Assembly: GCA_017409845.1 (NCBI GenBank)
Contig: JAFQRY010000011.1
Span: forward strand, 124,001-188,000
Direction of reading: 5' to 3'
Length of the DNA stretch: 64,000 bases
Source of the DNA: Clostridia bacterium
Lineage (GTDB): Bacteria; Bacillota; Clostridia; Oscillospirales; Acutalibacteraceae
In this document: in pieces, positions 1-64,000 of the stretch
How positions within the stretch are numbered: the first letter of the stretch is position 1
Layout of the letters: the number at the start of each line of letters is the position of its first letter
The notes under the pieces: generated by a model
What the model was told of the DNA's origin: nothing
What the model saw: the letters and a program-made list of their open reading frames with translations, nothing else
The model's database searches: none
Translations under genes and position numbers: made by a program

Positions 1-1160
1 TCGGCAGCAATCCTCCTGCAGTCCGTGAAAAGGTTATTGAACTTCTCAATACCTGCGGTCCTTCAACCGGCCTTTTCCACGAATATGAATACAAGCTCGG
101 CAAAAAGATTGCAGAGCTCATCCCCTCGGTTGACATGTTCCGTATGCTCGGTTCAGGTACAGAGGCTTGTATGACAGCTATCCGTGTTGCACGTCTTGCA
201 ACAGGCAAGAAAAAGATTCTTAAAATGGGCGGTGCTTACCACGGCTGGTCAGATCAGCTCGGCTACAGCATCCGTGTTCCCGGCTCAAAGTTCACTCAGG
301 CTCCCGGTGTTCCTCTGTTCTGCTTCAGAGATACAGATGAATTCTTCCCCGGCGACCTCAATGACCTTGAAAGAAAGCTCAAGGCAAACAGACTCAAGGG
401 CGGCACAGCTGCCGTTATGCTTGAGCCCGTTGGTCCCGAAAGCGGCACAAGACCCGTTGACAAGAATTTCTGCAAGGGCGTTGAAGCTCTTTGCCGCAAA
501 TACGGTGCACTCCTTATCTTTGACGAAGTTGTTACCGCATTCCGCGTAAGCATGAGCGGTGCTCAGGGCTATTTCGGTGTTTCACCCGACCTCACCGTAT
601 TCGGTAAGGTTATGGCAGGCGGATATCCCGGTGCAGGCGGTCTCGGCGGCAAGAAGGAATATATGAAGCATCTCGGCTCAGGTCTTGACGGCGACGGCAA
701 GAAGATCAAGAAGGCATTCTGCGGCGGTACAATGACCGCTAACCCCCTCAGCTGTATTGCAGGTTACACTATGCTCGAGGAAATGGAAAAGGCAGATGCA
801 TGCTACAAGGCAGCTCAGATGGGCGACAGACTCACAGCAGGCCTTCAGGAAATCATCAAGAAGAGAAACCTTCCCTTCGTAGCATTCAATCAGGGTTCAA
901 TCTGCCATCTTGAAACAGTCGGCACAATGAACTATGCTATCAATTGGTGCAAGCCCTGGCAGATTCCCGGCGTTCTCAACGCAACATCAGTGCGTAAAAA
1001 GGAAATGACTCACATGGGTGCCGCTTATATGGCAGAGGGTCTCGTAACTCTTGCAGGCAGCCGTCTCTACACCAGCGCTGCATACACAGAAGAAATGATT
1101 GACGATGCAGTTGCAAGATTTGACAAGGTATTTGAAAATATCGTTTGCCTTGATAAATAA
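1..1160 (+). CDS. Class III (GSA-type) aminotransferase, 5' end outside window
   Basis: PLP-dependent aminotransferase related to glutamate-1-semialdehyde aminomutase. The reading frame is open from base 3, so the start lies upstream of the window; about 386 codons are visible. Seen: the phosphate-binding GSGTEA segment, AYHGWSD, the LIFDEVVTAFR stretch with the Asp that contacts the pyridine nitrogen, and the Schiff-base lysine in FGKVMAGGYPGAG, followed by GGTMTANPLS. These are family hallmarks of class III aminotransferases. The exact substrate cannot be read. A class II aldolase follows on the same strand after a terminator and a repeat, so co-function is possible but not shown; a heme-pathway role is unsupported because no hem genes are near. 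Confidence 0.9.
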   Translation, partial: GSNPPAVREKVIELLNTCGPSTGLFHEYEYKLGKKIAELIPSVDMFRMLGSGTEACMTAIRVARLATGKKKILKMGGAYHGWSDQLGYSIRVPGSKFTQAPGVPLFCFRDTDEFFPGDLNDLERKLKANRLKGGTAAVMLEPVGPESGTRPVDKNFCKGVEALCRKYGALLIFDEVVTAFRVSMSGAQGYFGVSPDLTVFGKVMAGGYPGAGGLGGKKEYMKHLGSGLDGDGKKIKKAFCGGTMTANPLSCIAGYTMLEEMEKADACYKAAQMGDRLTAGLQEIIKKRNLPFVAFNQGSICHLETVGTMNYAINWCKPWQIPGVLNATSVRKKEMTHMGAAYMAEGLVTLAGSRLYTSAAYTEEMIDDAVARFDKVFENIVCLDK

Positions 1161-1176
1161 ATTATAAACAACCAAC

Positions 1177-1199
1177 GGCGGGATACCCGATATCCCGCC
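1177..1199 (+). terminator. Rho-independent terminator of the aminotransferase
   Basis: GGCGGGATA pairs with TATCCCGCC around a 5-base loop, 17 bases after the stop codon, and is followed by TTATTTTA. A related GCGGGATACCC motif recurs near 56,395, so the hairpin may also belong to a repeat family. Confidence 0.75.
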
Positions 1200-1206
1200 T
1201 TATTTT

Positions 1207-1363
1207 AAGTGAACAGTTAAAAGTTAACAGTGAAGAGTCGAGGATAGGCTTCGCCTATAATCATTATAATTGCTCCGCAAGAACTGTTTAAGTGAACAAG
1301 TTAATAATTATAATCGGGTGCGGGCAGCGCCCACCCAAAACTTTTCACTCTTCACTTTTCACT
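1207..1363. repeat. Repeat family A, copy 1 (MITE-like)
   Basis: The left end AAGTGAACAGTTAAAAGTTA and the right end, TTTTCACTCTTCACTTTTCACT, are imperfect inverted copies. Inside are small hairpins (ATAGGC-TTC-GCCTAT; GGGC-AGC-GCCC). A second left-like end (AGTGAACAAGTTAATAATT) near 1290 suggests a nested or rearranged copy. The right end abuts the ribosome binding site of the aldolase. Other copies are at 4636-5123, 13747-13798 and 26219-26340. Confidence 0.7.
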
Positions 1364-1381
1364 AATGAAAGGAAAAACACC

Positions 1382-2584
1382 ATGGATGTTTTAACCGCAA
1401 AAAAGCTTGTTATTGAAGCAGGCGAAAGACTTGTTGAAAAAGGACTTATTGCAAGAACATGGGGCAACGTAAGCTGCCGTGTTGACGATAAAACCTTTGT
1501 TATAACTCCCAGCGGCAAGCCCTATATCGGTCTTGAACCCGATGATATCGTTGAGGTTGCAATCAATACTCTCGAATGGGGCGGCAACGTTAAGCCTTCA
1601 TCCGAAAAGGGTATTCATGCCGAGGTTTACAAGCAGTTCTCCGATGCAAACTTTGTTATTCATACTCATCAGAAGGTTGCTTCTGCAATAAGTGCACTTT
1701 CAAACGGTATTGAAAAAGTAACGGGTGAAGCAGCAAGCCTTATCGGCAGCGTTATTCACATGGGCGGTTACGGTCTTCCCGGCACAAAGAAGCTTAAAAA
1801 GGGTGTTACAAACGCTCTTAAGCTTGGTCCCTCAAAGGCTGTTATCATGGCTCACCACGGTGCACTTTGCTTCGGAAAAGACAGCGAAGAAGCGTTTGAG
1901 GTTGCAAGCTCACTTGAAAATGTCTGTGCAGATTATATTCTCACAAACGCCAAGGAAAAGCTTGGCATAAAATCAGACAATCTTGACGATTTCTGTTCGG
2001 AAATCGCCGATAAGTTTGCAAAATCTAAAAAAACTGTTGAAATTGATAAGTCAATGATGTATAATAGTACATGCAACAGAGACAGCGGCGAAATCGTTTT
2101 CACCAACAATGAGGGTGAAGAAGCTCTTAAGATGGAGCTTAACGGTCCTTCATCGGCTATAGGCGATCTTGCCAAGGTTGCAAACGCACACAAAGATATT
2201 TACATGGCATGTCCCAAATTCAACAATATAATTCATAATGCATCAAGCGAGGTTGTTGCCGTTTCCAGACTCGGCAAAACAATGAAGCCCCTGCTTGACG
2301 ACTTTGCTCAGATCTGCGGTCCTACCGTTAAATGTGCAAAAGCTCCCGAATATGCCGCAAAGAAAATCAAAGGCAAAAATGCCGTGCTCATCAAGGATAT
2401 GGGTGCTCTTTGCTGCGGTGCAAACGAAGGCGATGCACAGGCTGTTGACATGATTATGAGCAAAAGCGGCCTTACCTTGCTCACCTCAAAGGTGTTCGGC
2501 AAGTCAAAGGCAATCAACCCTGCCGAAGCATGGCTTATGAGAATTGTTTATACTCTCAAATATTCCAAGCAGGCAGAGAAATAA
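1382..2584 (+). CDS. Class II aldolase family protein with two tandem domains
   Basis: Class II (fuculose-phosphate-type) aldolase, 400 aa, presumably cytosolic. I chose ATG 1382 because AAAGGAAAAAC precedes it and the upstream in-frame extension is repeat DNA. Domain 1 (about 1-200) has the zinc-ligand pairs HTH at 94-96 and HH at 158-159, plus ITPSGKPY for phosphate. Residues about 238-395 look like a second copy: NIIHNAS at 283 aligns with VIHTHQK, and IKDMGALCCG with MAHHGALCFG, so most metal ligands are lost. Single-domain family members are about 215 aa. With fucI, a kinase and fucU at 33-38 kb, an L-fuculose-1-phosphate or related aldolase role is plausible, but this is inference. Confidence 0.85.
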   Translation: MDVLTAKKLVIEAGERLVEKGLIARTWGNVSCRVDDKTFVITPSGKPYIGLEPDDIVEVAINTLEWGGNVKPSSEKGIHAEVYKQFSDANFVIHTHQKVASAISALSNGIEKVTGEAASLIGSVIHMGGYGLPGTKKLKKGVTNALKLGPSKAVIMAHHGALCFGKDSEEAFEVASSLENVCADYILTNAKEKLGIKSDNLDDFCSEIADKFAKSKKTVEIDKSMMYNSTCNRDSGEIVFTNNEGEEALKMELNGPSSAIGDLAKVANAHKDIYMACPKFNNIIHNASSEVVAVSRLGKTMKPLLDDFAQICGPTVKCAKAPEYAAKKIKGKNAVLIKDMGALCCGANEGDAQAVDMIMSKSGLTLLTSKVFGKSKAINPAEAWLMRIVYTLKYSKQAEK

Positions 2585-2635
2585 TTAACTTGATTACTAC
2601 CATCTTTTGTCCCCCCCGTTTTATACGAGAAAAAT

Positions 2636-2658
2636 CCGAGGCTTCAGGCCTCGGCTTT
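2636..2658 (+). terminator. Terminator after the aldolase
   Basis: CCGAGGC, loop TTCAG, GCCTCGG, then CTTTTTCTTT. A-rich sequence precedes the stem, so it could also act on the opposite strand. Confidence 0.85.
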
Positions 2659-2680
2659 TTCTTTATACGGATATATGCAT

Positions 2681-2712
2681 AAAAAACCTCCGCACCGTTG
2701 CCGATGCGGAGG
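2681..2712 (-). terminator. Terminator of the lipoprotein gene
   Basis: CCTCCGCA at 2687 pairs with TGCGGAGG at 2705. Read on the minus strand the hairpin is followed by TTTTTT, 18 bases past the stop codon of the 2730-3632 gene. Confidence 0.85.
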
Positions 2713-2729
2713 TAAATTATTATTTCAGA

Positions 2730-3632
2730 TTAATATTTGATGTTTGTGTATTCGCCCTTTGTGATAGCAGCGCCGTCACCGTCAACGTTACCAACAAGGA
2801 TCTTAACCTGAAGAGTTGCTGCGAAGTTGTACTGATAAGTCATCTTAACAATCTTGCCGCCTTCAACGGTAACTGAAACCTTGATGTTTGTATAGTCAAC
2901 ATTTGTGCTGTTAAGAGTAATAAGGCCTTTTGCTGTATCTTTGATGCTTTCGTCAACTTCTTCATGAGTAATGAAGTCGTTTGTGAATCTGTGAAGAGGA
3001 GTTGCACCTGTCTTTTTGGGGTTAGCAGCGTTAGCAAGAGTGAAGCTGTAAACGCCGTCTGCATAGCTGAAGTTCTGGAGATCAGCTTCCTTGAGTGAAG
3101 TTGCCTTGAGCTGATAATCTTCATCGGGCTTATCTTTGGGGAATGCACCCTTCTTTGTGCCGATTCCGAGGAAACCGCCTACAACTGTGCTGATGTTTGA
3201 GTTTTTATCAACCATAGCAATAACTTTGTTGAGAGCTTCTGTTGAGTCACCAACATCAATTTCGTCTGTGTATGAGCAGGTTCTGTTGAAGTTGTATGAA
3301 CCCTTTGCTGCCTTAGCTGTTTCAGCGTTAAGGAAAGCAACGAATTCAGCCTGAGTCATTTCTTTGTCTGCAACTGCTGTTGTTTCTGCTGCTGAAGCGT
3401 CAACTGCTGAGGGATCAGCTGCTGAAGGATCAGCGGGAGCATCTGTAGCTGCTTCTGAAGCGTCAACGGGAGCGTCTGTAGCTGCTTCGGTAGCTTCATC
3501 TGTGGGGGCATCTGTTACAACTTCTTCTTCTGTAACGGGAGCGGTTGTGGTTGCTTCGTCATCGTTTCCGCCGCAGGCTGCAAATGCAAAGAGCATTGAT
3601 GCTGCGAGGAGAACTGCGAGAATTTTTTTCAT
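2730..3632 (-). CDS. Lipoprotein with a Thr/Ala/Asp-rich linker, unknown function
   Basis: 300 aa. The N-terminus is a lipoprotein signal, with hydrophobic LAVLLAASMLFAFAAC and the lipobox FAAC, so it is expected to be lipid-anchored on the outer face of the membrane. Residues about 22-90 are a low-complexity acidic Ala/Thr/Asp/Glu linker with repeated TDAP and DPSA units. The C-terminal 200 residues form a globular domain that I do not recognise, ending in a beta-rich part. The start is supported by CAGGAGGAAGA 6 bases before ATG. It stands alone between two convergent/divergent neighbours. The linker resembles wall-spanning tethers, but no binding or catalytic motif is visible. Confidence 0.85.
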   Translation of the reverse strand: MKKILAVLLAASMLFAFAACGGNDDEATTTAPVTEEEVVTDAPTDEATEAATDAPVDASEAATDAPADPSAADPSAVDASAAETTAVADKEMTQAEFVAFLNAETAKAAKGSYNFNRTCSYTDEIDVGDSTEALNKVIAMVDKNSNISTVVGGFLGIGTKKGAFPKDKPDEDYQLKATSLKEADLQNFSYADGVYSFTLANAANPKKTGATPLHRFTNDFITHEEVDESIKDTAKGLITLNSTNVDYTNIKVSVTVEGGKIVKMTYQYNFAATLQVKILVGNVDGDGAAITKGEYTNIKY

Positions 3633-3810
3633 GATTCTTCCTCCTGAAAAATAATAAAAATTTTTGTGCAGTTCTTATGATGATTCTGCACACTTGTAAT
3701 ATAAAAATACTCCATAATCACAAATTTGTCAAGTATATAGCCTAAAATAGCATGCCAAAAAATCAGACAAAAATTTATTAATGTTTACAATATATTAATA
3801 TATATAATAG

Positions 3811-3839
3811 GTGACAATTAAAAAAAAGTATGATATAAT
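3811..3839 (+). promoter_or_regulatory. Candidate promoter of the exonuclease gene
   Basis: GTGACA (3811), 17-base spacer, TATAAT (3834), 31 bases upstream of the ATG at 3870, inside a very AT-rich stretch. The rest of 3633-3810 is AT-rich spacer with the lipoprotein gene's upstream region; nothing else was recognised there. Confidence 0.55.
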
Positions 3840-3869
3840 ACTATAAACTATAATGGAGGATTATACGGT

Positions 3870-4634
3870 ATGGCGGTTAAAAGATTTGTTTCATGGAATG
3901 TTAACGGAATAAGAGCATGTCTTAACAAGGATTTCTATGAAAGCTTTGCTTCTCTCGATGCCGATATCTTCTGTCTGCAGGAAACCAAGATGCAGGAGGG
4001 TCAGGCTGAGCTTGCCCTTGACGGATATCATCAGTTCTGGAATTATGCCGAGAAAAAGGGATATTCGGGCACCGCTGTTTTCACCCGTGAAGAGCCTCTT
4101 TCCGTTTCATACGGTCTTGGAATTCCCGAGCATGATACCGAAGGAAGGGTTATCACGCTTGAATTCGATAAGTTTTATTTTATAACCGTTTATGTACCGA
4201 ATGCACGCGACGGACTTGTGCGTCTTGACTACCGCATGGAGTGGGAGGATGCCTTCAGAAAATATATATGCGAGCTTGATAAGAAAAAGCCCGTTGTTTT
4301 CTGCGGTGACCTTAATGTTGCCCACAAGGAAATCGACCTCAAAAACCCAAAAACAAACCGCAGGAATCCCGGCTTTACCGATGAGGAAAGAGGAAAATTC
4401 ACCGAAATGCTCGAAAGCGGATTTGTTGATTCGTTCAGATATTTTTATCCCGATCTTGAAGGTGTTTACAGCTGGTGGTCTTACCGATTTTCGGCAAGGG
4501 CAAAGAATGCGGGCTGGAGAATTGACTATTTTATTGTGTCCGAAAAGCTTAAAAACAACATGAAGGATGCAAAAATCCACAATGAAATTTTTGGCTCAGA
4601 CCATTGCCCGGTTGAGCTTGAGATAGAAATATAA
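3870..4634 (+). CDS. xth: Exodeoxyribonuclease III / AP endonuclease
   Basis: 254 aa, the usual size of the ExoIII/APE1 (EEP) family. It cleaves the backbone at abasic sites in base-excision repair and has 3'-exonuclease activity. Seen in order: SWNVNGIRA (catalytic Asn), CLQETKMQ (metal-binding Glu), the YVPNA region with Tyr, CGDLNVAH (Asp/Asn of the active site), a WWSYR loop, RIDYF, and SDHCPVELEI with the final catalytic Asp-His. All expected active-site residues are present. AATGGAGGATTATACGGT precedes the ATG. The stop codon directly abuts the left end of repeat element A2. Confidence 0.97.
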   Translation: MAVKRFVSWNVNGIRACLNKDFYESFASLDADIFCLQETKMQEGQAELALDGYHQFWNYAEKKGYSGTAVFTREEPLSVSYGLGIPEHDTEGRVITLEFDKFYFITVYVPNARDGLVRLDYRMEWEDAFRKYICELDKKKPVVFCGDLNVAHKEIDLKNPKTNRRNPGFTDEERGKFTEMLESGFVDSFRYFYPDLEGVYSWWSYRFSARAKNAGWRIDYFIVSEKLKNNMKDAKIHNEIFGSDHCPVELEIEI

Positions 4635-4635
4635 G

Positions 4636-5123
4636 TTAAAAGTGAAGGGTGAAAAGTGAAGAGTTAAGGACGGGTTTCACCCGTACCCGAAAACATGTAT
4701 TTGAGGTCATATTTATGATTAATCAAAGTCCATTAATTAACCAATCAATAGAGTTTTCAATCAGTATTGTAAACTATTATAAATGGCTTGCTTTTGAAAA
4801 GAAGGAATTTGTTATGTCAAAACAAATTCTGAAAAGCGGAACAAGCATAGGAGCAAATATACACGAAGCGAACTTTGCCGCAAGTAAAGCAGACTTTATT
4901 TCTAAAATGCAAATAGCTCTTAAAGAAGCGGCTGAAACTGCTTATTGTATTGGAAAAAACAGCTTATCTGCCGGAAGAATTTTATTTTTTGAAGAATGAT
5001 TGTGAAAGTTTAAAGATAATGCTGATAGCAACTCTTAATACAAGTAAAAAATGATGATATCAGCAAATTTTTTAAAAGCGTCGCAGACCCTTAACTTTTC
5101 ACTTTTCACCTTTAACTTTTCAC
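4636..5123. mobile_element. Repeat family A, copy 2: 488-bp element with ~35-bp terminal inverted repeats carrying a four-helix-bundle gene
   Basis: The left terminus (from GTTAAAAGTGAAGGGTGAAA) and the right terminus (ending CACCTTTAACTTTTCACC) are inverted copies over about 35 bases with few mismatches. Just inside the left end is the hairpin ACGGGT-TTC-ACCCGT followed by ACCCGA, a module shared with copies at 13,747 and 26,219. Unlike the shorter copies it contains a gene (4714-5054). No clear target-site duplication was found, and no transposase is encoded. Confidence 0.6.
4714..5054 (+). pseudogene. Four-helix-bundle (S23/IVP-type) protein, frameshifted
   Basis: The first part (from MINQSPLINQSIEF) has the family signature MSKQILKSGTSIGANIHEA, followed by KADFISKMQIALKEAAETAY. 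This frame then goes off-family and stops at 5001. From about 4946 a different frame reads EKTAYLPEEFYFLKNDCES and continues to NTSKK before TGA at 5052, which is the expected C-terminal half. A single indel near 4945-4951 would restore one protein of about 113 aa. The family occurs in 23S rRNA intervening sequences and as the Avd accessory protein of diversity-generating retroelements; no reverse transcriptase is here. An assembly error is the alternative to a true pseudogene. Confidence 0.75.
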
Positions 5124-5142
5124 CAAAAAGAGGAGAATAGAA

Positions 5143-6432
5143 ATGAACACAAAAACATTAAAAATATTAACCGCCGTGCTTGCGGTTCTGATGATAGTAT
5201 CGGGAGTTGTTTTCTTTATATCGTCAAAGGGCGGCGATACTCAGATTATAAACAAAGATCCTGAGCCCGTTGCTTATTCCTATGAGCAGAGTGAATATTC
5301 TCTCAGCACCGCTCTTTCGGTCAAGGGTGCAAACGGAGAAATATATCTTCCCACCGATTTTGCAGGTGTTTATTATTCTGCAAGCCTTAACGGTGAGGTT
5401 AAATTCTTTGAATACGCAAACGGTGCAATGAATCCCTCCGCTCTTGAGGTCAAAACCGTAAAGGCAAATCTCAAGGCAACCTATGAAACAATCCCCGTTA
5501 CCGTCAGCTATATCGAAAAAGACGGAAAGGCATGCGGCTACGGCGTTTTCACATCGGATATGAGCAAGGATGTTGATGTTTATTCCTATGCTTTTGTGAA
5601 GCTCACCGCAAAGCCTGCGGGCTACGGCGAAGGTTATCTCTTGCTTGCCGATTTTGATAAAAATAATTTCTATAAGGCGGAAAAGCTTTATTCCGAAATC
5701 TATAACTTCAACCTTGCAAAGGGTACAGCTTCAACATATGTTTCAAATCATACCAGGATGATTGATAAAAACGGTTCGTTCCGTCAGGACTGGACACTTC
5801 TCACCGATGATTTGGTTAAAAATCTCGGCGACTCGAAATATTTTCTTTCATCGAGATATTATAATGAAAGCGACAAGGGCAGAAGATCCGATGTTATGGA
5901 GCTTTCAAATGCCTACAGACCCAAAATCGTTGTCAGGGATATCCTCGGCGTGTGGTTTGTGAGCGATAACAACGGAATGCACTACCTCAAAAAGAACGAA
6001 AACGGCTTTGCCAACATGAATCTTGTCAACGGCGAGGAGCGTGTTCTCACTCAGTTTGAGGGCGATTACTACAACGACTACATGCAGTGCGGAAAATATC
6101 TCATCAATAAAAACAGTCTGGTTATGACCGACCTTATGACGGGCACAACACAGACCTTCAAGGATATCAATATTTCTTCTGCGGATGTATTTTCAGTAAG
6201 CCCCGACGGCACAAAGGCAGTTTTTGCATCATACGGCGAGGTTAACGCAAACGGTGCGAAGGTGCAGAGCATTATTTACTGCACGGCTGACGGCACAAAG
6301 GCAGTTTTTGCAGAGCCCCTTCTTTTTGATGAAGCTGCAGGTTTTGTATGGCCCGATAATTCATGCGTTATGAGTGTGCGTGCACTTGACGGCACGGGTG
6401 CAAAGGTCGGAAGCGTGGTTTATACTTTTTAA
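5143..6432 (+). CDS. Membrane-anchored exported protein, unknown function
   Basis: 429 aa. An N-terminal uncleaved-signal-like segment (about residues 7-28, LKILTAVLAVLMIVSGVVFF) is followed by a beta-rich extracytoplasmic part. The last third contains motifs such as DVFSVSPDGTKAVFASYG and a second DGTKAVFAEPLLFDE, which look like blades of a beta-propeller (TolB/WD-like); this is a pattern-based inference. AAAGAGGAGAATAGAA precedes the ATG. It directly follows element A2 and is followed by a hairpin repeat, so it is probably monocistronic. I cannot name a function. Confidence 0.8.
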   Translation: MNTKTLKILTAVLAVLMIVSGVVFFISSKGGDTQIINKDPEPVAYSYEQSEYSLSTALSVKGANGEIYLPTDFAGVYYSASLNGEVKFFEYANGAMNPSALEVKTVKANLKATYETIPVTVSYIEKDGKACGYGVFTSDMSKDVDVYSYAFVKLTAKPAGYGEGYLLLADFDKNNFYKAEKLYSEIYNFNLAKGTASTYVSNHTRMIDKNGSFRQDWTLLTDDLVKNLGDSKYFLSSRYYNESDKGRRSDVMELSNAYRPKIVVRDILGVWFVSDNNGMHYLKKNENGFANMNLVNGEERVLTQFEGDYYNDYMQCGKYLINKNSLVMTDLMTGTTQTFKDINISSADVFSVSPDGTKAVFASYGEVNANGAKVQSIIYCTADGTKAVFAEPLLFDEAAGFVWPDNSCVMSVRALDGTGAKVGSVVYTF

Positions 6433-6479
6433 ATAAAATATTTTGGGTCGTTCCGATTTTGTTTATTAGTTTATCGTAG

Positions 6480-6503
6480 CGGACAGACCTCCGTGTCTGT
6501 CCG
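6480..6503. repeat. Hairpin repeat with conserved CCTCYGTG loop
   Basis: GGACAGA-CCTCCGTG-TCTGTCC. The loop resembles that of the GGGACGGC-CTCTGT-GCCGTCCC repeats at 14,034 and 56,337, but the arms differ and still pair. It may double as terminator of the upstream gene. Confidence 0.55.
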
Positions 6504-6519
6504 CAACAAAACAGAAAAC

Positions 6520-6546
6520 AAAAAACGGCGGGAGCAAGCCCCCGCC
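6520..6546 (-). terminator. Terminator of the dCMP deaminase gene
   Basis: GGCGGG (6527) pairs with CCCGCC (6541); on the minus strand the stem is followed by GTTTTTTG. Confidence 0.8.
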
Positions 6547-6561
6547 ATATAAAAATACGCA

Positions 6562-7059
6562 TTAAATATTTTCTTCTCTGAAATCAACTGTCAGCTCGTC
6601 CTTTGCGGGCTTGAGCTGGGTATATTTAACTCCTGCGGAGTCAAACATTCTTTTTGAGGCTCTTGTGCCCGGAGTTTCGGCATATTTATCCGAAAGATAA
6701 TAAACTTCTTTTATTCCGCACTGAATGATTGCTTTTGCACATTCGTTGCAGGGGAAAAGAGCAACATAAATTTTGCAGCCTTCAAGGCTTGCTCCGCCGT
6801 TGTTGAGGATTGCATTGAGCTCGGCGTGGCAAACGTAGGGATATTTCGTGTTGTATTCATCGCCGCTTCTTTCCCAGGGAAAATCATCATCGTTGCAGCC
6901 TCGGGGGAAGCCGTTATAGCCGACGGACATAATTTTATTATGGTTGTTGACGATGCAGGCACCGACCTGAGTGTTGGGGTCTTTGCTGCGATAAGAGGAA
7001 AGCAGGGCTATTCCCATGAAATATTCGTCCCATGAAATATAATCTTCTCTTTTAGGCAT
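6562..7059 (-). CDS. dCMP deaminase (ComEB-like)
   Basis: 165 aa. Zinc-dependent deoxycytidylate deaminase, converting dCMP to dUMP for dTMP synthesis. Zinc-site motifs are clear: CHAELNAI (His ligand plus the proton-shuttle Glu) and LFPCNECAKAI (two Cys ligands); SVGYNGFPRGC is the typical substrate loop. I chose ATG 7059 because CAAGGAGAATTTGC precedes it; an upstream in-frame ATG (7128) lacks a binding site and adds residues absent from the family. Bacillota comEB belongs to the same family, but no competence genes are adjacent, so the metabolic role is favoured. Confidence 0.93.
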   Translation of the reverse strand: MPKREDYISWDEYFMGIALLSSYRSKDPNTQVGACIVNNHNKIMSVGYNGFPRGCNDDDFPWERSGDEYNTKYPYVCHAELNAILNNGGASLEGCKIYVALFPCNECAKAIIQCGIKEVYYLSDKYAETPGTRASKRMFDSAGVKYTQLKPAKDELTVDFREENI

Positions 7060-7191
7060 GGCAAATTCTCCTTGAAATGATTTATATGGTTTTTCCGCAA
7101 GGGGAAGGTTCCTGAAAAATTCTACCATAAAAAAATAAAATTTACAATAGAAAATAATAATTCCGCATTCCGGATTAAACAGAGGTGTATT

Positions 7192-9942
7192 ATGGGTCTT
7201 TTAAAGAAAATATTCGGAGATTATTCCCAGAAAGAGGTTAAAAAAATCCGTCCTCTTTGCAACAAGGTTCTTGACCTTGAAAAGGAATATGAAAAGCTGA
7301 CCGATGAGCAGCTTCAGGCAAAAACTCCCGAATTCAAGCAGCGTCTTGCAAACGGAGAAACTCTTGACGATATTCTTCCCGAGGCATTTGCCGCCTGCCG
7401 AGAGGCTTCGTGGCGTGTTATCGGTCTTAAGCATTTCCCCGTGCAGATTATCGGCGGTATCATCCTTCATCAGGGAAGAATTGCCGAAATGAGAACAGGT
7501 GAAGGTAAAACTCTTGTTGCAACCCTGCCCGCATATCTTAATGCTCTTTCGGGCAACGGTGTTCATATTGTTACGGTCAACGATTATCTTGCACGCCGTG
7601 ACAGCGAGTGGATGGGCAAGGTTTACCGTTTCATGGGTCTTTCGGTCGGTCTTATCATCCATGAAAAGGAAAACGAAGAGAGAAAAGAAGCCTATGCCGC
7701 AGACATTACCTACGGTACCAACAATGAAATGGGCTTTGACTATCTGCGTGACAATATGGTTGTTTATAAAGAACATAAGGTGCAGAGAGGTCATAACTTT
7801 GCAATCGTTGACGAGGTTGACTCAATCCTTATCGACGAGGCAAGAACTCCGCTTATCATTTCGGGCAGAGGCGAAAAATCAACTGATCTTTATAAAATGG
7901 CAAACCGCTTTGCTCTTTTGCTCAAGTGCACAAAAATCAAGGAGGTCAACTCAAAGGAAGAGGTTGATGACCTTGTTGACGAAAGCTGTGACTATGTTGT
8001 TGACGAAAAAGCAAAGACTGCAACCCTCACAAAGGCGGGTGTTGCAAAGGCAGAGGCTTTCTTTAACCTTGAAAACCTCATGGATGCCGAGAATATGACA
8101 ATTCAGCATCATATCAATCAGGCACTTAAGGCAAACGGCGTCATGCGCCGTGACGTTGACTATGTTGTTAAGGATAATCAGGTTCTTATCGTTGACGAAT
8201 TCACGGGCCGTATTATGATGGGCAGACGCTATAACGAGGGTCTTCATCAGGCGATTGAAGCAAAGGAAAACGTCAATGTTGAGCATGAGAGCAAAACCCT
8301 TGCAACAATCACCTTCCAGAATTATTTCCGTCTTTATACAAAGCTTTCGGGTATGACGGGTACTGCGATGACCGAGGAAACCGAATTCAATCAGATTTAT
8401 AATCTTGACGTTATCGAAATCCCCACCAACAAGCCCATGATAAGAAACGACATGCCCGATGTTGTCTATAAGACGGAGCAGGCAAAATATATGGCGGTTA
8501 TTCAGACTATCGAGGAATGCCATGCCAAGGGTCAGCCCGTGCTTGTGGGTACTGTTTCGATTGAAAAATCGGAGCTTCTGAGTGCACTTCTCAAGAGAAA
8601 GGGCATAAAGCATGAGGTGCTCAACGCAAAGCATCACGATAAGGAAGCTGAAATTGTTGCTCAGGCAGGTAAGCCCTATGCAGTAACAATTGCAACCAAC
8701 ATGGCAGGTCGAGGCACCGATATCAAGCTCGGCGGTAATGCGGAATATCTTGCAAAATCCGAGCTTCGCAGAAAGGGCTATTCCGAGGAGCTTATTGCGG
8801 AGGCAACGGGCTTTGCAGAAACCGACAACGAAGAAATCCTTCAGGCAAGAGCGGAATATTCGGCTCTTGAAAAGAAATATGATGCCGAAATCGAGCCCGA
8901 GGCAGAGAAGGTCCGTGAGGCAGGCGGTCTTTTCATCATCGGCACGGAGCGTCACGAATCAAGACGAATTGACAATCAGCTCAGAGGCCGTGCAGGCCGT
9001 CAGGGCGACCCGGGTGCAAGCCGCTTCTTCCTTTCGCTTCAGGATGACCTCATGCGTCTTTTCGGCGGCGACAGAATCACAAGCGTTATGAATACCCTCA
9101 AAACGCCCGAGGATATGCCGATTGAAGCAAAGATGATTTCAAACACAATCGAAAGCTCTCAGAAGAAGATTGAAGGCAGAAACTTCGGCATCAGAAAGAG
9201 CGTTCTTCAGTATGACGATGTTATGAACCGTCAGAGAGAGCTTATTTATAAGCAGAGAAATCAGGTGCTTGACGGCGAGGAGCTCAAGCCCGTTATTCTC
9301 CGCATGATTGAAGGAACAATCAACGAAGCGGTTGATTTCTTCTGCTCCGACAGCCTTTCAAAGAAGGATTGGAATATTGACGGTCTGCGTGACAAGTTCA
9401 AGGGCTGGCTTACGGGTCCCGACGATTTCAAGGATGACTTTGACAAAGAAAAAGCAAGAGAGCTTCTTCTTGACAGAGCTCATAAGAGCTATGAAGCCCG
9501 TGAAGAACAGTTCGGCATCGGCGATAACGGCGAGCCGATTATGCGTGAGCTTGAAAAGCAGATTCTTCTTCGCAACGTTGACAGACAGTGGATGGATCAC
9601 ATTGACGCAATGGATCAGCTTCGCAGAGGTATCGGACTCCGTGCCTACGGTCAGACCGACCCCGTTGTTGCTTACAGAAACGTGGGCTCCGATATGTTTG
9701 ACAGCATGAATGAAGCAATCCGTGAGGATACGGCAAGGCAGATTCTTACCGTTGTTATCAGAAGCCAGGAAGAAACCAAGCGTGAACAGACCGCAAAAAT
9801 CACCGCAACAAGCGGATCCTCCGACGGCACGGATAAGAAACAGCCCGTGCGTAAAAAAGAAAAGGCAAGACCCAATGACCCCTGTCCCTGCGGCAGCGGA
9901 AAGAAATATAAAAATTGCTGCGGCGATGTAAGAAAGCAGTAA
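7192..9942 (+). CDS. secA: Preprotein translocase ATPase SecA
   Basis: 916 aa, full length. ATP-driven motor that pushes preproteins through SecYEG. Seen: [11 protein letters not shown] (Walker A, near residue 103), [16 protein letters not shown] (DEAD-box region), [48 protein letters not shown], and a C-terminal zinc-binding [13 protein letters not shown] tail that contacts SecB/ribosome/phospholipid in other bacteria. ACAGAGGTGTATT precedes the ATG. It is monocistronic with its own terminator. One secA only is seen in this window. Confidence 0.99.
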
Positions 9943-9951
9943 AATTGATTC

Positions 9952-9978
9952 CCCCCGACTGCCCGTCGGGGGATTTTT
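9952..9978 (+). terminator. Terminator of secA
   Basis: CCCCCGAC, loop TGCCC, GTCGGGGG, then ATTTTT, just after the secA stop codon. Confidence 0.9.
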
Positions 9979-9987
9979 GCCTGATAT

Positions 9988-10043
9988 CTTAATAAACTTG
10001 TAACTTTTTTGCTATTCTTTTTGTAATTCCGCCCCGTTATAAT
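9988..10043 (+). promoter_or_regulatory. Promoter region of the two-component operon, with a weak copy of the shared operator
   Basis: CTTAATAAA at 9988 lies 50 bases upstream of a TATAAT at 10038. The same CTTAATAAA stands 51 bases upstream of TATAAT at the two microprotein promoters (13,506/13,557 and 40,495/40,546). The neighbouring operator units and the TTAGAAATTG element are not well conserved here, so autoregulation is a weaker prediction. Confidence 0.4.
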
Positions 10044-10085
10044 CATAATTGTTCCGTGGGATTGAATTTTTTTGAGGTGAAACTG

Positions 10086-10775
10086 ATGTATACCGTACTC
10101 GTCTGCGATGACGATATCGCAATTCTTGATTCCGTTGAAATTTATTTAAAGCTTGAGGGATATAATGTTCTCCGTGCCGAAAACGGCAGGCAGGCACTCG
10201 AGCAGGTTAAGAATAATGAGGTGCACTGCGTTATTCTTGACATTATGATGCCGGGCCTTGACGGACTTCAGGCTACTCTGAAGCTCCGCGAAACAAACAA
10301 TATCCCCATTATTCTGCTTTCCGCAAAGAGCGAGGATACCGACAAGATAACGGGTCTTTCCTTCGGTGCGGATGACTATGTTACAAAGCCCTTCAATCCT
10401 CTTGAGCTTATGGCAAGGGTGAAATCGCAGATAAGGCGTTTCACCGCACTCGGCTCAATGGAGAAAAAGGAAGGCGTTATAACAACGGGGGGTCTTTCGC
10501 TTGACGTGCCCGCAAAGGAGCTGACTCTTGACGGCGAAAACGTTAAGCTTACCGCAACGGAATACGGAATTATGAAGGTGCTTATGGAAAATCTCGGCAG
10601 GGTGCTCTCCTCCGACCAGATTTATGAAGCGGTCTGGGATGAGCCTGCGTTTGACTCCAGAAAGACGGTAACGGTGCATATCAAGCGAATCCGTGACAAA
10701 ATTGAAATCAACCCCAAGGACGCAAAATACTTAAAGGTGGTGTGGGGCATTGGCTACAAAATCGAAAAATATTAA
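10086..10775 (+). CDS. OmpR/PhoB-family response regulator
   Basis: 229 aa cytosolic DNA-binding regulator. Receiver domain 1-118: acidic pocket CDDD (8-10), phospho-acceptor Asp52 in ILDIMMPG, LLSAK switch Ser/Thr, and Lys101 in TKPFNP. A winged-helix effector domain occupies about 128-229 (LTATEYGIMKVLMENLGRVLSSDQIY ... TVTVHIKRIRDKIE is the recognition-helix/wing area). I chose ATG 10086 behind GAGGTGAAACTG; an in-frame GTG at 10056 would add ten residues before the first strand. The gene overlaps the kinase gene by 26 bases, so the two are co-expressed. Likely targets are the promoters listed at 13,496 and 40,485. Confidence 0.95.
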   Translation: MYTVLVCDDDIAILDSVEIYLKLEGYNVLRAENGRQALEQVKNNEVHCVILDIMMPGLDGLQATLKLRETNNIPIILLSAKSEDTDKITGLSFGADDYVTKPFNPLELMARVKSQIRRFTALGSMEKKEGVITTGGLSLDVPAKELTLDGENVKLTATEYGIMKVLMENLGRVLSSDQIYEAVWDEPAFDSRKTVTVHIKRIRDKIEINPKDAKYLKVVWGIGYKIEKY

Positions 10776-13476
10776 TAAGGGAATAAAAATTGCCGCCCTT
10801 GTCATGGCGGTTGTCATGTTTCTTGCATCGGGCTTCTTTGCGAGCGTGTTCATAAGAAGCTTTGCACATTATGCGGGCGACACAAGCCCGACATTTATTG
10901 AAACTCCCTCTTTCCGCTGGCAGATGAATCAGTTCATAAGAGATATGTTTCATTCTGCACAGTATCTGTCGGTCAACAGTGTTGAAGATTATCAGAAAAC
11001 AACTGACGGCAAGGAAATAAATCAAAGATGGCAGTCTGAGGCGGAGCGTGTTTCGCAGGCGTTTGATCTGCTCTCGGCTTCGGAAGTCAGGGTTTACCGT
11101 GATGCACAGAACCGCTACAGATATTCATTTGTATATAATAATGTTATTTATTATTTCAATTATGACGGCAATTTCATTTCCGCAGAAGAATTCTCGGATC
11201 TTTTCTATGTTGAGTCGTATGCAGAAGAGGTTTATGCGGATGAGGAGTCAACAACCGTTGTTGATGTTCCCGTTACGATTGTTGACAACGGAATCGTATA
11301 TACTCAGGTTTCGGTCGAAAATTCCGGCTATGCTTATAATCCGTACGAATCAGGCAATGCTCCCGAATATGTCAACGACATAAGCAGGGCTCTGAACACG
11401 CTTTATTCTGTTGACGGCGGCTATTGCTATGGCGAGGCGGAAAAAGAAACCTTTCTCGGTATGGTTGAGAATAACCGCATAGCGGAGCTCAGCGACAAGC
11501 TTCACAGAAACAGCATAAACAGAAGAAATATCAATAATACAAAAAACGTCAACTATGCCATGATTTATAAATCGGGAACGGTTGTTACAAACTGCGGAAT
11601 CACCGCCAAGGATACCGAGGAGCAGATTCTTGAAAAGCTTGTCGGCAGCGGCAGATTTGCAGAGGGCATCAAAGACGGCAAATATACATTATATAAAGGC
11701 ACGGCATACACCGAAAGCAAGGGTGTTTTTGCTATGCTCAGAAGCTGGCTGTTCAGCGATTATTATACCAAGAGCGAGCTTGAAACAAAAAATTTCCTTA
11801 ACGGGTATTTAGAGGATGTTCAGGCGGCATATTTCGGCATTCCCGTTTATAAGGGAGTTGACGGCTTTTCAATTTCGGAGCAGGCATATAATGAATTCCG
11901 CAATGTGCATATTAATTCTCCCGCACTTCTTCTTACGCTTACGGTCATAACCTTTGTTCTTGCATGTGCAGCCTGCATTTATCTTGTTTGTGTTGCGGGC
12001 AAAACGGCAGACGGAATTAAAATCAATTTTACGGACAGGGTTCCTGCCGAAATCAACTGGGTTCTTGGTATTGCAACAATGGCGTTGCTTGCGTTTGCCG
12101 CGTTCTGCCTTGTTGTCGGTGAATTTGACCCCGTTGGTCTTGCTGACGATGTTTTCGGCGACGAGGTGAGCTACCTTATCGGAACGATGAGCACTCTCAG
12201 CCGTATGACAAGCGAGCTTATCGCCGTCTGCGTTGCAGGTTTCTTTATGATTTGGACAGCTCTCAGCATGAGCCTTGCAAGAAATATCCGCAACAAAACC
12301 TTTATTAAGCATACGCTCTGTTATCTCATTCTGATTCTTGCATTCAGACTTGTTAAGCTTGTTTTCAAGCCGTTCGGAAGATTCTTTAAATTCCTGTGGA
12401 AAAAGACAGACAGACTTGCGAAGAAGCTTGAATTTATTTTCACCTGCGATTATTCAAAGGGTCAGGGCACAAAGTTCAAGATTCTTGCCTGCGTTTTGTC
12501 GGCAATGTTTGTTGTTGCAACGGCTGTTTATTATCTTATAATGGGTGTACTTTTCAGCTATGAACCCATTATCGCTTTTGTGATGCTTGCTTTCGGCATC
12601 ATCGGAGATGCTGTTATTCTGCTTTTCATGCTGCTTGTCATTGTTTCTGCAGACAGAATTTTTGAAGCGGTCAACGATATCAGAAACGGTAACCTCAACC
12701 GCACGATTGACACGAAATACATGCCGCCGTTTATGAAACGCTTTGCAGAGGATATTCTTTCAATGCAGGACGGACTTCAGAATGCGGTTGAAAGTGCGGT
12801 GCGTGACCAGAGGATGAAGGCAGAGCTTATAACAAATGTTTCGCATGACCTCAAAACACCGCTTACTTCAATCGTAACCTATGTTGACCTTCTCAAAAAG
12901 TGCAGCATAGATAATGAGGATGCAGACAGATATGTTTCGATTCTCGATGAAAAGGCTCAGAAGATGAAAAAACTTATTGAGGATCTTGTTGAAGCTTCAA
13001 AGGCATCGTCGGGAGCAATGGAAATTCATCCCGTGAAGATAAATCTCTGCGAGTTTGCGGCTCAGGCTGTCGGCGAGCACGAGGATGAGCTTAAGAGCAG
13101 AAATATTGAAATTCTTCTCAGGATGCCTGAAGAGCCCGTTGTTGTTACCGCCGATTCACAGAAAACCTCACGCATAGTTGAAAACCTTTTCTCAAACATC
13201 AGAAAATACGCCATGGAGGGCACAAGAGCCTATGTTGAGGTGCTCGGCGGCGAAGAATACGGTACGCTGATTTTCAAAAACATTTCCAAAGAAATGCTCG
13301 ATGTTTCGGCAGAGGAGCTGACACAGCGTTTCGTCAGAGGAGATGCTTCCCGTTCAAGTGAGGGAAACGGTCTGGGTCTTTCGATTGCAAAGAGCCTCTG
13401 TGAGCTGCAGAAGGGCAGACTTTCCGTTGCGATTGACGGCGACCTTTTCAAAGCAACGGTTGTTCTTCCGAGATAA
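10750..13476 (+). CDS. Large membrane histidine kinase
   Basis: 908 aa, about twice the usual size. One transmembrane segment (about 12-34), a 350-residue extracytoplasmic region, then several further membrane segments between about 388 and 640, a HAMP-like NDIRNGNLNRTI linker, and the kinase core: H699 in NVSHDLKTPLTS, the N-box ENLFSNIRKYA and the G-box GNGLGLSIAKSLCE. The start is TTG 10750, inside the regulator gene, with AAAGGTGG eight bases before it; no other start fits upstream of the first membrane segment. Kinase and regulator form one operon, and a microprotein gene follows. The ligand is unknown; the ectodomain matches nothing I recognise. Confidence 0.9.
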   Translation: MATKSKNINKGIKIAALVMAVVMFLASGFFASVFIRSFAHYAGDTSPTFIETPSFRWQMNQFIRDMFHSAQYLSVNSVEDYQKTTDGKEINQRWQSEAERVSQAFDLLSASEVRVYRDAQNRYRYSFVYNNVIYYFNYDGNFISAEEFSDLFYVESYAEEVYADEESTTVVDVPVTIVDNGIVYTQVSVENSGYAYNPYESGNAPEYVNDISRALNTLYSVDGGYCYGEAEKETFLGMVENNRIAELSDKLHRNSINRRNINNTKNVNYAMIYKSGTVVTNCGITAKDTEEQILEKLVGSGRFAEGIKDGKYTLYKGTAYTESKGVFAMLRSWLFSDYYTKSELETKNFLNGYLEDVQAAYFGIPVYKGVDGFSISEQAYNEFRNVHINSPALLLTLTVITFVLACAACIYLVCVAGKTADGIKINFTDRVPAEINWVLGIATMALLAFAAFCLVVGEFDPVGLADDVFGDEVSYLIGTMSTLSRMTSELIAVCVAGFFMIWTALSMSLARNIRNKTFIKHTLCYLILILAFRLVKLVFKPFGRFFKFLWKKTDRLAKKLEFIFTCDYSKGQGTKFKILACVLSAMFVVATAVYYLIMGVLFSYEPIIAFVMLAFGIIGDAVILLFMLLVIVSADRIFEAVNDIRNGNLNRTIDTKYMPPFMKRFAEDILSMQDGLQNAVESAVRDQRMKAELITNVSHDLKTPLTSIVTYVDLLKKCSIDNEDADRYVSILDEKAQKMKKLIEDLVEASKASSGAMEIHPVKINLCEFAAQAVGEHEDELKSRNIEILLRMPEEPVVVTADSQKTSRIVENLFSNIRKYAMEGTRAYVEVLGGEEYGTLIFKNISKEMLDVSAEELTQRFVRGDASRSSEGNGLGLSIAKSLCELQKGRLSVAIDGDLFKATVVLPR

Positions 13477-13495
13477 ACGGCTGAATTAAAATAAT

Positions 13496-13562
13496 GTTAA
13501 TAAATCTTAATAAATTCTTAGAGATTTTCCCTGTTTAAAATTAGAAATTGAACGTATATAAT
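13496..13562 (+). promoter_or_regulatory. Activator-type promoter of the 34-aa microprotein
   Basis: Three direct units, GTTAATAAAT (13496), CTTAATAAAT (13506) and CTTAGAGATT (13517), spaced 10 and 11 bases, then TTAGAAATTG (13541) and TATAAT (13557), with no good -35 box. The region 40,485-40,551 has the same layout; 22 bases from 13506 are identical there. Direct repeats of about one helical turn ending at the -35 position are typical for OmpR-family activators. Confidence 0.65.
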
Positions 13563-13598
13563 ACAGTCATAACAAAAAACATTCAGGGGGACATTAAA

Positions 13599-13703
13599 AT
13601 GATTCTTTTCAAGGCTTTGACGGTTGTTATTCTCGCACTCACTCTTGCAGCATGCATTCTTTCGGGTCAGGAGTATTCCGAAACCGAAGAAGAAACGGCA
13701 TAA
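13599..13703 (+). CDS. Membrane microprotein, 34 aa
   Basis: ATG 13599 follows CAGGGGGACATTAAA. The product begins MILFKALTVVILALTLAACI and continues LSGQEYSETEEETA: one hydrophobic segment followed by an acidic tail. LAAC is lipobox-like, so a very short lipopeptide is an alternative to a simple membrane peptide. It lies just after the histidine-kinase gene but has its own regulated promoter, shared with the microprotein gene at 40,612. Reality is supported by promoter, binding site and hydrophobic design rather than by homology. Function unknown; it could report to or inhibit the adjacent kinase. Confidence 0.6.
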   Translation: MILFKALTVVILALTLAACILSGQEYSETEEETA

Positions 13704-13746
13704 AGAAAAAATTACAGGGCTGTTCGGTTGAACAGTCCTGTTTTTT

Positions 13747-13798
13747 AGTTAAGAGTGAAAAGTGAATAGTGAATAATTTCGGAAGGGCTTCGCCCTTA
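13747..13798. repeat. Repeat family A, copy 4 (left end only)
   Basis: AGTTAAGAGTGAAAAGTGAA is followed, after ATAGTGAATAATTTCGG, by the hairpin AAGGGC-TTC-GCCCTT and ACCCGA. The right terminus is missing; family B sequence follows, so the copy appears truncated. Confidence 0.6.
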
Positions 13799-13857
13799 CC
13801 CGATTATATAATGAAATGCGTAATCAATGGTCGCTTCGCTCCGATTTTTTATATAGC

Positions 13858-13993
13858 CCCTTGGCTCCTTTGTTAACTCCCTCAGTCTCGCTTCGCTCGC
13901 CAGCTCCCTCTCGAGGGAGCCAAATCGCTGTCGAGCGAAGCGAGACTGAGGATTGATGAATGCGTAATCATTCGGGCGATTCGTGAATCGCCC
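13858..13993. repeat. Palindrome cluster (repeat family B and related)
   Basis: A perfect 20-bp inverted repeat, CCTCAGTCTCGCTTCGCTCG (13880) with its complement at 13932-13951, encloses GCTCCCTCTCGAGGGAGC. A second palindrome, GGGCGATTC-GT-GAATCGCCC, is at 13974-13993. Between 13704 and 14079 I see no gene, only these repeats. Confidence 0.65.
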
Positions 13994-14033
13994 CTACTTA
14001 CCTTTTTTAAATGCAAAAAACAAATCATCGTAG

Positions 14034-14055
14034 GGGACGGCCTCTGTGCCGTCCC
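14034..14055. repeat. Hairpin repeat GGGACGGC-CTCTGT-GCCGTCCC, copy 1
   Basis: The identical 22-bp sequence occurs at 56337-56358, 42 kb away; a variant with different arms is at 6480. Confidence 0.7.
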
Positions 14056-14079
14056 GATTTAATAATCAAAAGACAAAAA

Positions 14080-14103
14080 CGGCACGGTTTTTCAACCGTG
14101 CCG
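14080..14103 (-). terminator. Terminator of the pyruvate:ferredoxin oxidoreductase gene
   Basis: CGGCACGGTT pairs with AACCGTGCCG around TTTC; on the minus strand it is followed by TTTTTG, 16 bases past the stop codon. Confidence 0.85.
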
Positions 14104-14118
14104 CTGTTTATTTAAGGA

Positions 14119-17100
14119 TTAGTCAGCCTTGGGAGCATAGAGGTCCTTAAGACGAAGGAGGTGATCATATCTCTCAACTGCTGTCTTCTCAGCAAGAGCG
14201 AAGAGTTCTTCTGCTCTTTCGGGGAATGAGCGTGTGAGTGATGAGTAACGAGCTTCGTTGAGAAGGAATTCTCTGTAGCTGCCTGTTGCGGGCTTGCTGT
14301 CGATGGTGAAGGGATTCTTGCCTTCAGCCTTGAGTGCGGGATTGTAACGGAACATGTTCCAGTAGCCGCAGTCAACAGCCTTCTTCATTTCAGCCTGGCA
14401 GTTAACCATGCCGCCCTTGATTGAGTGCATTTCGCAGGGTGCGTATGCGATGATGATTGAGGGACCGTTGTATGCTTCTGCTTCAGCTATAGCCTTGATT
14501 GTCTGGTTTGCGTCTGCACCCATAGCAATCTGTGCAACGTAAACATAGCCGTAGCTCATTGCAATTTCAGCAAGTGACTTCTTAGCGATGCCCTTACCTG
14601 CTGCTGCGAACTGAGCAACCTGACCGATGTTTGAAGCCTTTGAAGCCTGACCGCCGGTGTTGGAGTAAACTTCGGTATCGAATACCATGATGTTAACATC
14701 TTCGCCTGCTGCAAGAACATGGTCAACGCCGCCGAAGCCGATATCGTATGCCCAGCCGTCGCCGCCGAAGATCCATACTGACTTCTTAGCGAGATATTCC
14801 TTGCTTGCAAGGATTTCCTTGCCTGCTTCACAGCCGCAAGCTTCAAGAGCTGCAACGAGAGCTTCTGTTGCTGCACCGTTCTTTGCACCGTCGTTAACTG
14901 TGTCAAGGTATGCTGCTGTAGCTGCCTTGATTTCTTCTGTTGCACATTCAGCTTCTGCAACTGCCTTAACCTTAGCGATGAGGCTGTTACGGATAGCGTT
15001 CTGGCCGAGGTACATACCGAAGCCGTGCTCTGCGTTGTCTTCGAAGAGTGAGTTAGCCCAAGCGGGACCGTAGCCCTTCTTGTTGACTGTATAGGGTGAT
15101 GTTGCTGCGGGACCGCCCCAGATTGATGAACAGCCTGTAGCGTTTGAAATATACATTCTGTCGCCGAACATCTGAGTGATAAGGCGTGCATAAGCTGTTT
15201 CAGCACAGCCTGCGCATGAGCCTGAGAACTCGAGGAGAGGAGTCTTGTACTGGCTGCCGATAACGGTGTTATCTGCAAGGTCAGCCTTGACTGTTACATT
15301 TTCAACCATGTAGTCGAATACGGGCTGCATAGCATCCTGGCTCTCTCTTGAAACCATCTTGAGTGAGTTTGTGGGACATACGCCTACGCAAACGCCGCAA
15401 CCCATACAATCGAGGGGTGAAACAGCGAGGCTGTACTTATATGAATCCTTGCCCTTACCCTTCTTGTCAACGATGATTGCGTTGGCAGGAGCGGCAGCAG
15501 CTTCTTCAGCTGTGAGAGCATAGGGTCTGATAGTTGCGTGGGGGCATACATATGAGCACTTGTTACACTGAGCACATGTTGCACCGTCCCATGCGGGAAC
15601 GAGAACAGCAACGCCTCTCTTTTCGTAAGCGGAAGCACCCTGCTCGAATGTACCGTCAGCATGGTCAACGAATGCTGAAACGGGAAGTGAGTCACCGTTC
15701 ATAAGACCAACGGGCTTCATAATGCCGTCAACCATCTTAACGAGCTTCTCTGCACCCTTTGATGCTTCGGGAGCTGCGTCGTCAGCTGCGTCTGCCCAGT
15801 CTGCGGGAACGTTGATCTTAACGAATGCTGTTGCACCTGCGTCAATAGCTTTTTCGTTCATTTCAACGATTTCCTTACCCTTCTTCATGAACTTCTGTGC
15901 CTTTTCTTTCATGTAGCCGATAGCTTCGTCCTTGGGAAGAACGTTTGAAAGAGCAAAGAAAGCTGACTGAAGAACGGTGTTTGTTCTCTTGCCGAGACCG
16001 ATCTGAGCTGCAAGGTCGATAGCGTTAACTGTGTAAAGCTGAACATTGTTCTTTGCAATGTATCTCTTGGCTTCTGCGGGAAGCTTTGCAGCAAGCTCTT
16101 CCTCATTCCACTGGCAGTTGATGAGGTAAACGCCGCCGGGCTTAACATCGTTAACCATCTTGTAGCCCTTTTCTACATATGAGGGGTTGTGGCAAGCAAC
16201 GAAGTCTGCCTTGTTGATGTAGTAGGGGGACTTGATGGGGCTGTCGCCGAAACGAAGGTGAGAAATTGTGATACCGCCGGTCTTCTTTGAGTCATACTGG
16301 AAGTATGCCTGAACATACTTGTCGGTATGGTCACCGATGATCTTGATTGAGTCTTTGTTTGCACCAACTGTGCCGTCGCCGCCGAGACCCCAGAACTTGC
16401 ACTCGATTGTGCCTTCTGCTGCGGTGTTGGGAGCTTCCTTCTCTTCAAGTGAGAGGTTGGTAACGTCGTCGGTGATACCCATTGTGAACTGAGCCTTGGG
16501 AGCATCCTTTGCAAGCTCTTCATATACTGCGAAGATGCTTGAGGGAGGAGTATCCTTTGAGCCGAGGCCGTAGCGGCCGCCGATTACCTGAGCACCTGTT
16601 CTGCCTGTTGCAGCAAGAGCAGCAACAACATCAAGATAAAGAGGCTCGCCGAGTGAACCGGGTTCCTTTGTTCTGTCGAGAACAGCAATCTTCTTTGCTG
16701 TTGCGGGGATAGCTTCAACAAGCTTTTCTGCTGAGAAGGGTCTGTAAAGACGAACCTTAACAAGACCAACCTTCTCACCCTTAGCGGTAAGATAATCAAT
16801 AACTTCTTCTGCTACGTCGCAAACCGAACCCATAGCGATGATAACTCTCTCTGCGTCGGGAGCACCGTAGTAGTTGAAGAGCTTGTAGTTTGTGCCGAGC
16901 TTTGCATTAACCTTATCCATGTATTCTTCAACGATAGCGGGAAGAGCATCATAATAAGCGTTGCAAGCTTCTCTGTGCTGGAAGAAGATGTCGCCGTTTT
17001 CGTGTGAACCGCGCATAACGGGTCTTTCGGGGTTGAGAGCTCTCTTGCGGAATGCTTCAACAGCATCCATGTCGCACATTTCCTTGAGGTCTTCGAAATC

Positions 17101-17658
17101 CCATACAGCAATCTTCTGGAGCTCGTGTGATGTACGGAAGCCGTCGAAGAAGTTGATGAAGGGAACTCTGCCCTTGATTGATGCGAGATGAGCTACGGCA
17201 CCGAGGTCCATAACTTCCTGTGTATTTGTTTCAGCGAGCATTGCGAAACCTGTCTGACGGCAGGCATAAACGTCTGAATGGTCACCGAAAATGTTAAGAG
17301 CATGTGAAGCAACGCAGCGTGCCGAAACGTGGAAAACGCTGGGAAGAAGCTCACCTGCGATTTTATACATGTTGGGGATCATAAGAAGAAGACCCTGTGA
17401 TGCAGTGTAGGTAGTTGTGAGAGCACCTGCTGCGAGTGAACCGTGAACGGTACCTGCTGCACCTGCTTCTGACTGCATTTCAGCAACCTTAACGGTTGTG
17501 CCGAAGATGTTCTTCATGCCCTGTGCTGACCACTGGTCAACATAGTCTGCCATGGGGCTTGACGGAGTGATGGGGTAGATGCCTGCAACTTCTGTGAAGG
17601 CATATGACACCCATGCAGCGGCGTTGTTACCGTCCATGGTCTTCATTTTTCTTGCCAT
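14119..17658 (-). CDS. nifJ: Pyruvate:ferredoxin (flavodoxin) oxidoreductase
   Basis: 1179 aa, the full length of the single-chain homodimeric enzyme. It oxidises pyruvate and CoA to acetyl-CoA and CO2 and reduces ferredoxin, a central step of anaerobic sugar metabolism. Seen in order: N-terminal domain with YPITPSSPMAD, the CoA/gamma domain with WGLGGDGTVGANK, an 8Fe-ferredoxin insert with CAQCNKCSYVCP and CMGCGVCVGVCP, a separate cluster with Cys in GSCAGCAETAY, and the thiamine-diphosphate domain with GDGWAYDIGFGG and NTGGQ. CAGGAGGAAAAAGACT precedes the ATG. It is monocistronic. Codon choice is strongly biased (AAG, CCC, GGC), consistent with high expression. Confidence 0.98.
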   Translation of the reverse strand: MARKMKTMDGNNAAAWVSYAFTEVAGIYPITPSSPMADYVDQWSAQGMKNIFGTTVKVAEMQSEAGAAGTVHGSLAAGALTTTYTASQGLLLMIPNMYKIAGELLPSVFHVSARCVASHALNIFGDHSDVYACRQTGFAMLAETNTQEVMDLGAVAHLASIKGRVPFINFFDGFRTSHELQKIAVWDFEDLKEMCDMDAVEAFRKRALNPERPVMRGSHENGDIFFQHREACNAYYDALPAIVEEYMDKVNAKLGTNYKLFNYYGAPDAERVIIAMGSVCDVAEEVIDYLTAKGEKVGLVKVRLYRPFSAEKLVEAIPATAKKIAVLDRTKEPGSLGEPLYLDVVAALAATGRTGAQVIGGRYGLGSKDTPPSSIFAVYEELAKDAPKAQFTMGITDDVTNLSLEEKEAPNTAAEGTIECKFWGLGGDGTVGANKDSIKIIGDHTDKYVQAYFQYDSKKTGGITISHLRFGDSPIKSPYYINKADFVACHNPSYVEKGYKMVNDVKPGGVYLINCQWNEEELAAKLPAEAKRYIAKNNVQLYTVNAIDLAAQIGLGKRTNTVLQSAFFALSNVLPKDEAIGYMKEKAQKFMKKGKEIVEMNEKAIDAGATAFVKINVPADWADAADDAAPEASKGAEKLVKMVDGIMKPVGLMNGDSLPVSAFVDHADGTFEQGASAYEKRGVAVLVPAWDGATCAQCNKCSYVCPHATIRPYALTAEEAAAAPANAIIVDKKGKGKDSYKYSLAVSPLDCMGCGVCVGVCPTNSLKMVSRESQDAMQPVFDYMVENVTVKADLADNTVIGSQYKTPLLEFSGSCAGCAETAYARLITQMFGDRMYISNATGCSSIWGGPAATSPYTVNKKGYGPAWANSLFEDNAEHGFGMYLGQNAIRNSLIAKVKAVAEAECATEEIKAATAAYLDTVNDGAKNGAATEALVAALEACGCEAGKEILASKEYLAKKSVWIFGGDGWAYDIGFGGVDHVLAAGEDVNIMVFDTEVYSNTGGQASKASNIGQVAQFAAAGKGIAKKSLAEIAMSYGYVYVAQIAMGADANQTIKAIAEAEAYNGPSIIIAYAPCEMHSIKGGMVNCQAEMKKAVDCGYWNMFRYNPALKAEGKNPFTIDSKPATGSYREFLLNEARYSSLTRSFPERAEELFALAEKTAVERYDHLLRLKDLYAPKAD

Positions 17659-17720
17659 AGTCTTTTTCCTCCTGAAAGTTTTTAAACTATAATTAGTGAG
17701 TTAATTATACACCATTGATT

Positions 17721-17749
17721 ATACTATCACTTTTAGTCCCGTTTGTAAA
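17721..17749 (-). promoter_or_regulatory. Candidate promoter of the oxidoreductase gene
   Basis: On the minus strand TTTACA (17749-17744), 17-base spacer, TAGTAT (17726-17721), about 65 bases before the ATG. Adjacent TATAAT-like hexamers make the exact -10 uncertain. The rest of 17750-17916 is AT-rich with no gene seen. Confidence 0.4.
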
Positions 17750-17916
17750 GTCTTTAAATATTCCAAAATGCACAAGTTTTTTATAATTAATTTGTATATT
17801 TCTTTCAATAAGCGGCAAAATGATGTGCAATGTCAGATAATCGGACAACCGTGCATTTTTTGATTGAAAATCCGACATCAGCATGATTTTGTCGGACAGG
17901 AACGCTTCTTTGAATA

Positions 17917-17946
17917 TTGACACCAAATGTAAATAAATGGTAAAAT
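17917..17946 (+). promoter_or_regulatory. Promoter of the zinc-finger protein gene
   Basis: TTGACA, 18-base spacer, TAAAAT, 42 bases upstream of the ATG at 17988. Confidence 0.65.
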
Positions 17947-17987
17947 ACGAATAAAGAAACTGATTGTATGAAAAGGAGTGTAAAAAC

Positions 17988-18827
17988 ATGAAAAAACTTT
18001 TAAAGAAAAGCATTGCTGTTATTCTTGCGGTGACGGTTATTGTGTTTACCTCATTAACCGCTTTTGCGTTCACGAGCTGCACCGAGTGCGGCAGAATTTT
18101 TGAAAGCGAATCCGATTATTCAACACACAAAAAAATCTGCGTTTCAGAAAAAACAACTGATGCAATAACTTATTACTGTGGCTACTGCGAAGCTGTTTTC
18201 CAGACAAAAGAGCTTCTTTCCGCTCATATCGACGGCTGTGTGCTCAAGCCTGTCATTGCAACGACCGGCAACAACAACACCTGCCCTCATTGCCTTGATT
18301 CTTTTGATGTTGAGGCAGAATACAATAATCATATTCAGCTTTGCATGGCTGTTTATTCTTGCTCGAAGTGTGCCCAGGAATTCAGATCCTCTGCGGCTGC
18401 CGCAATTCACAAGATTGCCTGTGTTTTTGTTCCTTCCGAAATCAAAATTGAAATTTCCATCAAAAATAATCCGGGCTCGGCAGAAATCAAATACGGAGAA
18501 GTTCTCGTTCTTACGGCGGAAACAAAAAATCTTCCTTCGGGAGCTTATGTTGAGTGGAAGGCAGACAGCGATGTTGTCAGCCTTGAGCAGAGTGCTGACG
18601 GCAAAACCTGCAGAGTTGAATCCGTAGGTAACGGAACGGCAAAGGTTATGGCGAGAGTTGTTGATGCTGCGGGAAATCCCATTAAAACTCTTGACGGTGC
18701 AGAAATCTATGCAACCCAGACTATCGTTTCAAAGGGCGGATTCTTCTGGAAAATAATTTCTTTCTTCAAGAATCTTTTTAAAACAGACAGAACAGTTATT
18801 CAGTCGATTTTTGAGATGAGCATCTGA
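17988..18827 (+). CDS. Exported protein with four C2HC zinc fingers and an Ig-like domain
   Basis: 279 aa. A signal peptide (about 1-28, KKLLKKS then a hydrophobic stretch ending TAFAF) is followed by four fingers, all exactly C-X2-C-X12-H-X3-C: C31/C34/H47/C51, C64/C67/H80/C84, C99/C102/H115/C119 and C125/C128/H141/C145. Each also has Phe four residues after the second Cys, and three have Tyr or Leu three residues before His, the classical beta-beta-alpha hydrophobic core. Residues about 152-245 look like a bacterial Ig-like (BIG2-type) domain, and a Phe/Trp/Lys-rich tail (FFWKIISFFKNLFK, 252-265) may touch the membrane. AAGGAGTGTAAAAAC precedes the ATG; an upstream in-frame ATG (17964) has no site. 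The role is unknown; zinc binding outside the cytoplasm is inference. Confidence 0.88.
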   Translation: MKKLLKKSIAVILAVTVIVFTSLTAFAFTSCTECGRIFESESDYSTHKKICVSEKTTDAITYYCGYCEAVFQTKELLSAHIDGCVLKPVIATTGNNNTCPHCLDSFDVEAEYNNHIQLCMAVYSCSKCAQEFRSSAAAAIHKIACVFVPSEIKIEISIKNNPGSAEIKYGEVLVLTAETKNLPSGAYVEWKADSDVVSLEQSADGKTCRVESVGNGTAKVMARVVDAAGNPIKTLDGAEIYATQTIVSKGGFFWKIISFFKNLFKTDRTVIQSIFEMSI

Positions 18828-18876
18828 TTTTACGGTCAAGAAAATCAACCGAAAATAATATCTGAAAATGAACGGC

Positions 18877-18924
18877 AAAAAGCTGATTTGCGGAGAACAC
18901 CTTTGCAGGTCGGCTTTTTATTTT
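18877..18924 (+). terminator. Possible terminator of the zinc-finger gene
   Basis: AAAAAGCTGA and TCGGCTTTTT can pair (one G-U pair) around a long loop, and the 3' arm is T-rich. Weak compared with other terminators here. Confidence 0.4.
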
Positions 18925-18977
18925 GTGTTTTTACTTTTCAGAAGCCGAAAATTCATTTAAAATCCGCTTTCATTCGG

Positions 18978-19006
18978 TTGACATTTTTTTGTTTTGGTGG
19001 TATCTT
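18978..19006 (+). promoter_or_regulatory. Promoter of the metallophosphoesterase gene
   Basis: TTGACA, 17-base T-rich spacer, TATCTT, 32 bases before the ATG at 19038. Confidence 0.55.
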
Positions 19007-19037
19007 TTATATATATTTTTTATTTGGAGGCATACAT

Positions 19038-20036
19038 ATGGAATTGAATTTTGTTCAGCAGATTTTCTTCAAGCTTTTTGCCCTTATTATGTCAATGGTA
19101 TATTCATTCAACGGCGGCGTTGTTGCTCCGTCAACCGATGATATCATCAAGGCAAAGAATGAAGATGCAAAGCTTGTTTTCGCAACAGTTGCAGACCCCC
19201 AGGTTTCAAACTATATGTTTGGCAGATATCAGTCTTTCCAGGAGGCATGCATTGACCTTCGCAACGCAGACAGACTCGATGCAATTGTAGGTGTCGGCGA
19301 TATCGCAGAAAACGGTCTTGCAGAGGAATATCAGCTTGTTTATGATGAGCTCAAGGGCATTGCTCCCCGCTACATCATGGCGGAAGGCAATCACGACATC
19401 AGACTCCGTGCATACAGCCAGAGCTACAGCCGTTTTTCGGCATTCACAAACGCTCTTAACGGTGACACATCCATGACGGATAACGCTTATGCAGAAGGCA
19501 AATTCGCATATTCCGAAATCGTCAACGGTTATAAATTTATTGTTATGGGTTCGGATAAAATGGTGTTTGAAGAAGCATACATCAGCCCCGAGCAGATTGC
19601 ATGGATTGATGCCGAAATCGCATCGGTTGAAGACGGAATGCCTGTTTTCATTATCGTTCATCAGCCCCTCAAGCTTACTCACAATCTTCCCACAACATGG
19701 GGTAACGGCACAAACAAAGAAGCAGGCTCAATCGGCGACCAGAACGAAGAAGTTAAGGCTGTCCTCAGTAAATATGCTGCAGACAAAACCGTAATCTTTA
19801 TCAACGGTCATCTTCATGCAGGTTTCAGCCAGTACAGCTATGAGAAGATTGACGGCTTCCACTCATTCAACGCTCCCGCACTTTCAATCGAAAACGAAGA
19901 CGGTGAAGATGGCGGCAACGGCTCGGGTCTTACCTATATCGTTGAGGTTTATGATAACGAAGTTCTCTTCAGAGCAAGAAATTGCTGCACAGGCGAATGG
20001 CTCACTCAGTGGGATGTAACAATCCCTCTTAAATAA
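19038..20036 (+). CDS. Calcineurin-like metallophosphoesterase
   Basis: 332 aa. Binuclear-metal phosphoesterase fold: VADPQ (atypical first motif, normally DxH), VGDIAENG (GDxxE/D), EGNHDI (GNHD/E), VHQPL (His ligand) and NGHLHAG (GHxH). The substrate is unknown. The N-terminus has a hydrophobic stretch (FFKLFALIMSMVYSF, about 10-24) that may be a membrane anchor or signal. I chose ATG 19038 behind TTTGGAGGCATACAT; the in-frame upstream region is non-coding and overlaps the promoter. A second phosphoesterase gene starts 20 bases after the stop, so the two form an operon. Confidence 0.9.
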   Translation: MELNFVQQIFFKLFALIMSMVYSFNGGVVAPSTDDIIKAKNEDAKLVFATVADPQVSNYMFGRYQSFQEACIDLRNADRLDAIVGVGDIAENGLAEEYQLVYDELKGIAPRYIMAEGNHDIRLRAYSQSYSRFSAFTNALNGDTSMTDNAYAEGKFAYSEIVNGYKFIVMGSDKMVFEEAYISPEQIAWIDAEIASVEDGMPVFIIVHQPLKLTHNLPTTWGNGTNKEAGSIGDQNEEVKAVLSKYAADKTVIFINGHLHAGFSQYSYEKIDGFHSFNAPALSIENEDGEDGGNGSGLTYIVEVYDNEVLFRARNCCTGEWLTQWDVTIPLK

Positions 20037-20056
20037 AACGAAAGGAAAATAAAGAA

Positions 20057-21637
20057 ATGAAAAAGACGTTCATCAGAATTCTCAGCATCGTTCTCTGTCT
20101 TACTCTTGTTTCGGGCGGAGCAGCATTTTCGTCGGCTGCAAATCTTCCCGCAACAAACACAGACGCAGTTGCAACTCCCGATGCACCTGCAACCCCCGAT
20201 GCTCCCGAAGTTGTTGTAACAGATAATACACCCTTCCGTATTTCCGTTGCAGTCAACGGTGATACAACCTCATCAAAGGGTATCACATGGTATACCAAGG
20301 CAAACACCGCAAGCGTTGTAAATGTTTATGACGAAAGCGGCGTAAAGGTAAATGTTCCCGTTGCTTATGCAGAGGTTTTTGAATTTGAAGGCAACTATGT
20401 TCACAAGGCAACCGTAACAGGTCTTGCTGCAGGCAAAACATATTCATACGAAGTAGGCAACGGCACAGTATTCAGCCCCGCAGGAAAGTTTGTTACAGAT
20501 AACGGCGACAGCAAGTCGGAATTCATCGTTATTGCAGACATTCAGGCAAGCAACCTCAGAAATTTCCAGTCAGCGGCAAGAGTTGTTGAAACAGGCTTCA
20601 ACACCATGCCCGGTGCAGAGTTTATGATAACTCTCGGCGACTTCACAAACGACAGCACCAACGAAGAATGGGATCTCTATGACGAGGCAATGAAGGCTGT
20701 CAACCTCAACACAACAATCGCTCCCGTTGCAGGCAACCATGACGGTCTCGGCGTATGGCATTGGTTCAACAATATGTTTAACCTCGATACAACCGAAAGC
20801 GTTCAGAATCTCAACGGTGTTAACTATTCATTCGATTACGGCAACGCTCACATTGCTGTGCTCAACACAAACGACCTTCTTTCAATTTCGTTTGCTCAGC
20901 TTACATGGCTCAAGAATGACATGAACGGCACCGATAAGGACTGGAAAATCGTTTGCATGCACAAGTCACCCTATACCCTCGGCAAGGACGGCAAGTGGCC
21001 CGATGCTCTTTATCTCAAGAGATCGCTTGCTGCTGTTGTTGATGCTTGTGATATCGACCTTGTTATGAGCGGTCACGACCATCAGTATCTCAGAACTCAG
21101 CCCATGAGATTCAACATGGTTAACGAAAACGGTGCAACCTATGTTCTTGCAGGTACTGCAGGCACAAAGAGATACGGTGTCCGTAACTTCCTTGAAGGCT
21201 ACATGATGAATACCAAGCATATCGCTGCACTCACAACCCAGAATGACGGTCACTACTGGGACGGCGAAACTCACGAAAAAGAAAATGAGCTTTATAAAGG
21301 CGGCATCTTCAACACAATCGCTATCGACGGCGGAAAGCTCAGCTTTAATTCATATGTTGTTTCCGACCTCAAAGAAGACGAAGAGGGCAACATCATTGAT
21401 GAAAATGAAGCTCCCACCGTTACCCTCCATGACAGCTTCACCCTTGAAAAGGAAGTCGGTCAGAACGAAATCACCTTCACGGGCGATAACACAACAAGCG
21501 AAGCAGAATATTATCTCGGAGCAATCCCCAGCTTCTTCGGTCTTGCTGCTTACACATTTATTGAGTGGCTTCCCAGAGTGCTTGTAATGCTTCCCGAGCT
21601 TCTTGTTGATGTAGTTTTCCTTGACGGTTCATTCTAA
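20057..21637 (+). CDS. Exported purple-acid-phosphatase-like metallophosphoesterase
   Basis: 526 aa. Signal peptide about 1-28 (IRILSIVLCLTLVSGGAAFSSAA), a short Pro/Ala/Asp linker (TPDAPATPDAP), an N-terminal fibronectin/Ig-like domain typical of purple acid phosphatases (about 55-145), then the catalytic domain with IADIQAS, LGDFTND, AGNHDG, MHKSPY and SGHDHQYLRT. The C-terminus is hydrophobic (IPSFFGLAAYTFIEWLPRVL), suggesting membrane association. AAAGGAAAATAAAGAA precedes the ATG. It probably acts on phosphomonoesters or nucleotides outside the cell; substrate not determinable. Paired with the preceding smaller phosphoesterase in one transcript. Confidence 0.92.
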   Translation: MKKTFIRILSIVLCLTLVSGGAAFSSAANLPATNTDAVATPDAPATPDAPEVVVTDNTPFRISVAVNGDTTSSKGITWYTKANTASVVNVYDESGVKVNVPVAYAEVFEFEGNYVHKATVTGLAAGKTYSYEVGNGTVFSPAGKFVTDNGDSKSEFIVIADIQASNLRNFQSAARVVETGFNTMPGAEFMITLGDFTNDSTNEEWDLYDEAMKAVNLNTTIAPVAGNHDGLGVWHWFNNMFNLDTTESVQNLNGVNYSFDYGNAHIAVLNTNDLLSISFAQLTWLKNDMNGTDKDWKIVCMHKSPYTLGKDGKWPDALYLKRSLAAVVDACDIDLVMSGHDHQYLRTQPMRFNMVNENGATYVLAGTAGTKRYGVRNFLEGYMMNTKHIAALTTQNDGHYWDGETHEKENELYKGGIFNTIAIDGGKLSFNSYVVSDLKEDEEGNIIDENEAPTVTLHDSFTLEKEVGQNEITFTGDNTTSEAEYYLGAIPSFFGLAAYTFIEWLPRVLVMLPELLVDVVFLDGSF

Positions 21638-21645
21638 AAATATTT

Positions 21646-21681
21646 TCACCGCGGGTTCAGATGATTCCGCGGTGATTTTTT
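21646..21681 (+). terminator. Terminator of the phosphoesterase operon
   Basis: TCACCGCGG pairs with CCGCGGTGA around a 12-base loop and is followed by TTTTTTT. Confidence 0.9.
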
Positions 21682-21692
21682 TGCGTATTCTA

Positions 21693-21721
21693 TTGACTAT
21701 TCTTAAAATAAGTTATATATT
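21693..21721 (+). promoter_or_regulatory. Promoter of the epimerase-like gene
   Basis: TTGACT, 17-base spacer, TATATT, 50 bases before the ATG at 21772. Confidence 0.7.
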
Positions 21722-21771
21722 ATAAGAGTATATGGTTACAAAAAACCACATTATTCAAGGAGGAATAACAA

Positions 21772-22791
21772 ATGAAAGTATTTATGATCGGCGGCACAGG
21801 TCTTCTCGGCTGCGAAGCAGCAAGAATTTTCATTGAAAGAGGCCATCAGGTAAAGAGCGTTGCTCTTCCCCCTCTTCCCGAAGGTGCTCCCATTCCCAAG
21901 GAAATGGAAATCGAGCTTTGCAACATTTATGAAAAGTCAGATGACGAAATCAAGGAAATTATGAAGGGCTGCGACTGCTTCGTTTTCGCAGCAGGTATTG
22001 ACGAGAGAGTTGAATTCCCCGCTCCCGTTTATGATGCATACTATAAGTACAATATCGCTCCTCTCAAGAGAATTCTTCCTCTTTGCAAGGAAATCGGCAT
22101 GAAGAATGCGGTTATCCTCGGCTCATACTTTGCATATCTTGCAAAGGAAAGACCCGACATGAAGCTCACAGAGAAGCATCCCTATATCAGAAGCAGAATT
22201 GATCAGGAAGAGGTTGCTTTCTCATTTGCAGACGAAAACTTCGACGTTGCAGTTCTTGAGCTTCCCTATATCTTCGGCACTCAGCCCGGCAGAAAGCCCG
22301 TCTGGGTTATCCTCATTGAGCAGATCAAGATGATGGATAAGCTTCCCTGCACAATGTATCCCGGCGGCGGCACAGCTATGCTCACAGTCCGTCAGGTTGG
22401 TGAAGTTATTGTCGGTGCTGCTGAAAAGTCAAAGGGTGCAAAGGCATGGCCCATCAGCATGTATAACCAGACATGGAAGGAATTCCTTAAGATTGTTTAT
22501 GCCGCAAGAGGCATGGGCGACAACAGAAAGATCATCAGCGTTCCCGCATGGATGATGAGAATGGGTCTCGGCAAGGTCAAGAAGGAATATGCTGAAAAAG
22601 GCATTGAAAGCGGTATTGATGTTGACGGACTTGCAGATATCATGGCACTCAACCTCTTCATCGACAGAAAATATTCTGTTGAGCTTGGTGCAACAGAGGA
22701 TGATATCAAGGCAGCCATCACAGATTCAATCAAGGTCAGCCAGGCTTCCTATGACGGAACAGTCAAACTCCTTGAAATGAAGGGCGAATAA
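21772..22791 (+). CDS. NAD(P)-dependent epimerase/dehydratase-like protein
   Basis: 339 aa, extended short-chain dehydrogenase type. The N-terminal Rossmann motif GGTGLLG (8-14) is clear. The usual YxxxK pair is not obvious: ILGSYFAYLAKERP may hold it in an altered form, so it could be an atypical (divergent) member. A GTQPGRKPVWVILIEQIK segment matches the substrate-domain region of NmrA/epimerase relatives. AAGGAGGAATAACAA precedes the ATG. A terminator separates it from the next two genes, but some read-through operon with the oxidoreductase fusion and the sugar symporter is plausible. The substrate is probably a sugar or sugar nucleotide; unproven. Confidence 0.85.
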   Translation: MKVFMIGGTGLLGCEAARIFIERGHQVKSVALPPLPEGAPIPKEMEIELCNIYEKSDDEIKEIMKGCDCFVFAAGIDERVEFPAPVYDAYYKYNIAPLKRILPLCKEIGMKNAVILGSYFAYLAKERPDMKLTEKHPYIRSRIDQEEVAFSFADENFDVAVLELPYIFGTQPGRKPVWVILIEQIKMMDKLPCTMYPGGGTAMLTVRQVGEVIVGAAEKSKGAKAWPISMYNQTWKEFLKIVYAARGMGDNRKIISVPAWMMRMGLGKVKKEYAEKGIESGIDVDGLADIMALNLFIDRKYSVELGATEDDIKAAITDSIKVSQASYDGTVKLLEMKGE

Positions 22792-22804
22792 TCAAAAACA
22801 TACA

Positions 22805-22830
22805 GGGGCTGTTGATACAGCCCCTTTTTA
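22805..22830 (+). terminator. Terminator after the epimerase-like gene
   Basis: GGGGCTGT, loop TGAT, ACAGCCCC, then TTTTTAAA. The next gene begins 25 bases later, so it may act as a partial terminator inside an operon. Confidence 0.85.
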
Positions 22831-22854
22831 AAGTGAAAAGAGGTAAACTTAATT

Positions 22855-24705
22855 ATGTCCCAGTTGAAAATGTATTGGCTCAAAGGCACCCCCGTAAGAG
22901 ACCTTGAGCTTCCCGAGGGATATTCGATCGTAAACTACAAGGACTGCATTGAAGACAAGGCTGCATGGGTGGAATGCTGCAAAAACGGTCTTGTAGGCGA
23001 TGATACAGCTCCCGGATTTTTTGATGAATGCGTTGCGGATGTTGATGACTGCGTTCCCGAAAAAGACGTTTTCTTCCTTGATTACGAAGGTGAGCATATC
23101 GGTACCGTATCGGCTATCTTCCATCCCGGAGAGAAGGAAGGCCAGGTACACATGGTCGGTATCAAAACCGAATTCAGAGGTAAGGGTCTCGGAAAATATC
23201 TTAATAACACAGCTGTTAAAAAGCTTGCCGCACAGGGTGCGGAATATATGTATCTCACAACCGACGAATGGCGTAAGGGTGCAGTCAAGAGCTATCTTTC
23301 GGAAGGCTTTATTCCCGTTGAATATGCTGAAGGCGAGGATATGAAGGGCCGTTGGGAATGGATGCTCTGCGAGCTCGGAGTTGACAGCGTTGATATGGTT
23401 TACGAAGACCGTACCTTCTGCAGAAAGCTCGAAAAAGCTCCCGTTGTCAGAGTCGGCGTTGTAGGCGTTGGCAGAGGCAGAACAATGATTAACCATTGCG
23501 ATAACGTCAGGGGTGCAAAGACCGTTGCAATCTGTGACAATTATGATATTCTTCTCGATAAGGCAAAGAAGGATTATGCCGACAGAGATATCACCTTCTA
23601 TGATAACTATGAAGATTTCCTTAACCATGACATGGATGTTGTTGTGCTTGCAAACTTTGCAACAGAGCACGCACCTTTTGCCGTTAAGGCACTCGAAAAA
23701 GGCTTCCATGTTCTCAGCGAGGTGCTTCCCGTTCAGACAATGAAGGAAGCTGTTGAGCTTATAGAGGCTGTTGAAAGAACAGGAAAAAAATATTTCTACG
23801 CAGAGAACTACTGCTACATGGGTGCTCCCAAAAAGATGAGAGAGCTTTACCGTGAGGGCGAGCTCGGCGAATTTGAATACGGCGAAGGCGAATACATGCA
23901 CAACTGCGAGAGCATATGGCATAACATCACCTTCGGTGACCCCGACCATTGGCGTAATCTGATGCATGCCTGCTATTACTGCACGCATTCAATCGGTCCG
24001 CTTATCCATATCACAGGTCTCAAGCCCGTAAAGGTAACCGGCTTTGAGCTTCCCTTCAACGCAAGAATGGCAAGAATGGGTGCAAAGGCAGGTCCCGTGG
24101 GTATTGAAATGATAACTCTCGAAAACGGTGCCGTTCTCAAGAGCATCCACGGTGTAGGTCCTTCAAGAAACTCCGTGTGGTACAGCATTTACGGTTCAAA
24201 GGGCAGAATGGAATGTGCCCGTGAGGATGCCTGCGAAAGCGATCATGTCAACAAGCTTTATGTTAACCTTGATGAATATGAAGGCGAAAACGCAAACGAA
24301 CCCTACGAAAAGTCAACAGGTGATGCATTCAGCCGTCTTGCTGCACCTTCGGGTCACGGCGGTTCGGACTGGTATGTGATGCACAATGTTGTTGAAACCG
24401 TAAGAGGCAGAGAAAATATGGATATCGTTGATGTTTACGAAGCCATGGATATGTTCCTGCCCGGCATGTTTGCTTACCGTTCGGTTCTCAAGGGCGGAAT
24501 TCCTCTTGATATTCCCGATCTCCGCAATCCCGAGGAGAGAGAAAAGTGGAGAAACGATACCGAATGCACCGATCCGAAGGTTGCAGGCGATATGCTTGTT
24601 CCCGGCTACTCCAAGGGCAATCCTGATATTCCCGCAGAGGTTTATGAGGGAATAAAGGCTAAATTTGAAGAAGAATGGGCAAAGAAAATCTCTGAAGATA
24701 AATAA
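22855..24705 (+). CDS. Fusion of a GNAT acetyltransferase and a Gfo/Idh/MocA oxidoreductase
   Basis: 616 aa. Residues about 1-175 form a GNAT domain: VHMVGIKTEFRGKGLGKYL is motif A with the acetyl-CoA loop (RGKGLG), and a YLSEGFIPV motif B follows. Residues about 195-600 are a Gfo/Idh/MocA oxidoreductase: RVGVVGVGRGRT is the dinucleotide-binding loop and VVVLANFATEHAPFAVKALEKG the second Rossmann strand. The usual catalytic EKP is replaced by SEVLPVQT. The fusion is seen directly, as the frame is uninterrupted. AAAAGAGGTAAACTTAATT precedes the ATG. The neighbouring symporter suggests an acetylated or N-acetyl-amino sugar substrate; that is inference. Confidence 0.88.
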   Translation: MSQLKMYWLKGTPVRDLELPEGYSIVNYKDCIEDKAAWVECCKNGLVGDDTAPGFFDECVADVDDCVPEKDVFFLDYEGEHIGTVSAIFHPGEKEGQVHMVGIKTEFRGKGLGKYLNNTAVKKLAAQGAEYMYLTTDEWRKGAVKSYLSEGFIPVEYAEGEDMKGRWEWMLCELGVDSVDMVYEDRTFCRKLEKAPVVRVGVVGVGRGRTMINHCDNVRGAKTVAICDNYDILLDKAKKDYADRDITFYDNYEDFLNHDMDVVVLANFATEHAPFAVKALEKGFHVLSEVLPVQTMKEAVELIEAVERTGKKYFYAENYCYMGAPKKMRELYREGELGEFEYGEGEYMHNCESIWHNITFGDPDHWRNLMHACYYCTHSIGPLIHITGLKPVKVTGFELPFNARMARMGAKAGPVGIEMITLENGAVLKSIHGVGPSRNSVWYSIYGSKGRMECAREDACESDHVNKLYVNLDEYEGENANEPYEKSTGDAFSRLAAPSGHGGSDWYVMHNVVETVRGRENMDIVDVYEAMDMFLPGMFAYRSVLKGGIPLDIPDLRNPEEREKWRNDTECTDPKVAGDMLVPGYSKGNPDIPAEVYEGIKAKFEEEWAKKISEDK

Positions 24706-24718
24706 AAGGAGAGTTTTT

Positions 24719-26209
24719 ATGGAAAACAAAAAATATGTCGGCAACAAAGAGCGTTGGATGTATGCTCTCGGTGCAGGCGGTCAGGGCATGATTTATGCCA
24801 TGATGTCAAGCTATATCAGCGACTATTATGTCAATGTTCTTCAGCTTCCGCTCATGTTTGTTCTTATCCTCATGCTCGGTGCAAGAGTATGGGATGCAAT
24901 CAATGACCCGATGATGGGCATGATTGTTGACAGAAGAACAATGAAAAACGGCAGAATGAAGCCTTATATCATTATGGCAACTCCCATCATCTCCGTTCTT
25001 ACCCTTCTCATGTATCTCAGCCCCGATATGCAGCAGACTCCGCTTATGATATTCTCTGCGGTTGTTTATATTCTCTGGGGTATGGCATACACCATGGCGG
25101 ATGTTCCCTTCTGGACCATTCCGAATGTTCTTACCCCCAACTCAAAAGAGAGAAGCGATGTTATTTCCTTCACAAAGATTATCAACAGCATCGGTTCAGC
25201 TCTTCCCGAGGTTCTTTTCCTTGCAATTCCCCTTATCCTCAATGCGATTTATGCAAAGTCGGGCAATGCTCCCAATCCGCTCGACTTTGAAAAGAGAAAA
25301 TATTTTCTCATTGCACTTTTTGCGGTTGTTATCGGCGGAATAATGTATGTCAACTGCTATTTCCATATCAAGGAAAGAGTTACGCTTCCCAACAAGAAGA
25401 AGGTTCCCGGTCAGCCCGGCAGCCTTTCAAGAATTTTCCACTGCAAGCCCCTTATGCTTGTTGTTATGATGGGTATTCTTTCAAGCGGCAGATATCTTGT
25501 TCAGGCGGCGGCAATCCATGTTGCCCGTTATTCCTTCTACATAGGACCCGAAAATCCCACACAGGCTGATATCCTCAACAGCATCAGCCTTGTCAAAACA
25601 ATTTTCCAGGTCTGCACAATCGTCGGTATGTTCGGCACAACTCTTGTTATGCCCATACTCATGAAGAAGTTTGACTACAAGAAAATCGTTATCACAACCT
25701 GCCTTGCAGGTTTTGCCGCAAGCGTTGTTACAACCGTTATCGGCTATGCAACCGGACTTGCAAGCATTTATATTCTTGCTCCGTTCATTATGGTTCAGTC
25801 GATCCCCCTCGGCGTTATCAATGTTATTTCATATGCAATGATTTGCGACAGCCTTGACTATATGGAGCTTACCACAGGTGTAAGAGAAAACGGTCTCGGA
25901 TCAGCTTGCCAGGGCTTCATCAACAAAATCGGCAACGCATTTTCAACCTGCGGTATCATCGTGCTTTATATGGCAATTGATATGGATCCTGCCGCTATGC
26001 TTTCAAAGGAAGCAATCATGGCGGCAACGGATGTTGATCCCGGTCAGAGATTTGCAATGTTTACTCTTGTATCACTTCTTCCCGGTCTGAGCATGCTTCT
26101 TTGCTCAATCCCGATGTTCTTCTATAAGATTTCGGGCAAGAACAAGGAAAAGATGCTTGCAGACCTTGCTGAAAAGCGTGCAAAAGAAGGATTTAAGATT
26201 GAAGAATAA
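24719..26209 (+). CDS. GPH-family sugar:cation symporter (MFS)
   Basis: 496 aa integral membrane carrier with about 12 membrane segments. The early motif VWDAINDPMMGMIVDRR is typical of the glycoside-pentoside-hexuronide:cation symporters, as are the following KNGRMKPYI and the later CDSLDYMELTTGVRENGL. These carriers import sugars or glycosides with Na+ or H+. I chose ATG 24719 behind AAAAGGAGAGTTTTT; it starts 13 bases after the oxidoreductase stop, so the two are one transcript. The C-terminus is basic and cytosolic. The sugar cannot be told from sequence; L-fucose or a host-glycan-derived glycoside would fit the window. Confidence 0.93.
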   Translation: MENKKYVGNKERWMYALGAGGQGMIYAMMSSYISDYYVNVLQLPLMFVLILMLGARVWDAINDPMMGMIVDRRTMKNGRMKPYIIMATPIISVLTLLMYLSPDMQQTPLMIFSAVVYILWGMAYTMADVPFWTIPNVLTPNSKERSDVISFTKIINSIGSALPEVLFLAIPLILNAIYAKSGNAPNPLDFEKRKYFLIALFAVVIGGIMYVNCYFHIKERVTLPNKKKVPGQPGSLSRIFHCKPLMLVVMMGILSSGRYLVQAAAIHVARYSFYIGPENPTQADILNSISLVKTIFQVCTIVGMFGTTLVMPILMKKFDYKKIVITTCLAGFAASVVTTVIGYATGLASIYILAPFIMVQSIPLGVINVISYAMICDSLDYMELTTGVRENGLGSACQGFINKIGNAFSTCGIIVLYMAIDMDPAAMLSKEAIMAATDVDPGQRFAMFTLVSLLPGLSMLLCSIPMFFYKISGKNKEKMLADLAEKRAKEGFKIEE

Positions 26210-26218
26210 AATTTTCTG

Positions 26219-26340
26219 AAGTGAACAGTTAAGAATGAAAAGTGAAGAGTTAAGGGTGGGCGTTGCCCACACCCGATTTTTCAATCGGTCACAGGCGGAG
26301 CCTGTCCTGTACTTTTCACTATTCACTTTTAACTCTTCAC
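26219..26340. repeat. Repeat family A, copy 5 (122 bp, complete)
   Basis: Left end AAGTGAACAGTTAAGAATGA, hairpin GTGGGC-GTT-GCCCAC then ACCCGA, a second hairpin ACAGGC-GGA-GCCTGT, and right end CACTTTTAACTCTTCACT, inverted to the left. It fills the space between the symporter and typA. Confidence 0.7.
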
Positions 26341-26366
26341 TAAAAATAAAAGAAAAGGTGACTCCC

Positions 26367-28187
26367 TTGTCCAATAAAAAAGATTTAAGAAATATTGCTA
26401 TCATCGCTCATGTTGACCACGGTAAAACAACTCTCGTTGACGAAATGCTCAAGCAGAGCGGAACCTTCCGCGAAAATGAGCAGGTCGCCGACCGTGTTAT
26501 GGACTCCAACGACCTTGAGCGTGAAAGAGGAATAACAATCCTTTCAAAAAACACTTCGGTGCATTATAAGAACACAAAAATCAATGTTGTCGATACTCCG
26601 GGTCATGCCGATTTTGGCGGCGAGGTTGAGCGTATTCTTATGATGGTTGACGGCGTTCTTCTTCTTGTTGATGCGTTTGAGGGCTGTATGCCTCAGACAA
26701 GATTCGTTCTTAAAAAGGCTCTCGGTCTTAAGAAGAAGGTTCTTGTTGTTATCAATAAGATTGACCGCCCCAATGCACGCCCCTATGAGGTTGTTGACGA
26801 GGTGCTTGACCTCTTCATTGACCTCGGTGCAGACGAAGACCAGCTTGAATTCCCCGTTGTTTATGCCAGTGCAAGAGACGGATATTCGAGCCTTGACCCC
26901 AATGAAAGAAGCGACAACATGCAGCCTCTTTTTGATGCCATTCTTGAAAATATTGCTCCTCCCGAGGGCGACCCCGACCAGCCTCTTCAGGTGCTTTTCT
27001 CAAGCCTTGATTATGATGACTATGTGGGCAGAATCGGTGTTGGCAGAGTTGAAAGAGGACGCATTAAGAAAAATCAGCAGATTACTCTTTGCAAAGCTGA
27101 CGGCACAACCCAGAATGTCAAGGTTTCACGACTTTATCAGTTTGAGGGTCTTGCCCGTGTTGAATGCGAAGAAGCTGAAGCAGGCGATATCATCTGCGTT
27201 TCGGGCATCGAAGGCATCAATATCGGCGAAACCGCCTGCCATCCCGACCATGTTGAGGCTCTGCCCTTCATCAAGATTGACGAGCCTACCATTTCGATGA
27301 ATTTCATCGTTAATGACAGCCCGTTTGCAGGCAAGGAAGGCAAGTTTGTTACCACAAGAAACATCCGTGACAGACTTTTCAAAGAGGTTGAAACGAATGT
27401 GAGCATGAGAGTTGAAGAAACGGAATCAACCGATACCTTCAAGGTTTCGGGCAGAGGAGAGCTTCATCTTTCAATTCTCATTGAAACAATGCGCCGCCAG
27501 GGCTACGAATTCCAGGTTTCAAGACCCAAGGTTATCTTCAAGGAAATCGACGGTCAGCTTATGGAGCCCATGGAGCTTCTTATTGTTGAAGTGCCCGAGC
27601 AGTATGTCGGTGCGGTTATCGAAAAATTAGGCTCACGCAAAGGTGAACTTGAAAATATGGGTGCCCGTGAGGGAGGCTCAACCCATCTTGAATTCAAAAT
27701 TCCGTCAAGAGGACTTATCGGCTACCGTGCTGAATTCCTGACAGACACCAACGGAAACGGAATTATGAATCAGCTTTTTGACGGCTATGCACCCTATAAG
27801 GGCGATATACAGACCCGTGAAAGAGGCTCAATCGTTGTTCACGAAACAGGAATGAGCACCGCCTACGGACTTTTCAACACTCAGGACAGAGGCCGCCTCT
27901 TTATTCCTGCAGGCGTTGAGGTCTATGAGGGTATGATAGTCGGTGAATGTGCAAAGAATGAAGATATAGTCTGCAACGTATGCAAAACGAAGCATCTGAC
28001 AAACACCCGTGCTTCGGGCTCGGATGATGCACTCAGACTTGTGCCCCACAGCGTGCTCAGCCTTGAGCAGTGCATGGAATTCATCAAGGATGACGAGCTT
28101 CTTGAGGTTACTCCCGATTCGCTCAGACTCCGTAAACGCATTCTTTCAAAGGAGCTGCGAATGAAGCAGCAGTTTAAGAAGAAATAA
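26367..28187 (+). CDS. typA: Ribosome-associated GTPase TypA/BipA
   Basis: 606 aa, the family length. Translational GTPase linked to 50S assembly and stress/cold adaptation. Seen: [16 protein letters not shown] (G1), RGITILSKN (G2), [14 protein letters not shown] (G3), [11 protein letters not shown] (G4), then the EF-G-like domains and the TypA-specific C-terminus ([31 protein letters not shown]). I chose TTG 26367, six bases after AAAAGGTGA; an ATG 132 bases upstream would start inside the repeat. An unusual TTG start therefore. ribF follows after one base. Confidence 0.96.
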
Positions 28188-28188
28188 T

Positions 28189-29094
28189 ATGACTGAAAGA
28201 AAAACCGCCGTAACTCTCGGCAGCTTTGACGGACTTCACAAAGGACATATTGCAGTTATCGCCTGTGCTTTCGAAATGCAGAAGGAGCACGGGCTTCTGC
28301 CTTTGGTGCTTCTTTTTGACAAGCATCCGATGCTTACCGTTTCGGGCAGGGCTCCCGATATGATTCTGCAGTCTGCTCTGCGTGATGAGCTTATTGCAAA
28401 AACGGGTGCAGGTAAAAGAATCGTACCCTTCAGAGAGGTACGGAATATGTCGTGCCGTGAGTTCTTTGAGAAAATTCTCATCGAAAAGCTCAATGCAGGC
28501 GGAGTCTGCTGCGGCTGGAATTATCGCTTTGGAAAAAATAATGAGGGCGGTATCAGCGAATTAACGGCTCTTTGCGAAGAATACGGAGTTATGCTCAGAA
28601 TAACTCCGCCCGTTGATTTCGGCGGCGAGCCCGTAAGCTCAACACGAATCAGGCAGGCAGTTGAAGGCGGAGATATTCCGCTCGCAAACGCAATGCTCGG
28701 CAGAGAATTCCGCTACAGACTGACGGTTGTTGACGGGCAGCACAGAGGCAGGCTTATCGGTGCACCGACCATAAATCAGAGGTTTGACGAGGGTTTCGTT
28801 ATTCCGAAAAAGGGCGTTTATGCTTCCGTAACGGTTGTTGACGGCACGGAATATGCCTCGGTGACGAATATAGGTCTGCGTCCGTCGTTTGAAAATGAGG
28901 ATTTCCGCAGCGAAACCTGCATTCTCGGCTTCAGCGGCAATCTTTACGGGCAGGAAATTGAGGTAAGACTGCTTCAATATCTGCGTGATGAAACAAAATT
29001 TGATTCTTTGGAAAAGCTTTCGGAGCAAATCGGCAGAGATGCCGGAAAATCCGAAGAAATTTTCAGAAACAGAGGAGGAAACGGCGATGTATGA
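28189..29094 (+). CDS. ribF: Bifunctional riboflavin kinase / FAD synthetase
   Basis: 301 aa. Phosphorylates riboflavin to FMN and adenylates FMN to FAD. The N-terminal nucleotidyltransferase motif GSFDGLHKGH (12-21) and the SSTRIRQAVEGGD segment (ISSTxIR type) are clear; the flavokinase domain follows with GAPTINQRF, GVYASVTVVDG and TNIGLRPSF. The usual GxPTAN has Ile for Ala (GAPTIN). It starts one base after the typA stop and overlaps the glycosylase gene by eight bases, so translation is coupled in a typA-ribF-udg operon. Confidence 0.95.
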   Translation: MTERKTAVTLGSFDGLHKGHIAVIACAFEMQKEHGLLPLVLLFDKHPMLTVSGRAPDMILQSALRDELIAKTGAGKRIVPFREVRNMSCREFFEKILIEKLNAGGVCCGWNYRFGKNNEGGISELTALCEEYGVMLRITPPVDFGGEPVSSTRIRQAVEGGDIPLANAMLGREFRYRLTVVDGQHRGRLIGAPTINQRFDEGFVIPKKGVYASVTVVDGTEYASVTNIGLRPSFENEDFRSETCILGFSGNLYGQEIEVRLLQYLRDETKFDSLEKLSEQIGRDAGKSEEIFRNRGGNGDV

Positions 29095-29659
29095 ATCATG
29101 GGAACAGCTTAAAGCCGACTGCATGCAGTGCAGAAAATGCTCTCTTTGCGAAACGAGAACAAACCTTGTTTTCGGCGTAGGCAACGAAAACGCAGAGGTT
29201 ATGTTTATCGGCGAAGGTCCCGGCGAAAACGAGGATTTGCAGGGCGAGCCTTTTGTCGGCAGAGGCGGAAAGCTTCTTGATAAATATCTTGAAGCGATTG
29301 ACCTTGACCGCAAAAAGAATATTTATATTGCGAATATGGTTAAATGCCGTCCTCCCAAAAACCGTGACCCTCTGCCTGAGGAGCAGGATAAATGTATTGA
29401 GTGGCTTCGTGAGCAGACAAGGCTTATCCGCCCGAAAATCATCGTCTGTCTCGGCAGAATTTCGGCTCAGAGGCTTATTTCAAAGGATTTCAAGGTAACC
29501 AAGCAGCATGGTGAATTCATTGAAAAAGGCGGAATTCTTTTTATGGGAACCTTCCACCCTGCCGCACTTCTCAGAAATCCCAACCAGAAGCCCGATGCAC
29601 TTGAGGATTTTCTTGCACTACAGAGAAAAATCAAGGAAATCTGTGATCATACATATTGA
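29087..29659 (+). CDS. Family 4 uracil-DNA glycosylase (iron-sulfur type)
   Basis: 190 aa. Removes uracil from DNA. N-terminal Cys cluster C12-X2-C15-X2-C18-X2-C21 supplies part of the 4Fe-4S ligands; later Cys residues (in MVKCRPPKNR and QDKCIEW) are candidates for the others. Catalytic motif GEGPGENEDLQGEPFVGRGG and motif HPAALLRNP match the family. I chose ATG 29087 with GAGGAGGAAACGGCG before it, inside the ribF end; the longer in-frame version would encode the ribF tail in another frame. The gene ends in a bidirectional terminator shared with the BlaR1-like gene. Confidence 0.94.
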   Translation: MYESWEQLKADCMQCRKCSLCETRTNLVFGVGNENAEVMFIGEGPGENEDLQGEPFVGRGGKLLDKYLEAIDLDRKKNIYIANMVKCRPPKNRDPLPEEQDKCIEWLREQTRLIRPKIIVCLGRISAQRLISKDFKVTKQHGEFIEKGGILFMGTFHPAALLRNPNQKPDALEDFLALQRKIKEICDHTY

Positions 29660-29668
29660 TAAAATTAT

Positions 29669-29708
29669 CCCCCGCATAAATTTGCAGAAAGCCGAATTTA
29701 TGCGGGGG
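29669..29708. terminator. Bidirectional terminator
   Basis: CCCCCGCATAAATT pairs with AATTTATGCGGGGG (14 bp, 12-base loop) between two convergent genes. Confidence 0.85.
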
Positions 29709-29718
29709 ATATTGTGTT

Positions 29719-32700
29719 TTATCCGAGCATTTCAAGAAGAAGAGCTGCCTTCGGGGAGTTTTCTGTTATATAATCCGTGCCGACTCTGTCGCGGCGGTCG
29801 GTTACGGTCTGCTTCCAGCGGTCAAAATAATCCTGACCGTTTTCTGCGGCATATTTTATTGCTTCGCCGCCGAGAAGACCTTCCATAATTTTCTGCATAA
29901 TCCTTCCCCTTATATCAGTCTGACCGCCTTTGAGAAATTCGGAGAAGATATACCTGAGTGCATACTCGCCATAATAAATCAGTTTTTCTTCTTCATCGGG
30001 GCAAGCGTTAAGATAATCAACGGGATTATCTGTATTTATTTTTGCTGATGCAATTTTTTCAATAAGCTTTTCCGCAACGGCATCAGTATTGATTTTATAA
30101 AATTCAACCGCCTGTGCATAGCATTCCTGTGTCTGACTTAAAGAATTGATATGACCCTTTTCAGGCATATCGCCTTCTTCGTAGTTGATTTCGGAAAAGC
30201 TTATGAGCACATATTCGTTGACATCGTCAACCTCGAAAGTAAAGGTCATGGGCTTTCTGTAGCTGTTGACTTCTTTCAACTCGCCTCTGTCAAAAGTAAA
30301 TTCAGCATATCTGATAATCGTGTCTGCAGTACAGCCTCTTATGTGATTTAGCTCTCCCTCAACGGGAGTACCACTGAATTCATTTACCGAGATATATGAA
30401 ATGCTCACGCAGCGGAAAAGTCCGTCGGGCTTATCCTTTTTGTGATGTGCAATTACCGCATTGCTTATCGCCTCGGTAAGAGGGTCAACAGTCACATCTG
30501 ATGAAACGGAATCGCCGAGAAGCTTTCCCGTTTTATCGTAGAAATCATATGAGTAAGTGAAGCCCGGGGATATGTCTCCTGCAAGAATACGGCTGTTGAA
30601 TTCCTTTGTCTGGTCAGCAACTATGAGTGCGGGTGTGTGGTTGACGAGGAAGGTTTTTTCGTAATCTCCCGTAAACACAACCCTTGCAAGCTTCTTGTTC
30701 ATGCTGAAAATAATGTGATATGTGCCGCCGTCTTTTGATGTGTACGGCAGAGAATAAACGTCTGTTTCTCTTACGATGAAATTACTTTTATCTGCAGTAT
30801 ATTCAAGCTTACAGCCGTTTTCCGATTTTGAAAATACGGCAAAGCCCAGGTCATTTGCACCGCAGGTGCAGCCCGCAAAAATAAAATCGCCGAAAAGCTG
30901 AACATCAAAGAAAGTAACCGAATGCCAGCCGAATTCCTTTGCGGCTTCTTTGTGATTCTTTTCGCTCAACAGAGATTCGGGAGAAACAACCGCATCAAGC
31001 TCGCTTGAATTTATGATTTTACCGCCCGTTTCCTCCTGCACCATGACTATGTCGCTCTCGCTTGTGAGATTTGCAACATAAGAGGAATAGCTCGGGTTAT
31101 CCGTATAAGGCTCACGCCTGATCTTGATTGTTGCTTCGCAGAGAGTTTTTAAATCCTTATATACATAAAGCGTGATTTCTGTTTCTTCTGCTGCATCTCC
31201 GTCACCGACCGTCGGGCACCAATAAATGTTATGACCCTTGTCGAGCTTCAGAACCTTGTCTGCCTTCTGTTCACCGGGATAGGGGGTGTCAAAATCAACA
31301 AGCTGACCCTCGGTGCAGCCTGCCTTTACGCTGTCATAGTCAAGGTCAATGCGAATCGGGAAATAATAATAGCCCGTGTAGCTGAGCATAGGCATGTAGT
31401 CCCATTGAACATCGGGATATGCATAGCCTTCGTGAATGTATTTTTCCATTTCGGTATGAAAAATGCGGCTAAGCTTCTGCGGATTTTTAATTCTGTAGGT
31501 TTTGCTCGGCTTCACTCCGTTATCAAACCATATTTCCCTGAAATCGTCGCTTATATTCATTGCGGTGTGTTGCTCGCTGTTTTCGGTGTTGTAGTAAAAC
31601 AAAATCTGATAATCCGAAGCACGGTCTTCGCTTCTTGAATCGGATATCGGAGCCTTGCTGATGCGGATTTCTCTGAGATATCCGGTTGCTTCTTCAATTG
31701 CGGCGGGTGAGGAAATATTATAAGAGTTTTTACCGGAAACAACGGATATGCGGTAGTTTTCTTCAAGCAGCCCCTCATAAACCGTTTCAAGCCCCGCACC
31801 CGTCGGAGTGGTCATAAAGCAGACGGCAACGGCAACGCTTGCAACAACGGCGATAATTATAATCCAGAACGCAGGCTTTTTATAGTTGAGAACGGATTTT
31901 ATTCTCTGCTTAACGCCCACTTCACCGAAGGCAAGCGGACATGCGGCAATCATTTTTCTCGGTACGCTGCAGTTGAGAAGTGCTTCGGAATAGGGCTTTT
32001 TGATTTCGGTGCCGAGATTTCTGATAACCTTTTCATCGCATGCAAGCTCAATATCACGGCAGAGAAGAATATATGCGACCCACATCACGGGATTGAACCA
32101 GTGAAAAGAGAGAAGAAGAAATCCGAGCGGCTTCCACAGATGGTCGCAGCGGCTGAGATGTGCCTTTTCGTGGGCAATGACAAATTCCGTATCCTGCTCG
32201 CTCATATCCGACGGAATATAGATATGCGGCTTGATTATGCCGAGAATGAAGGGCGTTTTTATTCCGTCACAAAGGCGGATGTTATCTCTCAGCGGTGCCG
32301 AAATCCTGACTCTTCGCCTTACGATGAAGTAACTGATTGCGGCATAGACGAGCATTGCTCCCGCACCGTAAATCCATGCCAGATAATATACAACGGACTT
32401 CATGCCTGCCGAATCGACGGGACCTGTTGTGTAAGTAACAGCCTCGGGATAAACGGGATTATCCACAATGGCGAGGTTATAGTCGTCGTGCTGTACTTCC
32501 TGATACATAAACTGCTCCGTGGGTATTGTTTCGGCACTCGGAATAAGGCTGAGTGCACTTTCGATTGTGAACGGGCAGATAAGCCTTATTGCAACAAGTC
32601 CCCACAGCACAACGAAAATTGCCTTGGGTGCCCTTTTCAGCACAAGCCGCAGAATTACGATTGCCGCAACAAGAAAGCTTGCGGAAATGCTTGTGTTGAT

Positions 32701-32781
32701 TACCCAGAAAAACAAGTCGGCATAAAGGCTTTCGGCTGCGGCTCCGAAGGAATTATAAAGGGTCTGAAAAAATTCTGTCAT
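29719..32781 (-). CDS. BlaR1/MecR1-type M56 metalloprotease receptor with a novel ectodomain
   Basis: 1020 aa. Four or so membrane segments in the first 325 residues surround a gluzincin domain with HEKAH at 204-208 (zinc ligands and catalytic Glu) and RDIELACDE at 242-250 (third ligand). In the BlaR1 family this protease is switched by an outside sensor and inactivates the BlaI repressor. Here the last membrane segment (about 303-322) is followed by roughly 690 extracytoplasmic residues, with no SxxK-type penicillin-binding module recognised, so the signal is probably not a beta-lactam. The blaI-like gene lies 2 bases upstream, sharing its promoter. The ectodomain is unusually long, and its fold is unknown to me. 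Confidence 0.9.
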   Translation of the reverse strand: MTEFFQTLYNSFGAAAESLYADLFFWVINTSISASFLVAAIVILRLVLKRAPKAIFVVLWGLVAIRLICPFTIESALSLIPSAETIPTEQFMYQEVQHDDYNLAIVDNPVYPEAVTYTTGPVDSAGMKSVVYYLAWIYGAGAMLVYAAISYFIVRRRVRISAPLRDNIRLCDGIKTPFILGIIKPHIYIPSDMSEQDTEFVIAHEKAHLSRCDHLWKPLGFLLLSFHWFNPVMWVAYILLCRDIELACDEKVIRNLGTEIKKPYSEALLNCSVPRKMIAACPLAFGEVGVKQRIKSVLNYKKPAFWIIIIAVVASVAVAVCFMTTPTGAGLETVYEGLLEENYRISVVSGKNSYNISSPAAIEEATGYLREIRISKAPISDSRSEDRASDYQILFYYNTENSEQHTAMNISDDFREIWFDNGVKPSKTYRIKNPQKLSRIFHTEMEKYIHEGYAYPDVQWDYMPMLSYTGYYYFPIRIDLDYDSVKAGCTEGQLVDFDTPYPGEQKADKVLKLDKGHNIYWCPTVGDGDAAEETEITLYVYKDLKTLCEATIKIRREPYTDNPSYSSYVANLTSESDIVMVQEETGGKIINSSELDAVVSPESLLSEKNHKEAAKEFGWHSVTFFDVQLFGDFIFAGCTCGANDLGFAVFSKSENGCKLEYTADKSNFIVRETDVYSLPYTSKDGGTYHIIFSMNKKLARVVFTGDYEKTFLVNHTPALIVADQTKEFNSRILAGDISPGFTYSYDFYDKTGKLLGDSVSSDVTVDPLTEAISNAVIAHHKKDKPDGLFRCVSISYISVNEFSGTPVEGELNHIRGCTADTIIRYAEFTFDRGELKEVNSYRKPMTFTFEVDDVNEYVLISFSEINYEEGDMPEKGHINSLSQTQECYAQAVEFYKINTDAVAEKLIEKIASAKINTDNPVDYLNACPDEEEKLIYYGEYALRYIFSEFLKGGQTDIRGRIMQKIMEGLLGGEAIKYAAENGQDYFDRWKQTVTDRRDRVGTDYITENSPKAALLLEMLG

Positions 32782-32783
32782 GC

Positions 32784-33146
32784 TCAGCCCTCCTCATATG
32801 AATCAATCATGCGGCGGATTTCCGAAATTTCCTCCATCGAAAGCTTTTTGCGTTTGGTAAAAGCGGCAATAAAAGCAGGCAGAGAGCCCTTAAAGGTCTC
32901 GTCAACAAATTTTTCGCTCTGTGCGGCATAAAAATCCTGCTTTGAAATAAGAGAAGTGACCGTGCCTGCGTTATTCTGAAAAATTCCTTTTTCACAAAGC
33001 TTTTTCAGCACGGTGTAGGTGGTTGACTTTTTCCAGTCAAGCTCCTTTTCGCAAAGTCTTACAAGCACGCCCGAGGTAAGCGGTTCATTCTGCCAGATGA
33101 TATCGGCGAAATGCGATTCAACGGCACCGAGTTTGGTTTCGTCCAT
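32784..33146 (-). CDS. BlaI/MecI-family transcriptional repressor
   Basis: 120 aa, the family length. N-terminal winged helix (about 1-75, with VESHFADIIWQNEPLTSGVL and KKSTTYTVLKKLCEKG, the recognition helix), then a C-terminal dimerisation part holding the scissile region used by BlaR1 proteases. AAAGGAGGACAAAAAAG precedes the ATG. First gene of a two-gene operon with the membrane protease. The promoter upstream carries AGTCTA/TAGACT palindromes, expected to be its own operator. Confidence 0.95.
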   Translation of the reverse strand: MDETKLGAVESHFADIIWQNEPLTSGVLVRLCEKELDWKKSTTYTVLKKLCEKGIFQNNAGTVTSLISKQDFYAAQSEKFVDETFKGSLPAFIAAFTKRKKLSMEEISEIRRMIDSYEEG

Positions 33147-33163
33147 CTTTTTTGTCCTCCTTT

Positions 33164-33220
33164 CGGTCTACTGTCTATAGACTGTAACTTTAGTCTATCA
33201 GCAATAGACCGATTTGTCAA
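33164..33220 (-). promoter_or_regulatory. Promoter and operator of the blaI/blaR-like operon
   Basis: On the minus strand TTGACA (33220-33215), 17-base spacer, TAGACT as -10 (33197-33192). One palindrome, GGTCTAT-TGCTG-ATAGACT (33210-33192), covers spacer and -10. A second, centred on TCTATAGA with outer TAGACC, lies just downstream (33185-33164). The placement fits steric repression. Confidence 0.75.
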
Positions 33221-33234
33221 GAGGAAAAAACAAA

Positions 33235-33276
33235 ATATCCCCGTGAAATTCTGAAAACAAAATTTCACGGGGATAT
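33235..33276 (-). terminator. Terminator of fucI
   Basis: ATATCCCCGTGAAATT pairs with AATTTCACGGGGATAT (16 bp); on the minus strand TTTTGTTTTTT follows. It sits between fucI and the blaI-like promoter. Confidence 0.85.
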
Positions 33277-33285
33277 GGTTAACAA

Positions 33286-35082
33286 TTATTTATAAAGGGG
33301 ACCATAGTTTTCGCAAGCTCTGAAGTCTGCACCTTCAAGGTCCTTTGTGCCGAATGCACCCCAGCAAGCGGGACGGAAAATCTTTGATTCATCAACGTTG
33401 TGGAGAGCAACGGGAATGCGGAGCATTGATGCCATTGTGATGATATCTGCACCGATATGACCGTAGGAAATTGCACCGTGGTTTGCACCCCAGTTATTCA
33501 TAAGGTCATAAGCTGACTTGAATGCACCTTCGCCTGTGCATCTGGGTGCGAACCATGTGCAGGGCCATGTGTAGTCTGTTCTCTTCCAGATGATGTCTGA
33601 AACTTCGTCGGGAAGGTTAACTGTCCAGCCTTCAACAATCTGAAGAACGGGGCCGAGACCCTTAACGAGGTTAAGACGGATCATTGTAGCGGGCATTTCA
33701 GCTCTGGTGAGGAATCTTGAGGAATATCCGCCGCCTCTGAAGTAGCCGTTGTCGGCTGCGTTCCATGTGGTAGCTTCAAGAATCTTGTCTGCATCCTCTT
33801 CGGTAACATTATACCATTCCTTCATGATGCCGTTGCCGTTTTCGTCCTTAACTTCACCGCAAGCATCAAGGCAGCAAGCACCTGAGTTGATAAGGTGGAT
33901 AAATCCGCCTGCTTCTTTAGCCTTGCCTTCGATTTCATAGCCTGTAACTCTCTTGACAGCGTCTGCACTCCAGTGAGTACGAACGTCGGCAAACATCTGA
34001 GGTCTGTTGGTGAGCAATTTCATGAAGAGCATACCGATACCGTTGAGAACGTCGTTTTCGGTTGCAAGTATATAGGGCTCTCTTACGCCTTCCCAGTCAA
34101 ATGAAGTGTTGAGAAGTGCTTCAGCGAAGTCAGCGTTGGGATAGAAGTCTGTCCACTGTCTCTGACCCTGGAAGCCTGCAGCGATAGCGTTGTGGCCGAC
34201 CTTTTCTTCTTCGCAGCCTGCGGGAAGATTTTCGTTGCCGTTCATGAGGTCCTTGATAATGCACATCATCTTAACAACGAATTCCCAGTCCTTTTCCTTC
34301 TGTTCGTCGCTCTTTCTTACGAATTCGGGATTCTTGTCGAAGCCTTCCTTGCACTTTGCCTTTGTCCATGCAAGAGCCTTCTGATATTCAGCCTCGTCAT
34401 AGATGCCTTCGCTCATTCGACGGATGATTTCAACCTCGTCAACGGATTCAACTCTCATGCCGAGATATTCTTCGATGAAATCGGGGTCGATAACTGAGCC
34501 CGCAATACCCATGCAGGTTGAACCGATCTGAAGATAGCTCTTGCCTCTCATTGTTGCAACAGCAACAGCCGAGCGTGCAAAGCGGAGGAGCTTTTCCTTA
34601 ACGTCATCGGGCATTGATGTGTCGTCAGCATCCTGAACGTCCTTGCCGTAGATGCCGAAAGCGGGAAGACCCTTCTGTGCATGAGCAGCAAGAACAGCTG
34701 CAAGATAAACAGCACCGGGTCTTTCGGTTGCATTGAAGCCCCATACACCCTTGATTGTGTTGGGGTCCATATCCATTGTTTCTGAGCCGTAGCACCAGCA
34801 GGGAGTAACGGAAAGGGTGATATCAACGCCTTCCTTCTTGAACTTTGCTGCGCATGCTGCTGCTTCAGCAACACGGCCGATTGTTGTGTCAGCGATAACA
34901 ACCTTAACGGGTTCGCCGTTTGAATAACGGAGGTTTTCTTCAAAGAGAGCCTTTGCTGCCTTTGCCATGTTCATGGTCTGGTCTTCAAGGGATTCTCTTA
35001 CCTTGAGGGGACCTCTTCTTCCGTCAATGATGGGGCGAATACCGATTACGGGATAATCGCCGATAAGTCTGCTTTTTGCCAT
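33286..35082 (-). CDS. fucI: L-fucose isomerase
   Basis: 598 aa, the family length. Isomerises L-fucose to L-fuculose (also D-arabinose in relatives) in the cytosol, Mn2+-dependent. Typical segments: [21 protein letters not shown] at the N-terminus, [34 protein letters not shown], and C-terminal [15 protein letters not shown] with a conserved His. Metal-ligand Glu/Asp residues lie in the [14 protein letters not shown] and [11 protein letters not shown] regions by family alignment. AAAGGAAGATGCTATT precedes the ATG. Codon use is strongly biased, suggesting high expression. fucU and a kinase are on the same strand about 1.5-3.5 kb upstream, separated by repeats and two unrelated genes. Confidence 0.96.
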
Positions 35083-35131
35083 AATAGCATCTTCCTTTCT
35101 ATAGTTGATGTATGTTAATTTAAATTATGGG

Positions 35132-35845
35132 TTATGAAATTGTGGGTGAAGAAATTTTAAAGATGTTGGAGTCGGATAAATATCTTTGATTAAGCAGAGT
35201 TTCAACACGATCTTTTCCGGCTAAATAATATACACTTTTGGTAGCGGAATCAAGATGTAATTTATCAGTAAAATCAAGATCACCATTGAAGCAAAAACTT
35301 CCGTCTGAAGAAATCATACAAATCACATCTTCGTATAAAAAACTAAGACCGTTTGATTCTCCTATAATAAGATTTGCATCTAATGTAATTTGTTTTCCGG
35401 CTAAACTTTCGGGTGCGGAACCGTTGAAGCTGAGAGAAAGCACAGGCACTTTACCTGAAATTGAATCGGGCTCGTAATTTACACCGCAGTCTATAGAGTC
35501 GGTGACAGTTTCAAAATCTTTAACCTGAACTGCGATATCTGTCACATAAACAAAAATATCATCTTCTTTAATCTCATCAACTTTGTTGGGTGCGATATAT
35601 TTCAACTCGCCGTTTTCGTTTTCTCTGAAAAGGAATTTAGTATTGGAACTTTGGGCGAGCTTCAGATAATCGCCGACCTCGAGATAGTCTGTGCCGCCTG
35701 ATGCACCGCTGTTTCCTTCGCTCTCACGAAGCTCCGCAACTTCAGCTTCGAGAGTTGCAATTCTCTCATCAACTGTAATATCGGTAATGGTATAACCGAA
35801 AATACCTACCATAGCCGATAATAATGCTGCAATAAATTTTTTCAT
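35132..35845 (-). CDS. Exported protein with coiled coil, unknown function
   Basis: 237 aa. An N-terminal hydrophobic segment (KFIAALLSAMVGIFGYTI, about 3-20) is followed by a short coiled-coil stretch (DERIATLEAEVAELRESE, 26-43) and then a beta-rich domain I do not recognise. No lipobox Cys. Codon use is less biased and more AT-rich than in the flanking fuc genes (many TTT, AAA, ATA), which suggests later arrival. AAAGCAGGAAAATATT precedes the ATG. It lies between fucI and the repeat/DUF559 unit, so it may be part of the same insertion. Confidence 0.75.
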   Translation of the reverse strand: MKKFIAALLSAMVGIFGYTITDITVDERIATLEAEVAELRESEGNSGASGGTDYLEVGDYLKLAQSSNTKFLFRENENGELKYIAPNKVDEIKEDDIFVYVTDIAVQVKDFETVTDSIDCGVNYEPDSISGKVPVLSLSFNGSAPESLAGKQITLDANLIIGESNGLSFLYEDVICMISSDGSFCFNGDLDFTDKLHLDSATKSVYYLAGKDRVETLLNQRYLSDSNIFKISSPTIS

Positions 35846-35884
35846 AATATTTTCCTGCTTTCTTTTTTGCTTCGCAAAACTGAG

Positions 35885-36030
35885 TTTAAATCCCTCCGTC
35901 TTTTGGCTTCGCCAAAATCCACCTCCCTTGAAAGGGAGGCAATGAAACCGCTAAGCTTTCTGTAAGGCTGAAGCTTGCGGTTTGGGCTCCTCCTTTGGGG
36001 GAGCTGTCGCATAGCGACTGAGGGAGTTAA
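35885..36030. repeat. Repeat family B, 146-bp copy 2
   Basis: Composite of palindromes: TTTTGGC-TTC-GCCAAAA, CCTCCCTTGAAAGGGAGG, and GTCGC-ATA-GCGAC within GGGGGAGCTGTCGC...ACTGAGGGAG. It differs from the copy at 36451-36596 by one base in 146 and has the same orientation. Confidence 0.85.
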
Positions 36031-36043
36031 ATATTGTTTTGAA

Positions 36044-36406
36044 TCAATCAAAATCTATACGGTTTTTTACAAATGCATCAATATATTCGCACACACCGTA
36101 AAAATTCTCATCCACTTCATTATTCGGAATGCGGATAACTGTCAGATTGAATTCTTCAAGCTTTTCCGTGCGGATTTTATCTTTTACCATATCGGTTTTA
36201 TTATAATGCTGTGAGCCGTCAAGTTCAATAACAAGTCTTGCTTTAAAGCAATAGAAATCAACAATATAGTTACCTATGGGTTTCTGACGCTGAAATCTGA
36301 CGGGGTAATCACGCAGAAATTCATACCACAGTTTGCGTTCCCACGGTGTCATGTTTTTTCTTAAAACTTTGGCACGGGCTACATTTGAATGTCTATATTT
36401 CAGCAA
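36044..36406 (-). CDS. DUF559-type endonuclease-like protein
   Basis: 120 aa. Matches the small DUF559/Vsr-like PD-(D/E)XK family: N-terminal RKNMTPWERKLWYEFLRDYP, then GNYIVDFYCFKARLVIELDGSQHY with the Asp and the ExD/QH core, and a C-terminal VIRIPNNEV strand. Predicted nuclease fold; target and cofactor unknown. It lies between two near-identical 146-bp direct repeats, interrupting the fucose genes. The binding site before the ATG is weak (GAGGGATTTCGTTTGCTGAAAT upstream). Likely part of a mobile or recently duplicated unit. Confidence 0.85.
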   Translation of the reverse strand: MLKYRHSNVARAKVLRKNMTPWERKLWYEFLRDYPVRFQRQKPIGNYIVDFYCFKARLVIELDGSQHYNKTDMVKDKIRTEKLEEFNLTVIRIPNNEVDENFYGVCEYIDAFVKNRIDFD

Positions 36407-36450
36407 ACGAAATCCCTCACATTCATTTTGTTGTTAAGCAAAACTTATTA

Positions 36451-36596
36451 TTTAAATCCCTCCGTCTTTTGGCTTCGCCAAAATCCACCTCCCTTGAAAG
36501 GGAGGCAATGAAACCGCTAAGCATTCTGTAAGGCTGAAGCTTGCGGTTTGGGCTCCTCCTTTGGGGGAGCTGTCGCATAGCGACTGAGGGAGTTAA
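36451..36596. repeat. Repeat family B, 146-bp copy 3
   Basis: Direct repeat of 35885-36030 with one difference (CTTTCTG there, CATTCTG here). The unit repeat-plus-DUF559 gene has a 566-bp period. Confidence 0.85.
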
Positions 36597-36652
36597 TAAA
36601 CCCCTCCGCTTCACTCTGCTCAGCACCTCCCCTGAAGGGGAGACTGAATAAA
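36597..36652. repeat. Partial family B module
   Basis: AACCCCTCCGCTTCACTCTG and ACCTCCCCTGAAGGGGAG: a diverged continuation of the family, ending at the stop of the kinase gene. No gene in 36407-36653 other than repeats. Confidence 0.55.
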
Positions 36653-36653
36653 C

Positions 36654-38123
36654 TCAATTTGCTGTAACCGCCTTGAATCTCTCGTAAGCCTCTGACCATG
36701 CATCGGCATTTTCGGGAGCATATTCCACGGTGTTTTCGCTTGCTTTAACGATTTTGCGTGCCTGATCAATGCTTTCAATCGCACCGCAGGAGAGGAGCTG
36801 AACGGCAATGTTGCCGAGAACGGTTGCTTCAATCGGACCTGCAACAACATTTCTGCCGCATGACGATGCCGTCATCTGACAGAGAAGGGTATCCTTTGTG
36901 CCGCCGCCGATAACATGAATTGCAGGGTAGCTTTTGCCCGTGCAGGCTTCAAGATTATCGAGAGTCTGGCGGTATTTCATTGCAAGGCTCTCATAGATGC
37001 ATCGCATAACCTCGCCGACGCTTTCGGGAACGGGCTGACCCGTTCTTTCGCAGTAGTCACGTACTCTCTGCGGAATATTTCCGGGAGGAGTGAATTCGGG
37101 TGCATCGGGGTCGATGAAGCACTTGAAGGGCTCTGAAGCAAGTGCAAGCTTTTCGAGGTCTGCATAGGAATAGTCGCTGCCGTGTCTGTTCCAGTGGCGG
37201 CGGCTTTCCTGAATGAGCCACAGACCGATGATATTTTTAAGGAAGCCGATGGTTGAGCCGTAGCCGCCTTCGTTGGTAACATTCATTTTAAGTGAGGTTT
37301 CGTTGACGATGGGCTCTGCAAGCTCGGTGCCGAAAAGTGACCATGTGCCGCTTGAAATGAAGGCAAAATCCTCGCCCTCCGCAGGAACGGCAGTCAGTGC
37401 ACTCTGGGTATCGTGACCGCAAACGCTGATAACGTCAACCTCGTCAATGCCGCATTCCTCGCAGATATCCTTGCGTACCTTGCCGAGCGGAGTGCCCGAA
37501 GGAACGATTTCGCCGAGAAGGCGTGTGGGGATGCCAAGCCTTTCGATAAGGTCGGTTGCCCAGCCTTTTTTATGGATATCATACATCTGTGAGGTGGTTG
37601 CGATTGAATATTCGGTTGTCATTTTGCCCGTGAGCATATAGCCGAAAAGATCGGGCATGAAGAGAAGTCTGTCCGCTCTTTCGAGAATATGCGGACGGTA
37701 TTTTTTGAGGGCATAGAGCTGATAAATCGTGTTGAGCTCCATGAACTGAATGCCCGTTGCACCGTAAAATTCATCGTTGGGAACCGTTTTTGCACATTCC
37801 TCAATCAGACCTGCCGTGCGAAGGTCACGGTAGTGAACGGGGTTTTCAAGAAGGCAGCCGAATTCGTCGATAAGACCGAAGTCAACGCCCCAGGTGTCGA
37901 TTCCGATGCTGTCGAAGCCGCCTGCAAGCTTTGCGTTGACGATGCCCTGCTTGATGTTATAGAAAAGGCGAAGAACATCCCAATACATGGTGTCGCCGAC
38001 CTTTACGGGGTCATTTGAGAAGCGGTGAACCTCTTCAAGTGAAATCTTTTCGCCGTCAAATTTGCCGATAATGGCTCTGCCGCTTGATGCGCCGAAGTCA
38101 ATGGCTAAAACTCGTTTTTCCAT
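36654..38123 (-). CDS. rhaB: Rhamnulokinase-type FGGY sugar kinase
   Basis: 489 aa. ATP-dependent kinase of L-rhamnulose or L-fuculose on O1. Seen: the N-terminal phosphate motif AIDFGASSGRAIIG, GIDTWGVDFGLID, a middle GHDTQSALTAVPA and SSGTWSLFGTE (adenosine/phosphate 2), and VIGGGTKDTLLCQMTA near the C-terminus. By family these are rhamnulokinase signatures; context (fucU 9 bases upstream, fucI downstream, no rha genes) argues the substrate is L-fuculose, as in several anaerobes that use a RhaB-like kinase for fucose. The symbol names the family, not the proven substrate. AGTAAGGAGAATTT precedes the ATG. Confidence 0.9.
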   Translation of the reverse strand: MEKRVLAIDFGASSGRAIIGKFDGEKISLEEVHRFSNDPVKVGDTMYWDVLRLFYNIKQGIVNAKLAGGFDSIGIDTWGVDFGLIDEFGCLLENPVHYRDLRTAGLIEECAKTVPNDEFYGATGIQFMELNTIYQLYALKKYRPHILERADRLLFMPDLFGYMLTGKMTTEYSIATTSQMYDIHKKGWATDLIERLGIPTRLLGEIVPSGTPLGKVRKDICEECGIDEVDVISVCGHDTQSALTAVPAEGEDFAFISSGTWSLFGTELAEPIVNETSLKMNVTNEGGYGSTIGFLKNIIGLWLIQESRRHWNRHGSDYSYADLEKLALASEPFKCFIDPDAPEFTPPGNIPQRVRDYCERTGQPVPESVGEVMRCIYESLAMKYRQTLDNLEACTGKSYPAIHVIGGGTKDTLLCQMTASSCGRNVVAGPIEATVLGNIAVQLLSCGAIESIDQARKIVKASENTVEYAPENADAWSEAYERFKAVTAN

Positions 38124-38132
38124 AAATTCTCC

Positions 38133-38558
38133 TTACTGAATAACAACGCCTTTTTTAAGGATGATGTTTGCATAGATTGCTGTTTCGCCTGTTGCGATAA
38201 CCGCATATGCCTTCTTTGCTCTGTCATAGAATGCAAATCTTTCTACAAGCTCGATATTCTTTTCGCCTTCCTCGGCAACGATGGTCTTTTTATAGTCTGC
38301 CCAGATGGGAGGGGGATTTGATGCGTCGCCGTTATCCATAAGAGCAACGGGAGCTTCAACATATGTATCAAGGGGCATGAGCTTGAGAATTGCTTCAAGA
38401 ATTTCGTTAACGCCGTGACCGTCAAGGCGGACAAGCTTCTGAGCTATTGAAGCTGAAGGAAAATTGCCGTCACCGATAACGATTTCGTCGCCGTGGCCCA
38501 TTTCCATGAGAATTTTAAGAAGTTCGGGTGAAATGATGGGGGAGATGTTTTTAAGCAT
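38133..38558 (-). CDS. fucU: L-fucose mutarotase (FucU/RbsD family)
   Basis: 141 aa. Interconverts alpha and beta anomers of L-fucose. Features: ISPELLKILMEMGHGDEIVIGDGNFPS at the N-terminus (catalytic His in GHGDEI), and LDGHGVNEILEAILKLMPLD. Length and motifs match FucU rather than RbsD. AAAGGAACTACCACC precedes the ATG. The stop is nine bases before the kinase ATG, so the two are in one operon. Confidence 0.93.
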   Translation of the reverse strand: MLKNISPIISPELLKILMEMGHGDEIVIGDGNFPSASIAQKLVRLDGHGVNEILEAILKLMPLDTYVEAPVALMDNGDASNPPPIWADYKKTIVAEEGEKNIELVERFAFYDRAKKAYAVIATGETAIYANIILKKGVVIQ

Positions 38559-38577
38559 GGTGGTAGTTCCTTTCTTT

Positions 38578-40377
38578 TTACATTATAGCATACATATTAT
38601 ACATATTGCTGTAGATGCCGCCCTTCTGCATCAGCTCTTTGTGTGAGCCGTGCTCGGCAATGCCTTCTTCGGTGAGCACAACAATTTCATCTGCATTGCG
38701 GATGGTTGTCAGACGGTGGGCAATGGTGAGGGTTGTTCTGCCCTCGGCAAGTCTTTCAAGCGACTCCTGAACAAGCTTTTCGCTTTCGTTATCGAGAGCA
38801 GAGGTTGCCTCGTCAAGCAGAAGCACGGGAGGATTCTTGAGGAAAACTCTCGCGATTGAAATTCGCTGCTTCTGACCGCCCGAGAGCTTGACGCCTCTTT
38901 CACCGATATATGTGTCAAAGCCGTCGGGAAGAGCACTGATAAAATCGTATGCACCCGCTTTCTTTGCGGCTTCGATTATTTCTTCTTCTGTTGCATCGGG
39001 CTTGCCGTAGATGAGGTTATCGCGGATTGTGCCTGAGAAAAGGTAAACATCCTGTGCAACAACGCCGATGTTGGAGCGGAGAGAATGGAGAGTAATATCT
39101 TTTATGTTTTTGCCGTCAAGCAGAATTTCGCCGCTTTCGGGCTCGTAAAATCTGGGAATAAGGTTGCAGAGTGTTGTTTTTCCGCCGCCGCTGGGTCCGA
39201 CAAGTGCAACATTTTCACCCTTGTTGATTTTAAGATTGAGATGATGAAGAATTTCCTTTTCGCCCTTGACATAGCTGAAGGTAACATCCCTGAATTCGAT
39301 TTCACCCTGAACATCATTGATTTCAACCGCATCGGAGCTGTCTGTGATGTCGGGAACTTCGTCCATAATCTCTGCAAAACGCTCGATACCCGTTACGCCC
39401 CTGCTGAACTGCTCGCTGAAATCAACGATTGAACGGATTGAACCGAGAAGCGTTGAAACAAGCATAAGGCTTGCGGCAAAATCGCCGGGAGTTGTTACTC
39501 CGATGTGCATGAAATATGCACCAACGCCGACAACGGCAATATACATCGTTCCGTCAAGAAGAGTAACGGTCGAATGAAATTTGGACATATATTCATAGCT
39601 CTTCTTTTTTATATTGACATAATCTCTGTTGCCGTCGGAAAATTTTCTTTTTTCGGTCTGCTCATTGGTGAATGAACGGACTACTCTTACACCAAGAAGG
39701 CTGTCTTCGATTCGGGCGTTGATTTCGCCGACCTGATGACGGCTCTGACGGAAGGTGTCACGCATTTTTGTGCGGGTTTTCTTTGTGAGAATAATCATAA
39801 ACGGCATCATCACAAAAACACAGACTGCAAGCCGCCAATCCATTGAAGCAAAAATAAAGAAGCTTGCAAAGAATTTTATGATTGTGTTGAACACCATTTC
39901 AGGAAAGTGGTGTGCCCATTCGGCAATGTCAAAAAGGTCTGAGGTCATGCGGCTCATAATCTGACCGACCTTTGTGTTATCAAAGAAAGTAAATGAGAGC
40001 TTCTGGAGATGGTCAAACATATCCTCTCTCATTCTGTTTTCGATTTTAACGCCCATTATATGTCCGTAATATGCCTGGCAATAGCTTGCGAAGCATGCAA
40101 CCGCCTTGAAGCATATGTAGAAAAGGCAGATAAAGAGAATTCTTTTCAATGTCAGTGAAGCAACATTCTCTACGCCGACATTTGTTATTTCACGGACAAT
40201 CAGCGGCAGGGTGATGTCACATGCGGCAGTAACCGCAACGCATAAAAGCACGAGAGCTTCGGTGCCGAGATGCTTTTTAAGATACGGAAAAAAGCGTTTT
40301 ACAAGAGAAAAGCTTTTTTTGAGCGAGTTTTTCTGTTTTTCTTCTTCGGGCGGAGGTCCCGGCGGTGATTTTCTCAT
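38578..40377 (-). CDS. ABC exporter, membrane and ATPase domains fused
   Basis: 599 aa half-transporter, working as a dimer in the membrane. Six membrane segments (about 45-320), then the ATPase: GPSGGGKTTL (Walker A), Q-loop VVAQDVYLFSG, VKLSGGQKQRISIARVF (signature), PPVLLLDEATSALD (Walker B) and the switch His in TIAHRLTT. I chose ATG 40377 behind AAAAGGAGAAAGAAAA; the in-frame ATG at 40419 has no site. The substrate is unknown (lipid, peptide or drug). It lies 20 bases upstream of fucU but there is no functional reason to group them; read-through is possible. Confidence 0.94.
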   Translation of the reverse strand: MRKSPPGPPPEEEKQKNSLKKSFSLVKRFFPYLKKHLGTEALVLLCVAVTAACDITLPLIVREITNVGVENVASLTLKRILFICLFYICFKAVACFASYCQAYYGHIMGVKIENRMREDMFDHLQKLSFTFFDNTKVGQIMSRMTSDLFDIAEWAHHFPEMVFNTIIKFFASFFIFASMDWRLAVCVFVMMPFMIILTKKTRTKMRDTFRQSRHQVGEINARIEDSLLGVRVVRSFTNEQTEKRKFSDGNRDYVNIKKKSYEYMSKFHSTVTLLDGTMYIAVVGVGAYFMHIGVTTPGDFAASLMLVSTLLGSIRSIVDFSEQFSRGVTGIERFAEIMDEVPDITDSSDAVEINDVQGEIEFRDVTFSYVKGEKEILHHLNLKINKGENVALVGPSGGGKTTLCNLIPRFYEPESGEILLDGKNIKDITLHSLRSNIGVVAQDVYLFSGTIRDNLIYGKPDATEEEIIEAAKKAGAYDFISALPDGFDTYIGERGVKLSGGQKQRISIARVFLKNPPVLLLDEATSALDNESEKLVQESLERLAEGRTTLTIAHRLTTIRNADEIVVLTEEGIAEHGSHKELMQKGGIYSNMYNMYAIM

Positions 40378-40484
40378 TTTTCTTTCTCCTTTTGGTTTGC
40401 ACACTTTATAATTATACATTATATATTATGTAATAAAATTCCGGATTTGTAAAGACTGTTTTTGAAAATATATCTTTTAAGTTT

Positions 40485-40551
40485 CTTAACAATTCTTAAT
40501 AAATTCTTAGAGATTTAGCTGCTTTTTTCTTAGAAATTGGCGTGATATAAT
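40485..40551 (+). promoter_or_regulatory. Activator-type promoter of the 28-aa microprotein
   Basis: Units CTTAACAATT (40485), CTTAATAAAT (40495) and CTTAGAGATT (40506), TTAGAAATTG at 40530 and TATAAT at 40546. Spacings from CTTAATAAA to the 10-mer (35) and to TATAAT (51) equal those at 13,506. After the -10, TATAATAAAGCCATGATAAA resembles TATAATACAGTCATAACAAA there. Confidence 0.65.
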
Positions 40552-40611
40552 AAAGCCATGATAAACAAAGCGAAACACAATAAAAATTAACATAAAACGG
40601 AGGACAAAAAA

Positions 40612-40698
40612 ATGACAGTATTTGCAACAATCGTAATCACTCTTTCAGTAGCAACAGGAGTTCTTCTTTTCAAAGACGATTCACCCGTAGTTGCGTGA
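40612..40698 (+). CDS. Membrane microprotein, 28 aa
   Basis: ATG 40612 follows AACGGAGGACAAAAAA, an excellent ribosome binding site. The product begins MTVFATIVITLSVATGVLLF and ends KDDSPVVA: one membrane segment and a short charged tail. Its promoter matches that of the 34-aa microprotein at 13,599, and its N-terminus (MTVxAT, hydrophobic) resembles the 25-aa peptides at 53,233 and 53,338. Divergently transcribed from the ABC exporter gene. Function unknown; candidates are a modulator of a membrane protein or a type I-toxin-like peptide, with no antisense RNA seen. Confidence 0.65.
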   Translation: MTVFATIVITLSVATGVLLFKDDSPVVA

Positions 40699-40780
40699 AA
40701 GCTCTTAATTCAAAAGTTTCACTGTTGACATAAAACACTACCTTTCAAATTTGGGGACAAAAGGTATATAAGAGGAAGCA

Positions 40781-40807
40781 AAAAAGGACGCATTAAGCGT
40801 CCTTTTT
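40781..40807. terminator. Bidirectional terminator
   Basis: AAAAAGGACGC, loop ATTAA, GCGTCCTTTTT, between the microprotein and the convergent SpoIID-domain gene. Confidence 0.9.
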
Positions 40808-40819
40808 GTTATATATCCG

Positions 40820-43183
40820 TTATGCCGGTATATATTCAAATGTAAAGCAATGGGATTTGATTGCAAAATCGAGAACATAGCAGCGGAAATCATTGCCTCT
40901 GACGGTTTTGTTGCCTATTCTCACGGTTGTTGCATAGCCGAGATTTTCGTTCATTGATGCATCGTGCTCAACTATTTCAATCCATTCTGCGGGATTATTG
41001 CCGAGAGCGAAATCCTCCCAGCCTTTGCTCTTTGCGTATGAGGTAAGATATTCTCTCATTTCCTCGGCAGTTATCGTTTTGTCGGAAACCATAACCTCCT
41101 CGGGACTTGAAACGCCGCCGCAGAGATAGGGATATTTGTCACCGCCGCCCCATACGCTGTCGGCAGAAGCGGTTTTGCCTGCAGCAGTTGCAAAATAAAT
41201 TGCATTTACGGCAGCACCGTTGCATTCAATGTATTTTGCCTTGGGAGCATCGGTGTCGCTGCTCATTCCGAGCACCGCAAGACATGCCCTGTGGATATCC
41301 GTGCCGATGTATTCATAGCTTTCGGAATAGGCGTGCTTTGATTTTGCAACATCAAAACCGTTGTATTTTGCGAAGGTATAAACGCAGACTACCTGTGCCT
41401 TGAGCGATTCCATGGGGGAATTGTCGCCGATTTCACGGAAGGTTGTTCTGCAGAGATATTCAACAATCGGAATATCCTTGCCGCCGTATTTTATCGTTAC
41501 GGGAGTTGCGGAATCGGTCTTGACGGAAGAGCCGGGATAGTAGTGGGTAAGGATTTCTTCGTATGAGCTGCCGTCTCTTGCCATCTGACGTGCACCGTAT
41601 TGGCTCATTCCCACGCCGTGACCCCAACCGTAAACCTTGAAAACAAAGCTGCCCGTTGATGAGCCTGCGGTTGCCGACTCAACCTTTCCGCCCGTTGCCG
41701 TTGTTGTGGGGGGAACGGTGGCGGTTGGTCTGACGGTGGTTGTTGCTTTGGTGGTTGTGGTTGTCGGCTTCACAGTTGTAGTCGGTTTTGTTGTTGTGGG
41801 TGCTGCGGTCGGCTTTGCGGTTGTTGCAGCCGTTGTGACTGCCTTTGCGGTGGTGGTCACAATATTTTTTATTGTTGTAACGATTTTTGCTGTAGTAAGA
41901 GTTGCGGTTGACTGCATTGATGTTGATACGGCAGAGACTGAAGCTTCGGTCTGGAGTGCAACCGCCTGCATATCGAGAGCCTCCATGTTGCCGTTACCGT
42001 TGCCGTTGTAGCCCATATTTTCATAATAATTATTATCCTGCTGAATAAAATCATAGCCGCCGGCACTTGTTAAATCTGAGGTGTCGGAGTTCTTTTCGCC
42101 GCCGAAAACAACTGCAAGTATAATGCATATGACAACAGCGATTGCTATTCCGACTGCGGTCAGGATTATGGGAAGCTTTGAATTTTTTGCCCATTTTTTT
42201 TGCTTGTCAACGGGAAGGGCGGGATTGACAAGACCTTCAGCACCCGAAAGCTCGCCGAGCATTTCGCAAAGCCTGATAACCGCCGCCGCAACGAGATGTT
42301 TTTTCTCCTCGCCGGGATTGGAATAAACCTTTGCCGCCTTTGCTCTGTCGGAGTCCGCAACGCAGACAATAACAAAATCGCTGTCATCGGTTTTGTCCTT
42401 ATAAATCGGAGAAACGCTTATTCCGAGGTCTGTACCCGCGTTTTCCTTTGAAATTTTTGCACATTGAGCGGTATAATCCTCAATGCTTTCGTCAGGAAGC
42501 CTGTCCCTGAGGGCATTATCCTGAACGAAAACCTCTTCGCAGCCCGGAACGGTTGAAATTGCTGAAATCAGGGGCTTGGAGCATCCGCCGGGAGCAACAG
42601 CAACTCTTTTTCCGTTTGCGATAACGGTTTCAACGCTCTTTCTGAGAGAAGAAATGCTGTTTCCGGAAGATGAAGCGGAGGTCTGAGGTGTTGCATCGGG
42701 GAAAATTGTGCCGAGAAGCCTTGCAAGCCCTGCATCAAACATATATCCGAGTCTTTCGCTGTCAAGCGGAAGAAAAATTACAAGGCTTTTTCCGTGTTCT
42801 TTAATGAATGCGGAATAAAGACCGTCAGCAGATTTGAGAGCCTTTGCTTTTTCGGGGATTGCGGCGTGAAGGTCACGCTCCTTCGGGTCTGCGGGAGCAT
42901 TTTCACCCATGGCGGCAGAGATTGAATTGCTTCTGACTATCTTTGAAGAAACGGTTTTGATCAAGCGGAGCTTCGCATTAAGGAAAACGGAAAGGGGAGC
43001 GGCGGCAACAACAATTCCTCCCTCACGGGTGCAGGAATCAACACCTGCAGCAAAAGCTGCGGCGTTTTCATGGTCATTTACCGTAATGTCGGCGGAAAAT
43101 GCCGTTATCCTTTGTCTGAGATAATCTGCGGCATCCCGTGCCTGGGCGGCACAGAGAGTGCAGATGCTCACCTTTCTGTTCAT
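40820..43183 (-). CDS. SpoIID-domain membrane protein with a degenerate CinA-like cytoplasmic part
   Basis: 787 aa. Residues about 1-310 are cytoplasmic and resemble CinA: a MoCF-like first half, then 180-310 aligning with the CinA C-terminal amidohydrolase (KRVAVAPGGCSKPLIS against KIATAESCTAGYIPKR in the nearby cinA; TDLGISVSPI against ADIGISVTGI). The catalytic Ser region is changed, so activity is doubtful. One membrane segment (about 338-362) and a Thr/Pro/Lys-rich wall-spanning linker (about 430-500) lead to a SpoIID domain (about 512-785; YGWGHGVGMSQYGARQMA, IYFATAAGKTA, VWGGGDKYPYL). SpoIID is a lytic transglycosylase in sporulation; here the likely role is peptidoglycan remodelling. 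ATG 43183 was preferred to GTG 43192. Neighbours: two sortases, then cinA. Confidence 0.88.
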   Translation of the reverse strand: MNRKVSICTLCAAQARDAADYLRQRITAFSADITVNDHENAAAFAAGVDSCTREGGIVVAAAPLSVFLNAKLRLIKTVSSKIVRSNSISAAMGENAPADPKERDLHAAIPEKAKALKSADGLYSAFIKEHGKSLVIFLPLDSERLGYMFDAGLARLLGTIFPDATPQTSASSSGNSISSLRKSVETVIANGKRVAVAPGGCSKPLISAISTVPGCEEVFVQDNALRDRLPDESIEDYTAQCAKISKENAGTDLGISVSPIYKDKTDDSDFVIVCVADSDRAKAAKVYSNPGEEKKHLVAAAVIRLCEMLGELSGAEGLVNPALPVDKQKKWAKNSKLPIILTAVGIAIAVVICIILAVVFGGEKNSDTSDLTSAGGYDFIQQDNNYYENMGYNGNGNGNMEALDMQAVALQTEASVSAVSTSMQSTATLTTAKIVTTIKNIVTTTAKAVTTAATTAKPTAAPTTTKPTTTVKPTTTTTKATTTVRPTATVPPTTTATGGKVESATAGSSTGSFVFKVYGWGHGVGMSQYGARQMARDGSSYEEILTHYYPGSSVKTDSATPVTIKYGGKDIPIVEYLCRTTFREIGDNSPMESLKAQVVCVYTFAKYNGFDVAKSKHAYSESYEYIGTDIHRACLAVLGMSSDTDAPKAKYIECNGAAVNAIYFATAAGKTASADSVWGGGDKYPYLCGGVSSPEEVMVSDKTITAEEMREYLTSYAKSKGWEDFALGNNPAEWIEIVEHDASMNENLGYATTVRIGNKTVRGNDFRCYVLDFAIKSHCFTFEYIPA

Positions 43184-43209
43184 AAATATCACCGTTCCTT
43201 AATTATCAA

Positions 43210-45297
43210 TTACCATCTTGAATCCTCTGCATAGGGATTCTGCTTTTTGTTTACATCGTACCACTTCTGGGGATACTTGGGATTGGGATTATCGTATGCC
43301 TTTGAGGTATCAACGCTGATGCTTTCGCCCTCCCTCTTTTCTCTTGCAACAACAACGATCATTGCTCCGTCGAAGTCGTAAACACATGCCTGAAGGGTAA
43401 GAATCTTATCGTTTTCGTTGATGTCAACGCCTGTTGTGTAAAGCTTTCTCTTGTCGATTTCGCTGATGTAATCTTTGAACTTATCGGTTGAAACATCAAT
43501 GAAGTTATAGGGAAGGAAGTAGCCGTTGTCATCGGATGGCTTTGAGTTTGTGATGAATACGGCATAAACAAACCATGTGTGGTCGCCGAAAATGGTGTTA
43601 CATTCAATAACGGGTGCCTGTGCAAAGCCTTCTTTTGTTCTGTAGTTTTCAAGCATACCGAAAATGTAGTCATCATGGCGCATGTTGTGGCCGTAAACCA
43701 TGGTGTTCTTGTGAAGCGTTCTGAGATTTGACATTCTGTAGTCAAAGAAGGGAACACCGTAGCTTGTATACTTTTTATATATATCTCTCTTGAGATAATA
43801 TTCGTTGTTGTTGCCCTGAGCGATGGGAAGGTTGATGCCGAGACCTTCAATGGTTATCCAGCCTGCGAAATCATTGTTCTGTGCGTAGAGCTGTGCATAT
43901 TTTGCGAGCATTCCTTCGGGGAAGTCGGTTTCGGGATTTTCGCTTTTGATCTGCTCGTTGACAGTTGCTTCCTTATCATGCTCGTCGGAGTTGACGCTCA
44001 TCTGCTCAACAAGTTCATCTGCATCCGACTTGAATCTGTAGGGCTCGATGAAATAAGTATTGATAAGAATTCCGCAGCTTACGATAATTGTGATAATCGA
44101 GAGAGAGAGCACGATTTTTCTGACAACATCGCCTGCGGTAACCTTCTTTTTGCCTTCCTCGGGCTGCTCATCTTTATTTTTCTTTTCTTTTTTGCTTTTC
44201 TTCTTTTTTTCGTCGGAGTCACCGTCATAAAGGTCAGGATCATCCTCGAGAGTCTGAGTGCTCATGGGAGCAGCTTCATAGAGCTTTTCGGGAACAAGAG
44301 CCGCTTTTTCATAGTCAACACCGTCGTCGGGAACGTTAACAACAAAACCGTGGGCTGCCTCGTTGGATTCTTCGTTTTTGTCGGTTTCGTCCGGAAGAGC
44401 TGAAAGCTCCATGTCAAAGGCAGATTCTTCCTCTGAAGTCTGCTCTGAGAAGGGCTCTGCGTTTTCGATGACGGGCTCAGCCATATTGATTTCGGGGAAT
44501 ATGGGTGCAGGCGGTGCTTCGGCGGGCACACTGTCGGAATATTCGAGGTCATCCCAGTCGATTTCATCATCTGTGAATACAACCTCTTCATATTCTTCCG
44601 AAGCATCTCCGACAGTGTCTTCTTCGTAGGATACTGTGTCGGAAACAAGCTGAGAGGCTTCCGAAAGCTCGGTTGCAACGGGCATGATGCCTGCGTTTGT
44701 TTCGATTTCGGTGAGAAGATCGTCATAGCCGGTTTCGCTGCTGCTTTCTGATTTCAGCAGGTCAATCATGCTGAAAATGTCGCTTTTTGCCTTGTCCTCT
44801 TCTCCCATCGCGGCAAGCTCGTCCACGGGAGCGGGATCAAAGAAAGCGTCCTGAGATATTCCGCCGTCAAGGAAGCTGTCTGCTTCGCCGTTGTGCGAAT
44901 CATCGAGAGAAACAACGGGAATATCATCATCAAAATAATCCTCGGGATTCATCCAGAGGGAGTCAAGATTTGTTTCTTCGGGCTCTTCGGGAATTTCGGG
45001 GTCGGAAAGAACTACTTTTGCAGGCTCCGCCTCTGTTGCCGTGAGCACCGACATGGGCTTGGGTACGATGGTTTCGGGGCCGCTGCTCATAATGTCGTCA
45101 TACAGGCTCTGCAGCTCATTTTCAAGGCTTTTTTCGGTTGCCTCGATATCCTCATGGAAGCCTTCAAAAAGAGGAGAGGATTTTGAGCTTTCCTCAAGAA
45201 AATCGGTAAGATTTATTTCTGTTATAGCTTCGTCGTCTGCAATCGAGCTGAGTCCCTCGGGGAGAGACGAAGGCTTTTTCTGATTATCGTTATTCAT
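43210..45297 (-). CDS. Class B sortase with a long acidic cytoplasmic domain
   Basis: 695 aa. Residues 1-360 are a very acidic, low-complexity Glu/Asp/Ser/Pro stretch, then a basic patch (EKKKKSKKEKKNK, 363-375), one membrane segment (about 393-415) and the extracytoplasmic sortase domain. Catalytic residues: H537 in VYGHNMR, C638 in LTLQACVYD, R652 in VVVAREK. TLQAC replaces the usual TLSTC. Sortases join proteins to the wall or to pilins. Typical SrtB is about 250 aa, so the cytoplasmic half is exceptional; a coupling to an intracellular partner is inference. GGAGGGTTAATTTT precedes the ATG. In tandem with a second sortase 14 bases upstream. Confidence 0.93.
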   Translation of the reverse strand: MNNDNQKKPSSLPEGLSSIADDEAITEINLTDFLEESSKSSPLFEGFHEDIEATEKSLENELQSLYDDIMSSGPETIVPKPMSVLTATEAEPAKVVLSDPEIPEEPEETNLDSLWMNPEDYFDDDIPVVSLDDSHNGEADSFLDGGISQDAFFDPAPVDELAAMGEEDKAKSDIFSMIDLLKSESSSETGYDDLLTEIETNAGIMPVATELSEASQLVSDTVSYEEDTVGDASEEYEEVVFTDDEIDWDDLEYSDSVPAEAPPAPIFPEINMAEPVIENAEPFSEQTSEEESAFDMELSALPDETDKNEESNEAAHGFVVNVPDDGVDYEKAALVPEKLYEAAPMSTQTLEDDPDLYDGDSDEKKKKSKKEKKNKDEQPEEGKKKVTAGDVVRKIVLSLSIITIIVSCGILINTYFIEPYRFKSDADELVEQMSVNSDEHDKEATVNEQIKSENPETDFPEGMLAKYAQLYAQNNDFAGWITIEGLGINLPIAQGNNNEYYLKRDIYKKYTSYGVPFFDYRMSNLRTLHKNTMVYGHNMRHDDYIFGMLENYRTKEGFAQAPVIECNTIFGDHTWFVYAVFITNSKPSDDNGYFLPYNFIDVSTDKFKDYISEIDKRKLYTTGVDINENDKILTLQACVYDFDGAMIVVVAREKREGESISVDTSKAYDNPNPKYPQKWYDVNKKQNPYAEDSRW

Positions 45298-45311
45298 AAA
45301 ATTAACCCTCC

Positions 45312-46298
45312 TTAGTTAGCACTGGGCTGCCATTTTTCGGCGTTCTTGTAGGGATTTGTCTGTCCGTTACGGTTATACCAGACCTGGGGTCTGCGGTAAC
45401 CGGGGTTGTCCTTGACGAGAGAAGCATCAATGCTTTCGCTTTCACCCTCGTGAAGAAGTCTGCCGACAACAACAAGTCTTGTGTCAACGCTCTTGCCGTA
45501 GTCATAAATGCAGGTTGAAAGGGTGATTATCTTATCGGTCGGTTCAAGGGAAACGCCTGTATCATAAAGCATTCTCTGCTTTACCTGCTCAATATAGCCG
45601 ACCATGTTGCCTTCGCTCATGTCGGGATAAATGTAGTTGAAGAAATATCCGTTATCATCCTTTGTCTGGGTTGACGAAAGGAAAACAGCACATATCTTAA
45701 ATGTATATTCTTTATAAAGGGTGCTGTATCTGATAATGGGGTTTTTAATGAAATGGTTCATATCTCTGTAGTCATAAAGCGAACGGAACGACTGCTTGGG
45801 AATGCCGTCGGATTTGCCCGTTGTGTGACCGTGGATGACCATGTTTTTTGAAAGATCGGTATCGCTGCAACGATAGTCAAGATAAAGGTTGCCGTAGTTT
45901 GTGTTTGTCGTTTCGGAGGTGTATCTCTCATAGAAATCACGCTTGAGGTAATAATTATTGTCGTCACCCTGAAGAACAGCGGTATCCATTTCCGTTCCGG
46001 GAATCGAAAGCCAGCCGACAAGGTTGTTGTTGATTGAATATGCCTGCTTAAGCTCCTCACGGATGCCCTCGGGGAATGACTGCTGAGCTTTCATGTCGTT
46101 TGAAACAACCGAAGCAAGGGTCTGTGAAAGAGAGTCGGTAACGGTTTCGGCATTCATAACGAATTCCGCCGCCTTTTCGTCAATCTGAATCTGAGTATCG
46201 GGCTCCTTAGTGAAATTCAACACGGAAAGAACCGTCAGAACAGCGGTGACAACCGCAAAAACAGGGCAGAGAACTGCCGCAAGCTTTTTGAAATTCAT
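45312..46298 (-). CDS. Class B sortase
   Basis: 328 aa. N-terminal membrane segment (about 8-28), then the sortase domain: H158 in VIHGHTTG, C263 in TLSTCIYD and R280 in VVVGR. These are the class B residues. The C-terminal tail (DNPGYRRPQVWYNRNG, then NPYKNAEKW) is mirrored in the neighbouring sortase (DNPNPKYPQKWYDVNK, then NPYAEDSRW), so the two are paralogues sharing an uncommon tail. The ATG overlaps the cinA stop by four bases, indicating coupled translation. No sorted substrate with an obvious NPxTN-type signal lies in the window. Confidence 0.95.
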   Translation of the reverse strand: MNFKKLAAVLCPVFAVVTAVLTVLSVLNFTKEPDTQIQIDEKAAEFVMNAETVTDSLSQTLASVVSNDMKAQQSFPEGIREELKQAYSINNNLVGWLSIPGTEMDTAVLQGDDNNYYLKRDFYERYTSETTNTNYGNLYLDYRCSDTDLSKNMVIHGHTTGKSDGIPKQSFRSLYDYRDMNHFIKNPIIRYSTLYKEYTFKICAVFLSSTQTKDDNGYFFNYIYPDMSEGNMVGYIEQVKQRMLYDTGVSLEPTDKIITLSTCIYDYGKSVDTRLVVVGRLLHEGESESIDASLVKDNPGYRRPQVWYNRNGQTNPYKNAEKWQPSAN

Positions 46299-47536
46299 CT
46301 TATTTTCTCCTCTGTATATACTCTGGCAAGATTGAGTGCACGGGAAGCTGTCACATAGCGGTTATATTCCCTGTCGCTCTTGCCTGTTTCAATTTTTTCA
46401 CAAATCTGTCTGTCCTTTGCATCAAGAGCAACGAAGCACAGACCTGCAGGCTTTTCTCCGTCGCCGTCGGGTCCTGCAATACCCGTTACGGAAATTCCGA
46501 TATCCGCACCCGAAAGGCGTCTTATTCCCGCCGCCATTTCTCTTGCGGTTTCTTCGCTGTAAACGCCGTATTTTTCAATTGTAACGGGATTTACGCCGAG
46601 AATATTTATTTTCATTTTGTTTGAATAAGTAACCGCACCGAATTCAAAAATATTGCTTGCCCCCGCGATATCGGTTATTCTTTTGGGGATATAGCCTGCG
46701 GTGCAGCTTTCGGCTGTTGCAATTTTAAGTCCGCTTTCTTTGAGAAGCTCAACAACCCTCTGCTCGATGCTTTCGCTGTCGATGCCGTAAACATATCCGC
46801 CGAGCCTTGATTTTATTTCTTCAATGATGGGAGCACAGAGCTTTTCCGCTTCTGCTTCGCTTTCCGCCTTTGCGGTGACTCTCAGAAGTGCCTCGCCCTT
46901 TTTTGCATAGGGGGCGACGGTGGGGTTTTCGTTTTCAAGCAAATCCGCACACATTTCCGCCATTGCACTCTCGCCTATTCCCATGGTTCTTACCGTGTGT
47001 GACACAATCGCACCTTCGGCATATTCCGCAAGATAGGGGATAACGCTTTCCTGATACATCGGAGCCATTTCATAGGGCGGCCCCGGAAGAATGACAACGC
47101 ACTTTCCGTCTTTTTTAAGACCGAGACCGGGTGCGGTGCCGTGGTTGTTTTCAAAAACCGTTCCGCCGACGGGCACATAAGCCTGACGCAGATTGCTTTC
47201 GGGCATTTCATAGCCCTTCGAGGCAAAATAGCCTTTTATGCCGTCTGCGATTTTTTTATCGAAGGTCAATTCAAAGCCCATGACCTCGCAGCAGACATCT
47301 CTTGTTATATCGTCTGCCGTAGGGCCGAGACCGCCCGTTGCAATAACGATATCGCTTCTGCCGAGAGCGGTTTTAAGGGCTGCGGAAAGTCTTTCGTGAT
47401 TGTCGCCGACGGTGGTGTGACGGAGCACGGAGATGCCGAGTTTTGCAAGCTCGGTTGACAGATATTTTGAATTTGTGTTAAGAATATCGCCGAGCAGAAT
47501 TTCCGTTCCTACGGAAAGTATTTCGCAAACCGACAT
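46295..47536 (-). CDS. cinA: CinA: nicotinamide-nucleotide amidohydrolase / ADP-ribose pyrophosphatase-like
   Basis: 413 aa, full-length two-domain CinA. N-terminal MoCF domain (about 1-170; SVGTEILLGDILNTNSKYL, IATGGLGPTADDITRD) and C-terminal PncC-type amidohydrolase (about 255-410; ATAESCTAGYIPKRIT, VTGIAGPDGDGEKPAGLCFVA). It deamidates NMN for pyridine recycling in other bacteria and is linked to competence in some Bacillota. ATGA overlap with the downstream sortase gene. A diverged copy appears as the cytoplasmic part of the SpoIID-domain protein at 40,820. Confidence 0.95.
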   Translation of the reverse strand: MSVCEILSVGTEILLGDILNTNSKYLSTELAKLGISVLRHTTVGDNHERLSAALKTALGRSDIVIATGGLGPTADDITRDVCCEVMGFELTFDKKIADGIKGYFASKGYEMPESNLRQAYVPVGGTVFENNHGTAPGLGLKKDGKCVVILPGPPYEMAPMYQESVIPYLAEYAEGAIVSHTVRTMGIGESAMAEMCADLLENENPTVAPYAKKGEALLRVTAKAESEAEAEKLCAPIIEEIKSRLGGYVYGIDSESIEQRVVELLKESGLKIATAESCTAGYIPKRITDIAGASNIFEFGAVTYSNKMKINILGVNPVTIEKYGVYSEETAREMAAGIRRLSGADIGISVTGIAGPDGDGEKPAGLCFVALDAKDRQICEKIETGKSDREYNRYVTASRALNLARVYTEEKIR

Positions 47537-47547
47537 AAAAGCTCTCC

Positions 47548-48723
47548 TTAATAAGCATTAATGTGTATGAATCTTGTTCCCTCAACAGCCTCTTTAACGA
47601 GTCTGTCAACCTCAAGAGCCTCCTCGCACTTCTCAACATAATCGAGAGTGGGGCGGGTTTTGGGATGCTTCGGAGTGAATACCGTGCAGCAGTCCTCATA
47701 GGGAAGAATTGAAATATCAAAGGTTTCGATTTTTCTTGAAATCGCCACAACCTCATCCTTATCCATGCCGATAAGCGGACGGAAAACGGGCATTCCGCAA
47801 ACCGCATCCGTGCAGGCAATTGCAGGCATCGTCTGGCTTGCAACCTGTCCCACGCTTTCGCCCGTGATGAGAGCACCCGCATGCTCTCTCTGAGCAATAA
47901 TCTGAGAAACTCTCATCATCATGCGGCGCATGACAACGGTGAAGATATCCTCGGGGCAGTTATCCTTTATCTGCTCCTGAGTTTCGGTGAACGGAACAAC
48001 AAAAAGAGTTATTCTGCCCGAATATTTGCTGACCTGCTTTAAAAGCGAATGAACCTTCTGCTCTGCTCTTTCGCTTGTGTAGGGAGGTGATGCAAAGTGA
48101 ATTGCGATAAGCTCAAGACCCCTTTTTGCCATCATATATGCAGCAACGGGGCTGTCGATACCGCCCGAAATGAGCACGGCTGCTCTGCCTGCGGAGCCTG
48201 TGGGCATACCGCCCGCACCTTTTATCTGAGTGCCGTGGATATATGCATGATTATCTCTGATTTCAACCGTAACGACAAGGTCAGGATTATGAACATCAAC
48301 AATAAGGTGAGGGAATTTACGAAGAAGATATCCGCCCGTTTCCCTGCAGATTTCGGGAGAAGTGAGGGGAAATTTCTTATCGGAACGCTTTGCCTCAACC
48401 TTGAAGCTTCTGATACCGAGAAGCTGGGGAGCCAGGTATTCTTCGGCACTTCTCAGAATTGTTTCCATATCCTTTTCAACGGCGGCTGCTCTCGAAAAGC
48501 CGGCAATACCGAAGATTTTTTCGATTCTGCTGACTGCCTCGTCGAAATCGGCGGAGTCGTCAACGGGCTCTGCAACGATTGTTGACTGAGCAATTGTGAA
48601 ATTGAATTTGCCTGCAGATTCAAGTCTGCGGCGCATATTTTTAACGAGCATATCCTCAAAGGTTCTTCTGTTGAGACCCTTGAGGGCAAGCTCACCGTTT
48701 TTTATAAGAATAACTTCTTTCAT
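47548..48723 (-). CDS. thiI: tRNA 4-thiouridine synthase ThiI (short form)
   Basis: 391 aa. N-terminal ferredoxin-like and THUMP domains (about 1-165), then the PP-loop ATPase with SGGIDSPVAAYMMAKRG. It adenylates U8 in tRNA for sulfur transfer, and supplies sulfur for thiamine in some species. The C-terminal rhodanese domain of E. coli ThiI is absent, as in many Bacillota, where a dedicated cysteine desulfurase hands over sulfur; such a gene is 18 bases upstream. C-terminal segment CCTVFTPKHPKTRP is typical. Operon with cinA downstream (11 bases). Confidence 0.95.
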   Translation of the reverse strand: MKEVILIKNGELALKGLNRRTFEDMLVKNMRRRLESAGKFNFTIAQSTIVAEPVDDSADFDEAVSRIEKIFGIAGFSRAAAVEKDMETILRSAEEYLAPQLLGIRSFKVEAKRSDKKFPLTSPEICRETGGYLLRKFPHLIVDVHNPDLVVTVEIRDNHAYIHGTQIKGAGGMPTGSAGRAAVLISGGIDSPVAAYMMAKRGLELIAIHFASPPYTSERAEQKVHSLLKQVSKYSGRITLFVVPFTETQEQIKDNCPEDIFTVVMRRMMMRVSQIIAQREHAGALITGESVGQVASQTMPAIACTDAVCGMPVFRPLIGMDKDEVVAISRKIETFDISILPYEDCCTVFTPKHPKTRPTLDYVEKCEEALEVDRLVKEAVEGTRFIHINAY

Positions 48724-48741
48724 TTGTTTACCCCGAATAAT

Positions 48742-49875
48742 TTATTTTACCGCTCTTATAACCTTTTTGCCTTCGGCAATTCCCTGAATAAGAGCATCAA
48801 CTTCCTGAATTGTTGTGTATCTTGAAAAGCTTATGCGAACGGGACTGTCGAGCCTTCTGCGGTCAAGACCCATCTGCATGAGAACATGGCTCTTTTTGCC
48901 CTTTGAGCATGCCGAACCGCTTGAAACGCATATTCCTCTTTCGGAGAGGAAATTGAGCATCGGCTCGGATTTGATTCCGAGAACGGAAACATTGGTCACA
49001 TAGGGCAGGGCATCAGGGGGCGAGTTGATAACAACGTCGCCGAGCTCCGTGAGCTTTTCGACCATATAATCCCTGAGCATTTTTATGTGCTCAAGCTCTT
49101 TCTGCGTGTCGGGCAGGGCTCTTGCCGCTGCGGCAAAGCCTGCGATTGCGGGCATCGCTTCGGTGCCCGGGCGGATTTTGCTTTCCTGCTCTCCGCCGAA
49201 GGTTCTCGGATTGATTTTAACACCCTTGCGGATGTAGAGTGCACCGACACCCTTGGGACCGTGAATTTTGTGGGAGCTGACCGTCATAAGGTCAACGCCG
49301 AGTGCGGAGGGCTTCACCGGCATTTTTCCGAACGCCTGAACTGCATCGCAATGGATGAGAGCAGGTGAGCGTGCCATCATTGCGGCTCTTTTTGCCGCCT
49401 GAACGGGCATTATTGTTCCCACCTCGTTGTTGACAAGCATCATCGTTATCAGAATCGTGTTTGAATTGACGGCGGAAAAAAGCTCACGCTCATTGATTCT
49501 GCCGAAGCTGTCAACCTTAAGCTTTATAACCTCAAAGCCCTCGTTTGCGAGCTTATCGAGAGTTTCGTCTATGCTTGAATGCTCAACCGCCGTTGAAACT
49601 ATTCTTTTACCCATGCGACGCATGCGGTGAGCCGCACCGATAACGGCAAGATTGTTGCCTTCAGTACCGCCCGAGGTAAAGAAAATCTCTTCGGGTCTGC
49701 AGGAAAGACATTTTGCTATTGACTCTCTTGAGCTGTCAAGCAGCTCCTTTGCGGCATTTCCCGAACGGTGGAGAGAGGACGGATTGCCCCAGCAGACCGT
49801 CATTGCATCGGTGACTGCCTTAACCGCTTCACAGCAGGGTGCGGTTGTTGCACTGTTATCAAAATAGGCTTCCAT
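48742..49875 (-). CDS. Cysteine desulfurase (NifS/IscS-like)
   Basis: 377 aa, PLP enzyme taking sulfur from Cys to an active-site persulfide. Seen: AVEHSSIDETL, HCDAVQAFGK (Asp contacting PLP), SSHKIHGPKGVGALY (Schiff-base Lys), GGEQESKIRPGTEA and the catalytic Cys in SSGSACSKGKKSH. Slightly short against IscS (404), typical for the NifZ-type desulfurase paired with ThiI in Bacillota. AGGAGGAAAGACGCAGA precedes the ATG. First gene of the 49,875-40,820 minus-strand run (desulfurase, thiI, cinA, sortase, sortase, SpoIID protein). Confidence 0.95.
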   Translation of the reverse strand: MEAYFDNSATTAPCCEAVKAVTDAMTVCWGNPSSLHRSGNAAKELLDSSRESIAKCLSCRPEEIFFTSGGTEGNNLAVIGAAHRMRRMGKRIVSTAVEHSSIDETLDKLANEGFEVIKLKVDSFGRINERELFSAVNSNTILITMMLVNNEVGTIMPVQAAKRAAMMARSPALIHCDAVQAFGKMPVKPSALGVDLMTVSSHKIHGPKGVGALYIRKGVKINPRTFGGEQESKIRPGTEAMPAIAGFAAAARALPDTQKELEHIKMLRDYMVEKLTELGDVVINSPPDALPYVTNVSVLGIKSEPMLNFLSERGICVSSGSACSKGKKSHVLMQMGLDRRRLDSPVRISFSRYTTIQEVDALIQGIAEGKKVIRAVK

Positions 49876-50051
49876 TCTGCGTCTTTCCTCCTGTCGGCAC
49901 TATACCCATTATAATAATCATATTTAAAACATTATACACTATTTTTCCTCCGGTTGCAATATTTTTTTATATTTATTATAAATATACAATATATAGAGGG
50001 AAAAACACGGATTATCGGTTTGCAATAACATTATATGCCGATGCGGTGATA

Positions 50052-50081
50052 TGGTTTAATTGGCAGTATACAATTAAACCA
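50052..50081. repeat. Perfect 11-bp inverted repeat
   Basis: TGGTTTAATTG, 8-base spacer, CAATTAAACCA. No T-run on either side, so it is not a standard terminator; it could be an operator or a cruciform. Confidence 0.6.
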
Positions 50082-50209
50082 CATTTTATTTAACAGAAAT
50101 GATTATGTTTGTTAACAGTTTTTAAAAAATCGAAGATTATAATATGAATTGAATTTGTTAATGTTTTATGTTATTATACTTTTATCAACAGTTGATTTTT
50201 GGTTGTTTC

Positions 50210-50349
50210 GGCTCCCTCTTGAGGGAGCTGTCACGGAGTGACTGAGGGAGTTTGTGATTTTGCGTTGAATTGTTAATTCTCATAAATTCACACAAATAAA
50301 CCCCTCCGTCTTTTGCTTCGCAAAATCCACCTCCCCTGAAGGGGAGGCG
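50210..50349. repeat. Repeat family B, copy 4 (two modules, rearranged)
   Basis: GGCTCCCTCTTGAGGGAGCT then GTCAC-GGA-GTGAC and TGAGGGAG at 50210-50253; CCCTCCGTC, TTTTGC-TTC-GCAAAA and CCTCCCCTGAAGGGGAGG at 50301-50348. Modules are in the opposite order to the 146-bp copies, and arms differ by paired changes. Confidence 0.65.
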
Positions 50350-50400
50350 AAAACTACTGTTAATAAAAGTATAGAATCATAAAAAAACAGAGGTGAGTAT

Positions 50401-51702
50401 ATGCCGGAATCAACCGCAAACAAACAGCCGATATTCAAGCAGGTAACCGTTTTGCTGCTTATGACGGCTTTTCAGCTGCTCAGTGCCGCCTGTGTTTTTG
50501 TCAAGCAGGAGGAGCTCAGCCTTACCCTTGTTTATATTTTCTTTGGCTACATTGCCGCCGAATGGATTTATATGCTTATCGGTACCCTTGTTACCCACAA
50601 CGATTATTTTGAGCTTGAGGCGATAGCTTTTTTTCTTTCGGGAATAGGTCTTACCGTTTGTGCAAGCATAAGCGAATCTTACGCTCTCAAGCAGTTGATT
50701 GCGATTGCCCTCGGGCTTGCGGTTTATCTGATTATGCTTGTACTTATAAAGGATGTCCGCGTTGCGTGCATGCTCCGTTATCCTGCGGCGGTCGGTGCAA
50801 TCGGCGTGCTTGCACTCAATCTTGTGCTTGCAAGCAGCATCAACGGCACACTCAACTGGATTGACCTCGGATTCTTTTCAATCCAGCCGTCAGAGCTCGT
50901 GAAGATTATGTTTATTCTCGTCGGAGCGGTTTCTCTTGAAAAGCTTATATCTGTCACAAGCTTGACCAAATATGTAATTTTTTCGCTTGGCTGTGTCGGA
51001 GCACTTTTCCTTATGAAGGATTTCGGTACGGCTCTTATATTCTTTTTTACATTTATACTTATAGCCTTCATGCGTTCGGGCAACATCAGAACCATTGTTC
51101 TTATCTGCACGGTTGCTCTCATGGGTGCGATGCTTGTCATTTATTTCAAGCCCTATGTTGCAAACCGCTTTGCTGCTTACCGCCATGTGTGGGATTTTAT
51201 CGACACAACGGGATATCAGCAAACGAGAGTTTTGATTTATTCTGCAAGCGGCGGACTTTTCGGTCTCGGAATCGGAGAAGGTTATCTTCGCAATGTTTAT
51301 GCGGCTTCGACCGACCTTGTTTTCGGCCTTATCTGTGAAGAAATGGGGCTGATCGTTGCTCTCGCGGTGCTTCTTTGCTTTGTCGGAATTGCTTTTTTTG
51401 CCGTAAAAAGTGCAAAGTCAACGGGTTCAACCTTCTATGCGATTGCCGCAGTTTCTGCGGCGGGAATGCTGCTTTTCCAGCTTTCTCTCAATGTTTTCGG
51501 AATAACGGATTTACTGCCTTTGACGGGCGTTACCCTGCCCTTTGTCAGCAGAGGCGGCTCAAGCATGCTCTGTTCATGGGGACTTCTTGCATATATCAGG
51601 GCGGCGGGAGCACCGTTTGAGCCTCCGAAGCCCGACATCAGCGTTAAAAAAGCTCCTCAGAATTCAGTCCGCAGACCTGCGGCGAAGGGAGGAGCATTAT
51701 GA
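50401..51702 (+). CDS. FtsW/RodA/SpoVE-type peptidoglycan glycosyltransferase
   Basis: 433 aa integral membrane SEDS polymerase with about 10-12 membrane segments. Diagnostic stretches: LNWIDLGFFSIQPSELVKI, MKDFGTALIFF, YSASGGLFGLGIGEGYL (near the catalytic Asp loop) and LTGVTLPFVSRGGSSMLCSWG at the C-terminus, all SEDS signatures. It polymerises lipid II together with a class B penicillin-binding protein, and such a gene follows with a 4-base overlap. ACAGAGGTGAGTAT precedes the ATG. FtsW versus RodA cannot be decided; pairing with a small PBP outside an mre/fts cluster resembles the extra SEDS-PBP pairs of Bacillota. Confidence 0.93.
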   Translation: MPESTANKQPIFKQVTVLLLMTAFQLLSAACVFVKQEELSLTLVYIFFGYIAAEWIYMLIGTLVTHNDYFELEAIAFFLSGIGLTVCASISESYALKQLIAIALGLAVYLIMLVLIKDVRVACMLRYPAAVGAIGVLALNLVLASSINGTLNWIDLGFFSIQPSELVKIMFILVGAVSLEKLISVTSLTKYVIFSLGCVGALFLMKDFGTALIFFFTFILIAFMRSGNIRTIVLICTVALMGAMLVIYFKPYVANRFAAYRHVWDFIDTTGYQQTRVLIYSASGGLFGLGIGEGYLRNVYAASTDLVFGLICEEMGLIVALAVLLCFVGIAFFAVKSAKSTGSTFYAIAAVSAAGMLLFQLSLNVFGITDLLPLTGVTLPFVSRGGSSMLCSWGLLAYIRAAGAPFEPPKPDISVKKAPQNSVRRPAAKGGAL

Positions 51703-53063
51703 AAATAACAGCAAAACGTGCAGCCATTGTATATGTTCTTATTTTTGCATTCCTTGCAGGTGTGGGATTTTTTGTTGCAAGCATTATGACAGACGGTGCG
51801 GAATGGGCATCCAACAAGGCGAACCGTCATATCTATTCGGGCGGAACGATAGTGAATGCAGGCACGGTTTATGACCGTAACGGAGTTGTGCTTGCAAAAA
51901 GCTCGGACAATGAAAGAGTTTTTGCGGAAGGCTCAGCTCTCCGCAAAGCCGTGCTTCATATAGTCGGTGACACGGCAGGCAGAATTTCAACGGGCACTCA
52001 TTATCTTTACCGTGACGTGCTTTCGGGTTACAGCCGTATCGAGGGAATTTACAACCTCAAGCAGACAGGTGTCGGCACGGATGTAAAGCTCAATATTGAC
52101 AGCGAAGCAAACAAAATTGCCTATAATGCACTCGGGGAATATGACGGCGCGGTTGCCGTTTACAACTACAAAACGGGCGAGCTTCTCTGCAGTGTTTCAA
52201 AGCCTGCTTATGACATAAAAAACAGACCTGATGACCTTCTCACCAATGAGAAATACAACGGAGTTTTTCTTGATAAGGTCGTTTCGGGAATTTATACTCC
52301 CGGCTCGATAATGAAGATTGTAACCGCTGCTTGTGCGATTGAAAATATCCCTGATATTTATACACGGACATTTGAATGTGACGGTGAATACGAAACGCGC
52401 GACGGTACGGTTATCTGCAACGGAGTTCACGGAAAAGTGGATTTTCAAAAGGCGATGAATGAATCGTGTAACTGTGCCTTTGCGGAAATCTCAATTGAGC
52501 TCGGTTCCGTGAAGCTTGAGGAAACAGCTAAAGCCATGGGCTTCAACGTTCAGCTTTATGCAAAGGAAGTGAGGCTGACAAAAAGCAGGTTTTCTCCGTC
52601 AATAACAAGCAAAGCGGAGCTCGGCTGGGCAGGCATCGGCCAGTCAACAACCTATGTCAATCCCGCTCATTTTCTTACGATTATGGGAGCGATTGCCAAC
52701 GGCGGAGAGGGATATGCACCTGACAGAATCCATTCTCTCGGCACGGTCAGCGAAATTGTCGGAAGACTCCCCGAAAGCATTATTTCCATAAATCCCGAAA
52801 CAGCTGAAAAACTTGATGAGCTGCTTCGCTCAAATGTTGCCGATAAGTATGGTGATTGGAAATTCAAGGGGCTCGAAATGTGTGGAAAAACGGGTACGGC
52901 ACAGATTGACGGCAAAAAAAGCCATTCTTGGTTTGCCGGATATTCAAAGAGAGAAGACCTGCCGCTTGCTGTTGTCTGTATTGCAGAGCACGGAGGCTAC
53001 GGCTCAGGCGTTGCAACAACCGTGTCAAACAAAGTGATGCAGTATTTTGCAGAGAATATGTAA
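51699..53063 (+). CDS. Class B penicillin-binding protein (PBP2/PbpA-like)
   Basis: 454 aa. One N-terminal membrane segment (about 7-29), a short pedestal domain (TVYDRNGVVLAKS is the usual PBP dimerisation motif), and a transpeptidase domain: SxxK in YTPGSIMKIVTA, SxN in MNESCNCAFAEIS, KTG in MCGKTGTAQIDG. It cross-links peptidoglycan outside the cell. The start overlaps the SEDS gene by four bases (ATGA), with GGGAGGAGCATT before it, so the two are made together. Relatively short, like the PbpA proteins that accompany RodA-type partners. Confidence 0.94.
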   Translation: MKITAKRAAIVYVLIFAFLAGVGFFVASIMTDGAEWASNKANRHIYSGGTIVNAGTVYDRNGVVLAKSSDNERVFAEGSALRKAVLHIVGDTAGRISTGTHYLYRDVLSGYSRIEGIYNLKQTGVGTDVKLNIDSEANKIAYNALGEYDGAVAVYNYKTGELLCSVSKPAYDIKNRPDDLLTNEKYNGVFLDKVVSGIYTPGSIMKIVTAACAIENIPDIYTRTFECDGEYETRDGTVICNGVHGKVDFQKAMNESCNCAFAEISIELGSVKLEETAKAMGFNVQLYAKEVRLTKSRFSPSITSKAELGWAGIGQSTTYVNPAHFLTIMGAIANGGEGYAPDRIHSLGTVSEIVGRLPESIISINPETAEKLDELLRSNVADKYGDWKFKGLEMCGKTGTAQIDGKKSHSWFAGYSKREDLPLAVVCIAEHGGYGSGVATTVSNKVMQYFAENM

Positions 53064-53068
53064 GAGAA

Positions 53069-53095
53069 ACGGGTGTCAGCGGACACCCGTTTTTG
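53069..53095 (+). terminator. Terminator of the SEDS-PBP operon
   Basis: ACGGGTGTC, loop AGCG, GACACCCGT, then TTTT. Confidence 0.9.
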
Positions 53096-53107
53096 ATTTG
53101 ATAAACA

Positions 53108-53174
53108 TCAAAAATTACAAAAAACATGTCAAAAATTACATTACACACAAAAGATGAAAAATTTGCGGTATTAT
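53108..53174 (+). promoter_or_regulatory. Activator-type promoter of the tandem 25-aa microproteins
   Basis: Two direct copies of TCAAAAATTACA (53108 and 53129) with a 21-base period (two helix turns), the second ending 5 bases before the expected -35; a TATTAT -10 at 53169 and no recognisable -35. The layout parallels the other two microprotein promoters but the motif differs. Confidence 0.5.
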
Positions 53175-53232
53175 GCAGATGTCAACAGGGAACACCACCT
53201 GAAAAATAAAACTTGAAAACGAGGTAATGAAA

Positions 53233-53310
53233 ATGGTAACAGTAGCAACAACAGCAATCATTTGTGTGGCAGCAGTAATGGCAGTGGCAATCGTTTGCAG
53301 AGTATTTTAA
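53233..53310 (+). CDS. Membrane microprotein, 25 aa (tandem copy 1)
   Basis: Starting at ATG 53233 (GAGG eight bases upstream; an ATG at 53227 is too close to the site). The product begins MVTVATTAIICVAAVMAVAI and ends VCRVF: almost wholly hydrophobic with a basic end. It aligns without gaps with the second peptide at 53,338 (13 of 25 residues equal, both 25 codons, both starting MVT and ending with R-x-F). The pattern of independent ribosome sites, equal length and paralogy argues for real genes. Function unknown. Confidence 0.65.
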   Translation: MVTVATTAIICVAAVMAVAIVCRVF

Positions 53311-53337
53311 TTGAAAGAAAACGAGGAGGATAATAAG

Positions 53338-53415
53338 ATGGTAACAGCAGTAGCAACAGTTCTTATCGCAGCAGCGGCAGTTGTGGTAATGGCAATCGTG
53401 GCAAGACCCTTCTGA
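53338..53415 (+). CDS. Membrane microprotein, 25 aa (tandem copy 2)
   Basis: ATG 53338 behind GAGGAGGATAATAAG. The product begins MVTAVATVLIAAAAVVVMAI and ends VARPF. Paralogue of the preceding peptide, with a 27-base gap between them, then a terminator; both are in one short transcript between the PBP and the kinase gene. Such peptides span the membrane once; possible roles include regulating a membrane enzyme or a toxin-like depolarising activity. No antisense promoter was recognised. Confidence 0.65.
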   Translation: MVTAVATVLIAAAAVVVMAIVARPF

Positions 53416-53446
53416 TAACGGTCAGAAATACTTGCATCGCCGTGCG

Positions 53447-53476
53447 GGCAGCCCTGTGTGGCTGCCTGTTTTGTTT
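53447..53476 (+). terminator. Terminator of the microprotein pair
   Basis: GGCAGCC, loop CTGTGT, GGCTGCC, then TGTTTTGTTT. Confidence 0.8.
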
Positions 53477-53547
53477 CTGTAAATAAAATGTAGATTTTTT
53501 TGAAAATATATGCTAATATGGAGGAAATACAATTGAGGAGAAAGAAT

Positions 53548-56292
53548 ATGCAGCGTTGTTACGGATGTATGAGGGAATTCGGCAAGCAATACGAGGTGTG
53601 CCCGCACTGCGGTTATATCGTTGAAACCGAACCCGAATCAAAAAGCCATCTCGTTCCGGGTACTGTGCTTGCGGGCAGATATATGCTCGGAAAAGTTCTC
53701 GGTCACGGCGGCTTCGGAATTACATATATTGCATGGGATAGCAAAATCAATAAGACTGTAGCAATAAAAGAATATTTTCCTAATGCTTTTTCAACGAGAA
53801 GTGCGGGCGAAACCCAGGTTTCCTGCTATAACAGCAAGGCAGAAAAATTCCTCAGACAGGGCATCGAAAAAATGCTTGATGAGGCAAGAAGAGTTTCTAA
53901 ATTTTCAAAAAACGAAAATATAGTTGATATTTACGATTTCTTTGAGGAAAACAATACGGCATATATTGTTATGGAATATCTCGAGGGCAGAGACCTTAAG
54001 ATTTATCTTGAAGAAAACGGTGGAAAGCTCACTCCCGATAAGGCGGTTGAGCTGATGCTGCCTGTTCTCAACGCACTCGAGGATATGCATAAGGAAAATA
54101 TCATTCACCGCGATATTTCGCCCGATAATATTTTTCTTTGCGAAAGCGGCAAGGTAAAGCTGCTTGATTTCGGCTCGGCAAGACTTGCGGTTGAGGACAG
54201 CGACAAGAGTCTTTCCGTTATGATAAAGAGGGGATATGCTCCCAGAGAGCAGTATTCGAGCCGTTCAAAGCAGGGCACATGGACGGATGTTTATGCTGTC
54301 TGTGCAACACTTTATAAGATGATAACGGGAGAGCTTCCGACCGAGAGTACCGAGCGTGACGAAGAGCCGCTGAAAAAATTCTCCGAATTCGGAATCAAAG
54401 ACTGCTCCGACCTCGAAAAGGTTGTTTTCAAGGGGTTGGAGGTCAGCTACACCGACAGAATTCAGACTGTTACAGAGCTCCGCAACGCTTTGCTTAAGGC
54501 GACGCAGAAAAAACCTGCACCTGTTGTTGCAGAAACACCGAAGAAGCAGGATGCACCTCTGAAAGCGGAAATTCCGAAGAAGGCAGCAGCTCCCGAAAAG
54601 CCCGTGTCTGCAAAGCAGACTGACATAAAAAAGCAGCCGGAAAAGAAGACGGCTTTCAAGTTTGATTATAAAATATTGCTCGTCGTTGCTGCTGTGATAG
54701 TTTTCGGTGTGGGTATCGCATTCGGGATTAATGCACTCAAATCCAAGCCCGACACCACGGATTCCGATGCAAATGCAAGCACATCCGCTGCAACAACAGC
54801 GGCGGTCGAGGCTGTCAATATTGCTTTGAATGAAGCGGAAACCAAAGAAATCTATGAACGGTTTCTTAAGTCAGATGAAATGAAATCGGCTTACACTGAC
54901 ATTAATGCGGTTATTAATAAAGATTATTCATTGTTCAGTAATGAGGATATTAGTGATCTTGAATTAGATTTACTTGACTTGAATGATTTATCAGATTCTG
55001 TTTTGAAAAAACATTTTTATGATTTTGATTCTGATGGAACAAACGAAATGTTAGTGTCTCTTGATCCTGACGGAGAAGAACAAAGAGCAAATGTATATTT
55101 GTTTGATATAGACAAAAACAAAAATGTGTTTGCAGGTGCCGTATGGAAAGGTCTTGCATCCAGCAGAACATACAATCATATGACGGTCATGAAAGCGGAC
55201 GATGAAACCTATTATTTTATAGAATTTTCAAGTGACGGTCTTTACGGTAAAGATTGTGAGAAATTAATATACAACGGAACAGAGTTAAAAAGGGAGTTTA
55301 GTTTAAGTGTTCCAGATTATAAGTTATTAGGATATTCTGCTCCTGATTTTAGGAAATGCAGCGTACAAAATAAAACTCTCAGCATGGTTAGCTCAGTTAA
55401 TGCAGAGTATCCCGAAGAAAACGAAATAGAGAATCTTTCTTATGAGCAAGCTTGCAAAGAGTGGAACGAGTTGTTTTCTGCAGAAAGAATAGTCGGTTTT
55501 TGTGACTTGTCGAGATCGGATTTGATGGGAAGTGTAAAAATTTCAGATAAAGGAGAAATCAACGACACTATTATTTGGAAGCTTTACGAAAACGGATATT
55601 TGTCAATTGAAGGAATGGGTGCAATACCTGATTACGGCACTCCTTGGGAAGAAAACTCAAAAATAAAATATGTTTACATTTCGTCGGGCATAAATACTAT
55701 AGGAGAGCGAGCTTTTGGTGGTTGTAATTCTCTTCGCGAAGTTATGATATCGGAAGGGGTAGAATTTATTAATCAAGGTGTGTTTAGCGGCTGTGCACTT
55801 GAATATATTTATATTCCGAAAACAGTTGAATACATAGCATCAGATGTGTTCTCGGGATGTTCTGAATTAACGGGTATATCTGTTGATGTGGAAAGCATAT
55901 ACTATTCTTCAGATGATTCAGGCGTTTTATTTAACAAAAACAAAACCGAATTGTTGCACTATCCGAACGGAAGAGAAGAAAATCATTATGATGTTCCTGA
56001 CACTGTTATCGAGATATGTTCAGGTTCATTTGCAGGATGCAAAAATTTGAATAGTATCACCATACCGAGAAGTGTTACAACAATACATAACGATGCTTTT
56101 ATGTACTGTACAAACATATCGGAAATTACTCTTTCGGAAAATGTAAGATATGTAGAAGATTATACATTTGAAGGGTGGGGCAAAGATCAAAAGATTATAA
56201 TAGAAAACACTCCGTTGTTTGTTGAACGAAATTGGGAAAGCAATTGGGATATTGCTTGTAATGCAAATATTATTTACGCAAAGATATTATAA
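53548..56292 (+). CDS. Membrane Ser/Thr protein kinase with zinc ribbon and leucine-rich-repeat ectodomain
   Basis: 914 aa. Zinc ribbon with C4-X2-C7 and C18-X2-C21, then a eukaryote-like kinase (about 41-320): glycine loop LGHGGFGITY, Lys74 in VAIKEYF, HRDISPDN at 187-194, DFGSAR at 207-212 and APREQYS. A Lys/Pro/Ala-rich linker and one membrane segment (375-396) lead outside to an acidic DxDxDG-containing domain (calcium-binding-like DFDSDGTNE) and BspA-type (LRR_5) leucine-rich repeats at about 700-900 (AFGGCNSLREVMISEGV; SFAGCKNLNSITIPRSV). ATG 53548 has GAGGAGAAAGAAT before it. Codon use turns markedly AT-rich after about 54,840, where the extracellular part begins. The ligand is unknown. 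Confidence 0.9.
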   Translation: MQRCYGCMREFGKQYEVCPHCGYIVETEPESKSHLVPGTVLAGRYMLGKVLGHGGFGITYIAWDSKINKTVAIKEYFPNAFSTRSAGETQVSCYNSKAEKFLRQGIEKMLDEARRVSKFSKNENIVDIYDFFEENNTAYIVMEYLEGRDLKIYLEENGGKLTPDKAVELMLPVLNALEDMHKENIIHRDISPDNIFLCESGKVKLLDFGSARLAVEDSDKSLSVMIKRGYAPREQYSSRSKQGTWTDVYAVCATLYKMITGELPTESTERDEEPLKKFSEFGIKDCSDLEKVVFKGLEVSYTDRIQTVTELRNALLKATQKKPAPVVAETPKKQDAPLKAEIPKKAAAPEKPVSAKQTDIKKQPEKKTAFKFDYKILLVVAAVIVFGVGIAFGINALKSKPDTTDSDANASTSAATTAAVEAVNIALNEAETKEIYERFLKSDEMKSAYTDINAVINKDYSLFSNEDISDLELDLLDLNDLSDSVLKKHFYDFDSDGTNEMLVSLDPDGEEQRANVYLFDIDKNKNVFAGAVWKGLASSRTYNHMTVMKADDETYYFIEFSSDGLYGKDCEKLIYNGTELKREFSLSVPDYKLLGYSAPDFRKCSVQNKTLSMVSSVNAEYPEENEIENLSYEQACKEWNELFSAERIVGFCDLSRSDLMGSVKISDKGEINDTIIWKLYENGYLSIEGMGAIPDYGTPWEENSKIKYVYISSGINTIGERAFGGCNSLREVMISEGVEFINQGVFSGCALEYIYIPKTVEYIASDVFSGCSELTGISVDVESIYYSSDDSGVLFNKNKTELLHYPNGREENHYDVPDTVIEICSGSFAGCKNLNSITIPRSVTTIHNDAFMYCTNISEITLSENVRYVEDYTFEGWGKDQKIIIENTPLFVERNWESNWDIACNANIIYAKIL

Positions 56293-56294
56293 TT

Positions 56295-56330
56295 ACAACA
56301 AAAGCACGGTTTCGGCCGTGCTTTTGTTGT
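56295..56330 (+). terminator. Terminator of the kinase gene
   Basis: A 15-bp stem: ACAACAAAAGCACGG with CCGTGCTTTTGTTGT, 6-base loop. The 3' arm contains the T-rich part. Confidence 0.85.
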
Positions 56331-56336
56331 GCTTTC

Positions 56337-56358
56337 GGGACGGCCTCTGTGCCGTCCC
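56337..56358. repeat. Hairpin repeat GGGACGGC-CTCTGT-GCCGTCCC, copy 2
   Basis: Identical to 14034-14055. Confidence 0.7.
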
Positions 56359-56783
56359 GTTTCCATGCAGAGTACAAAGTTCAAAGTGCAGTAGGGCGGG
56401 ATACCCACATTCCGCCGTTGATAAAACGAAAAAGCACCGTAGAGGAGGCGTTCCGCCTTCCGGAATCAATCTGAATAACTTCCCGGAATTGCAGCGGGAA
56501 CGGTACCCTTTTTTCTCGGAAAATGGTGGATTATTGAAAAACTCCGGCATTTTATTTTCGTCAGCTTCAACAAACTTATTTTCAAAACTTTGTTTAAAAC
56601 GCAGAATTTGTGTTGAAATGCCGTTTTCGACACAATATATCGTGCATTAGTTATTAGTTATATATACATTTTATATATGTGGTTTCTGCAGCAAATTTCA
56701 ATTCAACGCGGTAAAGTGCCGAAACCCTTGATATCATTGAGATTCAGGCTTCAAAAAAAGTTGAAAAAATATCAAAAAAACTA
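56359..56783. other. Intergenic spacer before the ribosomal operon
   Basis: Holds fragments of repeat hairpins (GGCGGGATACCC...TCCGCC at 56395; GGAGGCGTTCCGCCTTCC at 56443) and AT-rich spacer. No convincing gene: open frames here lack binding sites and cross repeats. Confidence 0.5.
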
Positions 56784-56812
56784 TTGACATGCTATTTACA
56801 TTATGTTATTAT
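56784..56812 (+). promoter_or_regulatory. Strong promoter of the S10 operon
   Basis: TTGACA (perfect), 17-base spacer, TATTAT. Transcription would begin near 56,820, giving a leader of about 320 bases before rpsJ. Confidence 0.85.
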
Positions 56813-56819
56813 ATCCAAG

Positions 56820-57141
56820 CACGGGTTTCGGACAAAGGGGCAATTATGCCCGAAAATCACCGGAATCCATGCTGATATGCGTTGATGCAGGAGGTGGCCG
56901 CTCACCGAAGCGGGAAATTTCTGCGGAGTATGTCCGATTTTAAACCGGGCGAATTGTGTCCTTGCTTAAGGTCTGCCGTTCCCGGGCAGCCTTGTTGCGG
57001 GATACCTATGTGCAAATAGCGTAAAAGCTAACCCGGAAATATGTTTTTCCGGTTTTTAAATCGGAACGGGTTGAAACACCCGGGTCGGTTTTCACGAATT
57101 TGCAATTCACAGCCCGCCAATTATTTAAGGAGGCGTTCACC
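56820..57141 (+). ncRNA. Structured 5' leader of the ribosomal operon
   Basis: CGGACA (56829) can pair with TGTCCG (56931) and GGTTT just before it with AAACC, closing a junction that contains GGGCA-ATTA-TGCCC (56838) and CCGCT-CACCGA-AGCGG (56898). Further hairpin CTGCC...GGCAG (56973), then an attenuator-like stem at 57033. Autoregulation of the S10 operon by L4 binding to the leader is known in gamma-proteobacteria; this leader's own ligand is unknown. Pairings were found by eye. Confidence 0.5.
57033..57057 (+). terminator. Attenuator-like hairpin in the leader
   Basis: CCGGAAA with TTTTCCGG around ATATG, followed by TTTTT, 90 bases before the rpsJ ATG. Downstream CGGGT-TGAAAC-ACCCG could compete with the upstream ACCCGG as an antiterminator. 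Confidence 0.5.
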
Positions 57142-57453
57142 ATGGCAGTTAAGGGAAAGATCAGAATCAGACTCAAGGGTTACGATCACAGCCTTGTTGA
57201 CAAGGCAGCAGAAAAGATCGTTGAAACAGCTAAGAGAACAGGTGCTCAGGTTTCAGGCCCCGTTCCCCTTCCCACAGAGAAGGAAGTTGTTACAATCCTT
57301 CGTGCTGTTCACAAGTACAAGGACAGCAGAGAGCAGTTTGAGCAGAGAACACACAAAAGGCTTATCGACATCATCAGACCCTCAGCTAAGACAGTTGAAG
57401 CTCTGACAGGTCTTGAGCTTCCCGCAGGCGTTGAAATCGAAATCAAGCTTTAA
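57142..57453 (+). CDS. rpsJ: 30S ribosomal protein S10
   Basis: 103 aa, full length. 30S head protein and, as NusE, a transcription antitermination factor. Begins [20 protein letters not shown]; contains [20 protein letters not shown] and the conserved [23 protein letters not shown] precedes ATG 57142; upstream in-frame sequence belongs to the leader. First gene of the S10 operon. Confidence 0.98.
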
Positions 57454-57519
57454 TTTCAACAAATGCAGGTCATGTTGGCTTGAAAGAGTCAACCAATAAC
57501 CTAACAGGAGGAAAGCAAT

Positions 57520-58146
57520 ATGCAGAAAGCACTCATCGGCAAGAAGATCGGTATGACTCAGATCTTCGACGAAAAGGGAAATGTAGTTCCCGTAACAGTT
57601 GTTGAAGCAGGCCCCTGCACAGTCGTTATGAAGAAGACAATCGAAAACGACGGTTATGAAGCAGTTCAGCTCGGCTTCGGCGATGTAAAGGTTCAGCGTG
57701 TGAATAAGCCCATGATGGGCCATTTCAAGAAGGCTGACGTCGCTCCCAAGAAGACACTCAAAGAGTTCAAGCTCGAGGGTGACCTCAATGTAGGCGACAC
57801 AATCAAGGCAGACATCTTTGCAGCAGGCGACAAGGTTGACGTTGCAGGCACAAGCAAAGGTAAGGGTACTGCCGGTTCAATCAAGAGATGGAACTTCTCC
57901 AGACTCAAGGAATCCCACGGTACAGGTCCTGTTGCAAGACATGCAGGTTCACTCGGTGCTTGCTCCGATCCCTCAAGAGTTTACAAGGGAAAGAAGCTTG
58001 CAGGTCACCTTGGCTGCGAAAAGGTTACAATCCAGAATCTTGATGTAGTTAAAGTAGACGCAGAAAACAACCTCATCGCTATCAAGGGTGCCATCCCCGG
58101 CCCCAAGGGCGGAATCGTTGTTATCCGCAATACAGTTAAAGCATAA
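57520..58146 (+). CDS. rplC: 50S ribosomal protein L3
   Basis: 208 aa. Assembly-initiating 50S protein near the peptidyl-transferase centre. [20 protein letters not shown] at the N-terminus and the extended loop with [14 protein letters not shown] and [23 protein letters not shown] are typical. Preceded by ACAGGAGGAAAGCAAT; 66 bases after rpsJ. Confidence 0.98.
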
Positions 58147-58164
58147 GGAAAGGAGTAGAGAACA

Positions 58165-58788
58165 ATGGCTAAAGTTAAAGTTTTTGACATGGCAGGCAAG
58201 GCTCTCGCCGATATGGAACTTGCAGACAGCATTTTCGCTATCGAGCCCAGCATTCCCGCTATGCATCTTTGCGTAGTAAGCTATCTGGCAAATCAGCGCC
58301 AGGGCACACAGTCTACTCTTACCAGAGCAGAAGTAAGCGGCGGCGGCAAGAAGCCCTGGAGACAGAAGGGCACTGGCCGTGCAAGACAGGGTTCAACAAG
58401 AGCTCCCCAGTGGTATCACGGCGGTATCGCTCACGGACCCAAGCCCCGCGATTACAAGAAGGACGTTAACAAGAAGGTCAGAAGACTTGCTATGAAGTCG
58501 GCTCTCTCAGCTAAGCTTGCTGATAACGAGCTCATCGTTCTTGACAGCCTCAATCTCACAGAGATCAAGACAAAGGCTATGGTTAACGTTGTTAACGCAC
58601 TTGAAACAGGCAAGAAGGTTCTCTTCGTTCTTCCCGAGAAGAACGATATCATCTACCGCTCGGCTCGCAACATTGCCGACGTCAAGACAACTCTTGTCAC
58701 AACACTTAATGTTTACGACATCCTCAACTGCGACACAGTTGTAGTTCTTAAGGATGCAGTAAGCAAGATCGAGGAGGTTTACGCATGA
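58165..58788 (+). CDS. rplD: 50S ribosomal protein L4
   Basis: 207 aa. 50S exit-tunnel protein, the autoregulator of the S10 operon in some bacteria, so a candidate ligand for the leader. Tunnel loop GGGKKPWRQKGTGRARQGSTR is present; the C-terminus overlaps rplW by four bases. Confidence 0.98.
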   Translation: MAKVKVFDMAGKALADMELADSIFAIEPSIPAMHLCVVSYLANQRQGTQSTLTRAEVSGGGKKPWRQKGTGRARQGSTRAPQWYHGGIAHGPKPRDYKKDVNKKVRRLAMKSALSAKLADNELIVLDSLNLTEIKTKAMVNVVNALETGKKVLFVLPEKNDIIYRSARNIADVKTTLVTTLNVYDILNCDTVVVLKDAVSKIEEVYA

Positions 58789-59081
58789 GCAAGTTAGCAC
58801 AGGATATCATCCTTCTCCCCGTCATTACTGAAAACAGCATGGACGGCATTGCAGATCGTAAGTATACCTTCGTAGTTGCTAAGGATGCAAACAAGATTGA
58901 AATTGCGAAAGCAGTTGAAGAGCTTTTTGATGTTAAGGTTGCTAAGGTCAACACCATCAACGTTAACGGCAAGCTCAGAAGATACGGCCGCTTTGAAGGC
59001 ATGACAGCTTCAAAGAAGAAGGCAATCGTTACTCTTACCGAAGACTCCAAGGCAATCGAGTTCTTCGACGGTATGATGTAA
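58785..59081 (+). CDS. rplW: 50S ribosomal protein L23
   Basis: 98 aa. Exit-site protein that docks trigger factor, SRP and SecA/SecY. Segments MSKLAQDIILLPVITENSM, DANKIEIAKAVEELFDVKV and the NTINVNGKLRRYGR loop are typical. The gene begins in the rplD stop (ATGA); 94 bases of spacer with no recognised gene or hairpin follow before rplB. Confidence 0.97.
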   Translation: MSKLAQDIILLPVITENSMDGIADRKYTFVVAKDANKIEIAKAVEELFDVKVAKVNTINVNGKLRRYGRFEGMTASKKKAIVTLTEDSKAIEFFDGMM

Positions 59082-59175
59082 TTTAAAGAAGTAAGACTAA
59101 ACAACCCATAAATCCGGCGATAAAGTATGGAGAATGACATTGCTCCGCAAAGTCGCTATAAGGAGAGTGTAGAAA

Positions 59176-60009
59176 ATGTCTATTAAGCTTTACAAGCCGA
59201 CAGGCAACGCAAGACGTAACATGTCGGTTACAGATTATTCCGAGCTCTCAAAGGTTGCTCCCGAAAGAAGCCTTCTTGTTTCACTCAAGAAGAACAGCGG
59301 CCGCAACAGCTACGGAAGAATCACCGTTCGTCATCGTGGCGGCGGACAGAGAAGAAAGTATCGTATCATCGATTTCAAGAGAGATAAGTTCGATATTCCC
59401 GCAACAGTGGCAAGCATCGAATACGATCCCAACCGCTCCGCTTTCATCGCACTTCTTCAGTATGAAGACGGCGAAAAGAGATACATCCTTCAGCCCGCAG
59501 GTCTGAAGGTAGGCGATACCGTTCTTGCAGGCACATCAGCCGACATCAAGCCCGGTAACGCACTTCCCCTCACCAACATCCCCGTTGGTACAGTTATTCA
59601 CAACGTTGAGCTCTATCCCGGCAGAGGCGGCCAGCTCGCAAGAGCAGCAGGCAACTCAGCTCAGCTCATGGCTAAGGAAGGCGTTTACGCACTCCTCAGA
59701 CTTCCCTCAGGCGAACTTCGTAACGTTCCCGCAAGCTGCATGGCTACAGTTGGCCAGGTAGGCAACACAGACCACGAAAACGTTAAGGTTGGTAAGGCCG
59801 GCCGTAAGCGTCACATGGGCTGGAGACCTACAGTCCGCGGTTCGGTTATGAACCCCTGCGATCACCCCCACGGTGGTGGTGAAGGTAAGTCACCCATCGG
59901 CAGACCCGGTCCTGTTACTCCCTGGGGCAAGCCCGCTCTCGGTTACAAGACCAGAAACACAAAGAAATCGTCCGACAAGCTTATCGTAAAGCGTCGTAAC
60001 GACAAGTAA
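59176..60009 (+). CDS. rplB: 50S ribosomal protein L2
   Basis: 277 aa. Core 50S protein needed for peptidyl transfer and subunit joining. [18 protein letters not shown] near the N-terminus and C-terminal [19 protein letters not shown] with the essential His are clear. ATAAGGAGAGTGTAGAAA precedes the ATG. Confidence 0.98.
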
Positions 60010-60028
60010 GTGAAAGGAGCAGATAATA

Positions 60029-60310
60029 ATGGGCAGAAGCGTTAAAAAAGGACCTTTTGTGCAGCCTAAACTGCTCGAAAGAGTTCAGAAGATGAATGAA
60101 GCCGGCGAGAAGCAGGTTCTCAAGACCTGGAGCCGTTCATCAACAATCTTCCCCGACTTTGTCGGCCACACATTTGCAGTTCACGACGGACGCAAGCATG
60201 TTCCTGTATATGTAACAGAAGATATGGTCGGACATAAGCTCGGTGAGTTTGCACCTACAAGAACCTTCAGAGGTCATGCAGGTTCAAAAACATCAAATAA
60301 CGGTAAATAA
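60029..60310 (+). CDS. rpsS: 30S ribosomal protein S19
   Basis: 93 aa. 30S head protein near the A/P-site. [19 protein letters not shown] and the [41 protein letters not shown] stretches are diagnostic. Preceded by GTGAAAGGAGCAGATAAT. Confidence 0.98.
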
Positions 60311-60333
60311 TCGGCGAAAGGAGTGTATTAACA

Positions 60334-60681
60334 ATGTCAGATATGGCAGTTGCAACAGCAAAAGCAACTTATATCCGTATTGCGCCTCGTAAGGTTCAGA
60401 TTGTTCTCGATTTAATCCGCAATCAGCCTGCAGACAAGGCAATGGCTATTCTCAAGTACACGCCGAAGGCCGCGTGTGAACCCTTGATGAAGCTTTTAAA
60501 GTCAGCAATCGCAAATGCTGAAAACAACAATAACATGGATGTTTCCAAGCTCTATGTTGCAGAATGCAGCGTAAGCCAGGGTCCCACTCTCAAGAGAATC
60601 AGACCCCGTGCACAGGGCAGAGCATTCCGTATAAACAAGAAAACATCACATATCACCCTTGTGCTCAAGGAAATGGAATAA
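60334..60681 (+). CDS. rplV: 50S ribosomal protein L22
   Basis: 115 aa. Exit-tunnel protein; its beta-hairpin is the site of macrolide-resistance changes in other species (here [20 protein letters not shown]). [20 protein letters not shown] is typical. Preceded by GAAAGGAGTGTATTAACA. Confidence 0.97.
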
Positions 60682-60701
60682 GCGAAGGAGGAGGTTAAAC
60701 A

Positions 60702-61388
60702 ATGGGACAGAAAATTAATCCTACCGGTTTAAGAATCGGTGTTATTAAGAACTGGGAATCTCGCTGGTATGCAAATCCCAATAAGTTCGGCGATACTCTC
60801 GTTGAAGACTACGAACTTCGTGAGTACCTTCTTGAGAAGCTTGCTCCTGCAGGTGTTCCCAAGGTTGAAATCGAACGTGATGCAAAGCGTGTTTACGTTA
60901 ACATTCACTGTGCAAAGCCCGGTATGGTTATCGGCAGACAGGGTGCAGAGATTGAAAAGCTCAAGAAGATCTGCGAGAAGAAGCTCGGCGGCAAGGAAGT
61001 TTCGCTGAACATCATCGAGATCAAGCAGCCCGACCTTAACGCACAGCTCGTTGCTGAGAGCATTGCTGCTCAGCTCGAAAGAAGAGTTTCTTACCGCCGT
61101 GCTCTCAAGCAGGCTATCGGCCGTGCAATGAAGCTTGGCGCAAGAGGTATCAAGATTCAGGCATCAGGCCGTCTCGGCGGTGCTGAAATCGCTCGTAGCG
61201 AAAGCTACCATGAAGGAACAATTCCCCTCCAGACCATCAGAGCAGACATCGACTACGGCTTTGCTGAGGCAAAGACAACCTACGGTCGTATCGGCGTTAA
61301 GGTCTGGCTTTACAGAGGCGAAGTTCTTCACGAAAGCAGAAGAACAAATTCACGCCCCAGAAGACGCAGAGAAGGAGGTAACCAGTAA
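60702..61388 (+). CDS. rpsC: 30S ribosomal protein S3
   Basis: 228 aa. 30S head/entry-site protein with mRNA helicase function. N-terminal [22 protein letters not shown] domain with [16 protein letters not shown], and [37 protein letters not shown] precedes the ATG; the stop overlaps the rplP start by one base. Confidence 0.98.
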
Positions 61389-61813
61389 TGCTTTTACCTA
61401 AGCGTGTTAAGCACCGCAGAGTGCAGAGAGGCAGACTTAAGGGTAAGGCTACCAGAGGCAACAAGATTGCATACGGTGATTTCGGCCTTGTGGCTCTTGA
61501 GCCCGCATGGATTACCTCAAACCAGATTGAAGCAGCCCGTATCGCTATGACAAGATACATCAAGAGAGGCGGTAAGGTCTGGATTGATATCTTCCCCGAT
61601 AAGCCCATCACAGAGAAGCCCGCTGAAACCCGAATGGGTTCAGGTAAAGGTTCACCTGAGTATTGGGTAGCAGTAGTTAAGCCCGGCAGAGTAATGTTTG
61701 AAATCGCCGGTGTTGACAAGGAGCTCGCTCGTGAGGCTATGCGTCTTGCAGCAAACAAGCTTCCTATCAAATGTAAATTTGTGACTAAAGAAGAAATGGG
61801 TGGTGAGCAATAA
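61388..61813 (+). CDS. rplP: 50S ribosomal protein L16
   Basis: 141 aa. 50S central-protuberance protein contacting A-site t[23 protein letters not shown] and the conserved [20 protein letters not shown] are clear. AAGGAGGTAACCAGTA precedes the start. Overlaps both neighbours by one base, showing tight coupling. Confidence 0.98.
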
Positions 61814-62016
61814 TGAAAGCCAGTGAAATCAGAAAACTTTCCGCCAAAGAGTTGGATGCTAAACTCGTTGAGCTGAAGGATGAGCTGTTCAAGCTGCGCT
61901 TCCAGCAGGCCGTAAACCAGCTCGACAACCCGATGCGAATCAGTGCCGTTAAAAAAGATATCGCTCGTATCAAGACAGTACAGAGAGATATCGAACTTCA
62001 CGGCACTAAGGCGTAA
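61813..62016 (+). CDS. rpmC: 50S ribosomal protein L29
   Basis: 67 aa helical protein at the tunnel exit. [20 protein letters not shown] and the conserved LFKLRFQQAVNQLDNPMRI motif identify it. Start shares a base with the rplP stop. Confidence 0.97.
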   Translation: MKASEIRKLSAKELDAKLVELKDELFKLRFQQAVNQLDNPMRISAVKKDIARIKTVQRDIELHGTKA

Positions 62017-62037
62017 GGAAAGGGAGGTTAAAGTTCA

Positions 62038-62292
62038 ATGGAAAGAAACCTCAGAAAAACTCGCGTTGGTATTGTTACCAGCGACAAGATGGATAAGACC
62101 GTAGTTGTTTCAGTTAAGGACAAGGTCAGACATCCTCTTTATAAGAAAATCATCAACAACACATACAAGCTTAAGGCACACGATGAAAACAACGAGTGCG
62201 GCATGGGCGACCGTGTCCTTGTAATGGAAACCCGTCCCCTGTCAAAGGACAAGAGATGGCGTGTAGTAGAAATCATTGAGAAGGCTAAATAA
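62038..62292 (+). CDS. rpsQ: 30S ribosomal protein S17
   Basis: 84 aa, OB-fold primary rRNA binder. [20 protein letters not shown] and C-terminal [17 protein letters not shown] are typical. Preceded by GGAAAGGGAGGTTAAAGTTCA. Confidence 0.98.
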
Positions 62293-62321
62293 TTTAGCCG
62301 TAGTGTAAGGAGGAAAACACT

Positions 62322-62690
62322 GTGATACAGCAGCAGAGTTACCTCAAGGTTGCCGACAACACCGGTGCTAAGGAGATCATGTGTATCCGAGTACTCGGCG
62401 GTTCCGGCAGGAGGTATGCCAATATTGGCGACGTCGTTGTTGCTTCTGTTAAAAAGGCAACACCCGGTGGCGTAGTAAAAAAAGGCGATGTTGTAAAAGC
62501 GGTAGTAGTACGCACCGCAAGCGGCCTTCGCCGTGAGGACGGAACTTACATTCGCTTCGATGAGAATGCAGCCGTCATCATTAAAGAAGACAAGAACCCC
62601 AGAGGTACCCGTATCTTTGGACCAGTAGCAAGAGAGCTTCGTGAAAAGGATTACACAAAGATTCTTTCACTCGCTCCTGAAGTACTTTAA
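62322..62690 (+). CDS. rplN: 50S ribosomal protein L14
   Basis: 122 aa. 50S protein forming intersubunit bridges. [20 protein letters not shown] and the C-terminal [20 protein letters not shown] are the family signatures. Starts with GTG (62322) behind AAGGAGGAAAACACT; no ATG is near, so the GTG start is firm. Confidence 0.98.
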
Positions 62691-62701
62691 TCGGAGGTGC
62701 T

Positions 62702-63025
62702 ATGAAGATGCATGTTAAAAAAGGCGATGAAGTAGTAGTAATCAACGGTAAGTACAGAGGCAAGCGCGGCAAGGTTATGGAAGTAAGCCCTTCAGAAGGT
62801 AAGGTTATCGTTGAAGGCGTTAACATTGTAACCAAGCACGTTAAGCCCCGCAAGATGGGTGAAGCAGGCGGCCTTATCAAGGCTGAAAGCGCACTCTATG
62901 CAGACAAGGTTCAGGTTATCTGCCCCAAGTGCGGCAGACCCACAAGAACCGGTCACAAGATTAATTCCAAAGGCAAGAAAGTCCGCACTTGCAAGAAGAG
63001 CGACTGCCTTGCAGAGTTTGAATAA
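62702..63025 (+). CDS. rplX: 50S ribosomal protein L24
   Basis: 107 aa. Assembly-initiator protein with a KOW motif (KGDEVVVINGKYRGKRGKV). The C-terminal CPKCGRPTR followed by CKKSDC forms a C2-C2-like pair, so a zinc ribbon may be present, as in some Bacillota L24. AATCGGAGGTGCT precedes the ATG. Confidence 0.97.
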   Translation: MKMHVKKGDEVVVINGKYRGKRGKVMEVSPSEGKVIVEGVNIVTKHVKPRKMGEAGGLIKAESALYADKVQVICPKCGRPTRTGHKINSKGKKVRTCKKSDCLAEFE

Positions 63026-63043
63026 TAAGGGAGGACATAACAA

Positions 63044-63586
63044 ATGGCAGCAAGATTAAAAGAAATGTATGTCAAAGATGTTGCACCTGCTCTTATGAAG
63101 AAATTCGAATATAAGAGTGTTATGCAGATCCCGAAGCTTGAGAAGATTGTTATCAACGTTTCCAGCGGTGAAGCAATCACCAACTCAAAATCAATTGATG
63201 CAATTGTTTCAGACCTTAAGCAGATCACAGGTCAGACACCTGTAAAGTGCAAGGCAAAGAAGTCAGTTGCTAACTTCAAGCTCCGTGAAGGCATGGTTAT
63301 CGGTGCAAAGGTTACACTCAGAGGCGACAGAATGTATGAGTTCCTTGACAGACTCTTCAACCTCGCTCTCCCCAGAGTTCGTGACTTCAGAGGTATCAAC
63401 CCCAACTCATTCGACGGAAGAGGCAACTATAACATGGGCGTTAAAGAACAGCTCATCTTCCCCGAAATTGATTACGATAAGATTGACAAGGTAAGAGGTA
63501 TGGACATCTGCTTTGTTACAACAGCAAATACTGACGAAGAAGCTCGTGAGCTGCTCACCCTTATGGGCGCTCCGTTCTCGAAATAA
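63044..63586 (+). CDS. rplE: 50S ribosomal protein L5
   Basis: 180 aa. Central-protuberance protein binding 5S rRNA and P-site t[40 protein letters not shown] and [20 protein letters not shown] are typical. AAGGGAGGACATAACAA precedes the ATG. Confidence 0.98.
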
Positions 63587-63598
63587 GGAGGGATTACC

Positions 63599-63784
63599 GT
63601 GGCAAAGACATCAATGAAAGTCAAGCAGGCACGCCCTGCAAAGTACAGCACAAGAGCGTACAACAGATGTAAGATCTGCGGAAGACCCCATGCTTATCTT
63701 CGCAAGTACGGCGTTTGCCGTATCTGCTTCAGAGAGCTGGCTCACGCAGGTCAGATTCCCGGCGTTAAGAAAGCAAGTTGGTAA
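63599..63784 (+). CDS. rpsZ: 30S ribosomal protein S14, zinc (type Z) form
   Basis: 61 aa. The four Cys (C24, C27, C40, C43: CKIC and CRIC) mark the zinc-ribbon form, while the long form lacks them. [20 protein letters not shown] and [19 protein letters not shown] complete the match. GTG start (63599) behind AAGGAGGGATTACC. Confidence 0.97.
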
Positions 63785-63812
63785 TTGAGCGATTGCAAAG
63801 GAGGTAAACAGT

Positions 63813-64000
63813 ATGCAGATTACTGATTCCATCGCTGATATGCTCACCCGTATCCGCAATGCGAATGCGGCTAAGCACGATACAGTGAAGGTTCCCGCAT
63901 CTAACATGAAGAAAGCGATTGCTCAGATTCTTCTTGATGAGGGATATATTAAAGGATTTAAGGTTGAGGATGACGGAAAGCAGGGCATGATTGAAATTGC
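63813..64000 (+). CDS. rpsH: 30S ribosomal protein S8, 3' end outside window
   Basis: First 62 codons only. Primary 16S rRNA binder and, in some bacteria, repressor of the spc operon. [36 protein letters not shown] and EGYIKGFKV are typical. AAAGGAGGTAAACAGT precedes ATG 63813. Confidence 0.97.

Follow-up and report, generated by a model that had tools for sequence, protein, structure and literature searches.

Classical-type zinc fingers in a predicted exported protein of a Clostridia bacterium and their enrichment in its genus

The window analyzed here, a 64,000-nucleotide stretch of a Clostridia bacterium contig (Oscillospirales, Acutalibacteraceae), carries on its forward strand a gene for a predicted exported four-finger protein of 279 amino acids (17988..18827; ATG at 17988, stop codon ending at 18827). 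A predicted sigma-70-like promoter (TTGACA-18-TAAAAT, 11 of 12 matches in a consensus scan; 17917..17946) and a ribosome-binding-site-like AAGGAG, read directly from the sequence (17973..17978), precede the gene on the same strand, and an intrinsic-terminator-like hairpin of 19 pairs is predicted 3' of it (18877..18919, forward strand). These sites are to be read against the background of the scans, which gave 7 promoter-like sites compared with 3.4 in shuffles and 4 terminator-like sites compared with 1.2. The gene downstream has a promoter-like site of its own. In an NCBIfam search of the four-finger protein, nothing scored above cut-off.

The original prediction described four zinc fingers of the form C-X2-C-X12-H-X3-C with Phe at +4 from the second Cys, and this finger observation at 17988-18827 is confirmed. 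All four units fit the motif, Phe included, starting at residues 31, 64, 99 and 125: finger 1 (residues 31-51; 18078..18140), finger 2 (residues 64-84; 18177..18239), finger 3 (residues 99-119; 18282..18344) and finger 4 (residues 125-145; 18360..18422), all on the forward strand. The residue three positions before the His is Y, L, Y and A in fingers 1 to 4, respectively; the core is weak in finger 4, the weakest of the array. Among 200,000 shuffles of the mature sequence, one motif appeared in 88 and two or more in none. As had been anticipated, the profile search yielded a finger match: the whole protein reached 39.6 bits against PF00096 (zf-C2H2; E 5.4e-10), above the cut-off of 25.2, and 36.7 bits against PF13894 (cut-off 27). 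However, in a six-frame genome search scoring stretches singly against PF00096 (E ≤ 10), fingers 1 and 2 stayed under the cut-off with 18.6 and 18.1 bits, while fingers 3 and 4 were absent from the list, so that the zf-C2H2 family call depends on the summed array. The matches of fingers 3 and 4 to profile A5, compiled from 45 exported-type fingers of this genus (E 1.4e-7 and 3.3e-4), arise by construction, finger 3 being an A5 row.

The protein sequence alone matched classical fingers among PDB chains (best E 2.5e-4), and so did profile A2, covering the finger region (best E 4.3e-12). The AlphaFold2 model, built from a four-row alignment, contains the anticipated beta-beta-alpha unit in each of the four fingers, albeit at low confidence (pLDDT about 38-58); for a relative, L126, both fingers were likewise modelled as beta-beta-alpha, with block means of 73-78 over residues 41-80. 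In a Foldseek search with the model of the window protein, Ig domains and other sandwiches ranked first, and the CTCF fingers (8ssq_D) followed at rank 35 (E 2.5e-4, 150 columns), with an rmsd of 17.6 and a TM score of 0.13 indicating that the overall shape of the array is unmatched.

C-terminal to the fingers, AlphaFold2 predicts an Ig-like domain (residues 155-249; 18450..18734, forward strand) with pLDDT of about 70-91, and the Ig-domain matches found by Foldseek are consistent with the domain initially proposed, although Pfam Big_1 (PF02369) stayed far below its cut-off (13.4 vs 34.9 bits). Similar stretches occur elsewhere in the proteins of this genome. The protein ends in the Phe/Trp-rich tail that had also been proposed, modelled by AlphaFold2 as a helix (residues 252-278; 18741..18821, forward strand), amphipathic with a hydrophobic moment of up to 0.58. 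This tail recurs at other C-termini, being common to four long proteins of the same genome with signal-peptide-like starts (L009:5300-9451, 1384 codons; L010:10851-14075 and L010:5257-8454, both on the minus strand, 1075 and 1066 codons; and L014:3249-8816, 1856 codons), in which it reads GFFxKIIxFFKxLFG and is preceded by an Ig-like stretch resembling that of the window protein. Parts of L002 and L006 have the appearance of BspA-type leucine-rich repeats by eye.

A pattern scan of genome_contigs returned 18 stretches, seven of which were confirmed, all from assemblies named Clostridia or Clostridiaceae bacterium and six of them from goat or water buffalo colon. These seven include three window-type relatives, L122 (99% identical), L123 (72%) and L124 (49%), the last being a second copy within the assembly of L122. 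In the resulting alignment of four window-type sequences, all 16 Cys/His ligands, and hence those of every finger, are kept in 4/4 rows, in line with the expectation that homologues would retain the pattern; finger 3 of L124 has the spacing C-X4-C. The comparison with L123 (dN 0.150 and dS 1.194 for the fingers; dN 0.178 and dS 1.583 for the Ig part and tail) shows purifying selection on the window-type protein. This type is rare in the genus: only 3 of 45 same-genus genomes contain full-length matches, comprising four genes (one in G000, two in G157 and one in G173), and counting weaker matches to the finger region as well raises the number of genomes to 17 of 45 (E ≤ 1e-3).

The finger gene had been tied to two metallophosphoesterase genes that lie beside it, one at 19038-20036 (PF00149) and the other at 20057-21637 (PF00149 plus a purple acid phosphatase N-terminal domain), the products of which have hydrophobic or signal-like N-termini by eye. 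This tie was not supported: among the three relatives, such neighbours occur beside the 99%-identical L122 alone, the surroundings of L123 and L124 being different, and promoter-like and terminator-like sites flank the finger gene individually. We therefore rejected a metallophosphoesterase operon as the key to function; around L122-L124, we found no conserved neighbour or partner of the window type. An origin from phages or plasmids was rejected as well, given that the protein (P0001) matched none of 50,697 phage and 72,556 plasmid records (E 0.01), and that none of 17 pattern stretches in viral_contigs was confirmed.

Genus enrichment of such fingers is apparent with PF00096, a profile independent of this work, which gave matches in 38 of 45 same-genus genomes at E ≤ 0.1, with 26 of 45 reaching 1e-3 by the best E-values listed. 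In the phylum, 5 of 398 genomes reached 1e-3, in a search that scored fewer candidates per genome (21/40 for the window's own genome) and in which that genome, with a best PF00096 value of 0.0117 on a deeper look, was unable to count; in the family, PF00096 matched 13 of 300 genomes at E ≤ 0.01, two of them same-genus. Profile A5, for which matches within the genus are partly by construction, detected fingers in 38 of 45 same-genus genomes at E ≤ 1e-3, and in 14 of the 15 with a completeness of 90% or more and a contamination of no more than 5%. At E ≤ 0.01, A5 matched 14 of 300 family genomes, five of which are the window's own or same-genus, and 5 of 341 class genomes, among them that of the window; together with the PF00096 score above cut-off, this agrees with the initial view of these units as classical-type fingers that are rare in bacteria. 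No shuffled copy of the 4424 ORFs from the same-genus loci described below matched A5, even at 0.1.

We inspected all 28 outside-genus loci from the phylum, family and class searches, two of which (L105 and L117) had no readable match ORF. Most of the remainder are non-fingers or have no signal-like start. In two genomes from one other genus of the family, L109:1336-2580 (-) and L111:1318-2475 (-) encode a membrane-anchor-like segment, a Thr-rich stretch and one finger near the C-terminus that, judging from this layout, probably lies outside the cell. A third genus contributes L112/L132 and L133 with one finger each. The finger of L132 is located mid-frame; that of L133 lies close to the C-terminal end of a long, cysteine-rich protein that begins beyond the locus. 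L138 has a signal-like start and lacks the finger His. Extracellular use of fingers is thus strongly enriched in the genus, though probably not wholly confined to it.

Beyond what could be seen from the window, the genus encodes a multi-gene set of predicted exported finger proteins. Short loci around the best matches yielded 61 distinct same-genus finger ORFs (A5 E ≤ 1e-3), which are a subset of all matches; same-genus loci L002-L006, L015-L021, L024, L034, L035, L039, L040, L044 and L045 were left out of this set. By rule, a signal-peptide-like start is present in 53 of the 61 ORFs and absent from five, the other three being truncated at a locus edge. Among the five, L084, whose start codon is read as Leu, and L082, which follows a stop, appear to be exported on visual inspection. 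The three that stayed signal-less after this check (L053:1351-1605, L059:1492-1875 (-) and L060:1453-1737 (-)) are small and phage-type in appearance. Together with L103, L107 and L108, they make up a group of small, signal-less proteins, phage-like by eye, that occur both within the genus and in other genomes and carry a single C2H2-type finger close to the C-terminal end.

By eye, the family falls into several architectures: two or three fingers followed by amphipathic helices; two to three fingers with a helical domain and a PxTGS-hydrophobic-Lys end; four fingers with another helical domain; the window type, in which four fingers are joined to the Ig domain and Phe tail; and long proteins with single fingers near the Ig and Phe-tail module (L061 and L134). 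Ends of the PxTGS/hydrophobic/Lys kind, sortase-type or membrane-anchor-like, were observed in L007, L048-L050, L055, L056, L063, L071, L073, L081, L083 and L096. The window's genome itself contains further finger genes at L007 and L008. Two shared genes, found at L012:5502-8802 and in the matching parts of L125, L126 and L127, precede L007 and its relatives; by eye, their products are hydrophobic near the start.

Export of the window protein, part of the original prediction, is supported by a signal peptide recognized by rule (residues 1-27; 17988..18068, forward strand) that ends in the cleavage site AFA at residues 25-27. A lipobox-like AFTSC, recognized with a loose pattern, overlaps Cys31, and such a pattern covers the first finger Cys in 4/4 window-type rows and occurs somewhere near the start in 13 of the 53 exported-type ORFs. 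The protein might accordingly be a lipoprotein in which Cys31 is lipidated, finger 1 is no finger and zinc is bound by fingers 2-4. We consider this unlikely, in view of the clear AFA site upstream of Cys31, the presence of AxA in 50 of the 53 exported-type ORFs at varying distances from the first finger Cys, and the retention of Cys34, Phe38, His47 and Cys51 of finger 1 in all four window-type rows.

The search pattern fixed two Cys and the His but left positions 8 and 14 free in the 66 distinct exported-type fingers of X2/X12 spacing; Phe occupies position 8 in 50 of them, and Tyr, Leu or Phe occupies position 14 in 63. These preferences, unforced by the pattern, mark a finger core. Of 92 exported-type fingers scored at ligand four, 56 have Cys and 36 have His; such an exchange would be expected at a metal site but not in a disulfide. 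A redox or thiol role, with the CXXC pair of each unit acting as reductant or disulfide partner instead of binding zinc, is therefore very unlikely, the more so because His and the finger core accompany the Cys residues. Neither DsbA nor VKOR gave a match over cut-off in the window's genome (95.8% complete assembly), where the sole weak DsbA match (15.4 bits) falls in a reading frame that a longer ORF overlaps. For an anaerobe whose surroundings offer little oxidising power, zinc would be a plausible cross-link.

Classical fingers are mainly readers of nucleic acids, and the fingers described here could in principle bind DNA or RNA extracellularly or, like a host-directed binder, once inside another cell. 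The finger region, however, has a net charge of -5; helix positions -1, 2, 3 and 6 read SSDT, TELA, VAEN and SAAI in the four fingers, and in the 66 exported-type fingers these positions are basic in 16 of 264 cases and acidic in 85 of 264. The linkers, of 12, 14 and 5 residues, are irregular and lack TGEKP, the Kruppel-type linker. With an acidic region, few basic reading residues and such linkers, DNA reading is unlikely and nucleic-acid binding of either kind highly improbable; contact with proteins or other ligands is better supported, and the acidic helices would fit the protein-protein contact role suggested at the outset.

Extracellular capture or buffering of zinc, whereby surface fingers would bind the metal and pass it on or sequester it, had been suggested too. 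The four sites per chain and the wide occurrence of related proteins in the genus would suit such a role, but finger sites hold zinc structurally, and by eye no zinc transporter lies beside the copies read, the P-type ATPase beside L008 matching a calcium (PMCA-type) model above its cut-off. We scanned the 53 exported-type upstream regions with six box patterns, the Zur boxes being of the B. subtilis type. Zur-type boxes were not enriched (9 of 53 vs 7.65 expected; longer form, 2 vs 2.05), nor were AdcR- and CzrA-type boxes, and the best Zur match of the window gene departs from the B. subtilis 7-1-7 box at 6 positions. Fur-type (6 of 53 vs 2.4 expected) and PerR-type boxes (16 of 53 vs 5.8 expected) were in excess, which we do not take as regulation, the upstream regions being both AT-rich and related to one another; base composition and common ancestry may account for it. 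The excess nevertheless weakens the case against zinc control, given that a Clostridial Zur box could resemble these AT-rich boxes. On balance, zinc capture is not favoured and appears rather improbable.

The best explanation, which we hold with somewhat more confidence than doubt, is an exported display protein retained at the surface and equipped with zinc-stabilised contact modules. The signal peptide, a function assigned by rule, would send the protein out of the cell, where four zinc-stabilised beta-beta-alpha units would project as protein-contact modules, with the Ig-like domain as a spacer; the amphipathic Phe-rich tail, its function likewise assigned by rule, may keep the molecule attached to the membrane or wall. 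In this anaerobe, zinc would take the place of disulfides in cross-linking small exported domains, and the genus would have put such fingers onto several different C-terminal parts. Whereas the motifs, the rule-based export signal, the shared C-terminal module, the kept ligands and the genus enrichment can be read from the sequences, we infer zinc loading, surface retention, and the contact role and its partner.

In the six closest pairs, from two architectures, the C-terminal part is 88-94% identical and the finger regions 41-75%; fingers are likewise less kept than the C-terminal part in a third architecture (L007 and relatives). The lower amino-acid identity of the fingers is compatible with relaxed constraint and with diversifying selection alike. 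Diversifying fingers as a general rule are contradicted by the three-finger type L084/L085/L087, in which fingers are the better kept part in 3/3 pairs (62/77 vs 47/61, 58/77 vs 23/56 and 53/77 vs 22/56), and by the window type, in which the fingers and the Ig/tail part evolve alike. Recombination of finger cassettes was considered, Nei-Gojobori dS in the three close pairs of L055, L050 and L056 being 3.7 to 5.2 times higher in the fingers than in the C-terminal part, and was rejected, counts at fourfold sites being unsupportive (Fisher p < 0.05 in 3 of 24 pairs, lowest 0.023, uncorrected). A broader reading, possible but doubtful, is that the genus built a secreted repertoire of varied classical-type finger arrays, used as interchangeable recognition modules on several conserved C-terminal parts, with non-ligand residues changing faster in several, not all, architectures, and that an oxygen-free, oxidase-poor envelope enabled this by keeping cysteines reduced. 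If so, classical fingers would be used extracellularly and independently of DNA.

Classical zinc fingers are regarded as intracellular, mostly eukaryotic, DNA-reading units. The window protein shares with classical C2H2/C2HC fingers (PF00096 and PF13894; PDB Aart 2i13, PRDM9 5v3g and ZIF268 1zaa) the spacing, the hydrophobic core positions, a beta-beta-alpha fold predicted at low confidence and significant profile matches. Unlike these, it is bacterial, exported by rule, acidic and poor in basic reading residues, has no TGEKP, and is fused to an Ig-like domain and an amphipathic tail; the constant TGEKP-like linkers and DNA-reading helix residues of Kruppel-type DNA-binding proteins are both missing here. 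Profile A2 also matched B-129 (2wbt_A; E 3.4e-4), an archaeal-virus protein and a C2H2 case outside eukaryotes; it differs from the window protein in being viral and is not known to be exported. Kistimonas, from a phylum other than that of the window's genome, provides a bacterial comparison. For Kistimonas genomes (Endozoicomonadaceae), an enrichment of zinc finger proteins is reported, and these are treated among the eukaryotic-like proteins of symbionts, in passages that make no mention of signal peptides (PMC12491435). Ros/MucR proteins are also bacterial and have a Cys2His2-type zinc site, but Ros is a DNA-binding regulator with a 9-residue spacer and a larger beta-beta-beta-alpha-alpha domain (PMC9779718), whereas the window protein has a spacer of 12 in 4/4 fingers and a signal peptide.

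A search of the open-licence literature, weak as evidence given its strict terms and with subscription papers outside its scope, named no exported classical fingers in bacteria. Genus-enriched exported finger arrays, if real, would mean that the fold is used extracellularly as a zinc-locked scaffold, and would make testable the general question of how strict anaerobes, having no disulfides to rely on, stabilise small domains in the proteins that they export. The ORF L128:10236-11669, which resembles a metallophosphoesterase by eye, terminates in CPYCGEAH followed by a Phe-rich tail, and may thus place another small zinc knuckle next to the same kind of tail.
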